Assembly: GCA_018883125.1 (NCBI GenBank) | Contig: VEQR01000016.1 | Span: forward strand, 1-49,827 | Origin: Candidatus Kapaibacterium sp. | Lineage (GTDB): Bacteria; Bacteroidota; Ignavibacteria; Kapaibacteriales; Kapaibacteriaceae | Reading direction: 5' to 3' | DNA: 49,827 nt | Shown: positions 1-49,827 of the stretch, in pieces | How positions within the stretch are numbered: the stretch's first letter is position 1 | How the letters are laid out: each line of letters starts with the position of its first letter | Program-made: the position numbers and the translations under genes | The notes under the pieces: generated by a model | Database searches by the model: none | What the model was told of the DNA's origin: nothing | What the model saw: only the letters and a program-made list of their open reading frames with translations

Positions 1-1090
1 GCGAGAAGGCAAGCTGGCCACACGCAGCGTCGATGTCGAGTCCACTCGAAGAACGAATGAACACCGTCACCCCTTCATCGCGCAGCTGCTTCAGAAACCA
101 GTCGAACTTCTGCTTTGACGTCGGACGAAGCGTGCCGGCAAAGCCCTGCGGTTGGGTAAAGTCAATGTCGTGGAATGGGATCACGTTAACCTTTGTGGGC
201 ATGCGCCGCGCCAGCTTCACGAGTCGCTTTACGTCGTCGATGGAATCGTTGATACCTTCAAACAGGATGTACTCGTACGTGATGCTCTTGCGCGTTTTGC
301 GGTAGTAATACTCGAGCGATTCGACAAGTTCTGGCAGACGATACTTTTTAGCGATCGGCATCAGCTTCTCGCGCACGTCCTGCGTTGTAGCGTGCAGCGA
401 CAGAGCCAGCTTGATGATGCGGCCCTCGTCAGCCATGCGGATGATGCCCGGAATAACACCTGCCGTTGACAGCGTTATGCGACGCGGTGCAACCATCTTC
501 GTTCGCTGATCGGTAAAGATCTCGGTAGAGCTCATCACGTTGTCGTAGTTGTTCATCGGCTCGCCCATGCCCATGAACACGATGTTCGTGATTGGCTTCT
601 CCGTGTGCTTCTGAGCTTGCAGGAACTGATCGACGATCTCACCCGACGTCAGATTGCGCGTGAGCTTCAATGATGCCGTGGCGCAGAACACACAGCCGAG
701 GTTGCATCCCACTTGTGTTGACACGCACAGGGTCAGACGCCGTGGCTTTCCGTCGGCCTCCACCATCTCGCTGGGAATCAGCACGCTCTCCACCTGACGT
801 CCATCGTAAAGCTCAAACAGGAACTTGATCGTCCCGTCCGCCGACTGCTGCTTCGTCGTGAGCCGAACAGACTCCGTTCGAAACTCCGTGGACAAACGAT
901 CGCGCAAGGCCTGCGGCAAAACCTGCATTGCGGCCGCATCGTCTGCCCGCTGGATATACAGCGCATCATACACCTGCTGTGCACGGTACTTGCGCTCCCC
1001 ATGCTCAACGAGCAACTGTTCAAGATCCGGTAAGGGGCGCCCCTTTACCTCAATGGGGCCAGCGACAACGTCGCGCTTTGCGATTGACAT
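1..1090 (-). CDS. rlmN: 23S rRNA (adenine(2503)-C2)-methyltransferase RlmN, radical SAM; 3' end runs off the window
   Basis: Reverse-strand translation from ATG at 1088-1090 gives MSIAKRDVVAGPIEVKGRPLPDLEQ...CQVGCNLGCVFCATASLKLTRNLTSGEIVDQ...ITNIVFMGMGEPMNNYDNV, the RlmN CxxxCxxC and GMGEPxxNYDNV signatures. Not in the ORF track because it is truncated. Confidence 0.95.
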   Translation of the reverse strand, partial: MSIAKRDVVAGPIEVKGRPLPDLEQLLVEHGERKYRAQQVYDALYIQRADDAAAMQVLPQALRDRLSTEFRTESVRLTTKQQSADGTIKFLFELYDGRQVESVLIPSEMVEADGKPRRLTLCVSTQVGCNLGCVFCATASLKLTRNLTSGEIVDQFLQAQKHTEKPITNIVFMGMGEPMNNYDNVMSSTEIFTDQRTKMVAPRRITLSTAGVIPGIIRMADEGRIIKLALSLHATTQDVREKLMPIAKKYRLPELVESLEYYYRKTRKSITYEYILFEGINDSIDDVKRLVKLARRMPTKVNVIPFHDIDFTQPQGFAGTLRPTSKQKFDWFLKQLRDEGVTVFIRSSSGLDIDAACGQLAFS

Positions 1091-1104
1091 GTGACGAAAT
1101 TACG

Positions 1105-1162
1105 GAGGACCGATTACTGATGACTGATGACTGATTACTGATGACTGATGACTGATGACTGG
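1105..1162. repeat. Short tandem repeat tract (7-mers TGACTGA/TTACTGA) directly upstream of rlmN
   Basis: gattactgatgactgatgactgattactgatgactgatgactgatgactgg read directly. Confidence 0.9.
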
Positions 1163-1310
1163 TGACATCCGTCATTCCCGCGAGGTCCCTCGGCCCCTTC
1201 ACTGCGTTCGGGGCCTCGGGATGACGCCATGATGCGTCGTTAGAGGGAATAATCACACAGACAGCGCAAGCGGGGATAGTGCACGTAGGCTCGGGAGTAG
1301 CGGTTGACCT

Positions 1311-1545
1311 GTAGGGGCGAGACGCAGTCTCGCCCGCGGGCTAAGTCATTCCCGCGAACGCGGGAATCCATTCCCGTCATTCCCGCGAACGCGGGAATCC
1401 ATTCCCGTCATTCCCGTCATTCCCGCGAACGCGGGAATCCATTCCCGTCATTCCCGCGAACGCGGGAATCCATCGAGGTTGCGCATGGATCCCCGCTTTC
1501 GCGGGGATGACGATGCGTTCGGGCGAGACTGCGTCTCGCCCCTAC
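1311..1545. mobile_element. MITE-like composite element with 26-bp perfect terminal inverted repeats enclosing an array of CATTCCCGCGAACGCGGGAATCC palindromes
   Basis: Left GTAGGGGCGAGACGCAGTCTCGCCCG (1311-1336) is the exact reverse complement of CGGGCGAGACTGCGTCTCGCCCCTAC (1520-1545). Four ATTCCCGCGAACGCGGGAAT palindromes start at 1348, 1379, 1419 and 1450. Confidence 0.75.
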
Positions 1546-1549
1546 AAGT

Positions 1550-1620
1550 CCGTCCGTAATTCCGTAATTCCGTAATTCCGTAATTCAGTAATTCCGTCAT
1601 TCCGTAATTCCGTAACTCAG
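1550..1620. repeat. 8-mer tandem tract (TAATTCCG-type) reaching into the blh stop codon
   Basis: ccgtaattccgtaattccgtaattccgtaattcagtaattccgtcattccgtaattccgtaactcag. Confidence 0.9.
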
Positions 1621-2474
1621 TACCTCACCTTATACACCCGATGGAACAGTACGCTGTGCGGAAGTGTAAGGGCACTAAGGGCAACAAAGAGAGCTACCAT
1701 CATCGATGTGTTGGGCAGCAGTAAAGCGGCAAGACCAATGCCGGCATAGGAAACAAGGGAAAGGGGCAAAGCGGCACGGATCAGTTCGCCCCATGACCAT
1801 AGGACGCGTCCGCCGAGGTGGTGACGCAGGTCGTTCATGCTCGTATAGGCGTGGACGAACGTGAAGTACCAGGTGAACGCCAATAGCGAGTTCACGCTAA
1901 AGGCAAGGGCTACGATGATCGCGCTGCGGATCAGACGATAGCGGATGCCGGGATGCACAATCATTGATGGTAGTATGATCACGATCACAGCGGCAACATT
2001 GCGCCAGGAGTCGAGTGCTGTGAAAGTGGACAGGCTGAGGGGTTGACGAAGAAGCTCCTCGATAATCGACTTGACCGACGGATCTCGTGGGTCGACCATG
2101 AGAATCAGAACCGCAAGACCATACATCAATGCCCGTATCGTGTGAAGTCTGCCCACATTCGGCACGTCACAGTCGCCAAAGTGCCACGCGGAATTCAGGA
2201 GAAACAGCACAAGCATTATGTTGGGGGCAAACCACCAGACGGACAACACAAGCCCCAAGGCACCTATGTAGCGGAGCAAGTCGGCGTTGCGCCGGCCCCC
2301 TGATATCCCCATCATGTGATGGTCAACAGCACCGTGCGGAATTCCGAATAAGGCAATGGCCAATCCAAGAACAAGTGGAGAATCCGACAGGCCCGCTCCC
2401 TGAAACAGCAGTGCGAGCACTGCACTCACCACAGCGATCAGCGTCTGACGATGGCCCGTAGAAACGGTAGCCAT
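1617..2474 (-). CDS. blh: Brp/Blh-family beta-carotene 15,15'-dioxygenase (retinal synthesis)
   Basis: FGIPHGAVDHHMMG and TLPHSVLFHRVYK motifs, multi-pass membrane pattern, next to crtY and a rhodopsin gene. Start could be 2486 (MEVTMATV) or 2474 (MATV). Confidence 0.88.
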   Translation of the reverse strand: MATVSTGHRQTLIAVVSAVLALLFQGAGLSDSPLVLGLAIALFGIPHGAVDHHMMGISGGRRNADLLRYIGALGLVLSVWWFAPNIMLVLFLLNSAWHFGDCDVPNVGRLHTIRALMYGLAVLILMVDPRDPSVKSIIEELLRQPLSLSTFTALDSWRNVAAVIVIILPSMIVHPGIRYRLIRSAIIVALAFSVNSLLAFTWYFTFVHAYTSMNDLRHHLGGRVLWSWGELIRAALPLSLVSYAGIGLAALLLPNTSMMVALFVALSALTLPHSVLFHRVYKVRY

Positions 2475-3517
2475 GGTAACCTCCAAAATATCAGGATCTC
2501 TTCCTTCAGGTCTGTTTGCTCATCAAGAAACCGCAGGATACGTTCTATCGGATTTCGTTTGAAGAGCGTCCACAATATTCCTGGCACCTCGGCCGGTTCA
2601 TCGCGAATGATCCTCAGCAACAACCGATCATACCAGTCGAATCGAGCATGAGCTCGAGCAGGGGGCTTGAATTCACCCGTTCTCTGATAGTGCTGCATGA
2701 TCTTCTCGGCATCTCGCAGGCAACGGGCCACAGTGTACCCGGTTGTGGGCTTGGTGAGTCCGCCAGCCACTCCTATGGCGATCCATGACCGACCACGTTG
2801 GCGCAATGGTATCCGGTCGCACATGGCAATGGATCCTGTTTCGGTAGTGGAAATCCGGTAGTCGTTGATACCCATCACATCGCGGAGGTACGACGTAAGA
2901 CGCGCCTCGTAGTGATCTTTCTGCCATGTGGACTCAGAGAACACCGTACACTCAACCAATGCCTCTGTCGGTCCGTATGGAAGGACATAGACGAAGCACA
3001 CTCCGTCGGACTGGTCCACACGAAAGTCCATCATAGTGGCAACATCCGGTTCGAACATCGGCTCGTCGGTGAGAACCCTCCAGCCATGGAAGTGCTGTAG
3101 AAGGGAAATGCTAGCCGGACGCACATCTCGATCGTCATGTCGACTATCAAACGATACCGTGCTGGAAGCATCCGGATTGTTCACCTCGCCGATCTGTCTC
3201 TCCACATCAATCGTCGCGTCAACCAAAGCTCTGATGGAGGCAGCCGTGTATTGGCTGTATCGCATCCTGTCCATGCGTCTGACAATTGTTTCATCGCCGA
3301 ACCCGAAACGAAGTGTGGCCCACTGGGCAACTACGGCGTCGTGGATCAGGGAAGCAGGCTCTCCCCACACACAGAGCGTCCTGACGGGTACCTCATCAGT
3401 ACGATCGCGCATTAGCACATGAACATTCTCCTTGCCGAGCATTTCGCTTGCAACAAGGGAATATAGGTGGGCCCCAACGCCCCCTCCCATGAAGAACAAA
3501 GATGTCCGTTTTGCCAT
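2438..3517 (-). CDS. crtY: Lycopene beta-cyclase, CrtY family
   Basis: N-terminal nucleotide-binding motif (MAKRTSLFFMGGGVGAHLYSL), VRTLCVWGEP, GGLTKPTTGYTVARCLRDAEK, FDWYDRLLLRII; overlaps blh. Track ORF extends to 3562; Met at 3517 seems the better start. Confidence 0.82.
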   Translation of the reverse strand: MAKRTSLFFMGGGVGAHLYSLVASEMLGKENVHVLMRDRTDEVPVRTLCVWGEPASLIHDAVVAQWATLRFGFGDETIVRRMDRMRYSQYTAASIRALVDATIDVERQIGEVNNPDASSTVSFDSRHDDRDVRPASISLLQHFHGWRVLTDEPMFEPDVATMMDFRVDQSDGVCFVYVLPYGPTEALVECTVFSESTWQKDHYEARLTSYLRDVMGINDYRISTTETGSIAMCDRIPLRQRGRSWIAIGVAGGLTKPTTGYTVARCLRDAEKIMQHYQRTGEFKPPARAHARFDWYDRLLLRIIRDEPAEVPGILWTLFKRNPIERILRFLDEQTDLKEEILIFWRLPWLPFLRAIVRR

Positions 3518-3562
3518 CGGGAAGAAACATAGTCCACTGAAACCGAAATCGATTCGAAACAT

Positions 3563-3849
3563 TCACGGACCTTATCAACAATCTTAATACGTGGCTGTTG
3601 TTTCTACGTATTATATGGCTGTTGTACATACATGTGGATAACTGTAAGGTTTTATCAATACCGAAAACGTAAATAATGAAATAAGTTATTCCGATTGGGA
3701 ACTCCGATAACTGTCTGCACGGTTGTCTTCCTTGTCGACGCTTCGTCCGGTTGCTTCACTCAGAGCGTTCATGAACGCGATGTGCGAAACACACGAACAA
3801 TGTGCCGATCAACGGCGTTTCATTTGTGGTCACTTTGAGGAGTTCTTCG
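3563..3849. promoter_or_regulatory. AT-rich divergent intergenic region between crtY and the rhodopsin gene, with a paired inverted repeat and a direct repeat
   Basis: AATACGT (3586-3592) / ACGTATT (3606-3612); TGGCTGTTGT at 3592-3601 and 3616-3625; TGTACA at 3623-3628. Confidence 0.5.
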
Positions 3850-4623
3850 ATGACCAAATCTCTACGCGTTGCCCTTTGGGCTGCGGTCCTATCATGCTTG
3901 GGTGCAAACACGGCCCTTGCTGCTAACGGTGTTCTGAATCCGGGCGACTATATCGGATTCACGTTCTTTACCGGGTACATGGCGATGTTCGCCGCCTCGG
4001 TATTCTTCTTCTTTGAACGCGGCCGTGTCGCCGATAAGTGGAAGACGTCTCTGCTGATCTCGGGCCTGATCACGATGATCGCTGCCGTGCACTACTTCTA
4101 TATGCGCGGTGTGTGGCTCGACACTGGTACGTCTCCGACGCAGTTCCGGTATATCGACTGGACGCTGACCGTTCCGCTGATGTGCGTTGAGTTCTACATG
4201 CTCCTCCGTCCAGCAGGCGCATCATCGGCTATGATGTGGCGTTTGATCGCCTCGTCCGTTCTGATGCTTGTTGCCGGTTATATGGGCGAAGCCGTGCAAC
4301 CACAGAGCAATGTCATGTGGGGCGTCATCTCCACGATCGGTTGGGCTGGAATCATCTATGAGATCTTCATGGGCGAAGGCAAGAAGGTAGCTGCTGCTTC
4401 CGGCAATGCCGTCATTCAGTCAGCCTTCAAGCAACTGAGTATGTTCGCTCTCATCGGTTGGGCGATCTATCCGATCGGTTACATGCTTCTGCCGGGCAAT
4501 CTGCTTTCAGGCATGGGCATCCCACCATCAAACATGGACCTGATCTACAACATCGGTGACGCCGTCAACAAGATCGGCTTCGGTCTGGTCGTGTACGCCA
4601 TGGCGATCAAGGACACCAAGTAA
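3850..4623 (+). CDS. Proton-pumping type-1 rhodopsin (proteorhodopsin/xanthorhodopsin-like)
   Basis: Helix C RYIDWTLTVPLMCVEFYML (Asp/Thr/Glu pump triad), VHYFYMRGVW, Schiff-base Lys in DAVNKIGFGLVVY. GAGGAG Shine-Dalgarno just upstream supports ATG 3850 over 3802. Confidence 0.97.
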   Translation: MTKSLRVALWAAVLSCLGANTALAANGVLNPGDYIGFTFFTGYMAMFAASVFFFFERGRVADKWKTSLLISGLITMIAAVHYFYMRGVWLDTGTSPTQFRYIDWTLTVPLMCVEFYMLLRPAGASSAMMWRLIASSVLMLVAGYMGEAVQPQSNVMWGVISTIGWAGIIYEIFMGEGKKVAAASGNAVIQSAFKQLSMFALIGWAIYPIGYMLLPGNLLSGMGIPPSNMDLIYNIGDAVNKIGFGLVVYAMAIKDTK

Positions 4624-4648
4624 GACCTTACCCGCAGCTTTATGGTGG

Positions 4649-4682
4649 AAAAGGGGCCAGGCATTATGCTTCGCCCCTTTTT
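4649..4682 (+). terminator. Rho-independent-type terminator after the rhodopsin gene
   Basis: AAAAGGGGC...GCCCCTTTTT stem-loop followed by T-rich sequence. Confidence 0.85.
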
Positions 4683-4746
4683 GCTTTTTCGTGGGTTGCA
4701 TTCGTCGCCTACTTCGCAATGATGGGAATCGCACGGTTCCCTCTAC

Positions 4747-4764
4747 CCCGGGCCAAGGCCCGGG
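4747..4764. repeat. Perfect palindrome CCCGGGCC-AA-GGCCCGGG
   Basis: ccccgggccaaggcccgggac. Confidence 0.85.
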
Positions 4765-4807
4765 ACTATTACTTTCGCTCTAGGGGTTTCAGCGGGAATC
4801 CATACCC

Positions 4808-4918
4808 GTCATTCCCGCGAACGCGGGTATCCATCGAGGTTGCGCATGGATCCCCGCTTTCGCGGGGATGACGGCGCCTTCGGGCGAGACTGCGTCTCGC
4901 CCCTACAAGTCCTTCCGT
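4808..4918. repeat. Second, partial copy of the 1447-1557 composite repeat
   Basis: 111 bp aligned without gaps to 1447-1557 with about 5 mismatches, by eye. Confidence 0.9.
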
Positions 4919-4978
4919 CATATCGTACCTCCGTCATTCCGTCCTTCCGTAATTCAGTAATTCAGTAATTCAGTAACT
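4919..4978. repeat. 8-mer tandem tail (TAATTCAG-type) entering the 3' end of the FAD-oxidoreductase gene
   Basis: ccgtaattcagtaattcagtaattcagtaactc. Confidence 0.85.
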
Positions 4979-6087
4979 CTCTTCGCAATGCTACTGCTGA
5001 GAGCCACACCCATCCCGTTGCAGCCAAAGGCAACGATCACATGTGGACTCACACGATCGATGATCGGCTGCTTGGTTGGCGAAAAGGCCATCGTACCAGA
5101 CCAACGATGATCGATGCGAAGATCCGTGTGTGAGGGGGCGATGACATCTCGTAGGAGAGTTTCCAATGCCTCTTGAATCTGCTGCGACACATCATGCGAG
5201 GTCGTCTGCTCTGCGTTGAAGTCGAGGTTGCGGGCACCACCGAGTAGAATGCGATTTCCTACGGGACGGAAATAGACGTAGCCCTCATCAAAGTGATACG
5301 ATCCCGTTAGCGGCATCGATGGGACCGGCTCCGTTACGATGATCTGTCCGCGTGCCGGGATGATGGCTGAGGCAGCATGGTCATGAACGAGCTCCGGGAT
5401 CCATGCATTGGTTGCCACAACAACACTTCCGGCGCGAATGCAGACGTCCTCCGTGCCGACTCGTGCATAGACGCTCGCAGTGCCTGCCCCTTCATTGATC
5501 GACACAACATGAACACCCGTTCGAATCATCACGCCGCGGTGCTGAGCAATGCCCCAGAGAACATCAAGGAGTTTACCGGAGTCAAGTGTTCCTTCGACTG
5601 GACTCGACACAAGATGTTGAACGGAAGGGGCGAATCCGAATGGGGCAATCCACGCATCATGACGTTCAAACGTAGCCAGCCCCGTTACGGGTTGCAGCAG
5701 TTCGTTGATCTCATCTATTCGCTGTAGTGCCGGATGCTCGTCAAGGAAGATCTCATGTCCACCCTGGCGCGTAAAACCAACGTCGTGTCCCTCGCATGTA
5801 GAGAGCAGTCCTGCCAGCCCTTCACTCCGCATTTGGACGATCTCAACCGCACGATCGGGTCCGTGCAGATCAACATCCACGGCCACTTCGCTTACCGAGC
5901 CGATGCATGCAAAGCCTGCATTACGGGTTGAAGCGCCAGTTGGCATATATCCCCGTTCGAGCAGAAGCACTCTGTCGCGCGGACGTTGCGCCGCATGCGC
6001 TATGGCTGTCTGAACACCCACAAGTCCGGCACCAACGATGACCACGTCGGCCTCTAACCAGGTTTGAGCTTCCCAAAACGAGCGCAT
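4954..6087 (-). CDS. FAD-dependent oxidoreductase (DAO / glycine oxidase-like)
   Basis: ADVVIVGAGLVGVQTAIAHA Rossmann motif, STRNAGFACIGS, GARNLDFN, HRWSGTMAFSPTKQPIID, FGCNGMGVALSS. Track ORF begins at 6231; MRSFWEAQ at 6087 is a plausible start. Confidence 0.85.
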   Translation of the reverse strand: MRSFWEAQTWLEADVVIVGAGLVGVQTAIAHAAQRPRDRVLLLERGYMPTGASTRNAGFACIGSVSEVAVDVDLHGPDRAVEIVQMRSEGLAGLLSTCEGHDVGFTRQGGHEIFLDEHPALQRIDEINELLQPVTGLATFERHDAWIAPFGFAPSVQHLVSSPVEGTLDSGKLLDVLWGIAQHRGVMIRTGVHVVSINEGAGTASVYARVGTEDVCIRAGSVVVATNAWIPELVHDHAASAIIPARGQIIVTEPVPSMPLTGSYHFDEGYVYFRPVGNRILLGGARNLDFNAEQTTSHDVSQQIQEALETLLRDVIAPSHTDLRIDHRWSGTMAFSPTKQPIIDRVSPHVIVAFGCNGMGVALSSSIAKRVTELLNY

Positions 6088-6149
6088 CGACAAATCTACG
6101 GTGTAACCAGAGGCCCCTGTTGCGGTATCTTGTCTCGGTACAACCACGA

Positions 6150-6710
6150 ATGACGCCGTTTCCCATGCACGCCTTGATGACCGATGAAGAATTGTTTGCA
6201 CTCGTTCGCGATAAGAACGACGAGCAAGCATTTCGTTCGCTCTTCAAACGCTACGACAAACGGCTTTATGCCTATTGTCTGCGCGCCCTCGGTTCCCATG
6301 AGGAAGCACAGGATATGTTCCAGACAATATCGCTGACGGTCTACGACAAGCGGGCATCGTTCACCGATGGCTCGTTTGCTGCGTGGCTCTTTACCATCGC
6401 GCGCAACTTCTGTCTCAAGGGGCTTCGTCAGCGCAAGAACACCACGGAATACACGGAAGAGCTTCACTCCTATGAGGAGACTGAACGTCACAGTGGTGAC
6501 TTCATGCTCCGGGAAGCGCTTCACAAGGCCATTGCCGAACTTCCGGAGGAGTTTCGCGAGGCACTCGAAATGAAATACTTCGATGATCTTCCCTACGAAG
6601 ACATCGCTAAAACGCTCAGTATCACGGTCTCCCTGGCAAAGGTCCGTGTGTTCCGTGCAAAGAAACTCATCCAGCAATCTCTGTCCAGTATCATCAGTGA
6701 ACTGCAATGA
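6150..6710 (+). CDS. ECF-type sigma-70 family RNA polymerase sigma factor
   Basis: ELFALVRDKNDEQAFRSLFKRYDKRLYAYCLR...; AAWLFTIARNFCLKGLRQRK; region 4 LPEEFREALEMKYFDDLPYEDIAKTLSITVSLAKVRVFRAKKLI. Confidence 0.9.
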   Translation: MTPFPMHALMTDEELFALVRDKNDEQAFRSLFKRYDKRLYAYCLRALGSHEEAQDMFQTISLTVYDKRASFTDGSFAAWLFTIARNFCLKGLRQRKNTTEYTEELHSYEETERHSGDFMLREALHKAIAELPEEFREALEMKYFDDLPYEDIAKTLSITVSLAKVRVFRAKKLIQQSLSSIISELQ

Positions 6711-7567
6711 CGAATCAGGAACTTCTCGCGGGCTTCCTTGATCGATCTCTCAACGAAGATCAACTGCTCGAATTCGAACAGCGCAAACTAGACTCTCCCG
6801 AGTTCGCTCAGGAAGTGCGCGAAATGCTGACTGTAGAACACCTGCTTGCCGACTCTGCACCAAAGGTGCGTTTGCCGATCGAGTTTCTCGCAAAGGTCGA
6901 ATCCTCCGTGGCCGCTCAGATTATTGCGGGCGCTGCCACGGGCGGAATCCTTGGAACAATTGCCAAGTTCGGATGGGGATGGATAGCCGGTGGCACAACG
7001 GCTGCAGTTGTCGGAGGTACGGCACTCTATGTTGCGGCAACGCGCAGCGATGACGTGCAGCCTGATCCACGTCCGACCAAGATCATGTCGGCACCAACGA
7101 CTACACCAACCACTACGCCCCCTGTCATCGAACAGCCATCGGTTGCCGAACCGGCACCAACTCCTGCACCTGTTGTGGTGCGCGAAGTCAGCAAGGTTGA
7201 TGTCAGCCTTAAGGCAACTCCAACAAGCTCAGCAGTGGATCAGCTTCGCGCTGATTATGAAACCTGCTCTACAGCGAATGACCGCGTCCGCTGCGCACAG
7301 ATCGCTTTGCAAATCGGTCGGAAGCTGCGGCAGACGCAGCGCTCAAGTGAAGCCGAAACGTATCTCACCTCGGCTATTGCTCATGCACGCGCGGCGCGGC
7401 TGGCACAGTTTGAAGTTGATGCACTCGGCGAACTTGGACTCGTGATGGCCGAGCGCGGTGACGTGCAGCAGGCAGCATCATATTTTCAGAAGGCGATCGA
7501 CCGCGGACAAAGTGCGCGGATCGTGACGACTGCTTGGTCAACGGCGCTCGAGAACCTGAACCGATAG
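6707..7567 (+). CDS. Probable membrane-anchored anti-sigma factor with C-terminal TPR-like region
   Basis: 4-bp ATGA overlap with the sigma gene; acidic N-terminal helix region, one TM segment (FGWGWIAGGTTAAVVGGTALYVAA), Pro/Thr linker, TPR-like AETYLTSAIAHARAARLAQFEVDALGELGLVMAERGDVQQAASYFQKAI. Confidence 0.65.
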   Translation: MTNQELLAGFLDRSLNEDQLLEFEQRKLDSPEFAQEVREMLTVEHLLADSAPKVRLPIEFLAKVESSVAAQIIAGAATGGILGTIAKFGWGWIAGGTTAAVVGGTALYVAATRSDDVQPDPRPTKIMSAPTTTPTTTPPVIEQPSVAEPAPTPAPVVVREVSKVDVSLKATPTSSAVDQLRADYETCSTANDRVRCAQIALQIGRKLRQTQRSSEAETYLTSAIAHARAARLAQFEVDALGELGLVMAERGDVQQAASYFQKAIDRGQSARIVTTAWSTALENLNR

Positions 7568-9547
7568 CCGAACGCCACGCGCGTCGTATAGCGCTCGTTC
7601 CGGCGGATCTAGTCCACGCATTGTCCACTCGGCAAGTGGACGCACACCATCAGCCCCCTGCCGTATGGGTGATGACTGACGCGTTCCGCCATCATGTCCA
7701 AAGGTGAGCACTTCTGTTCTCTTTACCGGACGCGAAGCTGAGGCAAGTGGTAAGCGGGACGTAAGAGAGATCCGAAGCGGATCACTGTCGGTCTGTGCCT
7801 CATCAATATCATTCACATGCAGCGTCAGCACGATGGGCACTTTGAATGCCTCTTCTGCCTCGATGTCGTCGTTCATGTCCCAGGGTATCGAGCTCGGAAG
7901 CGAGCCACTGCCCTTGAATGTTCGTACGAGGACATCCCGCAGCTTGGCTTCAATCGTCCACGTTCGCACACCGGCCTCGCTGATAACGTCAGGCACGAGC
8001 TGAACGCGCGGCAGCTGCGTTTCGATTGTTGATACGGTGAACTCGATAGGAGCAAGAAGCTCCGGACTGGACTGTTCCAAGGAGACACTACCCGCCGGAA
8101 GTGTTCCGCGGTTTTCGGAACCAAGGACGTTCTGGATACGCGACTGGCTAATGCCGAAACGTGTCACGAGATATTCCCGTACCGCATCAATGCGTGCCAA
8201 TGCGATTTCTTTGGAACCGGCATCATCGGCACCGACAAGCGTACACGTGGTTGACGGTAGGCGTTTCATGCGAGAACCGATCACATTCAAGACCTGATAT
8301 TGCCAGTGACCGGACGACACACCGCTGATGGATGCTTCTTTCCATGAGCGTGCCTGCTGAGATGTGAGTGGCTGATACCGCGTCGGTATCTGAGAGGAGG
8401 AATTGTCGAATACAACAGCGGGAACAAAGCTGACGACTCGGCGAGACTCAACGCGCACAGCGGAGAGGCGCGCATCCTGCGTTACCTCTCCCTCGTCGTC
8501 CACAAAGCGAAGCTGAAGTGCGGCTCGCAAGACGGAAGGGGGCTTGGGTACCGCCATCCGATACGTTTCCTTGCGGCGTACCACCTTCTGTTCCTCGCCA
8601 CCGTCACGTTGCTCAACGATAGTGTCCACCGCAGTGTTCATCAGCATCGTCATCGTCTCATTGATACCACGCGTCAGTTCCACAAACGTGTCGCGCTCCA
8701 CGCGGATCGCTAGTGGCAAGGGGGCGTTTTGTTTCGGCAGCTCGGTGGGAATCTGTTTCGGTGGCTCTGGCGCATTGGGTTCGTCTGACCTCATCGTAAC
8801 ACGATAGCGCAGACCGATGCTGGCAGAAAATGAACGCATGGTGAACGCACCATCCTTCGTCACGGCGGCCAAGGCCTGAGTAAGGCCGATCCGAGGGACG
8901 AGAACCCACGTTCCCGACGAGCTCACCGGAAGCGTCCCCTCGGCGAACATAGTAACCATTGGTATGATAGACCGTCGATTAGGGACATCTCCCTTTGCGG
9001 TTATCTGCTCAAGACTTCCGTCAACGAATCGTATGCCGGCCGGATCACCGAACACCATCGTCTGCGTGTATCGCGATTCCGCAACACCATACAAGGGGAG
9101 TCCGGCTCCAACCGACAGCCATGTTGTGGGCTCGTATCGCACATACGGCATTGCTCCGAGAAGCGTCATCGAAGTCTGCAGATTATGACGCAGAGTGGCC
9201 GTGACCACCGAGCCCCCTTCCGTTGCGATGGGAGCTCGCTCCAATGCCTCGTAGCGCAGAACGGTCTGGTGCATGTCAACCCGCACACCAAGACGTAACT
9301 CTCCAAGCACCGGCAGGTCTGCACCCAAAGCCCCCTGCAGACGCGAACCACCCGACACGGGGTCGTAGCGAAGGTCTCCCGGAGACGCTATGCCGGGAAC
9401 ACTGCGAAAGAATGATGAAGGGGCTGATGACAGCGCACCAACAGATGCATCGGCATTCCATGACGCGTTCTTCTGCTGCGCACGAATATTCGTGCCAGCA
9501 GTCAGCAGTGCGGCACACATAAGGAGGTACGAGAGGTGAAGGATCAC
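7538..9547 (-). CDS. Outer-membrane/periplasmic protein with C-terminal OmpA-like segment
   Basis: Signal peptide (MILHLSYLLMCAALLTAGTNIRAQ), beta-barrel-like N-terminal half, TCTLVGADDAGSKEIALARIDAVREYLVTRFGISQSRIQNVLGSENRG. Confidence 0.6.
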   Translation of the reverse strand: MILHLSYLLMCAALLTAGTNIRAQQKNASWNADASVGALSSAPSSFFRSVPGIASPGDLRYDPVSGGSRLQGALGADLPVLGELRLGVRVDMHQTVLRYEALERAPIATEGGSVVTATLRHNLQTSMTLLGAMPYVRYEPTTWLSVGAGLPLYGVAESRYTQTMVFGDPAGIRFVDGSLEQITAKGDVPNRRSIIPMVTMFAEGTLPVSSSGTWVLVPRIGLTQALAAVTKDGAFTMRSFSASIGLRYRVTMRSDEPNAPEPPKQIPTELPKQNAPLPLAIRVERDTFVELTRGINETMTMLMNTAVDTIVEQRDGGEEQKVVRRKETYRMAVPKPPSVLRAALQLRFVDDEGEVTQDARLSAVRVESRRVVSFVPAVVFDNSSSQIPTRYQPLTSQQARSWKEASISGVSSGHWQYQVLNVIGSRMKRLPSTTCTLVGADDAGSKEIALARIDAVREYLVTRFGISQSRIQNVLGSENRGTLPAGSVSLEQSSPELLAPIEFTVSTIETQLPRVQLVPDVISEAGVRTWTIEAKLRDVLVRTFKGSGSLPSSIPWDMNDDIEAEEAFKVPIVLTLHVNDIDEAQTDSDPLRISLTSRLPLASASRPVKRTEVLTFGHDGGTRQSSPIRQGADGVRPLAEWTMRGLDPPERALYDARGVRLSVQVLERR

Positions 9548-9559
9548 TCGGCTCGTACC

Positions 9560-10999
9560 TTATTGGATAACAAAGAGTCTAACGACGCTCAGAAGGGTGC
9601 CGCCAAGCTCACTCTCAACGGCAAGCCGTGCGTAATACGTCCCGCGTGGGAGTACAACATCCGCACTGCCTGACGAGGCAATGGTAAGGTCGCGCGCGCC
9701 AGCTTGAACCTTTGCCGTAAGATCCGATACAACAACGCCAGATGCGTCAACGATCACGAGCGTGCTGCCCTTGCTTGGAAGGTTACGGAGTCTCATCGTT
9801 GAAGATTCGACAACCGGATTGGGATCAACGTCCAGCACCAGAACACCCTGTAACGGATTCGCCAATCGGCTGCGTCCATCCTGATATCGCCAGACGTTTG
9901 TCACGCTTATGATGGCGGACTGATCCGCAAGCCCCTTACCGGAAATGGTACGAGTAGTGTACGAGGCATTGTCGAGCGTGAGTAGTGTTGACTCCGCATC
10001 ACCCAGTGCAACCACGAAGGCGATTCTCGACGCCGTGATACCACTGCGATCGATCGTCAGCGGGCCACCATTACTCGCATCGCGCTTAACAGTCAGGATC
10101 TGCTTGCCATCGCGCACCGAAAGCGTCTGCCCCGCCGTGCGCAGCGGAACAAGAATGGTCGGATTGTACGACATGTCGAAGGTCAGCTCATCCATCTGCT
10201 CCGGAATGTCGATCGGGCCATCGGCAACAAGCTTCACATCGAGTGCAAGCGTGTCGCCGATGCGAACGTCAAACGACCGTGCACTAAGCTCTGGACGCAA
10301 GGTAAAGGGGCGGGCCTTTGCCGTACCGCGCAGGTATAACCGGGCGGTATCAAGGCGCTGACCGTTGCGCAACTTTCGAACAATGCCAATGGTGTCTGCG
10401 AATGAACCAACAGCCGTTGGATGAAACGAGAAGATGAAGGCCAACGTGTCGCGTCCACGCCGCACCGGACCCTGCACCGTGGTCGAGCGGAAAGGGGCTC
10501 TCGGAGCGCGAGAATACTCCCATTCGAAGTCATCAGCCGGACCCGATCGGAAAAGCACGATGCGCCGTGCAGAGTCCATCACATTGATTGTTCCGAATTC
10601 GAGATCTTCCTGACGTTCGATCAGGAATCCCGAGCCATACAACCGCACCCTGATCCTGTTCTCATTTTGCCGGCCTGTAGCCGGTTGACGTTCGAGTTCA
10701 AGTTCATCCTGAAAGTCACCGGGCATTGTTGGAGCGAAGCTCACTCGAAGGGTGATCTCGTCATTACGGATGGTGAGATCCTGTGCGCTACTCGTCAACG
10801 CGAATGGTCCTTGTGGCAATTTCGTGACCACATACTGTCCGCCTGGTGATAGTCCGCGGATGATGCGAACGCTATCACGCTTTGCACCCACCGGCATCGG
10901 GGCAAAGAAAACATCATCGGTAAGCGCCGGTTTGGGCTGTGCAAAGAGCGCTGTTCCAAAGCACAGCAGTAGTACACACAAGGTTGGTCGAAACGTCAT
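9560..10999 (-). CDS. Secreted Ig-like protein with T9SS-style C-terminal domain
   Basis: Signal peptide MTFRPTLCVLLLCFGTALFAQ from Met at 10999; choice-of-anchor-like repeats (LEFGTINVMDSARRIVLFRSG); C-terminus SSTMRLRNLPSKGSTLVIVDASGVVVSDL...GTYYARL. Confidence 0.65.
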   Translation of the reverse strand: MTFRPTLCVLLLCFGTALFAQPKPALTDDVFFAPMPVGAKRDSVRIIRGLSPGGQYVVTKLPQGPFALTSSAQDLTIRNDEITLRVSFAPTMPGDFQDELELERQPATGRQNENRIRVRLYGSGFLIERQEDLEFGTINVMDSARRIVLFRSGPADDFEWEYSRAPRAPFRSTTVQGPVRRGRDTLAFIFSFHPTAVGSFADTIGIVRKLRNGQRLDTARLYLRGTAKARPFTLRPELSARSFDVRIGDTLALDVKLVADGPIDIPEQMDELTFDMSYNPTILVPLRTAGQTLSVRDGKQILTVKRDASNGGPLTIDRSGITASRIAFVVALGDAESTLLTLDNASYTTRTISGKGLADQSAIISVTNVWRYQDGRSRLANPLQGVLVLDVDPNPVVESSTMRLRNLPSKGSTLVIVDASGVVVSDLTAKVQAGARDLTIASSGSADVVLPRGTYYARLAVESELGGTLLSVVRLFVIQ

Positions 11000-11061
11000 C
11001 ACACGAGACCTAGAAATGGTCAGAGATAATTCCGATACGGCGTGTAACGTTACAGCAAGGG

Positions 11062-13134
11062 TCACGGGGCTGACCCATGGATCGTGCACGATGCCTGGTC
11101 CCATTCCTGACGCACCACCCTTCCCGAACCACGCACACGGACCTCGAAACCGGCGGCATGCAGGACCGTAATGGCCTTCCGCATGGAGAACCCGATAACA
11201 CCCGGACGTGTAGCACCCGGCGTTGGAGCACGCATGGTGAGGCGAACCGATGAGCCCCGTACCAGCCGTGACCCGGGGTTGGGCCACTGATGCACGATCA
11301 AACCGGCGCTGCCTGCCGTGTCAGCCAGCAGGCCAAGCCGATCCAGAACAGAATCGGCCGTGGTGAGCTTCAGTCCTCGAACATCCGGCACAACCACGGT
11401 ATCGGACGACGGAACAGCCGAAATGGTTTGCTGCGTGCGTACGTCCAGACGCAGCATGGTCATGGTCTTTTGCACGATCCGATGGAACACCGGTGCAGCC
11501 GTACTGCCGCCATAGATATCGTTTGTAGGATTCTCAAGGATCACCATCATGGCAACACGGGGCTTGTCTGCCGGGTAAAACCCCACAAACGACGCCCGGT
11601 AATTCTTACGGTCGTATGCCCCCTGCGTGTAGGCCTGCGCCGTGCCGGTCTTGCCGGCAATACGAAGTCCTGCTATCGAGGCGCGCTTACCGGTACCGTT
11701 GTTCACCACTCCTACAAGCATCTCCGTAAGCGTCCGTGCCGTTTCCGCACGGATCACCTGACGCACACGCTGGGGGGCGATCTCGCGCAGAACGGTTCCA
11801 TCCTTAGCCGTAACGGCTCGAACGATGCGGGGCTGCATGAGCACACCGCCGTTAGCAATAGCAGCATACGCTGTGAGCACTTGAAGGGGCGTTGCGCTGA
11901 CCTCGTAGCCAAAGGACATATACATCTTCGTGGAGGCATCGAACTGGTTGGGTCGCTTTAACCGACCACGAACTTCACCCGGTAGATCGATGCCGCTCGG
12001 AATGCCAAAACCAAAATCCCGCACCACCTTGTAGAAGACGCGGTCATCAAGTCGTTTCGAGAGCGTGGCAAACACGACGTTACTCGACTGCTCCAAAGCC
12101 CCCTGAAAGGTTGTCTGTCCTACAGGGTGATCGTCCTTGACGATCGCTCCACCCGGCATCAGCAGTTCTCCTACGCCACCATCGACGGCATCAGTGCGGC
12201 CGATGCGTCCTTCCTCAAGAAGAGCGGCTGCCGTAATGGCCTTCATGGTGGAGCCTGGTTCGAATTGGTCCGTGATCGCCCGGATCCGGATGGCATCATC
12301 AGACGCAAGATCAAGCCGGTTGGGATGGAACGAGGGATACGATGCCATCGCCAGCACGTCACCGGTTGACGGTTCAATGGCTACCACGGTACCGCTTGCG
12401 GCGCCGGCTTCGCGTACACCACGCTCGAGTTCCTGCTCTACAACGCGCTGGATCTCCAGATCGATGGTCATCTGCAGACCCTGTCCATCCATCGGGGCCT
12501 CCCGCTCGGGGTCGATACCCGGGCGAAGTCTGCCTCGTCCATCTCGCTGCATCACAACAAAGCCGCTACGCCCACGCAGAAGCTCGTTGTACTGTAGCTC
12601 AATGCCCGTTAGCCCGTTGTTGTCAACATCGGTTGTGCCAATAACCTGTGCCGCAAGCGGTCCATGCGAGAACAGCCGCTTGGGTTCCTTGACTCTGATG
12701 AGCCCCTTTATCCGTATGGTGTCGAGCACGGGAAAGAGCACGGTGTTGATCGCACGCGCAAGCCACACAAAGCGTCCCTTGGCATTCCGCATGCGGTCCA
12801 GATACACTTGGGCCGGTTCCCCGTCAGCCGATGCCAGAAGCTGGGCAACGAGTTCGCGCTGCTCAATGATCGACGGATCGGCTGCGAACGACGTCATCTT
12901 CATCATCGTTGCTACGTCATGTCCGTTACGATCGGTAAGCCTACCCCTTTCAGCTCGCAGGGGCACCTTGCTTTCGTATTGCTTCTTGGCAAGATCACGG
13001 TATCGGGAACCTTCCACGATCTGGACAAAGAATAGCCTTCCGACTACCAACGCAAATGCCACGGTAAAGACCAGTCGCAGTAGACCAGCCTTTACGCGAA
13101 TAGGTTCGTAGGTGCTTTCGTCTGGTGACGTCAT
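11062..13134 (-). CDS. ftsI: Penicillin-binding protein / FtsI-type transpeptidase with two C-terminal PASTA domains
   Basis: RGRLTDRNG, FEPGSTMKAITAAALL (SxxK), EQSSNVVFATL (SxN), IAGKTGTAQAY (KTG); PASTA VVPDVRGLKLTTADSVLDRLGL and GVIGFSMRKAITVLHAAGFEV. Confidence 0.92.
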   Translation of the reverse strand: MTSPDESTYEPIRVKAGLLRLVFTVAFALVVGRLFFVQIVEGSRYRDLAKKQYESKVPLRAERGRLTDRNGHDVATMMKMTSFAADPSIIEQRELVAQLLASADGEPAQVYLDRMRNAKGRFVWLARAINTVLFPVLDTIRIKGLIRVKEPKRLFSHGPLAAQVIGTTDVDNNGLTGIELQYNELLRGRSGFVVMQRDGRGRLRPGIDPEREAPMDGQGLQMTIDLEIQRVVEQELERGVREAGAASGTVVAIEPSTGDVLAMASYPSFHPNRLDLASDDAIRIRAITDQFEPGSTMKAITAAALLEEGRIGRTDAVDGGVGELLMPGGAIVKDDHPVGQTTFQGALEQSSNVVFATLSKRLDDRVFYKVVRDFGFGIPSGIDLPGEVRGRLKRPNQFDASTKMYMSFGYEVSATPLQVLTAYAAIANGGVLMQPRIVRAVTAKDGTVLREIAPQRVRQVIRAETARTLTEMLVGVVNNGTGKRASIAGLRIAGKTGTAQAYTQGAYDRKNYRASFVGFYPADKPRVAMMVILENPTNDIYGGSTAAPVFHRIVQKTMTMLRLDVRTQQTISAVPSSDTVVVPDVRGLKLTTADSVLDRLGLLADTAGSAGLIVHQWPNPGSRLVRGSSVRLTMRAPTPGATRPGVIGFSMRKAITVLHAAGFEVRVRGSGRVVRQEWDQASCTIHGSAP

Positions 13135-13463
13135 TCGGATTTGGCGTCGATCACTGTAGGTGCCTGCTTCGGTGGAATCAGACCGAGCTTCTCTTGGGCA
13201 ATGCGTGTTATGCGCTGCGCGCTCTGCAAACGGTACGTCTCCGTCTTGAGCGTTTCGTTATACGTCCTGATAGAGTCGATGCGTTTGCTCAGCATCTCCT
13301 TGTGATCCAGTAGCTTGCGCACGCTGATCACATTGCTGACATAGAGAAACGTGAATAGCGCACTCACGATCAAAAGGGCAAAGAAGCTCCATCGATTAAG
13401 CAGATTGCGCTGACGCGTTATCTGCACCGGCTCATTGACCTGCGTGGGCTTCTCCGCAATCAT
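13131..13463 (-). CDS. ftsL: FtsL-like cell-division protein
   Basis: 110 aa, one TM helix followed by a coiled coil, ends RITRIAQEKLGLIPP; immediately upstream of ftsI with a 4-bp overlap. Confidence 0.75.
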   Translation of the reverse strand: MIAEKPTQVNEPVQITRQRNLLNRWSFFALLIVSALFTFLYVSNVISVRKLLDHKEMLSKRIDSIRTYNETLKTETYRLQSAQRITRIAQEKLGLIPPKQAPTVIDAKSE

Positions 13464-15574
13464 TACCGAACCTCTGCTCCGGGGCCTACGCCGGCATCCA
13501 TCGGCGAAACAAGCGTTAGCGTACCATCAGCATTCGAGGCGGCAAGCACCATTCCCTGCGATTCCATTCCCATCAGCTTGGCCGGCTTCAGATTCGCCAC
13601 CACAACAATGGTCTTGCCGACCATATCCTCCGGAGCATAGTGCTTTGCGATGCCCGCCAGGATCTGACGCTTTTCCGTGCCAAGATCCACCTGAAGCTTG
13701 AGAAGCTTCTCAGACTTTGGCACGCGCTCGGCCTCGAGCACAACAGCCGTGCGGAGCTTGATTGCGCCAAATTGGTCAATGCTGATGAGCGAGGCATCAG
13801 CCCCCTGATCTTTATCCTTGGCTGCTGCATCAGCTGACGATGCGGCCTCGGCAGCACCAAGTTTCGATACTTCGCGTTCCACGATGTCGTTCTCTACTTT
13901 CGTAAACAAGATGATAGGTTCGGCAAGGGGCGACCCAGCCGCAAGAAGATGTCCGCCGGCATGCATCCACGTGTCATCAGCGAGAACATTTTGCCCGGGA
14001 GCGCCAACGTTCCGCGCCAGTCCTAACATGGACTGCATGGTAGAAGATGCCTCTGGACAAAACGGGGCAAACACCACAGAAAGCGTACGAATGGTCTGCA
14101 AGCAGATGTTCATGGTCAGCGCGCAATCGTCAGGATTCTCCTTGATGCTCTTCCACGGGGCTTTGTCGTTAAAGTACTTGTTGGCAGCTCGGGCAATATT
14201 CATGGCCTCGGTGGCAGCATCACGGAACCGGAAGGCATCCAGATTCTTTGCAACACTCTCGAGCCCATCTGCAACAGCGGCTGAAAGTGCATGCTCGTGG
14301 TCGCCCGGGATTGCTCCGTGTGGAACCTCTGGCACAGCGCCGCCGAAGTTCTTGTGGGCAAACGTCATCACACGGTTGACGTAGTTGCCAAGAATTGCCG
14401 CGAGCTCATTGTTCGTACGCGCCTGGTAATCCCTCCACGTAAAATCACTGTCCTTGGTCTCTGGCATATTCATCGTCAGCACATACCGAGCGATGTCGAT
14501 ATGCTGTCGCTCGGTAAATGACTGAAGGTACTGATGCACATCAATAGCCCAGTTGCGTGACTTCGAGAACTTGCGACCTTCGAGATTCAGAAACTCATTT
14601 GCCGGCACGTTCTTCGGCAGGATATAACCTTCGTCCGAACGGGTAGACAGCAGAATTGGGAAGATGATCGTGTGAAACACAATGTTGTCTTTGCCCAGAA
14701 ACGCCGTGTACTCGGTGTCAGCATCGCACCACCATTCGCGCCACGCATCCGGCGTACCTTGATTTGCAGCCCACTGTTTCGTAATGCTGATGTATCCCAG
14801 CACTGCTTCGAACCAAACGTACAAGACTTTACCAACTGCGCCATCAACCGGCACAGGAATGCCCCATGACATATCGCGCGTAGCTGAGCGCGGGGCTAAG
14901 CCTTGCTTGAGCCATGAGCGCGATTGCTGAAGAACGTTATCCTTCCATTCGCCGGCATGAGCCTCAATGTAGTTTTCGCACCACTGCTGAAACGCGTCAA
15001 GACGGAAATACCAGTGCGTGGTCTTACGCACAACCGGCGTCTTTCCGGAGATCAATGAACGGGGCGACTTCAGGTCCAGCTGGTCGTAGTAGGCTCCGCA
15101 GGAATCGCATTGATCACCACGTGCCTTATCGTAGCCGCAATTCGGACAGACGCCTTCCACGTAGCGATCCGGAAGGAACATCGATGCCTGTTCATCATAG
15201 AACTGGTCGTCTTCCTTCTGCTCAAGAAGCCCCTTTTCCTTCCATACCAGAAAGAACTCTTTCGCTGTTTCGGCGTGCATCGGACTCGAGGTTCGATCGT
15301 AGAGATCGAAGGCAACGTCCAGCCCCTTCAGAGCCTCAGCATTGGCGTGATGATACCGGTCGATGACTGCTTGCGGGGTGATGCCCTCCTTTTCGGCGGC
15401 AATAGTGATAGCCACCCCGTGCTCATCAGAACCACAGATCGAAAGCGTGTCTCGTCCGCGCAGGCGGCAATAGCGCGCAAAAATGTCCGCAGGCAGTGTT
15501 GACCCAACAACATTGCCAAGATGCGTAATGCCGCTGGCATACGGCAGAGCAGAGGTAATCAGATAGCGTTTCAC
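13463..15574 (-). CDS. metG: Methionyl-tRNA synthetase with C-terminal tRNA-binding domain
   Basis: ITSALPYASGITHLGN (HIGH-like), zinc motif CPNCGYDKARGDQCDSC, GRKFSKS, C-terminal IKLRTAVVLEAERVPKSEKLLKLQVDLGTEKRQILAGIA. Confidence 0.97.
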   Translation of the reverse strand: MKRYLITSALPYASGITHLGNVVGSTLPADIFARYCRLRGRDTLSICGSDEHGVAITIAAEKEGITPQAVIDRYHHANAEALKGLDVAFDLYDRTSSPMHAETAKEFFLVWKEKGLLEQKEDDQFYDEQASMFLPDRYVEGVCPNCGYDKARGDQCDSCGAYYDQLDLKSPRSLISGKTPVVRKTTHWYFRLDAFQQWCENYIEAHAGEWKDNVLQQSRSWLKQGLAPRSATRDMSWGIPVPVDGAVGKVLYVWFEAVLGYISITKQWAANQGTPDAWREWWCDADTEYTAFLGKDNIVFHTIIFPILLSTRSDEGYILPKNVPANEFLNLEGRKFSKSRNWAIDVHQYLQSFTERQHIDIARYVLTMNMPETKDSDFTWRDYQARTNNELAAILGNYVNRVMTFAHKNFGGAVPEVPHGAIPGDHEHALSAAVADGLESVAKNLDAFRFRDAATEAMNIARAANKYFNDKAPWKSIKENPDDCALTMNICLQTIRTLSVVFAPFCPEASSTMQSMLGLARNVGAPGQNVLADDTWMHAGGHLLAAGSPLAEPIILFTKVENDIVEREVSKLGAAEAASSADAAAKDKDQGADASLISIDQFGAIKLRTAVVLEAERVPKSEKLLKLQVDLGTEKRQILAGIAKHYAPEDMVGKTIVVVANLKPAKLMGMESQGMVLAASNADGTLTLVSPMDAGVGPGAEVR

Positions 15575-15619
15575 GGCGCAATTTACGGTCGGCGCCCGCA
15601 GTGACCATCACCGGTATGT

Positions 15620-16171
15620 CTACTCGTACATCACAATATCTGAGGCTACGCGCCGAGCGGAATTTTCATCAGCAAGGCGGCGCAGAAGGGCAAGGGAAAA
15701 CTCGAAGGCTGTGCCTGCTCCGCGGCTGGTAACGATATTACCATCGGACGCCACGCGATCGAGCGTATAGGTGTAGGGGGCGAATGTTTCCGCCACACCG
15801 GGGTGCGACGTCACAACGGCTTTAGCCGGCAGCAGACCAAAATCGTGCAGCACGAGTGGTGCGGCGCAGATGGCCCCGATAAGCCCCTTGGCAGAGGTAT
15901 GACGCTGTAGGATGGACTCCAAAGCAGAGCTACGGGTGAAGTTGCTGACGCCTTGTGAGCCACCGGGTAGGACGATGGCATCAAACGTGTCATCATCAGC
16001 AATGTCTTCGATCATGATATCCGGCAGCAGCCGCACACCCCACGCACACACCACCACATCGCCATCTCCGGCTACAACAACCTCGCATCCGCCGCGACGC
16101 AGCATATCGATGATGATAACGGCTTCCATCTCCTCGGTGCCGTTCGAGATGGGGACAAGGACTTTCGGCAT
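15620..16171 (-). CDS. DJ-1/PfpI family protein
   Basis: MPKVLVPISNGTEEMEAVIIIDMLRRGGCEVVVAG, DAIVLPGG, GLIGAICAAPLVL nucleophile elbow; start corrected from track ORF 16399. Confidence 0.88.
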   Translation of the reverse strand: MPKVLVPISNGTEEMEAVIIIDMLRRGGCEVVVAGDGDVVVCAWGVRLLPDIMIEDIADDDTFDAIVLPGGSQGVSNFTRSSALESILQRHTSAKGLIGAICAAPLVLHDFGLLPAKAVVTSHPGVAETFAPYTYTLDRVASDGNIVTSRGAGTAFEFSLALLRRLADENSARRVASDIVMYE

Positions 16172-16185
16172 GGGTAGGTTCTCCG

Positions 16186-16659
16186 TTACTCGTGTTCCGC
16201 TTCGTGCGTTGCCGCGGGCGTTGTGCCAAGGTCCGGACGTCGGATCTTTCCTCCTTCGTGTCCGGTTCGGGCCGCCTGCGCAAACGCAACCATCGCCATG
16301 ATAACAAATGCGAGAGCGATCTTCGATGAGATCTTCATGTTTCGCATATGCGTAACTACTGCCCCAAGGGCCAGAACGGCGGAGATAACGGTGAACCACA
16401 GAGACAGTTCGGCCATCTCCTCGTGCTCATGGATAGCCCCTTCATTGATTCCGGCAATGTGCTCAACGCGCTCCTCTGCTTCTTCGCCGCTGAGATAGGC
16501 CGGAATGGCCACCAGGGCCATTGCAGCGTACACGATGAGTCCCGTCGAAATGGCCGCATCACTGCGGCGGATCATTCCAACAACCACCACGAGAAGGGCG
16601 GCAAATGTTCCAACGATCGGTACATGGTTCGTAAGCAAGTGCAGTTGCAAGGCGTCCAT
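16186..16659 (-). CDS. Four-TM membrane protein (DUF2231-like)
   Basis: DALQLHLLTNHVPIVGTFAALLVVVVGMIRRS plus further hydrophobic segments; alternative start at 16671. Confidence 0.55.
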   Translation of the reverse strand: MDALQLHLLTNHVPIVGTFAALLVVVVGMIRRSDAAISTGLIVYAAMALVAIPAYLSGEEAEERVEHIAGINEGAIHEHEEMAELSLWFTVISAVLALGAVVTHMRNMKISSKIALAFVIMAMVAFAQAARTGHEGGKIRRPDLGTTPAATHEAEHE

Positions 16660-16661
16660 GG

Positions 16662-18203
16662 TCATTCCCATTCAATAGTAGCAGGGGGCTTTGAAGAAAT
16701 GTCGTACACAACGCGGTTGATGCCGCGAACTTCGTTGATGATGCGATTACTGATGCGTGCCAGCACGTCGTAGGGCATGTGATACCAGTCGGCCGTCATA
16801 CCATCGGTACTGGTGACGGCACGAATCGCACAGACGTGCTCATACGTCCGTTCGTCTCCCATCACGCCCACAGTCTGCACCGGCAAGAGCACGGCAAAGG
16901 CCTGCCAGATCTCATTGTAGAGCCCCGCAGAACGGATCTCCTCGAGATAGATCTCATCAGCATCACGAAGAATATCGAGCTTCTCACGGGTGATCGATCC
17001 CGGAATACGAATGGCAAGACCGGGTCCGGGGAATGGATGACGTTCAATGAACCAGGCCGGGATACCGAGCTCACGTCCAACGGCGCGGACCTCATCCTTG
17101 AACAGCTCGCGGAAGGGCTCAATAAGCTGCAGATTCATCGTCTCCGGAAGTCCACCAACGTTGTGGTGTGTCTTGATCGTGGCTGACGGACCCTTGGTGC
17201 TGACCGATTCGATGACATCGGGATACAACGTACCCTGAGCAAGGAACTTGGCATCTGAGAACTTCTTCGCCTCCACCTCGAACAGGTCGATGAATGTGTT
17301 GCCGATGATCTTCCGCTTTCGCTCCGGATCACTCACATCATCGAGTCGGGTCAAGAACAGGTCTGAACCATCAACAAGATCTACACTCATGTTGAAGTGC
17401 GTGCGGAACATCTCAATGATGTTCGCGCTTTCGCCCTTGCGCATCACGCCGCTATCAATGTGAATGCAATGGAGCTGATCGCCGATGGCCTTGTGCAGAA
17501 GCACGGCAGCCACCGTTGAATCCACACCACCACTCAGAGCACAGATCACACCACCACTGCCAACCCGAGCACGAATGTCGCTGATAGCATTATCGATAAA
17601 CGACGTGGCGTTCCACGATGCGGAACATCCGCAGATATCGATGACGAAGTTCTTCAGGATGGTCTTGCCATCAACGCTGTGGTGCACCTCTGGATGAAAC
17701 TGCACGCCCCAGATGCGGCGCGTGAGGTTGCGGATAGCACAGATTTCGGCGTTCTCCGTATGTGCGATGCGCTCAAAGTCCGTGGGAATAGCCGTGCAGT
17801 GGTCGCCGTGACTCATCCACACCTGCGTGGTTGCATCAAGCCCCTTGAACAGATCTGAGAAGTCATCGATTGAGAGCATGGCACGACCAAACTCGCGTCG
17901 AGCTGCCTTATTCACCGAGCCGCCAAGCTGATGCGCAATCAGTTGCAGTCCGTAGCAGATTCCCAGCACCGGCACGCCCTGCGCAAAGACATCAACGCTG
18001 GGGATGGGAGCCCCCTCGGCGTACACGCTGGAGGGTCCACCAGAGAGGATGATGCCCTTTGGCGCCAGAGCCGTGAGTGCTTCCTGGGAAATGCTGTAGG
18101 GATGGATCTCGGCGTAGACGCCCACTTCGCGCACCTTGCGCGCGATGATCTGCGTGTATTGCGAGCCGAAGTCGAGGATGATGATGCGTTCTGCGTGGGT
18201 CAT
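16662..18203 (-). CDS. guaA: GMP synthase (glutamine-hydrolysing)
   Basis: [65 protein letters not shown]-terminal PPATIEWE. Confidence 0.98.
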
Positions 18204-18235
18204 GACGGCAAAGTTACCACGCATGCGTCACGCGA

Positions 18236-19513
18236 TCATCCGACGCGGTACTCCTCGATGTAGTCGAGGTCCTTCCCGTAGGTCTCTTTCATCGTGGCCC
18301 AGCCGACAAAGGCCAGGATCATCATAACGGACCCAACAACGATCGCTGCGCTGGCAAGGGGCTCACCGGGGAGAATCGGATTATCACCATGACGTAGCGT
18401 CTTAAAGGCCATGATCGCCGGGAAGAGAGCTCCACGTACGATGTTGGGAATGGTTGTTGCAACCGTGGCCCGGAGATTCGTCCCGAACTGCTCGGCTGCC
18501 GTCGTTACAAAAACGGCCCAGTACCCTACGGCAAAGCCAAGTAACCCGGTCTGCAGATACGTCATGGTGGCCGTTCTGCCGGGCGTTGTGAGGTACCATG
18601 CGATCATCGCAGCGGTCAGCAGAAGAAACAGCAGCACCGTTCGACGTCGGCTCTTCAGGATCTGGCTGACAAGACCGCTGACGAGATCTCCCGAGGCCAG
18701 TCCCACATAGCACCACATCACGGCCTGTCCGGCTACAACGTCCTGAGCGCCCCCTGACTCGAGGGTAAACTCCGGTGCAAAGGTGACCAGGATGCCGATG
18801 ACAAACCAGATGGGTAGGCCAATGGCAACACTGCTCAGGTATCGCGGAAGCCTGCTTGGCGTGAAGATCATGAAGATGTTCCCGCGGGCCACAGGTGCAT
18901 CCTCCAGCTTACGGAACATGCCGGATTCGTGGACTTTGACGCGCATTGCCAGAAGGGCAAGCCCCATGATACCGCCGATGACAAACGCGGTGCGCCAGTC
19001 AGTAAACTCGTGGACGATATACGCACCAACAGCACCGAGGATTCCCATGGATGCAACGATGGTTGTTCCATAGCCCCGCGAGCGAATGGGCATAACCTCG
19101 CTCACAAGCGTAACAGCTACACCCAGCTCTCCGGCCAGACCGATGCCGGAGAAGAAGCGAAACACGGCGTACATCTCAACGCTGGATACAAAGGCATTGG
19201 CAATGTTCATGAGCGAGTACATCAGAATGCTCCCCATGAGCACACTGAGACGTCCGCGCTTGTCGGCCAGAGCACCAAAGATGAGTCCGCCAATCAGCAT
19301 GCCGATCATCTGCGCATTGAGGATGACCTCGCTGGCGGCGATGATCTGTTCCTGGCTGACAAGACCAATGCTGCGGAGCGAATCCGGACGCACGATCGAG
19401 AAGAGGATCAGGTCGTAGATATCAACAAAGTAGCCCAGGCCCGAGATGAGTACTGTCAGCCATATTCGTCGATTCACATCGGATGATGTTGTCGCGGGAG
19501 ATCCCATGGTCAC
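18236..19513 (-). CDS. MFS transporter (sugar-porter/metabolite-symporter type)
   Basis: Multiple TM segments; GGLIFGALADKRGRLSVLMGSI; FFSGIGLAGELGVAVTLVSEVMPIRSRGYG. Confidence 0.85.
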   Translation of the reverse strand: MTMGSPATTSSDVNRRIWLTVLISGLGYFVDIYDLILFSIVRPDSLRSIGLVSQEQIIAASEVILNAQMIGMLIGGLIFGALADKRGRLSVLMGSILMYSLMNIANAFVSSVEMYAVFRFFSGIGLAGELGVAVTLVSEVMPIRSRGYGTTIVASMGILGAVGAYIVHEFTDWRTAFVIGGIMGLALLAMRVKVHESGMFRKLEDAPVARGNIFMIFTPSRLPRYLSSVAIGLPIWFVIGILVTFAPEFTLESGGAQDVVAGQAVMWCYVGLASGDLVSGLVSQILKSRRRTVLLFLLLTAAMIAWYLTTPGRTATMTYLQTGLLGFAVGYWAVFVTTAAEQFGTNLRATVATTIPNIVRGALFPAIMAFKTLRHGDNPILPGEPLASAAIVVGSVMMILAFVGWATMKETYGKDLDYIEEYRVG

Positions 19514-19525
19514 GTCTGAAGTGTG

Positions 19526-19939
19526 TTAAAGAGAGTCTGGTCCAAAGGCATACGGCAGAAGATCATCCAGACGGTGCCACGCATCGCTCCGTCCGGGCGT
19601 TGTGCACAGCACGTCCATGGCTGGGTTGCACTCGGACAGCACCTGTCGGCACGCACCGCAGGGAGAGGCTGCCACTGGTGTGTCGGTGACAACGACGCAG
19701 AGCACAATGTCACGACGTCCCGCCGCAGTGGCTGCCGCCACTGCCGCACGCTCGGCGCAATTCGTCAGTCCGTAGCTTGCGTTCTCCACGTTGCAGCCAA
19801 CGTGAATCCCTCCGTCGGCATCGACAAGTGCCGCGCCTACTCGGAATTTTGAGTAGGGGGCATAGGCGTTTGTGCGGACATTCATCGCCGCCTCGATAGC
19901 ATGCTCGAGGGACTCTGCGGAAACTCTGAGGTTGATCAT
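19526..19939 (-). CDS. cdd: Cytidine deaminase
   Basis: YAPYSKFRVGAALVDADG, NCAERAAVAAA, PCGACRQVLSE. Confidence 0.93.
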   Translation of the reverse strand: MINLRVSAESLEHAIEAAMNVRTNAYAPYSKFRVGAALVDADGGIHVGCNVENASYGLTNCAERAAVAAATAAGRRDIVLCVVVTDTPVAASPCGACRQVLSECNPAMDVLCTTPGRSDAWHRLDDLLPYAFGPDSL

Positions 19940-19953
19940 TGCCGAATCTACGT

Positions 19954-20838
19954 ATGGAAATCGCACAACGGCTCATGGAATGGTATGCGGAAACTGCTCG
20001 CCCCTTTCCATGGCGGACGCAGCCTCCTGACCCGTACATCGTGCTGCTATCGGAGATGATGCTGCAGCAGACGCAGGCTTCGCGCGTGGCTGCCCTGCTT
20101 CCGGTGTTTCTCGAATCGTATCCAACCATCCATCATCTGGCTGCAGCCACAAACGGCGAGATCATCCGACATTGGAAGGGGCTTGGGTACAACTCCCGCG
20201 CTCTGCGTCTGCGCGATGCCGCGCGAGCGATCGTTGATGAGCATCAGGGCCTGGTGCCGGCATCGGTTGAGGAACTTCGAGCACTACCCGGTGTTGGACC
20301 CTACACCTCCGCGGCCATCGCCTGTTTTGCATACAACGTGTATGCCGTGGTCCTGGATGTGAACGTGCGACGAGTGTACTCGCGAATCACCCGTCCGCAG
20401 GAAACCACCGTTGACGTGGAAGACGATTCGGTTCTGTACGACGTTGCGCGGACGCTCATTCCTCAAGGTGCTCCATCGAAATGGCATCATGCCGTGATGG
20501 ACCTTGGAGCAACGATCTGCACCTCACGCAGCCCGCAATGTTCATCGTGTCCACTCACAGAGATCTGCCCATCGTCCGGCATCATGAGGTCCGCACCGCG
20601 CCCGAAGCGCAGCGAGCCGATGTTCCGTGGAGAGCCCCGTCGAATCTGGAGGGGGCGAGTTGTTGAGCACTTACGCCACGTTGGCCAACGTGGCATCACC
20701 GAATCAGCACTCGTCAAGAGCATCCTCGGTGTAGAGGCAAGCGATGAAGAACGCGAATGGCTTCGCGCGCTGGTTACCGTCCTTGAGCGGGACGGCGTGG
20801 TTTCGCAACGGGGCCGACGTATCAGTCTGGCTGATTGA
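19954..20838 (+). CDS. mutY: A/G-specific adenine glycosylase with winged-helix-like C-terminus instead of the NUDIX-like domain
   Basis: PFPWRTQPPDPYIVLLSEMMLQQTQ, LPGVGPYTSAAIACFAY, VVLDVNVRRVYSR, 4Fe-4S CTSRSPQCSSCPLTEIC. Confidence 0.88.
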   Translation: MEIAQRLMEWYAETARPFPWRTQPPDPYIVLLSEMMLQQTQASRVAALLPVFLESYPTIHHLAAATNGEIIRHWKGLGYNSRALRLRDAARAIVDEHQGLVPASVEELRALPGVGPYTSAAIACFAYNVYAVVLDVNVRRVYSRITRPQETTVDVEDDSVLYDVARTLIPQGAPSKWHHAVMDLGATICTSRSPQCSSCPLTEICPSSGIMRSAPRPKRSEPMFRGEPRRIWRGRVVEHLRHVGQRGITESALVKSILGVEASDEEREWLRALVTVLERDGVVSQRGRRISLAD

Positions 20839-22114
20839 ACGTGTACGCCAGCGCGAACGTGAGGATGTTGAAGCTGCTGATATTCAGATCAAGCGCGGCA
20901 CGCAGCGGTCCGTAGTTGACGCTTGCACCGACAATGAATTTGTGATTCACATTTTCGGTAAGTACGCTTGACGTTTGCGGCTTTGTGTCGCCCGGACGGT
21001 CTGCCGTCGGCGTAGACTTACCATCAGGCGGATCCAGCGGAAGCAGACCGAGTTGAACCTGCGTCTCGTGTGGTAATGCGTAGGTGTAGGACGAGGTCAC
21101 ATCGATGTGTTCGAATGCATACGCCCCATAGATGTCAACCGCATCCCACAGCCGTTTGCCGGCCTGTACGCTGACGCTTCGGATCGTGGCATTGGCCTTG
21201 AGTTTGGATTCGGTCAGCCCGATGGTGTTGGTCAGCGTTGTTCCCTGATACACCCCCTGCACGGCAAGGTCGAACCACCGTTCCGGGAAGTACTGTGAGA
21301 TACTATGCTTGAGTCCAACACCCCAGAAAGAGAAGTCGCCAACGTTGTCATTGAACCGCACGGCCGGAATGAGTCGAAGGAGAAGCTCTGTGCCATAGAG
21401 AGAGCCGATCTCCAGCTGCGGAACCGCAGCCATGATGGAGGACATATTGGCTCCCGGCGGAAGCGTCAGCGACGTTGGAAGCGTAAGCTGGTTGATCAGC
21501 GTATCGAGAAACGCGGTCTGACCCGTCAATGCCAGCGCCTGATACTCTGGACGCTGCTTGAGCACCGTAACGAGATTCTCCTTTGTTGGAAGCACAACAC
21601 GATTGTCGGGCATGTAGCCGAACAGCGATGCAGCACGGGATGGAATGCCAAAGTATCCGGCCGTCTGTGCATCACGGAGAAGCTCGCGCATGAATACCGA
21701 GGCAAGCCCGAGAGTGTCACTGTACAACGGACCGATCTTGTAGGCCCCGTTCTCAACCTTTCCATAAGCGGCAAGAGCACCGGTCAGGTTCTCCCGTGCT
21801 CCAAGGTCCAGACTCGGATTGTACCAGCGCTGATCTTCGGAGATCAGTCCGGCCATGGTGTTCACACTGATTCGGAAGTATGCTTTGTCGACCTTCTTCG
21901 GTACATAGGCCATGGTGAAGAAGCGTGCGTTCGATGTGGCATTGATCGTTGTGACCATCGGCTGAACGAACGGCACAGCATTGCTTTCGAACACGCTCTT
22001 CATGATCGAGCGTGTCAGGTCAACAGCAAGTGGCGCTGGATATGGCTGGTCCTGAGCCTTAATGAAGGGGGCAAGCAGAACAAGCAGGACGAGAAGTCGA
22101 ATAGTTGTTTTCAT
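20822..22114 (-). CDS. Putative outer-membrane beta-barrel protein (DUF6588-like)
   Basis: Signal peptide MKTTIRLLVLLVLLAPFIKAQ; alternating beta-strand C-terminal half ending ALAYTFNQPD. Confidence 0.55.
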   Translation of the reverse strand: MKTTIRLLVLLVLLAPFIKAQDQPYPAPLAVDLTRSIMKSVFESNAVPFVQPMVTTINATSNARFFTMAYVPKKVDKAYFRISVNTMAGLISEDQRWYNPSLDLGARENLTGALAAYGKVENGAYKIGPLYSDTLGLASVFMRELLRDAQTAGYFGIPSRAASLFGYMPDNRVVLPTKENLVTVLKQRPEYQALALTGQTAFLDTLINQLTLPTSLTLPPGANMSSIMAAVPQLEIGSLYGTELLLRLIPAVRFNDNVGDFSFWGVGLKHSISQYFPERWFDLAVQGVYQGTTLTNTIGLTESKLKANATIRSVSVQAGKRLWDAVDIYGAYAFEHIDVTSSYTYALPHETQVQLGLLPLDPPDGKSTPTADRPGDTKPQTSSVLTENVNHKFIVGASVNYGPLRAALDLNISSFNILTFALAYTFNQPD

Positions 22115-22299
22115 CGGGACGATGTCAGACGATTACGAATGAGGAAGAACAATGGCAGAGCGATCACCGCAATGGCAATGATCTGAAACAACGCAACGGT
22201 AACGGTGAACAAAAAGCCCAGCACCCATTTCAGCACGATCCAGAGGAGGTAGCCAATACCTAATGCTGCAAGGATTGAAATGATGTTCTTTGCGTTCAT
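22111..22299 (-). CDS. Small two-TM membrane protein
   Basis: 62 aa, hydrophobic, abuts both neighbours with 4-bp overlaps. Confidence 0.5.
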   Translation of the reverse strand: MNAKNIISILAALGIGYLLWIVLKWVLGFLFTVTVALFQIIAIAVIALPLFFLIRNRLTSSR

Positions 22300-23606
22300 G
22301 TTGATACCATGTTCAGAATGTGTGCCAATTGATGTGCCGCGGCGCGACGCTCGTATTTACGGACTTCGTCGCCTTCGGCGTGCATGACTACTTCGCCCCT
22401 TTTCCATCGTGTGATGAACGTATCGATGATCGAGGCAATGCCCTCGATATCGTCCTGGGGAGCACTGAGGCCCGCGTGCGTTTCGTCCAGCAGACGTGCG
22501 ATGGCGCTTCCTCGTGGAGCAAGGGCGATCACCGGACGTCCGACGCCGAGATACTCATACACCTTGCCCGGCACGATCTCGGCGCTCTCCTTTGCATCGT
22601 CAACGATCAGCAGCGATGCTTCGCTCCGCATCAGAAAACCCACGCTGTCTTCATGTGGCACGTAGGCAATGCGTTCGATCGACGCAGAAAATGATGATGC
22701 ATCAAGCATTGCGTGCACCTCGTCACCAAACCGTCCGACAAAACGCAGGTGCACATCATCCGGCGTCACACGTCCACGCGAGCGAAGCAGATCCAATGCT
22801 GCAAGGAAGGCAAGGGGCGTGCGGCGTCCATACATGGAGCCGGTGTAGGTTATGGTGAACTTGGAATTGGGCGTGTAGGCAACGTTTGGGAAGTCGGACG
22901 CATCGAAACCGTTCGGCACGTGGTAGAACTTCTCGCGGGAAAGACTCGGATACTTCCGCACCGCATCATCAATGATCCCCGTCCACGCGCATTCCACCGC
23001 ACTGGCCTCCTGAAACACGCTGCGCTCGAGTGACCGATCGATCGCTGCCGGAAGGAACCACCTATCTGGCGTTGTCAAAAACTCCGTCCACGGATCGCGG
23101 AAACCCGCTACCCATGGCAGATTCGTCCGACGCTTTAAGGCACGTGCGATAAGGGCGCAGGTGTAGGGCGGCGACGAACTATAGATCGCCTCGATCGAGT
23201 GCTCGCGAATGAGGGCTTCGCCCTGTTTTACTGCTGTAAGAAGCCAGCCGACGCGAGCATCGGGAATGAAGAACGTTGCGCGAATGAACTCGGCAAGACG
23301 TTCCTTCCACCCCGTTCGCTGCGAGGTGGCCTTGTTGACATTGACGTCGATGGCAGCCCCTTTACCGCCCATGAAGCGACGATAGATGTCATAGGGCTCA
23401 AGGATCGGCACGCGGACAACCGTGACATCCTTCGGGATCTTTGATAGGAGCGATTCATCGCGGGCCGGAAAATCACCATTCTCAACGGTCATCACCACGG
23501 GCTGCCAGCCGGCCTCCCGCAGGTACGTTACATGCTTGAGAACGCGCTGAACGCCGGGTCCACCACCTGGTGGAAAGTGATACGCTACAACGAGAACCTT
23601 CTTCAT
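22296..23606 (-). CDS. Family 4-type glycosyltransferase
   Basis: MKKVLVVAYHFPPGGGPGVQRVLKHVTYLREAGWQPVVMT; GRRTPLAFLAALDLL; PGKVYEYLGVGRPVIALAP. Confidence 0.85.
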   Translation of the reverse strand: MKKVLVVAYHFPPGGGPGVQRVLKHVTYLREAGWQPVVMTVENGDFPARDESLLSKIPKDVTVVRVPILEPYDIYRRFMGGKGAAIDVNVNKATSQRTGWKERLAEFIRATFFIPDARVGWLLTAVKQGEALIREHSIEAIYSSSPPYTCALIARALKRRTNLPWVAGFRDPWTEFLTTPDRWFLPAAIDRSLERSVFQEASAVECAWTGIIDDAVRKYPSLSREKFYHVPNGFDASDFPNVAYTPNSKFTITYTGSMYGRRTPLAFLAALDLLRSRGRVTPDDVHLRFVGRFGDEVHAMLDASSFSASIERIAYVPHEDSVGFLMRSEASLLIVDDAKESAEIVPGKVYEYLGVGRPVIALAPRGSAIARLLDETHAGLSAPQDDIEGIASIIDTFITRWKRGEVVMHAEGDEVRKYERRAAAHQLAHILNMVST

Positions 23607-24421
23607 TGCGGAGTACGAAGAATGAACGCCACTTCCATCGCAAGGTCTTTCACCAGTGGCAACCAACGAAGAGAGGTCACCTCAAAGCTTGGGATAGCGC
23701 GCTGGTACTTCCATCGAAACACCGGACGCAAGGCAAAGTACCGCTGGCTGATGATGTCTAGGCCGGCACGTTGTGCAGCACTGGAGACCTTGGATGCCGA
23801 GCAGCGAATGCGATGCAAACGCTCCAGCTCTTCCTGGTTATCGGGATCACCCCCGCGGATGATACCGCGAAATAGAGGCCAGGGAAGAAGGTGCACAAAG
23901 GGTAGCGATCCGAGCTTTGTGCTGAGCAACTGCTGATGTCCACCAAATGGCGATGTGTACGGAGGGAACGTCACCACAACCACACCTCCTGGTTTGAGGA
24001 GTCGCGCAATGTTCTTCAGAGCCACTCCCGCATCATCGAGATGTTCGATCACATCGCGCAGAAGCACAACGTCGAATCTCGACTTCCATTCATCGGGAAT
24101 CTCGTCATAGATAACATCGTGCTGCGTGAAGGTGATGTCATAGCCAAGGCCCGTCCATACCGGCTGACTGATGATGCGAAGAAGGGGCTCCTGAATATCC
24201 GTGCCCAAGGCTTTGGTTGCGCCACGATCAACAAAGGCAGCCAGGACGCCCCCTTCCGCACATCCTATCTCGCAGACCGCAGCATTGGGTGGCAGAACTG
24301 CAAGGCTCTCCATCCAGGGGATAAGGGTGTGTTGGGCAAGACGGTACTGCATGCGCACGTTGCGAATAGTGCGCGGATGCAGGTCCATCAAGGAGATGGT
24401 GTCAACAGGATCGTGATGCGT
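23603..24421 (-). CDS. Class I SAM-dependent methyltransferase
   Basis: AAVCEIGCAEGGVLAAFVDRG, FDVVLLRDVIEHLDD, LLKPGGVVVVTFPPY. Confidence 0.85.
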   Translation of the reverse strand, partial: THHDPVDTISLMDLHPRTIRNVRMQYRLAQHTLIPWMESLAVLPPNAAVCEIGCAEGGVLAAFVDRGATKALGTDIQEPLLRIISQPVWTGLGYDITFTQHDVIYDEIPDEWKSRFDVVLLRDVIEHLDDAGVALKNIARLLKPGGVVVVTFPPYTSPFGGHQQLLSTKLGSLPFVHLLPWPLFRGIIRGGDPDNQEELERLHRIRCSASKVSSAAQRAGLDIISQRYFALRPVFRWKYQRAIPSFEVTSLRWLPLVKDLAMEVAFILRTPQ

Positions 24422-24471
24422 CATGACTGCCAAAAATAGCACGGTCGTGGCCCGTATCTTTGCGGCCACCC

Positions 24472-25473
24472 ATGAAGTATTCCATCATTGTTGCCGTTTT
24501 CAACCGTCCGGATGAACTGGGCGAGTTGCTCGAGAGTCTAGCTCTGCAGACATATCGTGACTTCGAGGTTGTGATCGTCGAAGATGGATCGTCGGTTCCG
24601 TCAAAGGACGTCTGTGATGGATACACGACCCGACTGAAACTCTCCTACTACGTCAAGCCCAACTCGGGTCCGGGTCCATCGCGTAATTATGGCTGCCGCA
24701 GGGCCTCGGGTGATTACTTCATCTTCCTGGACTCGGATTGCACGGTTCCGGAAGGGTACATGCAGGCCATCGATACCGCTGTTGTCGAGCAGCAGCTTGA
24801 TGCGTTCGGTGGACCAGACCGTGAGCACGAATCATTCACCCCCACGCAGAAGGCCATCAGTTATTCCATGACGTCGCTGCTGACCACCGGCGGTATCCGG
24901 GGTTCAAAGGTGCGCGTGGGTGGAGCGTTCCATCCTCGCTCGTTCAACATGGGTATCTCCCGAGAGATCTTCAACGACACGGAGGGATTCTCCACGATGC
25001 GCTTCGGCGAAGATGTAGAGTTCAGCATCCGCATGATGGGAAGGGGCTATAGGGTCTCGCTCATCCCCGATGCTTGGGTGTATCATAAGCGTCGGACGGA
25101 CCTGAAAAAGTTCTTCAAACAGGTGCACAACAGCGGCATCGCCCGCATCAACATCACTCTGCGTCACCCACACACGCTGAAGGTCACACACTTCTTTCCG
25201 GCGGCATTTACAGTCTATCTGCTCTTCGCTTTGGTGTTTGCTCTATCTCAGGCGCAGGGTACCATTGCCATGGCTTTGCCAGCGCTCTACACAGCCCTGC
25301 TCTTCCTCGAAGGATCGATTAAGTACCGGAATCCGCTGCTAGGACTTCAGTGCGTTGCAGCATCCTACGTGCAGCTCATAGGCTATGGTAGTGGCTTCAT
25401 CCGCGGAGTTATCTGGCGGATCATTATGAACAAGCCCGAGCAGGGGGCGTTCGAGAAAACCTTCTACAAGTAA
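24472..25473 (+). CDS. Family 2 glycosyltransferase with C-terminal TM segments
   Basis: MKYSIIVAVFNRPDELGELLESLALQTYRDFEVVIVEDGS, FIFLDSDC, EDVEFSIRMMGRGYRV. Confidence 0.9.
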   Translation: MKYSIIVAVFNRPDELGELLESLALQTYRDFEVVIVEDGSSVPSKDVCDGYTTRLKLSYYVKPNSGPGPSRNYGCRRASGDYFIFLDSDCTVPEGYMQAIDTAVVEQQLDAFGGPDREHESFTPTQKAISYSMTSLLTTGGIRGSKVRVGGAFHPRSFNMGISREIFNDTEGFSTMRFGEDVEFSIRMMGRGYRVSLIPDAWVYHKRRTDLKKFFKQVHNSGIARINITLRHPHTLKVTHFFPAAFTVYLLFALVFALSQAQGTIAMALPALYTALLFLEGSIKYRNPLLGLQCVAASYVQLIGYGSGFIRGVIWRIIMNKPEQGAFEKTFYK

Positions 25474-25493
25474 GCCAATCCGTTAGGGGGCTA

Positions 25494-26252
25494 CTAGAGG
25501 CGCACCTGGATCATGAACGAGAAGTTCATGTGGTAGAGCAATCCCTCGCCTGACTCATTCAATGGCCGAGCCGTTAACAGTTCGCCCCGTCCCTGCTGCC
25601 ACGTTGGCCGAGCGTCTCTACCCACAAGGTTCATCACACCGTAGCCCACACTGGTGTTGAGAAACACCGGATAGTAGATCTCGCCTTCAATGCCGAATCG
25701 GGCCATGGCACCCATGCGAAACGCCGAAGGCTTTCCGGTGTATTCGTCCTGAGAGACGATCTCCTTGCCGTCCACAATCGTAATTCCACGCGTGGTGATC
25801 GTATTGTCACCCACATACAGAAAGCGTGCCTCTGCGCCCACATAGGCACGGGCAAAGGCAAGAGGAAACTCTACGAACGACCATTCAAATCCGGTGAATG
25901 AGGAGATCAGGTTTGAGGCATGGTCAACACGAAAACTGTATCCAATGCCGTTGATGCTCTGCGTTCCGCGATACAGAAAAACATCAACACCAACCGGAAT
26001 GCGAAACGTCTTCTGCTTATCAAGGTCGATGTAGCCTCGTAGGCCCCATCCCACTTGAGCTCCATCAAAGGCTCCTCCGTACGGGCGGTTGGGCTTTGTG
26101 GTGTCGCCGGATAGCGTATAGACAGCCGGATTGTCGTTCGTTATCCAGTCCGTGGACAGCCCCGTTGCAAGGCGAAAGCGGATCTGCGCACTGGTGCTTG
26201 TAGCAACCAGCGTAAGAATCAGCAATGGCAAACCGAGTGTAGAGATTTTCAT
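25494..26252 (-). CDS. Putative outer-membrane protein
   Basis: Signal peptide MKISTLGLPLLILTLVATSTSAQ; beta-barrel-like pattern ending in YHMNFSFMIQVRL. Confidence 0.55.
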   Translation of the reverse strand: MKISTLGLPLLILTLVATSTSAQIRFRLATGLSTDWITNDNPAVYTLSGDTTKPNRPYGGAFDGAQVGWGLRGYIDLDKQKTFRIPVGVDVFLYRGTQSINGIGYSFRVDHASNLISSFTGFEWSFVEFPLAFARAYVGAEARFLYVGDNTITTRGITIVDGKEIVSQDEYTGKPSAFRMGAMARFGIEGEIYYPVFLNTSVGYGVMNLVGRDARPTWQQGRGELLTARPLNESGEGLLYHMNFSFMIQVRL

Positions 26253-26304
26253 GTCCAGAATGCTTCGTGTTGATGAAAGCAAAGACAACGCTGCCACGGC
26301 AATG

Positions 26305-27573
26305 TTACGACAGACGTTCACGAATACTGAATCGCTGTTCGCTGAGGTTATTCTTGACGATCAGCTCGCCAATGAGTCCGATCGAAATGAGTTGCACACC
26401 AACGATGATCATTGCGATACCAAAGAGCAGCGAATATGGCCGCTGGCTAAGGGGCGTACCACCTACCCATTTATCCACTGCCAGATAAAGATCTGTTCCA
26501 AAGCCGATGAGTGCAAACAGTGATCCGAGAGCACCGAAGAAATGGAGCGGTCGCTTGACGTAACGCGTGGTGAACATCACCGTGAGCAGATCAAGATATC
26601 CCTTCAGGAAACGGCTGATGCCGAACTTCGAGACACCGAACTGACGTGCGCGGTGCTGAACCGGGACTTCGGTAACACGAAAGCCCTCCCAATGGGCAAG
26701 CGCGGGGATGTATCGGTGCATTTCACCATAGACCTGCACGGTCTTCACAACATCAGAACGGTACGCCTTCAAACCGCAGTTAAAATCGTGTAGCTTCAAA
26801 CCGCTCATGCTAGACGTAACGGCATTAAAGAGTTTCGACGGAAAGGTTTTATGCCACGGATCGTACCTCTTACGCTTCCAACCGGAAACTAGATCGTATC
26901 CCTCTTCGAGCTTAGCGATCATTCCCGGAATCTCGCTTGGGTCATCCTGAAGATCTGCATCCATTGTAATGACGAAGTCTCCGGTCGCCTCTGCAAAGCC
27001 AACAGCCAGGGCAGCCGACTTGCCGTGATTGGTCCGGAAGCGAATTGCCTTAAAACGCGGATTTGCTGCGTTAATCTTCTGAATTACAGCAAAAGAAGAA
27101 TCCGTGGAACCATCATCGATGAAGATCACTTCGTACCGTCCATGGGCAATTCGTTCCAGTACGGATTCAAGTTGCTTCGATAGTTCCTGAAGCGACTCTT
27201 CTTCATTGAGGAGTGGAACAACAACCGATACCGAACCGGTGACGCGAGAGGTGGGTGTTCGCTGAATACCTGGTCGACGTCGATCGAACCCTCTGCCAGA
27301 CTGAGGACGTCGCTGTTGAGGTTGTTGCCCCTGACCTTGCTGCTGTCGTGACTGCTGCTGAGGTTGTCGGGGCTGCTGGCCCTGTTGTTGACGGGGCTGT
27401 TGTTGCCCCTGCTGCTGGGGCTGCGGCGACTGCTGCTGGCCCGGTTGCTGGGACTGCGATGGTTGCTGCTGTCCCTGTTGCTGACGGGACTGCTGCTGTC
27501 CCTGTTGCTGACGGGACTGCTGCTGTCCCGGTTGCTGGGACTGTCGAGGTCGTTCTGGCTGTTGTTCGCTCAT
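26305..27573 (-). CDS. Polyprenyl-phosphate-type family 2 glycosyltransferase with ~90-residue Gln/Pro-rich N-terminal disordered region
   Basis: VSVVVPLLNEEESLQELSKQL, EVIFIDDGSTDSSF, ITMDADLQDDPSEIP, two C-terminal TM segments; N-terminus MSEQQPERPRQSQQPGQQQSRQQQGQQQ... Confidence 0.85.
   Translation of the reverse strand: MSEQQPERPRQSQQPGQQQSRQQQGQQQSRQQQGQQQPSQSQQPGQQQSPQPQQQGQQQPRQQQGQQPRQPQQQSRQQQGQGQQPQQRRPQSGRGFDRRRPGIQRTPTSRVTGSVSVVVPLLNEEESLQELSKQLESVLERIAHGRYEVIFIDDGSTDSSFAVIQKINAANPRFKAIRFRTNHGKSAALAVGFAEATGDFVITMDADLQDDPSEIPGMIAKLEEGYDLVSGWKRKRYDPWHKTFPSKLFNAVTSSMSGLKLHDFNCGLKAYRSDVVKTVQVYGEMHRYIPALAHWEGFRVTEVPVQHRARQFGVSKFGISRFLKGYLDLLTVMFTTRYVKRPLHFFGALGSLFALIGFGTDLYLAVDKWVGGTPLSQRPYSLLFGIAMIIVGVQLISIGLIGELIVKNNLSEQRFSIRERLS
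27300..27560. repeat. Coding low-complexity repeat, including a ~27-bp unit, encoding the Q-rich region
   Basis: ctgctgctgtccctgttgctgacggga repeated in tandem near 27460-27530, with diverged copies upstream. Confidence 0.8.
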
Positions 27574-27598
27574 TGTTTTTCTTATGCCTTCGAACAAA

Positions 27599-28396
27599 CT
27601 ATCGATGTATGAACATCGATGAGTGGATCGCCCCTAGAGGCTCTCTGATCACGGCTAGATAGGTACCGGTTTCGAGCATAGACAGATCAATTCCAGTGAG
27701 TTCTGTAACATTCTCCAATGTCTCGCGCGTGTTTCCGGCAATATCAACAATTCGAATGCTTGAGCCATTCGTAGCCCCCTTCACCCAGAGAACAGATTCT
27801 GCAGGTTGTGGGTAGATCATTGGAGCGGTTGTAGTCACATCAGATAATACCGAAACAACGCGTGCATCGTACCACACCATAATTCGGAGCTTGGTAATCG
27901 CCGAATTCGAGGTCGAATACACGGTTCCTACATCCATCTTCTTCTTGATGAAATTATCTGGGAAATCCGTAATAACATCGGTGATATACACGCTGTCCAC
28001 GTATTCGTTGAGATACCCTTGGCCCCGTTCAATCTCAAGTGTTCCGCCGTTCCACGTCACCCCGATCTCGTAAGTCTCAACGTATTGCTTCCCTTCTGTC
28101 AAGGGGCGAATGTCGATCGGACTGATCCATTTATAATCCGGGGTTGGCGGCACAGAATAGACGATGAATACGCCGGCTGGTGGAGGAAGTGATGGAATCT
28201 CCTGTTCTTTCAGAAGCGTATCAATATCAACCGTACCATAAATATTTGCCGCGGCAGTGAATCCAAACGCTGATGTTTTGTTCGGGAGAATGTTCCGGAA
28301 GGTAAAAGGAACCTCCACGCCTCGATCCCGCCATGACTGTGCTGACATGGAAACTGTGAGACAAGCGAGAATTACCGATACGATTGCTGTTTTCAT
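27599..28396 (-). CDS. Secreted protein with T9SS-type C-terminal domain
   Basis: Signal peptide MKTAIVSVILACLTVSMSAQ; C-terminus IYPQPAESVLWVKGATNGSSIRIVDIAGNTRETLENV...LETGTYLAVI. Confidence 0.7.
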   Translation of the reverse strand: MKTAIVSVILACLTVSMSAQSWRDRGVEVPFTFRNILPNKTSAFGFTAAANIYGTVDIDTLLKEQEIPSLPPPAGVFIVYSVPPTPDYKWISPIDIRPLTEGKQYVETYEIGVTWNGGTLEIERGQGYLNEYVDSVYITDVITDFPDNFIKKKMDVGTVYSTSNSAITKLRIMVWYDARVVSVLSDVTTTAPMIYPQPAESVLWVKGATNGSSIRIVDIAGNTRETLENVTELTGIDLSMLETGTYLAVIREPLGAIHSSMFIHR

Positions 28397-28423
28397 GATG
28401 GTTGATTTCGATGTTGAATAAAA

Positions 28424-28449
28424 AAGGGCAGCAGTTGCCTGCTGCCCTT
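28424..28449 (-). terminator. Rho-independent-type terminator for the 28471-31587 gene
   Basis: AAGGGCAGCAG / CTGCTGCCCTT, 11-bp perfect stem, followed on the minus strand by a T run. Confidence 0.9.
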
Positions 28450-28470
28450 CATGTTCAATGCATCATTGTC

Positions 28471-31400
28471 TTAGCGGACAACAGAAACCGTGCTTGTTGT
28501 GGAGACACCGTTTACTGTAGCCTTAACGATATAGCGACCTTGGCTCATAGCTGCAGAGTTCATTGCAACACCATGCACGCCCGACGCCATATACTCATTG
28601 TTTACAAGTGTTGAAACCAGTTGACCTACAGCATCGTACACAGCTACCGTTACTGTACCAGCTTCAGGAACAACAACATTTACTGTTGCGCTCGATACAA
28701 CTGGATTAGGTGATACGCTCACGTTCAGTGCACCTACATTGTCCTGACCCATGAGGCGGATGTATGGTGTACGTGCATCAGTGATTGTGATCACATTCGG
28801 ACGTCCTGCAATCGCTGTTCCGATCACGGCACCGGAGATAGCATTCACAACATTGTATGTCACTGCAGGGTTGTTGATAGTAACCGACACTGGGAAGGTC
28901 ACACCCTGAAGTTGGATCGTTGGATTGACTTCGTCTTCGACACTGGTTTGCGTCGTGAAGCGAACATCAAAGATGTTGTGTGGAGGAACCGGTGGAAGTT
29001 CGAAGATTGACTTGTTGTCAACAATCCCTGCTGCAGCAACGAAGACATCAGCTTGATTGTTTGCTGCATCGGCAATCGTAACACGCGTCGAATTCGACTG
29101 AACTGCTTCACGAGCGACCATTGTGTTAACTGATGCCTTGGCTGCCATTCCGAGCTTCAGATAAGCTTGACCCGAGAGCTTGATCCAGTAACCGAGACCT
29201 GGTTCGATCTCTGTAACGGCCTGATAACCACGGTTGGTAACATATCCATACACATCACCGACGCGCGTTGGAAGTGCACCAGTTCCGTAAGGAATAACCG
29301 ACAGGTTTTCGATTGATGTTGGATACGAAAGCGAACCAATTGTGTTCCAACCGTCAAACAGACGTGTAGGGAAATACGCATCGTCAATCAGACGGATACG
29401 TGAACCAGCAATCGTCTTGTCGACATCATCGGAATACTTGACGAAGTAACCAACGCCTGGATTCAGCTCTGTTTCGTTTGTCTGATACGTGTTCTGCGAG
29501 AAGCGAACAGGGATGTTCAGAGCATTCTTGAAGATGTTCTTCCAATAAGCTGACGATGGGTTTACTGGAACCGAGAGGAGATTCCAGCCCTTGTTGATTA
29601 CCGGGAAGCGAGCAACCTTCGGCAGAGTGTACTCAATCACAAACGACTTGATGTCGGCATCGCGGATCGTGTATGATTGACGTGATCCACCGATCACGGT
29701 ACCCGAACGCATGTTTACGTTGAAACGTGAACCGTTCAGAGTATCGCGGATGAAAAGCTCAGATCCAGGTGAGAACTCGTCTGTGTTCCATGCAACTACG
29801 ATAGGGTAGTTGCGGTCTCCACCTGCACTGAAGCGGCATGTGTAGATGAGTGTCGTGTCAGAATAAATCGAGCGGATATCACGTGACGCAGACCTTACAC
29901 GCTGAGGTGTAGCAGCCCAAAGATCGCCAAGGCCGTTAGGAACCAGAATATTGCCCTCACGATCCTTTGGATAGAAACGGGCTCCGAATGATGCTTGGTT
30001 CAAATCTGAAGAATATACAGTCTCTCCAAAGAGAATGTCACATCCGTCAGTTGCACGATTGCCAACACCAAAGGTCACATACGTGATTTCATTTGGTGTG
30101 TTCGAATTACGAACCTGCAATGTGATGCCCCGACCAAGGAACTCCTGTGAGCGCTTCCAGTTTTCGTTTTCGTCAAAAACATTTGGCTCGTATGGAGTAC
30201 GGAAGTAGATAAATGTGACCTTAAGACGAACAGGTGAAACATCGAGTGAGTTCGACTTGAAAGTCAAGTAACCAACATACGTTCCTGTTACTTCTTGCTC
30301 ATCACCGCTTGGTAGTTCGTTCGGATCGCAAATGATGCGAAGGTTCAAGTCGCGCTGACCAACAGTAGCATTGCCTTGTGGGTCCGCACCCACCGTACTT
30401 CCGAGGATACCCTTGTCCATGTATGGAACGTATCCTTCACGGACTGGATTCGGGAATGGATTGAGTTCTGTTTGACCGCCACCACCCTTGGTGAACGACT
30501 TAAACTTAAGCCACTTTGAATCAGATTGGACCATGATGTCGTAAGCGCGTGAACCCGTCACTGCGTTGATGACGTCTACATCACGAGTACCAATACCATT
30601 TGCTTGGTCATCGTACGGTGTGCCATAATCTACGGTCACCGGATTCACAACGTACCACTGTGATCCTGTTGAACCAGCCACGGAGTCAGCAATACGGTCA
30701 GATGGGTTCGAGACGTTTGTGAATGAAAGGCGTGGAGCAACGTCTGTTACTTCCAGCCAGATCATGCCAGGGCGCGATGGACGAAGTGGATCACGGATCT
30801 GTTCCTGTCCAAGAGCGTCGATATAGTAGTTGTCGATACCTCCAAGACCGGCGAATGTGCCCGGTGCCGGATCCCCTGGGAAAGGAAGTTCCTTGCCAAC
30901 GGCAAAGTCATTGTAGAACAATGTGTCGTTGGTGAGAATGATCGGAGAGCGTGCGCTTTCTGGATCAAGAGCGGTGTTTGCTACCACGCGGAAACGTAGG
31001 TAAACCATTTCCACATACGGACGCTGATCGCACGGTTGCGACACGTCACCCGTCTGAGGCAGTGGCTTAGCTGACACAGCTGTGATAAATGCGCGCTTTC
31101 CGCGGCGACGGTTTTGCACTGGCGCGTTGATGACGCTTTGATATGTCTCATCGCGTGTTACTTCGAGGTTGAATTCGAAATCTTTGGCGAGGCAAGACAC
31201 TGGCGTCATCTGAGGTCCACGAAGTGGGCCGTTCTTTTCAATACCCATCAGCTCAAGTGCTGTGCTGTCGTACTGAACTTTGAACTTGAAGCTGTAGATA
31301 GGGAACGTCTTGTATCCTGGCGTTGAGCGCCAGCAATTCTTGATATAAACCGGTACCAGCAGCGTCCGATCTCCATTAGGACCACGGCTTGATGACCAAA

Positions 31401-31587
31401 TGCGGCCATCAGGATAAACATTCTTGTTCCAGCCAGCGCCTTCGCCGGTCAGGGTGAGCGTCGGCAGCTCGGGCTTATTCGTTCCTTGTGCTTGAAGCAC
31501 AACGGAACCAAAGCCGATCAATGCTGCAAGGAGGGCAACGGCACCGAGCTTAGTGCCACCGCTCCACAGAGCATAACGACGATTCAT
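28471..31587 (-). CDS. Large T9SS-exported surface protein; candidate cohesin-like N-terminal region and C-terminal sorting domain
   Basis: Signal-like N-terminus MNRRYALWSGGTKLGAVALLAALIGFGSVVLQAQ; C-terminus VSVSPNPVVSSATVNVVVPEAGTVTVAVYDAVGQLVSTL...QGRYIVKATVNGVSTTSTVSVVR. Confidence 0.8.
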   Translation of the reverse strand: MNRRYALWSGGTKLGAVALLAALIGFGSVVLQAQGTNKPELPTLTLTGEGAGWNKNVYPDGRIWSSSRGPNGDRTLLVPVYIKNCWRSTPGYKTFPIYSFKFKVQYDSTALELMGIEKNGPLRGPQMTPVSCLAKDFEFNLEVTRDETYQSVINAPVQNRRRGKRAFITAVSAKPLPQTGDVSQPCDQRPYVEMVYLRFRVVANTALDPESARSPIILTNDTLFYNDFAVGKELPFPGDPAPGTFAGLGGIDNYYIDALGQEQIRDPLRPSRPGMIWLEVTDVAPRLSFTNVSNPSDRIADSVAGSTGSQWYVVNPVTVDYGTPYDDQANGIGTRDVDVINAVTGSRAYDIMVQSDSKWLKFKSFTKGGGGQTELNPFPNPVREGYVPYMDKGILGSTVGADPQGNATVGQRDLNLRIICDPNELPSGDEQEVTGTYVGYLTFKSNSLDVSPVRLKVTFIYFRTPYEPNVFDENENWKRSQEFLGRGITLQVRNSNTPNEITYVTFGVGNRATDGCDILFGETVYSSDLNQASFGARFYPKDREGNILVPNGLGDLWAATPQRVRSASRDIRSIYSDTTLIYTCRFSAGGDRNYPIVVAWNTDEFSPGSELFIRDTLNGSRFNVNMRSGTVIGGSRQSYTIRDADIKSFVIEYTLPKVARFPVINKGWNLLSVPVNPSSAYWKNIFKNALNIPVRFSQNTYQTNETELNPGVGYFVKYSDDVDKTIAGSRIRLIDDAYFPTRLFDGWNTIGSLSYPTSIENLSVIPYGTGALPTRVGDVYGYVTNRGYQAVTEIEPGLGYWIKLSGQAYLKLGMAAKASVNTMVAREAVQSNSTRVTIADAANNQADVFVAAAGIVDNKSIFELPPVPPHNIFDVRFTTQTSVEDEVNPTIQLQGVTFPVSVTINNPAVTYNVVNAISGAVIGTAIAGRPNVITITDARTPYIRLMGQDNVGALNVSVSPNPVVSSATVNVVVPEAGTVTVAVYDAVGQLVSTLVNNEYMASGVHGVAMNSAAMSQGRYIVKATVNGVSTTSTVSVVR

Positions 31588-31622
31588 AATACACTCCTCA
31601 GATGAGTTGATCAGTTGATTTT

Positions 31623-32789
31623 TCATTTCACAATCGTTTTTCGTTTCCAGCCACCACCACACGTCATCATTGCAAAATGAAGTCCGTGCGATAGAACCAT
31701 GGTGGACAATACCACCGATTCGTTGCCATGTTTTGAAGTCGCTAAAACTCTATTGCCATACAGGTCGTAAAGCTCCAGCTCTTTCATCCCATGATGAAGA
31801 CACTTGCCAATAATTAGACCTTCCTTGGTCTCTATCGTACAAGAACCGTCATCAGGTGATGATTCAATTCCCACAACCGATTTCTCCATCACTATATCAA
31901 CTGTATCGAGAAGACCCGGAATACTACATGAACACGTGTCCCTATTCCGAACTGTTGCAATCAACTTTGCCTTTCCCTCCGAACCACCATCCCAACGCTT
32001 TAGCGTAGTACGAAATACGATTGGTTCGTTGACTTTCGTTGCACTATCAATGCTGTAATAGACCGATACAGAATTAGAACTCGGAAAACCCACACTATCT
32101 ATGTCGCAATTGTCACAGCTAGAGCCTACATAAGTCAGTGTATTCGAATCGTCTTGTATCTGAAAACCAAGTTGACCTTTCACGTCATCTGAGTTACCTG
32201 ATCGGTTAATAGTCGATACATAGGTCCGTTGAATTTCGCCGACTAGAAACGAATCACGTTGAACATTAAACGTACATCCGAGATTAGGTACGAAACGCCG
32301 ATTCCAGACTGGCTGTATTTCATCTAAAACGTTTACCGTGTATCTCTTTTTGAACTCTGTGTTGAAGTCTGGTGGATAGGGAACAGATAACTCCCCAACC
32401 TCCGTACACACGCCTAAAAAGTCTCCTGATACGGCAACCAAAGGCTGATTCCCGGATACAGACCTTGCTACATTGAATCCGAAGATTCTCATTTCGCCAG
32501 GAACCACAGTGTTCATTGTTGGACCATTAGACATCTGAGCAGAAAGAGTACCCTCTTTCAGCACGTCTGTTGGACGAATAATGCTTTTGTTGAAACCGAT
32601 TGTGATGTCAAAGGACTCTAGGCTATCAGCAAACCTGATATTGCCTAACGATACCGCTAAAAGCCATCGGCGCTTATCGGAACAAAGATCCACCGACCGT
32701 AGCGATTGAACCCGAAGAGTGTCCTGTGCTGTCACCGTGCTGACCACCATTGAAGTGATCAGCACGGCTACACACACAATACTTTTCAA
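31623..32789 (-). CDS. Secreted protein, candidate cohesin-like fold, divergent T9SS-type C-terminus; probable TTG start
   Basis: (TTG)KSIVCVAVLITSMVVSTVTAQ signal peptide at 32789 preceded by AGGAAAG; C-terminus MKELELYDLYGNRVLATSKHGNESVVLSTMVLSHGLHFAMM. Track ORF start 32903 overlaps the upstream gene. Confidence 0.6.
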   Translation of the reverse strand: MKSIVCVAVLITSMVVSTVTAQDTLRVQSLRSVDLCSDKRRWLLAVSLGNIRFADSLESFDITIGFNKSIIRPTDVLKEGTLSAQMSNGPTMNTVVPGEMRIFGFNVARSVSGNQPLVAVSGDFLGVCTEVGELSVPYPPDFNTEFKKRYTVNVLDEIQPVWNRRFVPNLGCTFNVQRDSFLVGEIQRTYVSTINRSGNSDDVKGQLGFQIQDDSNTLTYVGSSCDNCDIDSVGFPSSNSVSVYYSIDSATKVNEPIVFRTTLKRWDGGSEGKAKLIATVRNRDTCSCSIPGLLDTVDIVMEKSVVGIESSPDDGSCTIETKEGLIIGKCLHHGMKELELYDLYGNRVLATSKHGNESVVLSTMVLSHGLHFAMMTCGGGWKRKTIVK

Positions 32790-32808
32790 AAGAACAGCTT
32801 TCCTGATC

Positions 32809-34857
32809 TTAGCGGACGACGTTGACGATTTTTGATGCCGACAAGCCAGCGCCTTCCATACGAATAACGTATGTTCCTGCTGCAACAAGCGTGCCATTAA
32901 CATCCGCCGTGTTCCACGTTGTGTTCACAACCCCCGCACCAGTATTGGCATCAAAGATTGTGGAAACCAACTTGCCGAAAGAATCATAAACACGAACTGT
33001 AAGGTGTCCACTATTTGGGGTGTTAACCGTTAGCGTCATGTTATTGGAAACTGGGTTTGGATACACCGACACATTTGCATCCGTGTTCTCCACCATTGAT
33101 ACGCTGTGGTTTCCAACAGGACGCTCATTGAAGCGCACGTCAGAGAAGGAGACAATGTTGTTTTCCTTCATCGTGACAATCGCGACAGGCTGGTTTTGGT
33201 CGAACGAGCCATTTCCGACAACTACTGCGATGTCAGATCCAAAATCGCTGGTTACAACGTTCTTTTCGTTAGCGACTGGGACGACCGAAACGATATCGCT
33301 ATTCGTGGTAAAGCGAACACCAAATGCACCATCATGGCTGTTGTTCAGAAACACTGGCACTTGCACCAGACCACCACCGATTGATGTTGGCGTTCCAATC
33401 CGGACATCGTCTGCCGTATTGTCGAGTGTTGTCTTTCCAAAATCAGGACCGGTTGTATCGTTATCGTAGATCCATGGCAGATAAGGGAGTCGGCCAGAGA
33501 TATAGCGCATGATCAGACCTGCGTCGTACTCAGATGCTTCGTAATAGATCTGATTGAGACTGCTGACATCCGGTGCCTTACCACCAACACCGTACAAACC
33601 ATCCCCTTCGAACATCACGCGAACAACTTGACGGTTCGTGTTAGGTCCGACACCTTGACCTGGGAAGAACTGCTCAACATCGATCGTGCGGCGCCAGATA
33701 ACGACGTTACCACCAACAATCGAATCGCCAGAGAAATCGCGCTTTAACTTGGTGTAGTAATAACGACCGCTGTGATTGACATCAGCAAGGTATTGTTGAC
33801 GCTTCCAGATCGAATCAAGAGGTTTCTTCGTAACGATAGAACGCATAATGACGCGAGCATCGTTTGCTGTTACACGGCGATTTTGAGGGAGGTCAAAGTG
33901 ACGCTGTCCCTGTGCACCCGAAGTGTCAGCATCGCCGTAGCCCCAATCACTGAACGTGAGGTACACAATTGAGGAGAAGCGAATGCGTGCATCCGAACGA
34001 CCACCAGAAGGTTGCCAGATCGATGTAGAATCCGTGCGTTGGTTGGCGCCAGATTGTGGCTGCCACACCAGACCGTTCCAGAAGTCAGAAAGGAAACCAG
34101 GGAAACCACCATTACCCTTGATGCCGACTGTTGCACCACGAGTCACAACCGTTGTATTTGTCGTGTATGGGTTGCCGCCGACTTGACCGTAAGCGAATTC
34201 AACTTCACCCTGGTTGTTGTTTGTGGCTCCACCGATATACAAACGTGCTTGGAAGTTTGCTACTGACGAATTAACAGCAACAGGTGCTGTGTTGACGTTC
34301 AAATTCTTCCACTGCACGATAATGCAACGACGCGCTGGTTGAATGATCTGACAGTTTTCGTCGCGATCGTAGTCATATGCCCAAGAGATCTTCGAAGGCA
34401 TAAATCCGAGAGAGATATCAGCTGACGTGCGGAAGCGGTGATCGCCCCAAAATGGTGCAACTGCGTTATCAGGATATGACGACGAATTGATAAACAGGCC
34501 GATTGGGTTCTTTGCAGCAACACGCTTTGTGTTGTCAAACGTCAAGAAACCATTGATACTTACGTAAACACCTGAATAGAGGGTACCGTTGTAGTTGTAG
34601 ACAACTCCAGCGGGGAATGCGATGTACGCATATCCGTCATCCAGGTCGTTAACGTTAGTTGGTGGAAGTGTGAAATCCTGCGGTGGGATTGTTGTTGGAT
34701 TCGCGGCCGTACAAAGATCCAAATCCTTGTACGGAAGCCCGGTAACAAGTTGAGGCTGGCGGAACTGATTAAAGATCTGCTGAGCCACACCCTCAACCGA
34801 ACCGATCGCGAACGAACAGAGTACAATCGCCGAGGCAATTAATACCTGCTTCTTCAT
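32809..34857 (-). CDS. T9SS-exported surface protein: nidogen-like N-terminal region, dockerin-like repeats, cohesin-like segment, C-terminal sorting domain
   Basis: Signal peptide MKKQVLIASAIVLCSFAIGSVEGVAQ; NAVAPFWGDHRFR...CIIVQWKNLNV...NFQARLYIGGATNNNQGEVEFAYG; RVTANDARVIMRS / YLADVNHSG / SEYDAGLIMRYISGRLPYLPW; C-terminus VYPNPVSNNMTLTVNTPNSGHLTVRVYDSFGKLVS. Confidence 0.75.
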   Translation of the reverse strand: MKKQVLIASAIVLCSFAIGSVEGVAQQIFNQFRQPQLVTGLPYKDLDLCTAANPTTIPPQDFTLPPTNVNDLDDGYAYIAFPAGVVYNYNGTLYSGVYVSINGFLTFDNTKRVAAKNPIGLFINSSSYPDNAVAPFWGDHRFRTSADISLGFMPSKISWAYDYDRDENCQIIQPARRCIIVQWKNLNVNTAPVAVNSSVANFQARLYIGGATNNNQGEVEFAYGQVGGNPYTTNTTVVTRGATVGIKGNGGFPGFLSDFWNGLVWQPQSGANQRTDSTSIWQPSGGRSDARIRFSSIVYLTFSDWGYGDADTSGAQGQRHFDLPQNRRVTANDARVIMRSIVTKKPLDSIWKRQQYLADVNHSGRYYYTKLKRDFSGDSIVGGNVVIWRRTIDVEQFFPGQGVGPNTNRQVVRVMFEGDGLYGVGGKAPDVSSLNQIYYEASEYDAGLIMRYISGRLPYLPWIYDNDTTGPDFGKTTLDNTADDVRIGTPTSIGGGLVQVPVFLNNSHDGAFGVRFTTNSDIVSVVPVANEKNVVTSDFGSDIAVVVGNGSFDQNQPVAIVTMKENNIVSFSDVRFNERPVGNHSVSMVENTDANVSVYPNPVSNNMTLTVNTPNSGHLTVRVYDSFGKLVSTIFDANTGAGVVNTTWNTADVNGTLVAAGTYVIRMEGAGLSASKIVNVVR

Positions 34858-34902
34858 AATGACTCCAAGAAATTCAGTGTTTGGTTTCGTGTCGGTTTAG
34901 AA

Positions 34903-34927
34903 GGGGGTTGGTTTTTAACCAACCCCC
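34903..34927 (-). terminator. Stem-loop terminator between the two large surface-protein genes
   Basis: GGGGGTTGGTT-TTT-AACCAACCCCC, 11-bp perfect stem. Confidence 0.75.
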
Positions 34928-34940
34928 CGTTGATTTTGCT

Positions 34941-37900
34941 TTAGCGGATCACAACGACTTGTTGAGTCGCTGTATTGGTTCCATCAGAGATGCGGACAGT
35001 GTATGAACCGCTCGGCAGAGATACACCGTTCGACATACCGTTCCATTCAATCGAATTCTTGCCAGCTGCAAAGACATCATCAGCGATGGTTGCAACACGG
35101 TTACCGACCGAATTGAACACTTCGACGGTGACCTTAGACGTTGTTGGAACGTTGAAGGAGATTGTCGAAGAAGATGTGAATGGATTTGGCGAGATACGAT
35201 TGATACCGAAGACCGTCACGTCATCTTCTTGTACCGGGGACGTGAAGTCATAGACGATAACGAAACCTTCGATCGATGTTTGCGTGATCACGAGTGTATC
35301 GCAATCCGGACCACCGCGCTTAATCACACCTGGAACTCCCTTACCGGTACCCGTCTTCATGTTGTAATCGAAGAGCTGACCATTTGACTGATCGTCACGG
35401 ATATAGTAGCTACCAGGATTATTAGCATCCTTCGCAGGGATATCCGCGCGGCACCAGCTGATCTTGACCGGGTAGTAGTTTGAGCTCTGGCCTGTTTCTC
35501 CACCAGCTTGGAAGCGAGCATTGTAAGTCGACTGACCAGCTGCATTGGAGAACGGATGAATGTTGCGGATGATACCGTTCCGTGTTGGGACTGTCCAACG
35601 AGCATCGAAGACATCGATGTACGGGACAGGTGGAAGTTCGAATTCGCAATAGTTGGAATCTAGCTTACCGAACGATGTCTGCTCATCACCACGTGTAGCG
35701 ATCGTTGTACCCCCAACACCGAATGAGAGCACTTGGAAAGCTCCATAGTTGTTCTCGACACGCACATCTGCAGAGAAACGAGTTGCGTCGGAAACAGACA
35801 CAGAGTAAACGAGCGTGTCCTTAGCACCCTGGCGGTCTGTTACGATAACAACAATGCGGATACGACCGTCAACGATGTTACCTGTAAGGTTTGTCGTTGA
35901 AATAGCAACGCGTTGTGTATCGGCGATTGGACTTGCAAGCTTGCTTGGTGTGAACGTCCATGAACCTGCTGGCTCTGTCACTTCAAATGTGAGTTCCTCG
36001 TTTCCAGCTTGCTTGCGAGCAAGGTCAACGTCAGTCACACGGAGCGTATCACTGTAAGGCTTTCCAGCTTCGACACAGCGGATAATAGGTGACTGAAGAA
36101 GAACTGGATTGTGGTTCTTAGCACGAATAGTCAAGTTGTATGTCTTGATGTCGCGAAGTCCACCGGCGTCCGTCACAAGAACTGTCACTTGAACAGTTGT
36201 GTCAGCATAAGGAAGATCTGTCACACGCGGTGTTCCATAAAGCAGGCCCGACGTTGGATTGATACGGAGCCACTTCGGTGTGGTCTTGCGAGTATCATCA
36301 AGCTTGATCGTACCCGCCTCAGAGAAGTACGGGTCAATTTCAACACTGTCGCGCGTATCGTCGGCATAGATCAACTCGTAGCCGATGACCTGACCGAAGT
36401 TAGGATCATAGACCTTGATGCGACGTGCACTGTCGATGAGCTGAGTGTTGTAGTCCTCGTCTTCGATCGCATCTGGAAGATTTGCATCCAGAAGGTTTGG
36501 CTGGTAGTTCACAAACAGACGACGCGTCAGTGTGTTGACTCCACCGTGGCCATCGTTTACGATAACAGACATGATTGTGTCCGTGTTGCGATCATCGTTA
36601 AATGGACGTCCTGGGTCATAGTCGTTGACCGGCTGAAGCAGTTCGTTAGCAACATTACGTGGAATACGGATTTCAATTTGTCCGCGTGACGTAAAGTCTT
36701 CTGCGAATGGATCGGCTGTGCCGGCTGACTCATAACGACGCATGAAGCGTGATGCCATCCAGCTCGGACGTGCTTGGATAATGCTTTCAAGAGTTGTGTC
36801 ACCAGGGTTCTGACGGATGGATGTCGATAGGAATCCGTACGACGTCTTACCGTAGCGATAGTCCCACGCACCGAGGCGCTTAACAACATCACGGCTTTGA
36901 TCAGCAGCAGCCATGTCTTCGAATTCGTCGTCCGTGTTAATGTCAGCACGGAAGCGAAGCGAATCGGTCACATTTGCGACAAAGTGAATGTTGAGTGTGT
37001 CAGCTTGGCTGCGTGACGGATTGTTGTACACCTCATCAAGAATGTTGTTTGGTGCATTCTGCGGAGCAGGTGTAAAACGACGAGCAACACGACTAGTTGT
37101 ATTCAACATGCGAAGCGTATCGAGATACGTTCCGGTTGCCTTGTTGTATACTGCTGGATCAGTCGTTGTTGGATCGAGAACGATAGTGGTATCGCCCTTC
37201 CACATGTTCTGGAATGTTACAGCATTCGTACCTGTAGCACGATAATTCCAGAGGAAGCGTGGCATTGAGTCAACGACATGAATGCGGAATGTGTAGGAGA
37301 CAGAGTCCATCCAACCAAAGTTCACCGTGTCCTGTTGAAGGAAACGAGCGTTGGTGTTTGATGGATTACGCTGATCGAGCGGCAGTGCATTGTTGTCATA
37401 CTCCTGTGCATGGAAGTATGATGGGTAGAGGTAGATCCAGCGGCTGATTTGATCCTCTGACCATCCACTCTTGCGCAGTGAATCGACCATCTCAACGCTT
37501 GGCGGGAAGTTCTTCGCAACTACCTCAACTAGCTCACCACCAGGAACGATGTATGGGTTGATCGGACGACCGCGGAAGAAGCGGTAACCGCGTGCACTCC
37601 AACGAACGTTGTTTGCCGTTGCACCGGCACGCACGAGAGTGTCGCGAAGCCAGTATTGAAGACCCGAGTTACCTGTCTTGATCTGCCAGAAGTAGGAGAG
37701 TTCTGCGTTGAAGTTCGCGTCTTGAACAACGCGTGGATCGTAGAACTTGTTGATGTCAACTGCTGTGATTGAGAAAATCGAGTCACGCTCGGTAAGATCC
37801 ATTCCTGGGATCGGCTGGTTGAGAGCATCTGCCGGATAGCTAGCAGGATCGCTAAACCAACTTCCACGTCCAGCACCACGTGACGATTGACCGGCTGTGA

Positions 37901-40900
37901 TTGGCGTGTAAAGACGATTCTCCGTGACGAAAACGCGATTACGCATTTCTGGATGGAGAAGTGGCGACTTTCCAAGTGTATCAGCAGCACCGGTAAACAC
38001 TGGTGGAACCGTGTTGTTGCCAATGGCGAATGTAAGAGCACCATTGAGAGCATTTACGACACCGTCTTTCCAAAGAGCTGTACGCGAAATGACAGTGATC
38101 GGGTCTCCATTTGAAACTGGAAGAGCACGATAGCGCTCACCACCATAGTACGTTTCCTTGCCGCCAGCCGAACCAAGAGAGTTCGAGACTGGAAGCGTAG
38201 GACGGTTACCGAGGCGGAAGTTCGTACCACCAAGCTCACCTAGTGTTGATGAAGCCTCCCAGCGGCGACCTGCAAGTGCTGCTGAATCTTCAGCAATAGC
38301 ATTGCGAACGATCTTCGACAGGAGAGTTGCACCCGTACCATATGTGGCGAGGCCTTCGTACGCGCGACGGATGTTTGGATCACCACCGTTTGTCGAGTCT
38401 GGCACGAAGTCTACACGAGCACGGAAGATCGTGTCTGTATTCGTGCGCTGAGCCATGTTGATACGGATGTAATCGCCTGTACGCTCATTGATCACGAAGA
38501 ATACTGTCTCGTTAATTGAACGAGCATCATTGTTCGCGATTTCGGCTGTACCGTTGTAATCAGCACGTGCTTCGAGGAACAATGGGTAACCAATTGGATG
38601 ATCACCAACAAATTCCGTTTGTACCGCAGCAATGTCTGCGAACTTGTCAGCATCGTTTGGATTACGCGTCATACGCTTAACGTACTTGTTAAACGAAGGC
38701 ATAAGCGGATCGGCGTAGAGACGGAGAGTCGGCGGAATACCAACGGCGAAGTCTTCAATTGGAGACATGCGACGATTGGAGTAATCTGCTGTCTTGATGT
38801 CTGTTCCCTTATCGAAGATGTCGTATACGCGACCTTCCATAAGAAGAGTATCAGGGATCTGCCAAGTTGGAACTGCTGTGTAAGAGTAGCGCCATGCAGA
38901 TTCAAATGGACCCTGTTCAGTTGGATTCGATGTTGAGTTGCGGACAAAACGCATGTGCGTCTTACCGTTGCCAGCAATAAAGAATGTCTCCTGCGTACGT
39001 GCAAATGATGAACCTGCAGTCAAAGGAAGGATTGTGTTAACGTTAGCTTCTGTGCGGCCCCAATAGTTACCGCGGAGTGTGTCAACACCACCAAAACCGA
39101 TACCAGTCGTTCCAGCGAGAACACCCTTCGTGTCTTGTGCATCTGGAAGACGAACAATGAAGCGAGCGTCATTGTCGTAGATGGAGTTTGCAGCCGTACT
39201 GAATGTGTTCCATGGGAGTGGACCGGTTACTTCTCCGAAGAGAACCGCACCAGCAAGATCACTCGATGCCGGATTTTCGTTGCTAGCTGCGAGATATGGT
39301 CCCGAAATTGTGTCGTTCTGACGACCAATATTTGAAGTTGCCTTGTTGCCTGTTACCAAACAGCGAGCAAAATTCAACTTGAGATCGTAATTGTCTGAAT
39401 ACATAGCAGCACCACTGTGTGCCATGTTGTTTTGGAAACGAACACGATCAAAAGCGAAGGTGTCTACGCGAACTCGCACGCTATCGAGAATGTACACTGC
39501 ACCACCAAGACCAGTACCGTTTTCGCGGAGTGTTGTGCCGGGGTGTGTTACGCGGATATCGCCGCGCTGTGTTGTACCCGAACCTTGACGAGCAGCATTC
39601 GGATATGCTTCGTTTTCATAGAAACGCGTGAGCATACGCTCATCTGCACGAGGGTTAGCGGCTGCGAATGTGAAGACATCGTTGCGCGGCGCATACGAAA
39701 CTGCCATCGCATTTGCATCGAATGTTACATCATCGATGTCTGTGATCATGTAGCGCTTACGTGTTACCGTATCCGGTGTCACGATAGCCACAGCTCCACC
39801 GTTACCATTCCAAACCTTGTTTGCGCGGAACTCTGTTCCCTTCACAAGGTTGAGATCAGCATTGATAACATACAGACCACCACCACCACGAACTTCGTTG
39901 GCAATGTTCGGTGTGCCTGTTGTTGGAACCTGACCAACACGGTTGTTCACAAAGTGTGAGCGGACAAAACGAAGTCCACGCTCAACGACGGGAAGATTCT
40001 GTGGAATTTGAACTGCAATAGCACCACCAGCGAAGTTCGCCGTGTTGTTATTGAATTCTACACCGTAGTTCGTTCCGTAGATCCAAAGTGGTCCGGATGT
40101 TCCACCAGATCCGTAAACATACATGTTGCGCTCGGTGTAGATAGCACCGCCGTCAACTGTTGCCTTGTTATCACGGAATTTGATGTTGAAACCGTAGTTG
40201 CGTGCTTCAATTACGCCATCACTACCACCGATCCATGGTGAAAGTGCGCGCGACACTGAATTACGCTCAACGCAGATGGCGCCACCACGAGCCGACTCGT
40301 TTCCGATGAAGTGCGTTGGTGGGTTGTTGTCGAGGTTGCCACGAACCTGGATTGCAAGCGCTGTATTCGCCGTGTAGATGGCTCCTCCCTTGGAGAAGTT
40401 CGAAACGGAATTCGCGCTCGATGATGACAACGTTGTGATGAATGGCGTCACCGTCTTGTTAGACGTATAACGACCGGCAAACACTACACCAGTATTATCG
40501 CCAACATACACTGCACCACCGCGTGCACCTGAAGTGATCTGGTTGCCAACTGGTGTTGCTGATTGGCGGTTCTCAGCGTAGTTACCGTTGAATTCAATTG
40601 TGTCTTTGCCTTGGAAATCGTTGATACCGATACCAACAGTCATCGGTGTACGACCTGAGATATATACAGCACCACCAAACGACTCATTACGTTGTGAGCG
40701 GGTTGTGGTTCCAAATGTCGTTGCTGCTCGTGAAGAAACATCTGTAACGATGCGAACAGCACCGATACGAATCGTATCTACGTCTGCAAGGAGTGTGTAA
40801 TTGCCCGTAAAACGCGACTGGCGGATACGACCAAGGTACAGTGCAAGACGAGCATCATCCAGAGATTGGCGATCGGAGTCGGTCAGCGTTTCAGCTCCAG

Positions 40901-41981
40901 CTTCCGCAACATTATCCGTGATGCGCAAACCTGTGTTGATCGGTGCAGCTGTCGTCTGATCCGTCATAAACGGATTCGTCGTTGCTGGATACGTTGGCAG
41001 GGCTGCGATCGTACCAGGAGCTACCGTTGGGTAAAGCTGCAGGTTTGATCCAGCAAATGCGTCAACCGGTGCCTGGAGAACTTGAAGAGCTCCGCCACGG
41101 AAACGCGCCATGTTGTTGCGGAAGTTACAACCAACGATCCACGTGCGTGACGAGAACGTTGTGATGGCACCACCGCAACCGTTTGTCTGACTCAAAAGCG
41201 TTTGGTTGGCTGACTCAGCTTGTGGAGCCGTGAATGCCTGACCGCTGTTATTGGTGAGATAGACCGGACGGTTGTCTACCGTTGTATCCTTACGGAAGTT
41301 GACGAAGTCAACATCGCGGAAGAATGCCGCGCGAGCGCCCGGAAGCACAACGATATGTCCCCACTCACGTGAGAAGCTGTTCACACGATCAGCAGTAAAT
41401 GTGATGCGCGCAGGCGTCACATTAACAGTGCGGCCAGACGGACGGAACCACGGATTCAGACGAATCGCTGAAACCACCGCGCCAAGATCGAGCCGTGCGG
41501 CACGATACATGATCGCCTTGGCTGGCGTGAGGTTCTGGAGATTGGCGTTCGCACCCAGGTTCACACTGAAAATCAGGCTGTTCTTCGCTGAATTGATCGT
41601 CGGCTCGTTGTCGATCGTCGATGTGACGACGCCAGCTGCACCGTAATAATTCAGGTCATCATAGCCGATGTACGGCGGAACCAATGGATTCACTGCGGTA
41701 GGGTTGTACGTCGCAGACGCACGACCATCAGCAATGATGCGACCACCGGTCGAGTCCACCAGCCGACCATTCGGCAAGAACTCAACCCGTGTTCCGGGCT
41801 CGATTACGAGCGTACCACCAATTGTGTACGTGCCACTGATCCGATAGATCGTGTCACGAACAAAAATGCGCACGTTCCCGGGGGGAAGACTACCGCGTAC
41901 CTCAACGAATTGCGCATGCGCTACGTTGAAAACCGCGGTTAACGCAAGCAGCAAGCTGCTCAGACGAAACCAACGTTGCAT
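34941..41981 (-). CDS. Giant (~2,350 aa) T9SS-exported protein: Pmp-like parallel beta-helix, cadherin/Ig-like repeats, C-terminal sorting domain
   Basis: Signal peptide MQRWFRLSSLLLALTAVFNVAHAQ; repeated GGAV/IY plus FxxN motifs (GGAVYVGDN, GGAIYTAN, GGGLYVIN); LPDAIEDEDYNTQL...KWLRINPTSGLLYGTPRVTDLPYADTTVQVTVLVTDAGGL; C-terminus ISPNPFTSSSTISFNVPTTSKVTVEVFNSVGNRVATI. Confidence 0.85.
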   Translation of the reverse strand: MQRWFRLSSLLLALTAVFNVAHAQFVEVRGSLPPGNVRIFVRDTIYRISGTYTIGGTLVIEPGTRVEFLPNGRLVDSTGGRIIADGRASATYNPTAVNPLVPPYIGYDDLNYYGAAGVVTSTIDNEPTINSAKNSLIFSVNLGANANLQNLTPAKAIMYRAARLDLGAVVSAIRLNPWFRPSGRTVNVTPARITFTADRVNSFSREWGHIVVLPGARAAFFRDVDFVNFRKDTTVDNRPVYLTNNSGQAFTAPQAESANQTLLSQTNGCGGAITTFSSRTWIVGCNFRNNMARFRGGALQVLQAPVDAFAGSNLQLYPTVAPGTIAALPTYPATTNPFMTDQTTAAPINTGLRITDNVAEAGAETLTDSDRQSLDDARLALYLGRIRQSRFTGNYTLLADVDTIRIGAVRIVTDVSSRAATTFGTTTRSQRNESFGGAVYISGRTPMTVGIGINDFQGKDTIEFNGNYAENRQSATPVGNQITSGARGGAVYVGDNTGVVFAGRYTSNKTVTPFITTLSSSSANSVSNFSKGGAIYTANTALAIQVRGNLDNNPPTHFIGNESARGGAICVERNSVSRALSPWIGGSDGVIEARNYGFNIKFRDNKATVDGGAIYTERNMYVYGSGGTSGPLWIYGTNYGVEFNNNTANFAGGAIAVQIPQNLPVVERGLRFVRSHFVNNRVGQVPTTGTPNIANEVRGGGGLYVINADLNLVKGTEFRANKVWNGNGGAVAIVTPDTVTRKRYMITDIDDVTFDANAMAVSYAPRNDVFTFAAANPRADERMLTRFYENEAYPNAARQGSGTTQRGDIRVTHPGTTLRENGTGLGGAVYILDSVRVRVDTFAFDRVRFQNNMAHSGAAMYSDNYDLKLNFARCLVTGNKATSNIGRQNDTISGPYLAASNENPASSDLAGAVLFGEVTGPLPWNTFSTAANSIYDNDARFIVRLPDAQDTKGVLAGTTGIGFGGVDTLRGNYWGRTEANVNTILPLTAGSSFARTQETFFIAGNGKTHMRFVRNSTSNPTEQGPFESAWRYSYTAVPTWQIPDTLLMEGRVYDIFDKGTDIKTADYSNRRMSPIEDFAVGIPPTLRLYADPLMPSFNKYVKRMTRNPNDADKFADIAAVQTEFVGDHPIGYPLFLEARADYNGTAEIANNDARSINETVFFVINERTGDYIRINMAQRTNTDTIFRARVDFVPDSTNGGDPNIRRAYEGLATYGTGATLLSKIVRNAIAEDSAALAGRRWEASSTLGELGGTNFRLGNRPTLPVSNSLGSAGGKETYYGGERYRALPVSNGDPITVISRTALWKDGVVNALNGALTFAIGNNTVPPVFTGAADTLGKSPLLHPEMRNRVFVTENRLYTPITAGQSSRGAGRGSWFSDPASYPADALNQPIPGMDLTERDSIFSITAVDINKFYDPRVVQDANFNAELSYFWQIKTGNSGLQYWLRDTLVRAGATANNVRWSARGYRFFRGRPINPYIVPGGELVEVVAKNFPPSVEMVDSLRKSGWSEDQISRWIYLYPSYFHAQEYDNNALPLDQRNPSNTNARFLQQDTVNFGWMDSVSYTFRIHVVDSMPRFLWNYRATGTNAVTFQNMWKGDTTIVLDPTTTDPAVYNKATGTYLDTLRMLNTTSRVARRFTPAPQNAPNNILDEVYNNPSRSQADTLNIHFVANVTDSLRFRADINTDDEFEDMAAADQSRDVVKRLGAWDYRYGKTSYGFLSTSIRQNPGDTTLESIIQARPSWMASRFMRRYESAGTADPFAEDFTSRGQIEIRIPRNVANELLQPVNDYDPGRPFNDDRNTDTIMSVIVNDGHGGVNTLTRRLFVNYQPNLLDANLPDAIEDEDYNTQLIDSARRIKVYDPNFGQVIGYELIYADDTRDSVEIDPYFSEAGTIKLDDTRKTTPKWLRINPTSGLLYGTPRVTDLPYADTTVQVTVLVTDAGGLRDIKTYNLTIRAKNHNPVLLQSPIIRCVEAGKPYSDTLRVTDVDLARKQAGNEELTFEVTEPAGSWTFTPSKLASPIADTQRVAISTTNLTGNIVDGRIRIVVIVTDRQGAKDTLVYSVSVSDATRFSADVRVENNYGAFQVLSFGVGGTTIATRGDEQTSFGKLDSNYCEFELPPVPYIDVFDARWTVPTRNGIIRNIHPFSNAAGQSTYNARFQAGGETGQSSNYYPVKISWCRADIPAKDANNPGSYYIRDDQSNGQLFDYNMKTGTGKGVPGVIKRGGPDCDTLVITQTSIEGFVIVYDFTSPVQEDDVTVFGINRISPNPFTSSSTISFNVPTTSKVTVEVFNSVGNRVATIADDVFAAGKNSIEWNGMSNGVSLPSGSYTVRISDGTNTATQQVVVIR

Positions 41982-42073
41982 ACAACCTCCAGTTGTAAAA
42001 ACTTTATTCTTTAGCATTCTTTTCACGTGTTCAGGGTCAGTCATGTGGAAAATTGGCAAAATGCCTCGTTTTG

Positions 42074-42793
42074 CTAATCAATTGCCGTGCCAAGACGCGC
42101 AAGACCCGACTTTGCTGAAGCCGCGACTTCCGACATCTCGTATTTTTTGACAACTAACCGGTACAATTCAACTGCTTTTTCGCTGTTTTTTGCTTCTTCA
42201 TAGCAGACCGCCGCGCGGTACAGCATAACGTCCTCAAGACCGCTGCTTTGAGCCAAGGTGGCCGCTTCTTCATAGAGAGCTGCTGCTTCGGCAACCTTCT
42301 TCTGAAGCTCGCTTACCGCAGCAAGTCCTTGCTTGGCACCCGCTTGCATCAATTTTGAGTCAGATGAGGCCGCACGCTCGAATTGTCCCAAAGCTTCGTT
42401 TGGCTTACCGAGATTTACGTACGCATTGCCAGCCATCAGGGCAGCTTGCTCTCCAGCCGGTGTGCCTTCGTATTCGTCACTAATGGCTACAAGCCCCTTT
42501 ACAGCTTCTGTTCCCACAGGCGGAATTCCCTTGCCGGTAAGTGCAGCATCATACGCACCCATGTCAAACACATTTCTCACACGTGAGAGGTGTGTGAGAC
42601 CCTCCATGTTGAGTTCCTGCTGCTGACTGTCGTAGTAGAAGTAGCCAGCAGCTACTAGAGCGATTGCTCCAACAACTCCTGCAAGTACCTTCCAGCGACT
42701 GCTGATGAAGTCAACGATGTCCGTAGAAGCATGCCCGGTTGAAGCCGACATCTCCGATGAACTGTAGTTTTCGTGCGGTAACCCTGTGCTCAT
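42074..42793 (-). CDS. Single-TM, TPR-containing protein
   Basis: TM VLAGVVGAIALVAAGYFYYDS; TPR-like YVNLGKPNEALGQFERAA, VMLYRAAVCYEEAKNSEKAVELYRLVVKKY. Confidence 0.75.
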   Translation of the reverse strand: MSTGLPHENYSSSEMSASTGHASTDIVDFISSRWKVLAGVVGAIALVAAGYFYYDSQQQELNMEGLTHLSRVRNVFDMGAYDAALTGKGIPPVGTEAVKGLVAISDEYEGTPAGEQAALMAGNAYVNLGKPNEALGQFERAASSDSKLMQAGAKQGLAAVSELQKKVAEAAALYEEAATLAQSSGLEDVMLYRAAVCYEEAKNSEKAVELYRLVVKKYEMSEVAASAKSGLARLGTAID

Positions 42794-43062
42794 GCACTCC
42801 TCTCATGTCCTACAAAACCACCATCATCCTATGGATTGATTGGCGGAAAACAAAGTTTCTGCACCACTCGACGCAACAGTGAACCTGAGGAACACAGTGA
42901 GCCCAGTGAAACAGATTTGCAAATATACCTTTGGTGGCGTTACCGACCAACTTGAAATATAAACACGAACCTCAGCGGTAAACCTAACTGTTTGTTGCCC
43001 TTAGGTTGGTTATCCACAGCGTTCGATGTGCCGTTTTCAACACGGCCGCGCACAAAGGTTCC

Positions 43063-45168
43063 TTAGAAGCGGACGGTGTTTCGGACAGCCTCGGCGATAT
43101 CCGAAACATTCAGCAGAATGGCCTGTTCGAGACTTTTCGCAAATCCAACAGGAGTATCCTTGGAACCTACACGGGCAACTGGTGCGTCGAGATACCGGAA
43201 AAGTTCTTCTCCGATCGACGAAGCAACCTCGCCGCCAAAACCGCCCGTCTTCTTGTCTTCGTGCGCAACCACACAGCGTCCGGTGCGACGAACGTGTTCA
43301 AAGACCATTTCCTTGTCCCAAGGGGCTAGTGATCGCAGATCGATCACTTCAACGTCGATCCCCTCCGACGCAAGCTGGTCCGCTGCCTGCAGACTCCAGT
43401 GCACTGCCGTGCCGTAGGTGACGATGGTGACATGTGTACCTGCACGACGCACCTTGGCTTTGCCAAATGGGATGATGAAGTCCTCGGACGGCATCGGAGC
43501 CGATGTTGGACGGTAGTTGTAGAGAAACTTCGGTTCAAGGAACATCGTGGTGCCACGCGAACGGATAGCGTTGCGCATAAGGCCAACAGCATCGTCGGCA
43601 AAGGACGGACATACAACCCGCAGACCCGGAAGCGTCGTGAACGTGCCCTCAAGGTTCTGAGAGTGATACAGCCCCCCCTGGATGTACCCCCCGGAAGCAA
43701 GACGGATGACCATGGCTGGGGCAAACTGGCCTTTAGTACGCCAGTAATCGTGTGTGCACTCGATCAGCTGCTCCATCGCCGGCCAGAAATAGTCGGCAAA
43801 CTCAGCCCCCTCCACAACAACTCGAATGTCGTCGCGGTAGCGGGTCATTCCATTCGCCGTACCAACGATGAAATCCTCAGCGATCGGGGCGTTGAACACC
43901 CGATCATTGCCAAACTCATCCAGCATGCCCTTACAAACATTAAAGATGCCCTGCTTTTTGAATGATGCAACGTCCTGACCAAACAGGAATGTGGCCGGAT
44001 TACGCCGGAACTCCTCGTGCATGGCGTTCACGATACCCTCGCGGAACGTCACAACAGGGGCATCGGGTGACGGCACGTAGTGCTGCTCGGTGGTGTCATG
44101 ATATCCGATCACCGGATCAGGAATCACGAAGTCCGTATAAGACGCCGGATCTGGGTCGGCAAGGGGCTCGATAGCATCCGCTGCGGCAAAAATGGCGGTC
44201 TTATTGGCCTCTTCGATGGCAAGGAGCTGTTCTTCTGTTGCAATTCCATTTGCTAACAGTGTGGCACGCATCCGCGGAAGTGGATCGCGGTCCTTCATGG
44301 CCTGAAGATCCGCTGGCTCGCGATACAGCTCGTGATTGTCCGAATTCGAGTGCGAGCCGATACGGTCGCAGTCCGCGTGGACCATGACTGGCCCCTTGCC
44401 GCTGAGAGCATAATCCCGTGCCTGCTCCATGGCCCGGAAGGAATCCATCGGGTCACGGCCATCACAGTAGATGATCTTCAGGTTCTTGAAACCGCTGAAG
44501 TTCTCAGCAACCACAGGGTTGAACGTCTGCTCGCGGACCGGCACACTGATGCCGTACTTGTTATTCTGGATCACGAACACAATGGGAAGCTTTTCCCGAT
44601 CGGCACCGTTGACGGCTTCGTAGTAGTAGCCCTCGGATGTGGTGCTCTCGCCCGTAGAGCAGTAGACCACCTCGTCGCCGTTGAACTTGCGGATAGACCT
44701 GGCTGTGCCCACCGCTTGCTGCGAGTGGTTTCCGGTGCACGACGAAGAGTTCTGCAGGTTGATGGAGATCTTGGCAAAATGGTTGCTCATGTGGCGTCCA
44801 CCACCGGCTACGTCAACATCCTTGGAGAGACCATTTGCAATGATCTCTTCAACCGATACGCCGGCTGCCAGCGAAGTGAGCATGTCTCGGTAGTAGGGAA
44901 AGAGGAAGTCTTTTCCCGGACGAAACACCTTGCCAAGAGCAAGCTGAATTCCGTCGTGACCCGCGAACGGGGCATGGTACGACCAGCCCTTTGCCATCTT
45001 TAGGTAGTTCGCGGCCTTTTCGTCAAGCCGGCGTCCAAGGTGTTGCGTGCGATACCAATCAACGAGTGTCTCTTTCGGGAACCCCTTGACGTTGAACAGG
45101 TCCTCACGCTGCTTCGGTGCAGGTGCGGATTGCGTTGCTGCAGGTTTTGCCTTGGTCGTCTTGGCCAT
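43063..45168 (-). CDS. Fused alpha/beta 2-oxo(isovalerate) dehydrogenase E1
   Basis: TPP-binding alpha part (GGRHMSNHF, STGESTTSEGYYYEAVNGA, PIVFVIQNNKYGISV) fused to beta part (FGQDVASFKKQGIFNV, VEGAEFADYFWPAMEQLI, HEDKKTGGFGGEV). Confidence 0.9.
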   Translation of the reverse strand: MAKTTKAKPAATQSAPAPKQREDLFNVKGFPKETLVDWYRTQHLGRRLDEKAANYLKMAKGWSYHAPFAGHDGIQLALGKVFRPGKDFLFPYYRDMLTSLAAGVSVEEIIANGLSKDVDVAGGGRHMSNHFAKISINLQNSSSCTGNHSQQAVGTARSIRKFNGDEVVYCSTGESTTSEGYYYEAVNGADREKLPIVFVIQNNKYGISVPVREQTFNPVVAENFSGFKNLKIIYCDGRDPMDSFRAMEQARDYALSGKGPVMVHADCDRIGSHSNSDNHELYREPADLQAMKDRDPLPRMRATLLANGIATEEQLLAIEEANKTAIFAAADAIEPLADPDPASYTDFVIPDPVIGYHDTTEQHYVPSPDAPVVTFREGIVNAMHEEFRRNPATFLFGQDVASFKKQGIFNVCKGMLDEFGNDRVFNAPIAEDFIVGTANGMTRYRDDIRVVVEGAEFADYFWPAMEQLIECTHDYWRTKGQFAPAMVIRLASGGYIQGGLYHSQNLEGTFTTLPGLRVVCPSFADDAVGLMRNAIRSRGTTMFLEPKFLYNYRPTSAPMPSEDFIIPFGKAKVRRAGTHVTIVTYGTAVHWSLQAADQLASEGIDVEVIDLRSLAPWDKEMVFEHVRRTGRCVVAHEDKKTGGFGGEVASSIGEELFRYLDAPVARVGSKDTPVGFAKSLEQAILLNVSDIAEAVRNTVRF

Positions 45169-45196
45169 GATCGTAGATCCTCGTGGTGTTTCGTCG

Positions 45197-46135
45197 TTAA
45201 GATTTTTTTGTGGACTTGCGCACAGGTGTCAGCCATCCGTACGGGTCCTCCCCATGCACGGTCACATTGTGGAATGCCTGCTGCAAGGCCCGTGTGACCG
45301 GTCCAACCTTGCCCCTTCCCACAGCAATACGGTCAACCGATTTCACCGGAGTGATCTCGACGGCCGTGCCGGTGAGAAACATTTCATCGCAACTGTAGAG
45401 CATCGCTCTCGGAATGTTCTGTTCTCGCACCGTTACCCCAAGCTCCTCGGCCAGAGTTATCACTGTGTCGCGAGTGATTCCAGGTAACAGAGAACTTGCG
45501 GCAGGGGGCGTGATAAGCTCGTCGTTCACAACCACGAACACGTTTTCACCCGAGCCCTCGGCAATGTTGCCGTAGGCGTCAAGGCAGATGCCCTCCGCAT
45601 AGCCGTTCTCAACGGCCTCCATCTTTACCAGCTGGGAGTTCATATAGTTACCGCCAGCCTTGGCCATCGATGGCAGTGCGTTCGGTGTGATCCTGTCCCA
45701 CGACGAAATACACACGTCAACGCCATTCTGTGCCGCATCGTCACCGAGATAGGCGCCCCATTCCCATGCAGCTATGTACACCTCTACCGGACAGCGCAGT
45801 CCATAGACCCCCATGTCTCCAAAACCCCGTAGGGCAAAGGGGCGGATGTAGCACTGACGGAGCTTGTTGCGGCGGACGAGATCCACTGCAGCCTCCGATA
45901 GTTCATCAACCGAAAAGGGAAGCTGCGTACGATACACCTTCAGCGACTGGTGCAACCGACGCATGTGATCATGCAGACGGAAGACAGCCGTGCCGCCGGC
46001 GGTTTCGTAGCAACGGATTCCCTCAAACCATGCCGAGCCGTAGTGCACAACGTGCGACAGGACGTGGATAGTGGCCTTCTCGAAGGGGACAAAACTCCCG
46101 TTCTTCCAGATGGTCTTTGTTGGCGTTATCGGCAT
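45197..46135 (-). CDS. ilvE: Branched-chain amino acid aminotransferase
   Basis: IWKNGSFVPFEKATIHVLSHVVHYGSAWFEGIRCY; GENVFVVVNDELITPP; LLPGITRDTVITLAEELGV. Confidence 0.93.
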   Translation of the reverse strand: MPITPTKTIWKNGSFVPFEKATIHVLSHVVHYGSAWFEGIRCYETAGGTAVFRLHDHMRRLHQSLKVYRTQLPFSVDELSEAAVDLVRRNKLRQCYIRPFALRGFGDMGVYGLRCPVEVYIAAWEWGAYLGDDAAQNGVDVCISSWDRITPNALPSMAKAGGNYMNSQLVKMEAVENGYAEGICLDAYGNIAEGSGENVFVVVNDELITPPAASSLLPGITRDTVITLAEELGVTVREQNIPRAMLYSCDEMFLTGTAVEITPVKSVDRIAVGRGKVGPVTRALQQAFHNVTVHGEDPYGWLTPVRKSTKKS

Positions 46136-46152
46136 GATCGTTCCACTGAATT

Positions 46153-47637
46153 CTATGGGTTAACCGTGGATGATTCCAATGCTTCCTTCATCAGCTGCGT
46201 TACCATTGCAGGATTCGCGGTTCCACCTGATGCCTTCAGCACCTGGCCAACGAAAAATCCAAGCAGGTTGGTCTTACCGTCTCTGTACTTCTGCACGTTA
46301 TCCGGATTACTCTGGATTACGTTCTGTACCATGGCCAACAACGCCGACGGGTCGGAAACCTGCTTCAGACCGCGCTCCTCGATCAGCTCGGGAGCTGTTC
46401 GCCCCGTTCCAAGCATATCGGGAAACACATCTTTGGCCGTCTTACTGCTGATCGTGCCGTCGGCGATAACATCAACAATGGATGCAAGTTGTCGCGGCGT
46501 AAGCCCTACGTCGTTCACAGAACACTTGCGCTCCCCCATGATGCGCAGTATGTCCGTCATGATCCAGTTACTTGTCAGCTTGTACGTTTCGGCCCCCGGC
46601 GATGCCAGTAAGCCGCATGTGTCTTCGTAATACGTGGCCACATCAATGTCATCCACAAAGATCGCCGCATCATAGGCCGGCAGATGATACTGCTCGGTGA
46701 ACCGGCGTTTCTTTGCTAAAGAGAGCTCCGGAATGGTCCGGCGCAGCTCCTCTAGGCGTTCATGATCTACCACGACCGGACCAAGGTCCGGCTCGGGAAA
46801 GTACCGGTAGTCGTGCGCCTGTTCCTTACTGCGCATCACCTTGGTCTTCTGTGCTCCGGCGTCCCACATCCGCGTTTGCTGAACAACCTGCCCGCCCCCT
46901 TCTAGGAGAGCGATCTGGTCGTTGATCTCAAAGTCGATTGCCTTTTCAACGTTGCGGAAGGAGTTCAGGTTCTTCACCTCGCGCTTCGTGCCAAAGCTGG
47001 TACTGCCCTTGATTCGAACGGAAACATTCGCATCGCAGCGCATGCTGCCCTCTTCGAGGTTCCCGTCACATATTCCCAAGTAAATGAGGATCTGCCGCAT
47101 CTGCTGAAGGTATTGATAGGCCTCCTGCGGAGTGCGGATATCAGGCTCGCTGACAATCTCGATAAGGGGCACGCCAGCCCGGTTAAGGTCGACAAGCGTG
47201 TCGATGTCCAGATCATGAATGCTCTTGCCTGAATCCTCTTCCATGTGAATTCGGGTGATGCCGATCTGCTTCGCCCCCTGATCGGTCTCTATCTCAACGA
47301 ATCCGTCATGGCAGATCGGATCCGCATACTGTGTGATCTGATACCCCTTTGGAAGGTCGGGGTAGTAATAATTCTTGCGGGAAAATGTGGACACACGCCG
47401 GATCATACAGTTGGTTGCCAACCCCATCCTCACGGCATAGGCCACGAGGTTTTCGTTCAGCACGGGAAGGACGCCGGGATGACCCAGACAGATAGGACAA
47501 ACGTTGACGTTCGGCTGAGCCCCATAGGTGGTGGAGCAACTGCAGAACGCCTTCGATGCTGAGGTCAGCTGGGCGTGGACCTCGAGACCGATAACGGCCT
47601 CGTACTTGGTCGCGAGAGATGATTCGGAGGTGTCCAA
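46153..47637 (-). CDS. gatB: Asp/Glu-tRNA amidotransferase subunit B
   Basis: YEAVIGLEVHAQLTSASKAFC, GYQITQYADPI, VDLNRAGVPLIEIVSEPD, EGSMRCDANVSVR. Confidence 0.97.
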   Translation of the reverse strand: MDTSESSLATKYEAVIGLEVHAQLTSASKAFCSCSTTYGAQPNVNVCPICLGHPGVLPVLNENLVAYAVRMGLATNCMIRRVSTFSRKNYYYPDLPKGYQITQYADPICHDGFVEIETDQGAKQIGITRIHMEEDSGKSIHDLDIDTLVDLNRAGVPLIEIVSEPDIRTPQEAYQYLQQMRQILIYLGICDGNLEEGSMRCDANVSVRIKGSTSFGTKREVKNLNSFRNVEKAIDFEINDQIALLEGGGQVVQQTRMWDAGAQKTKVMRSKEQAHDYRYFPEPDLGPVVVDHERLEELRRTIPELSLAKKRRFTEQYHLPAYDAAIFVDDIDVATYYEDTCGLLASPGAETYKLTSNWIMTDILRIMGERKCSVNDVGLTPRQLASIVDVIADGTISSKTAKDVFPDMLGTGRTAPELIEERGLKQVSDPSALLAMVQNVIQSNPDNVQKYRDGKTNLLGFFVGQVLKASGGTANPAMVTQLMKEALESSTVNP

Positions 47638-47659
47638 AGGACCACAAAACTACGGAAAA

Positions 47660-48598
47660 TCAGCTCCAAAGGGGGCGCAGATCAACATTACCTCCGCATA
47701 GAACGATACCCACCCGAGATCCTCGCACCAAATCGGGCTGTTCGAGCAATACACCTAGGGTGACCCCTGCGCTGGGCTCGATGACGAGTTTGAGACGCTC
47801 CATCACGAGCAGCGTGCCACGTCGAATACTCTCCTCGGAGGCCGTTTCAATCTGAACGCCCGTGGAAATGAGCTGCGCTAGAGTGAGATCGCCAAGACCC
47901 GTTCGAAGTCCATCGGCAATGGTCATGCTGTCCACAGGGGGCTGAAGCACGCCGGTCCGGAGTGACTCTTTGGCATCGGCCGCGATCTCCGGCTCGGCAC
48001 CGATCACCCGGGCACCTGGCACCATTGCCCGAACGGCAGTCGAGACACCGCCAAGCAAACCACCACCACCTACGGGAGCCATTACGACGTCAAGGTTCGA
48101 AACCTGCTCGCAGAGTTCCTTACCTGCAGTACCCTGTCCGGCCATCACGCGGTCATCGTTATACGGAGGAACCACATGAGCACCCGTCGTAGCAACGATG
48201 GCCATCATTGTCTCCAGCCGTGACTCCAGCGTCGGCTCGCAGAAGACGATCTCTGCTCCATACCCCTGCACCGCCTCGATCTTTACCACCGGCGCCGTCT
48301 TCGGCATCACAATCGTACAGGGAATACCCCGCAACGATGCAGCGTAGGCAAGGGCCTGGGCGTGATTTCCACTTGAATGCGTTATCACGCCGCCTCGGGC
48401 AGTGTCCTCGTCAAGCAGCATCACCGCGTTCACAGCGCCACGCGCCTTGAACGCCCCAATCTTCTGCAGGTTCTCGCACTTGAAGAAGAGCTCTGCCCCG
48501 AACATCCGGTTAAGCGCACCGGAGGTCATCACCGGTGTTCGGTGTATGAAGGGGGCTATGCGGCCAGCCGCAGCTTCAATGTCGCCGTAGGATATCAC
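47660..48598 (-). CDS. PLP-dependent threonine/serine dehydratase (serine-racemase-like)
   Basis: FFKCENLQKIGAFKARGAVNAV, SSGNHAQALAYAASLRGIPCTIVMP, PVGGGGLLGGV, no ACT domain. Confidence 0.9.
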   Translation of the reverse strand: MISYGDIEAAAGRIAPFIHRTPVMTSGALNRMFGAELFFKCENLQKIGAFKARGAVNAVMLLDEDTARGGVITHSSGNHAQALAYAASLRGIPCTIVMPKTAPVVKIEAVQGYGAEIVFCEPTLESRLETMMAIVATTGAHVVPPYNDDRVMAGQGTAGKELCEQVSNLDVVMAPVGGGGLLGGVSTAVRAMVPGARVIGAEPEIAADAKESLRTGVLQPPVDSMTIADGLRTGLGDLTLAQLISTGVQIETASEESIRRGTLLVMERLKLVIEPSAGVTLGVLLEQPDLVRGSRVGIVLCGGNVDLRPLWS

Positions 48599-48604
48599 GG
48601 TCTG

Positions 48605-49827
48605 TTACATGTTGCGTCGGTACTGTCCACCAACGTCGTACAATGCCCGCGTCATCTGTCCAAGAGAGCAGACCTTGGCTGCGTCCATCAGAGCCGCAAA
48701 GATGTTCCCGTTCTGCACTGCCGTCCGACGCAGGTTCTCAAGAGCACGCTCTGCTTCGATGCCTCCACGTGCCTTTACGCTGGCAACGTTGGATATCTGC
48801 TGCTCCTTCTCGTCGGTCGTCGAGCGAATTACCTCGTCGGGGATCACCGTTGGCGATCCCTTGGAACTCAGGAATGTGTTCACACCAACAATGGGGTACT
48901 GACCCGTGTGCTTGAGTGTTTCGTAGTAGAGAGACTCTTCCTGGATCTTATTGCGCTGATACATGTTCTCCATGGCACCGAGCACACCTCCACGATCCGA
49001 GATGCGCCGAAACTCCGTGCATACGGCCTCCTCAACAAGGTCCGTCAGCTCCTCGATGATGAATGATCCCTGGATAGGGTTCTCATTCTTGGCCAGACCA
49101 AGCTCGCGGTTGATGATCAACTGAATAGCCACGGCCCGACGCACACTTTCCTCTGTTGGCGTGGTGATCGCTTCATCGTAGGCGTTTGTATGAAGCGAGT
49201 TGCAATTGTCGTAGATGGCGTAAAGCGCCTGCAGCGTTGTGCGGATATCGTTGAAGTCGATCTCCTGCGCGTGGAGCGATCGTCCAGACGTCTGGATATG
49301 ATACTTCAGCATCTGCGAACGCTCGTTGCCGCCGTAGACGTTCTTCATGGCCTTTGCCCAGATGCGCCTGGCCACACGGCCGATTACGCTGTACTCGGGG
49401 TCAACTCCGTTGGAGAAGAAAAACGACAGGTTCGGCGCAAAGTCGTCAATGTTCATTCCCCGCGAGAGGTAGTACTCAACGTAGGTGAATCCATTGGCAA
49501 GAGTAAATGCAAGCTGCGTGATGGGGTTCGCACCGGCCTCTGCAATGTGATAACCCGAGATCGATACGGAGTAGAAGTTGCGGACACTTTTCTGAATGAA
49601 ATACTCCTGTACATCACCCATCATGCGCAGCGCAAACTCGGTCGAGAAGATGCAGGTGTTCTGTGCCTGATCCTCTTTGAGAATGTCAGCCTGCACAGTA
49701 CCACGGACGCTTCGGAGAGCGCGCTGACGGCATTCTTCGTAGAGATCCGGCGGAAGTACTTTGTCGCCGGTGATGCCAAGTAACTGAAGACCAAGTCCAT
49801 CATTCCCCTCGGGCAGCTCTGTCGATC
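48605..49827 (-). CDS. icmF: C-terminal part of an acyl-CoA mutase most like fused isobutyryl-CoA mutase (IcmF); 5' part beyond window
   Basis: [120 protein letters not shown], ends [13 protein letters not shown]. Frame stays open past the track's start to the window edge. Confidence 0.85.

Follow-up and report, generated by a model that had tools for sequence, protein, structure and literature searches.

The locus described here raises the question of whether a rhodopsin encoded beside enzymes for making retinal could also carry a carotenoid antenna, and which carotenoid that antenna would be. The gene lies in a 49,827-nucleotide stretch of a Candidatus Kapaibacterium genome (hereafter the window), where the frame at 3850-4623 (+) is intact on translation and encodes a microbial rhodopsin of 257 aa plus stop (coding part 3850-4620; Pfam PF01036, 1.8e-41) with a signal-like segment at its N-terminus. 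We aligned it with MAFFT to xanthorhodopsin (XR, 3ddl), Kin4B8 (7ytb), GR (6nwd), psXR, TR, NM-R1 (9jov), BPR (4knf), Med12 PR (4jq6), bacteriorhodopsin (BR), and 80 relatives; the reference sequences were taken from the PDB alignments given by sequence search, except that of BR. In this alignment, the DTE pump motif is formed by Asp103 (4156), Thr107 (4168), and Glu114 (4189), the Schiff-base lysine is Lys241 (4570), and the spectral-tuning position is occupied by Met111 (4180), all at the positions that a preliminary description had given them. Green absorption is commonly read from a Leu or Met at this tuning site (PMC4831467). With these residues in register, the earlier reading as a green-type proton pump holds up, and the protein would be expected to pump protons and to absorb green light.

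Phylogenetically, the window rhodopsin groups with Bacteroidota proteorhodopsins (PRs) and NM-R1, apart from XR, GR, Kin4B8, and TR; the branch separating PRs from XRs has an SH-aLRT of 91, just below the starred support level. PRs are also its closest sequences in the PDB. An AF2 model built without retinal from a 45-sequence alignment (mean pLDDT 85.7) finds its best PDB match in 9jou (TMt 0.94, rmsd 1.4, 52% identity), a cryo-EM structure of NM-R1 with zeaxanthin bound. NM-R1 (9jou/9jov) is a light-driven proton pump from Nonlabens marinus. PRs head the structural matches with identities of 40-52%, whereas XR types reach 26-29%. Membership in the xanthorhodopsin family could be argued from the glycine and the helix E motif W-G-x-x-S-T common to both groups, but the tree and the structure search speak against it, and we regard it as extremely improbable. 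Judged from its sequence, the protein is a Bacteroidota-type (PR-clade) proteorhodopsin, and its nearest loci belong to Kapaibacterium and Ignavibacteria MAGs, whose rhodopsins are 76-90% identical to it.

Two further rhodopsins were observed during this survey. Another genus of the same family carries an XR-type rhodopsin (L126; genome G010, C21:29400-30113) that is 36% identical to the window's, is sister to SrXR in the tree, and has the fenestration glycine; both rhodopsin clades are thus represented within this one family. The second, at L010:2027-2710, is a PR of the Bacteroidota type with 71% identity to the window protein. Its contig, 3.4 kb long, was assigned to a Bacteriovoracaceae (Bdellovibrionota) bin, which reflects either gene transfer or misbinning.

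The residue that first suggested an antenna is Gly158 (codon GGC, 4321-4323, +). The alignment did not move it elsewhere: it occupies the column of XR Gly156 and BR Trp138, as initially proposed by eye, and of Kin4B8 Gly153, and both it and the pump residues line up with their counterparts in every carotenoid-binding rhodopsin of solved structure. The accompanying claim that ordinary PRs have a bulky residue at this position stands for proteobacterial-type PRs, as illustrated by Phe in BPR and Trp in Med12 blue PR, but fails for the Bacteroidota type, where glycine is the norm (PMC13043013). It is present in 80 of the 80 nearest relatives (one-per-species GTDB genomes, 57-90% identity), so it is not an exceptional mark of this protein, and a 2026 paper reports the diagnostic Gly156-type glycine for every Bacteroidota proteorhodopsin that it covers (PMC13043013). 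The fenestration glycine of Bacteroidota-type PRs is thus already published, and the Kapaibacterium protein joins a known kind. Because glycine is the rule in the clade, Gly158 alone adds little. In relatives, the glycine is necessary, as the loss of carotenoid binding in the G178W variant of GR shows (PMC9151804), but it need not be sufficient.

This invariance, which holds in the clade whatever the crtW state of the host, suits a reading in which the protein is a retinal-only pump: Gly158 would be inherited, no carotenoid would be bound in the cell, and the host carotenoids would serve only as retinal precursor and for photoprotection. A glycine kept irrespective of crtW indeed tells little about this particular protein. 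However, a residue that leaves a hole has been retained although a bulky one stabilizes GR (G178W; PMC9151804), which suggests that the glycine is kept for use, and the nearest solved relative, NM-R1, holds zeaxanthin. Weighing these points, we consider a retinal-only pump unlikely.

We instead favor, as a likely explanation, that the protein, a PR of the Bacteroidota type, uses light to move protons outward, is supplied with retinal through Blh and CrtY, and has an opening at Gly158 that is able to take a carotenoid ring. The adjacent CrtY would form the rings of beta-carotene, the adjacent Blh would convert it to retinal, and the PR would then pump protons outward. As XR, Kin4B8, and NM-R1 do, the protein would have a gap in its side next to the ring of retinal, left by Gly158, and one carotenoid ring fitting this gap could either pass light energy to retinal or accelerate the photocycle. 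The sequence, its alignment, its clade, and the host genes are observed; we infer the open pocket, the carotenoid binding, and the step from glycine to antenna; the capability is plausible because the closest solved relative, 9jou, is carotenoid-bound.

The enzymes invoked for retinal formation adjoin the rhodopsin gene on the minus strand and are divergent from it. Both had been named in the preliminary description and are confirmed by Pfam and NCBIfam: a CrtY-type lycopene cyclase of 374 aa (2438-3562) and, overlapping the 3' end of crtY, the beta-carotene 15,15'-dioxygenase Blh (1617-2471; TIGR03753 above cut-off). No second PF05834 match exists in the assembly; with crtY as its sole lycopene-cyclase match, all beta-rings, whether destined for retinal or for an antenna, would go through it. 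We paired seven Kapaibacterial loci (L002-L008) with genomes by contig positions and identities. The crtY-blh and rhodopsin arrangement is kept in L003, L004, and L008, and no crtY or blh was recognized within the flank examined in L005-L007. After the rhodopsin gene come a DAO-type FAD oxidoreductase (4954-6231, -) and a sigma-70-family factor (6138-6710, +), homologues of which adjoin the rhodopsin in 7/7 of these loci. Elsewhere, the window contains an ORF of 2372 aa whose C-terminus is a sorting tail of the Por secretion type (34941-42059, -) and two ORFs with no Pfam match (1063 aa, 28471-31662, -; 669 aa, 7538-9547, -).

Clues to the pigment come from the pocket floor at the end of helix F, Tyr211-Met212-Leu-Leu-Pro215-Gly216-Asn217 (4480-4500, +), which includes the equivalents of Kin4B8 204/205/208/209 and was compared with Table 2 of PMC12308411. 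In a proposed split by two floor residues, 3-hydroxy binders have polar pairs (Ser-Tyr, Thr-Asp, Thr-Glu) and 4-keto binders have Met-Ala or Met-Leu (PMC12308411). The window rhodopsin carries the non-polar pair Pro215-Gly216 and so lacks the polar residues of the 3-hydroxy-xanthophyll type; the pair is non-polar like the 4-keto type, yet it is not the Met-Ala or Met-Leu of XR and GR. It is unlike every carotenoid-binding rhodopsin in that table, and it is the majority floor state in this PR clade. Pro-Gly also lacks hydrogen-bonding residues, a point in favor of the retinal-only reading, given that S208A in Kin4B8 brought zeaxanthin binding down to 2% (PMC12308411).

Kin4B8 (7ytb/8i2z; zeaxanthin/lutein), a member of the XR clade, has Gly153, Thr157, and Tyr204 conserved here, the latter two as Thr162 and Tyr211, but its Ser208-Tyr209, which hold the 3-hydroxy ring, are replaced by Pro-Gly. 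Xanthorhodopsin of Salinibacter ruber (salinixanthin), which binds a 4-keto ring (PMC12308411), belongs to the other clade at about 28% identity and has its Gly156, Thr160, Tyr207, and Met208 conserved here, with a non-polar floor in both. The tyrosine near the carotenoid ring (XR 207, Kin4B8 204) is also found in BPR and Med12 PR. Zeaxanthin-bound NM-R1 resembles the window protein in clade, fold, DTE motif, tuning Met, and fenestration glycine, and differs, beyond its 52% identity, in having a Thr-Pro-Gly-Trp floor (Pro-Gly-Asn-Leu here) and a helix E Gly in place of Thr162. Compared by pocket residues alone, KR1 of Dokdonia eikasta, a flavobacterial PR that binds 3-hydroxylated xanthophylls, shares the PR family and the Tyr and Met at Kin4B8 204/205; its floor is polar, Thr-Asp, and it did not bind canthaxanthin (PMC12308411).

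The carotenoid pathway of the host, from which the earlier description would draw the pigment, holds up, with crtY, crtI, crtW-like, and crtB-like genes in the genome; of the proposed crtZ/crtW-type genes, the ketolase was found and crtZ was not. The CrtW-like 4-ketolase is encoded on contig C19 (G000:C19:4593-5315, -) and scores 192 bits to CrtW vs 40 to CrtR, below the curated cut-off of 350. Since the gene occurs in 9/11 genomes of the genus in the conserved company of ybeY, contamination of this bin (4.07%) is an unlikely source. A CrtI-family desaturase (623 bits) is accompanied by a second, CrtD-like desaturase, and the CrtB-like synthase is labeled tentatively because its best NCBIfam score, to HpnD, is under the cut-off. 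No CrtZ or CrtR was recognized among the Pfam PF04116 and PF00487 matches of the host genome scored with NCBIfam. Zeaxanthin via a host CrtZ was rejected on these grounds: PF04116 has three matches, all unlike CrtZ, of which two hit OlsE, a model for ornithine-lipid hydroxylases (116-118 bits, below cut-off), and the third, with no NCBIfam match, is by eye a fatty-acid 2-hydroxylase. Among the remaining PF00487 proteins, the scores indicate fatty-acid desaturases or nothing specific, and a CrtZ-motif scan of the rhodopsin flanks gave one match only, which is irrelevant. A myxol- or salinixanthin-like route was likewise set aside, as the host genome has no match to CruF-type PF04240; a CrtC search, which matched none of the control genomes, carried no information on this point. 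The single host P450 matched no carotenoid-specific model. As separate observations, ybeY and a conserved ORF of 461 aa overlap or lie next to the crtW-like gene throughout the family, including rhodopsin-less genomes (L095:4157-5315 and relatives L106-L117), and near-identical gene copies occur on separate contigs of the bin (L087/L088 on G000:C141 and C45; L102/L103 on C104 and C11), consistent with strain mixing, given the estimated contamination, or with recent duplication.

The non-polar floor and a host with a CrtW-like enzyme and no recognized CrtZ or CrtR both point to a 4-keto ring instead of a zeaxanthin-type one, and the genome thus hints at a keto-carotenoid as the pigment, although unproven. 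In its specific form, this reading holds that host CrtW supplies the antenna as a 4-keto-carotenoid (echinenone, canthaxanthin, or a keto monocyclic), and that the protein selects keto pigments, as do XR and GR, and not 3-hydroxy ones, as do Kin4B8 and KR1; Met212 is shared with XR. Across 58 genomes whose rhodopsin belongs to this clade, many of them incomplete MAGs, the association is strong in counts: a CrtW match was found in 0/14 genomes with a polar floor residue and in 28/44 with a Pro-Gly floor, and Asn217, which adjoins the floor, occurs in 27/28 crtW-positive vs 3/30 crtW-negative genomes, a motif picked after looking. On the tree, however, the floor/crtW association amounts to 2-3 independent contrasts (best sign-test p, 0.5), and non-pocket columns such as 131 associate with crtW as strongly; we therefore treat it as a lead and reject it as proof of co-evolution. 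Other points also weigh against keto selectivity, namely the failure of the PR-clade member KR1 to take canthaxanthin, the sub-threshold CrtW score, the presence of crtW in relatives without rhodopsin, the prevalence of Pro-Gly in the clade, and a hydroxylase that the host may have and that escaped recognition. Keto selectivity is possible in our view, though on the unlikely side. Its extension to the whole group, by which a Pro-Gly-Asn floor (in PRs of Kapaibacteria, Cytophagales, and a few others) goes with 4-keto antennas from host CrtW, a polar or Gly-Trp floor in sister PRs goes with 3-hydroxy antennas, and the pigment can be read from floor and ketolase, seems to us quite unlikely.

In the literature collection that we searched, no paper paired Kapabacteria or Kapaibacter with rhodopsin. 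What is fresh lies in a narrower form of the preferred reading of a pump with an opening for a carotenoid ring, namely the prediction that its partner would be a keto-carotenoid, 4-keto rather than zeaxanthin-type. A host that apparently makes keto-carotenoids, within a clade in which KR1, the member tested, does not take canthaxanthin, offers a direct test of pigment choice, and if a carotenoid does bind, antenna-equipped rhodopsin phototrophy would extend to the Kapaibacteria.
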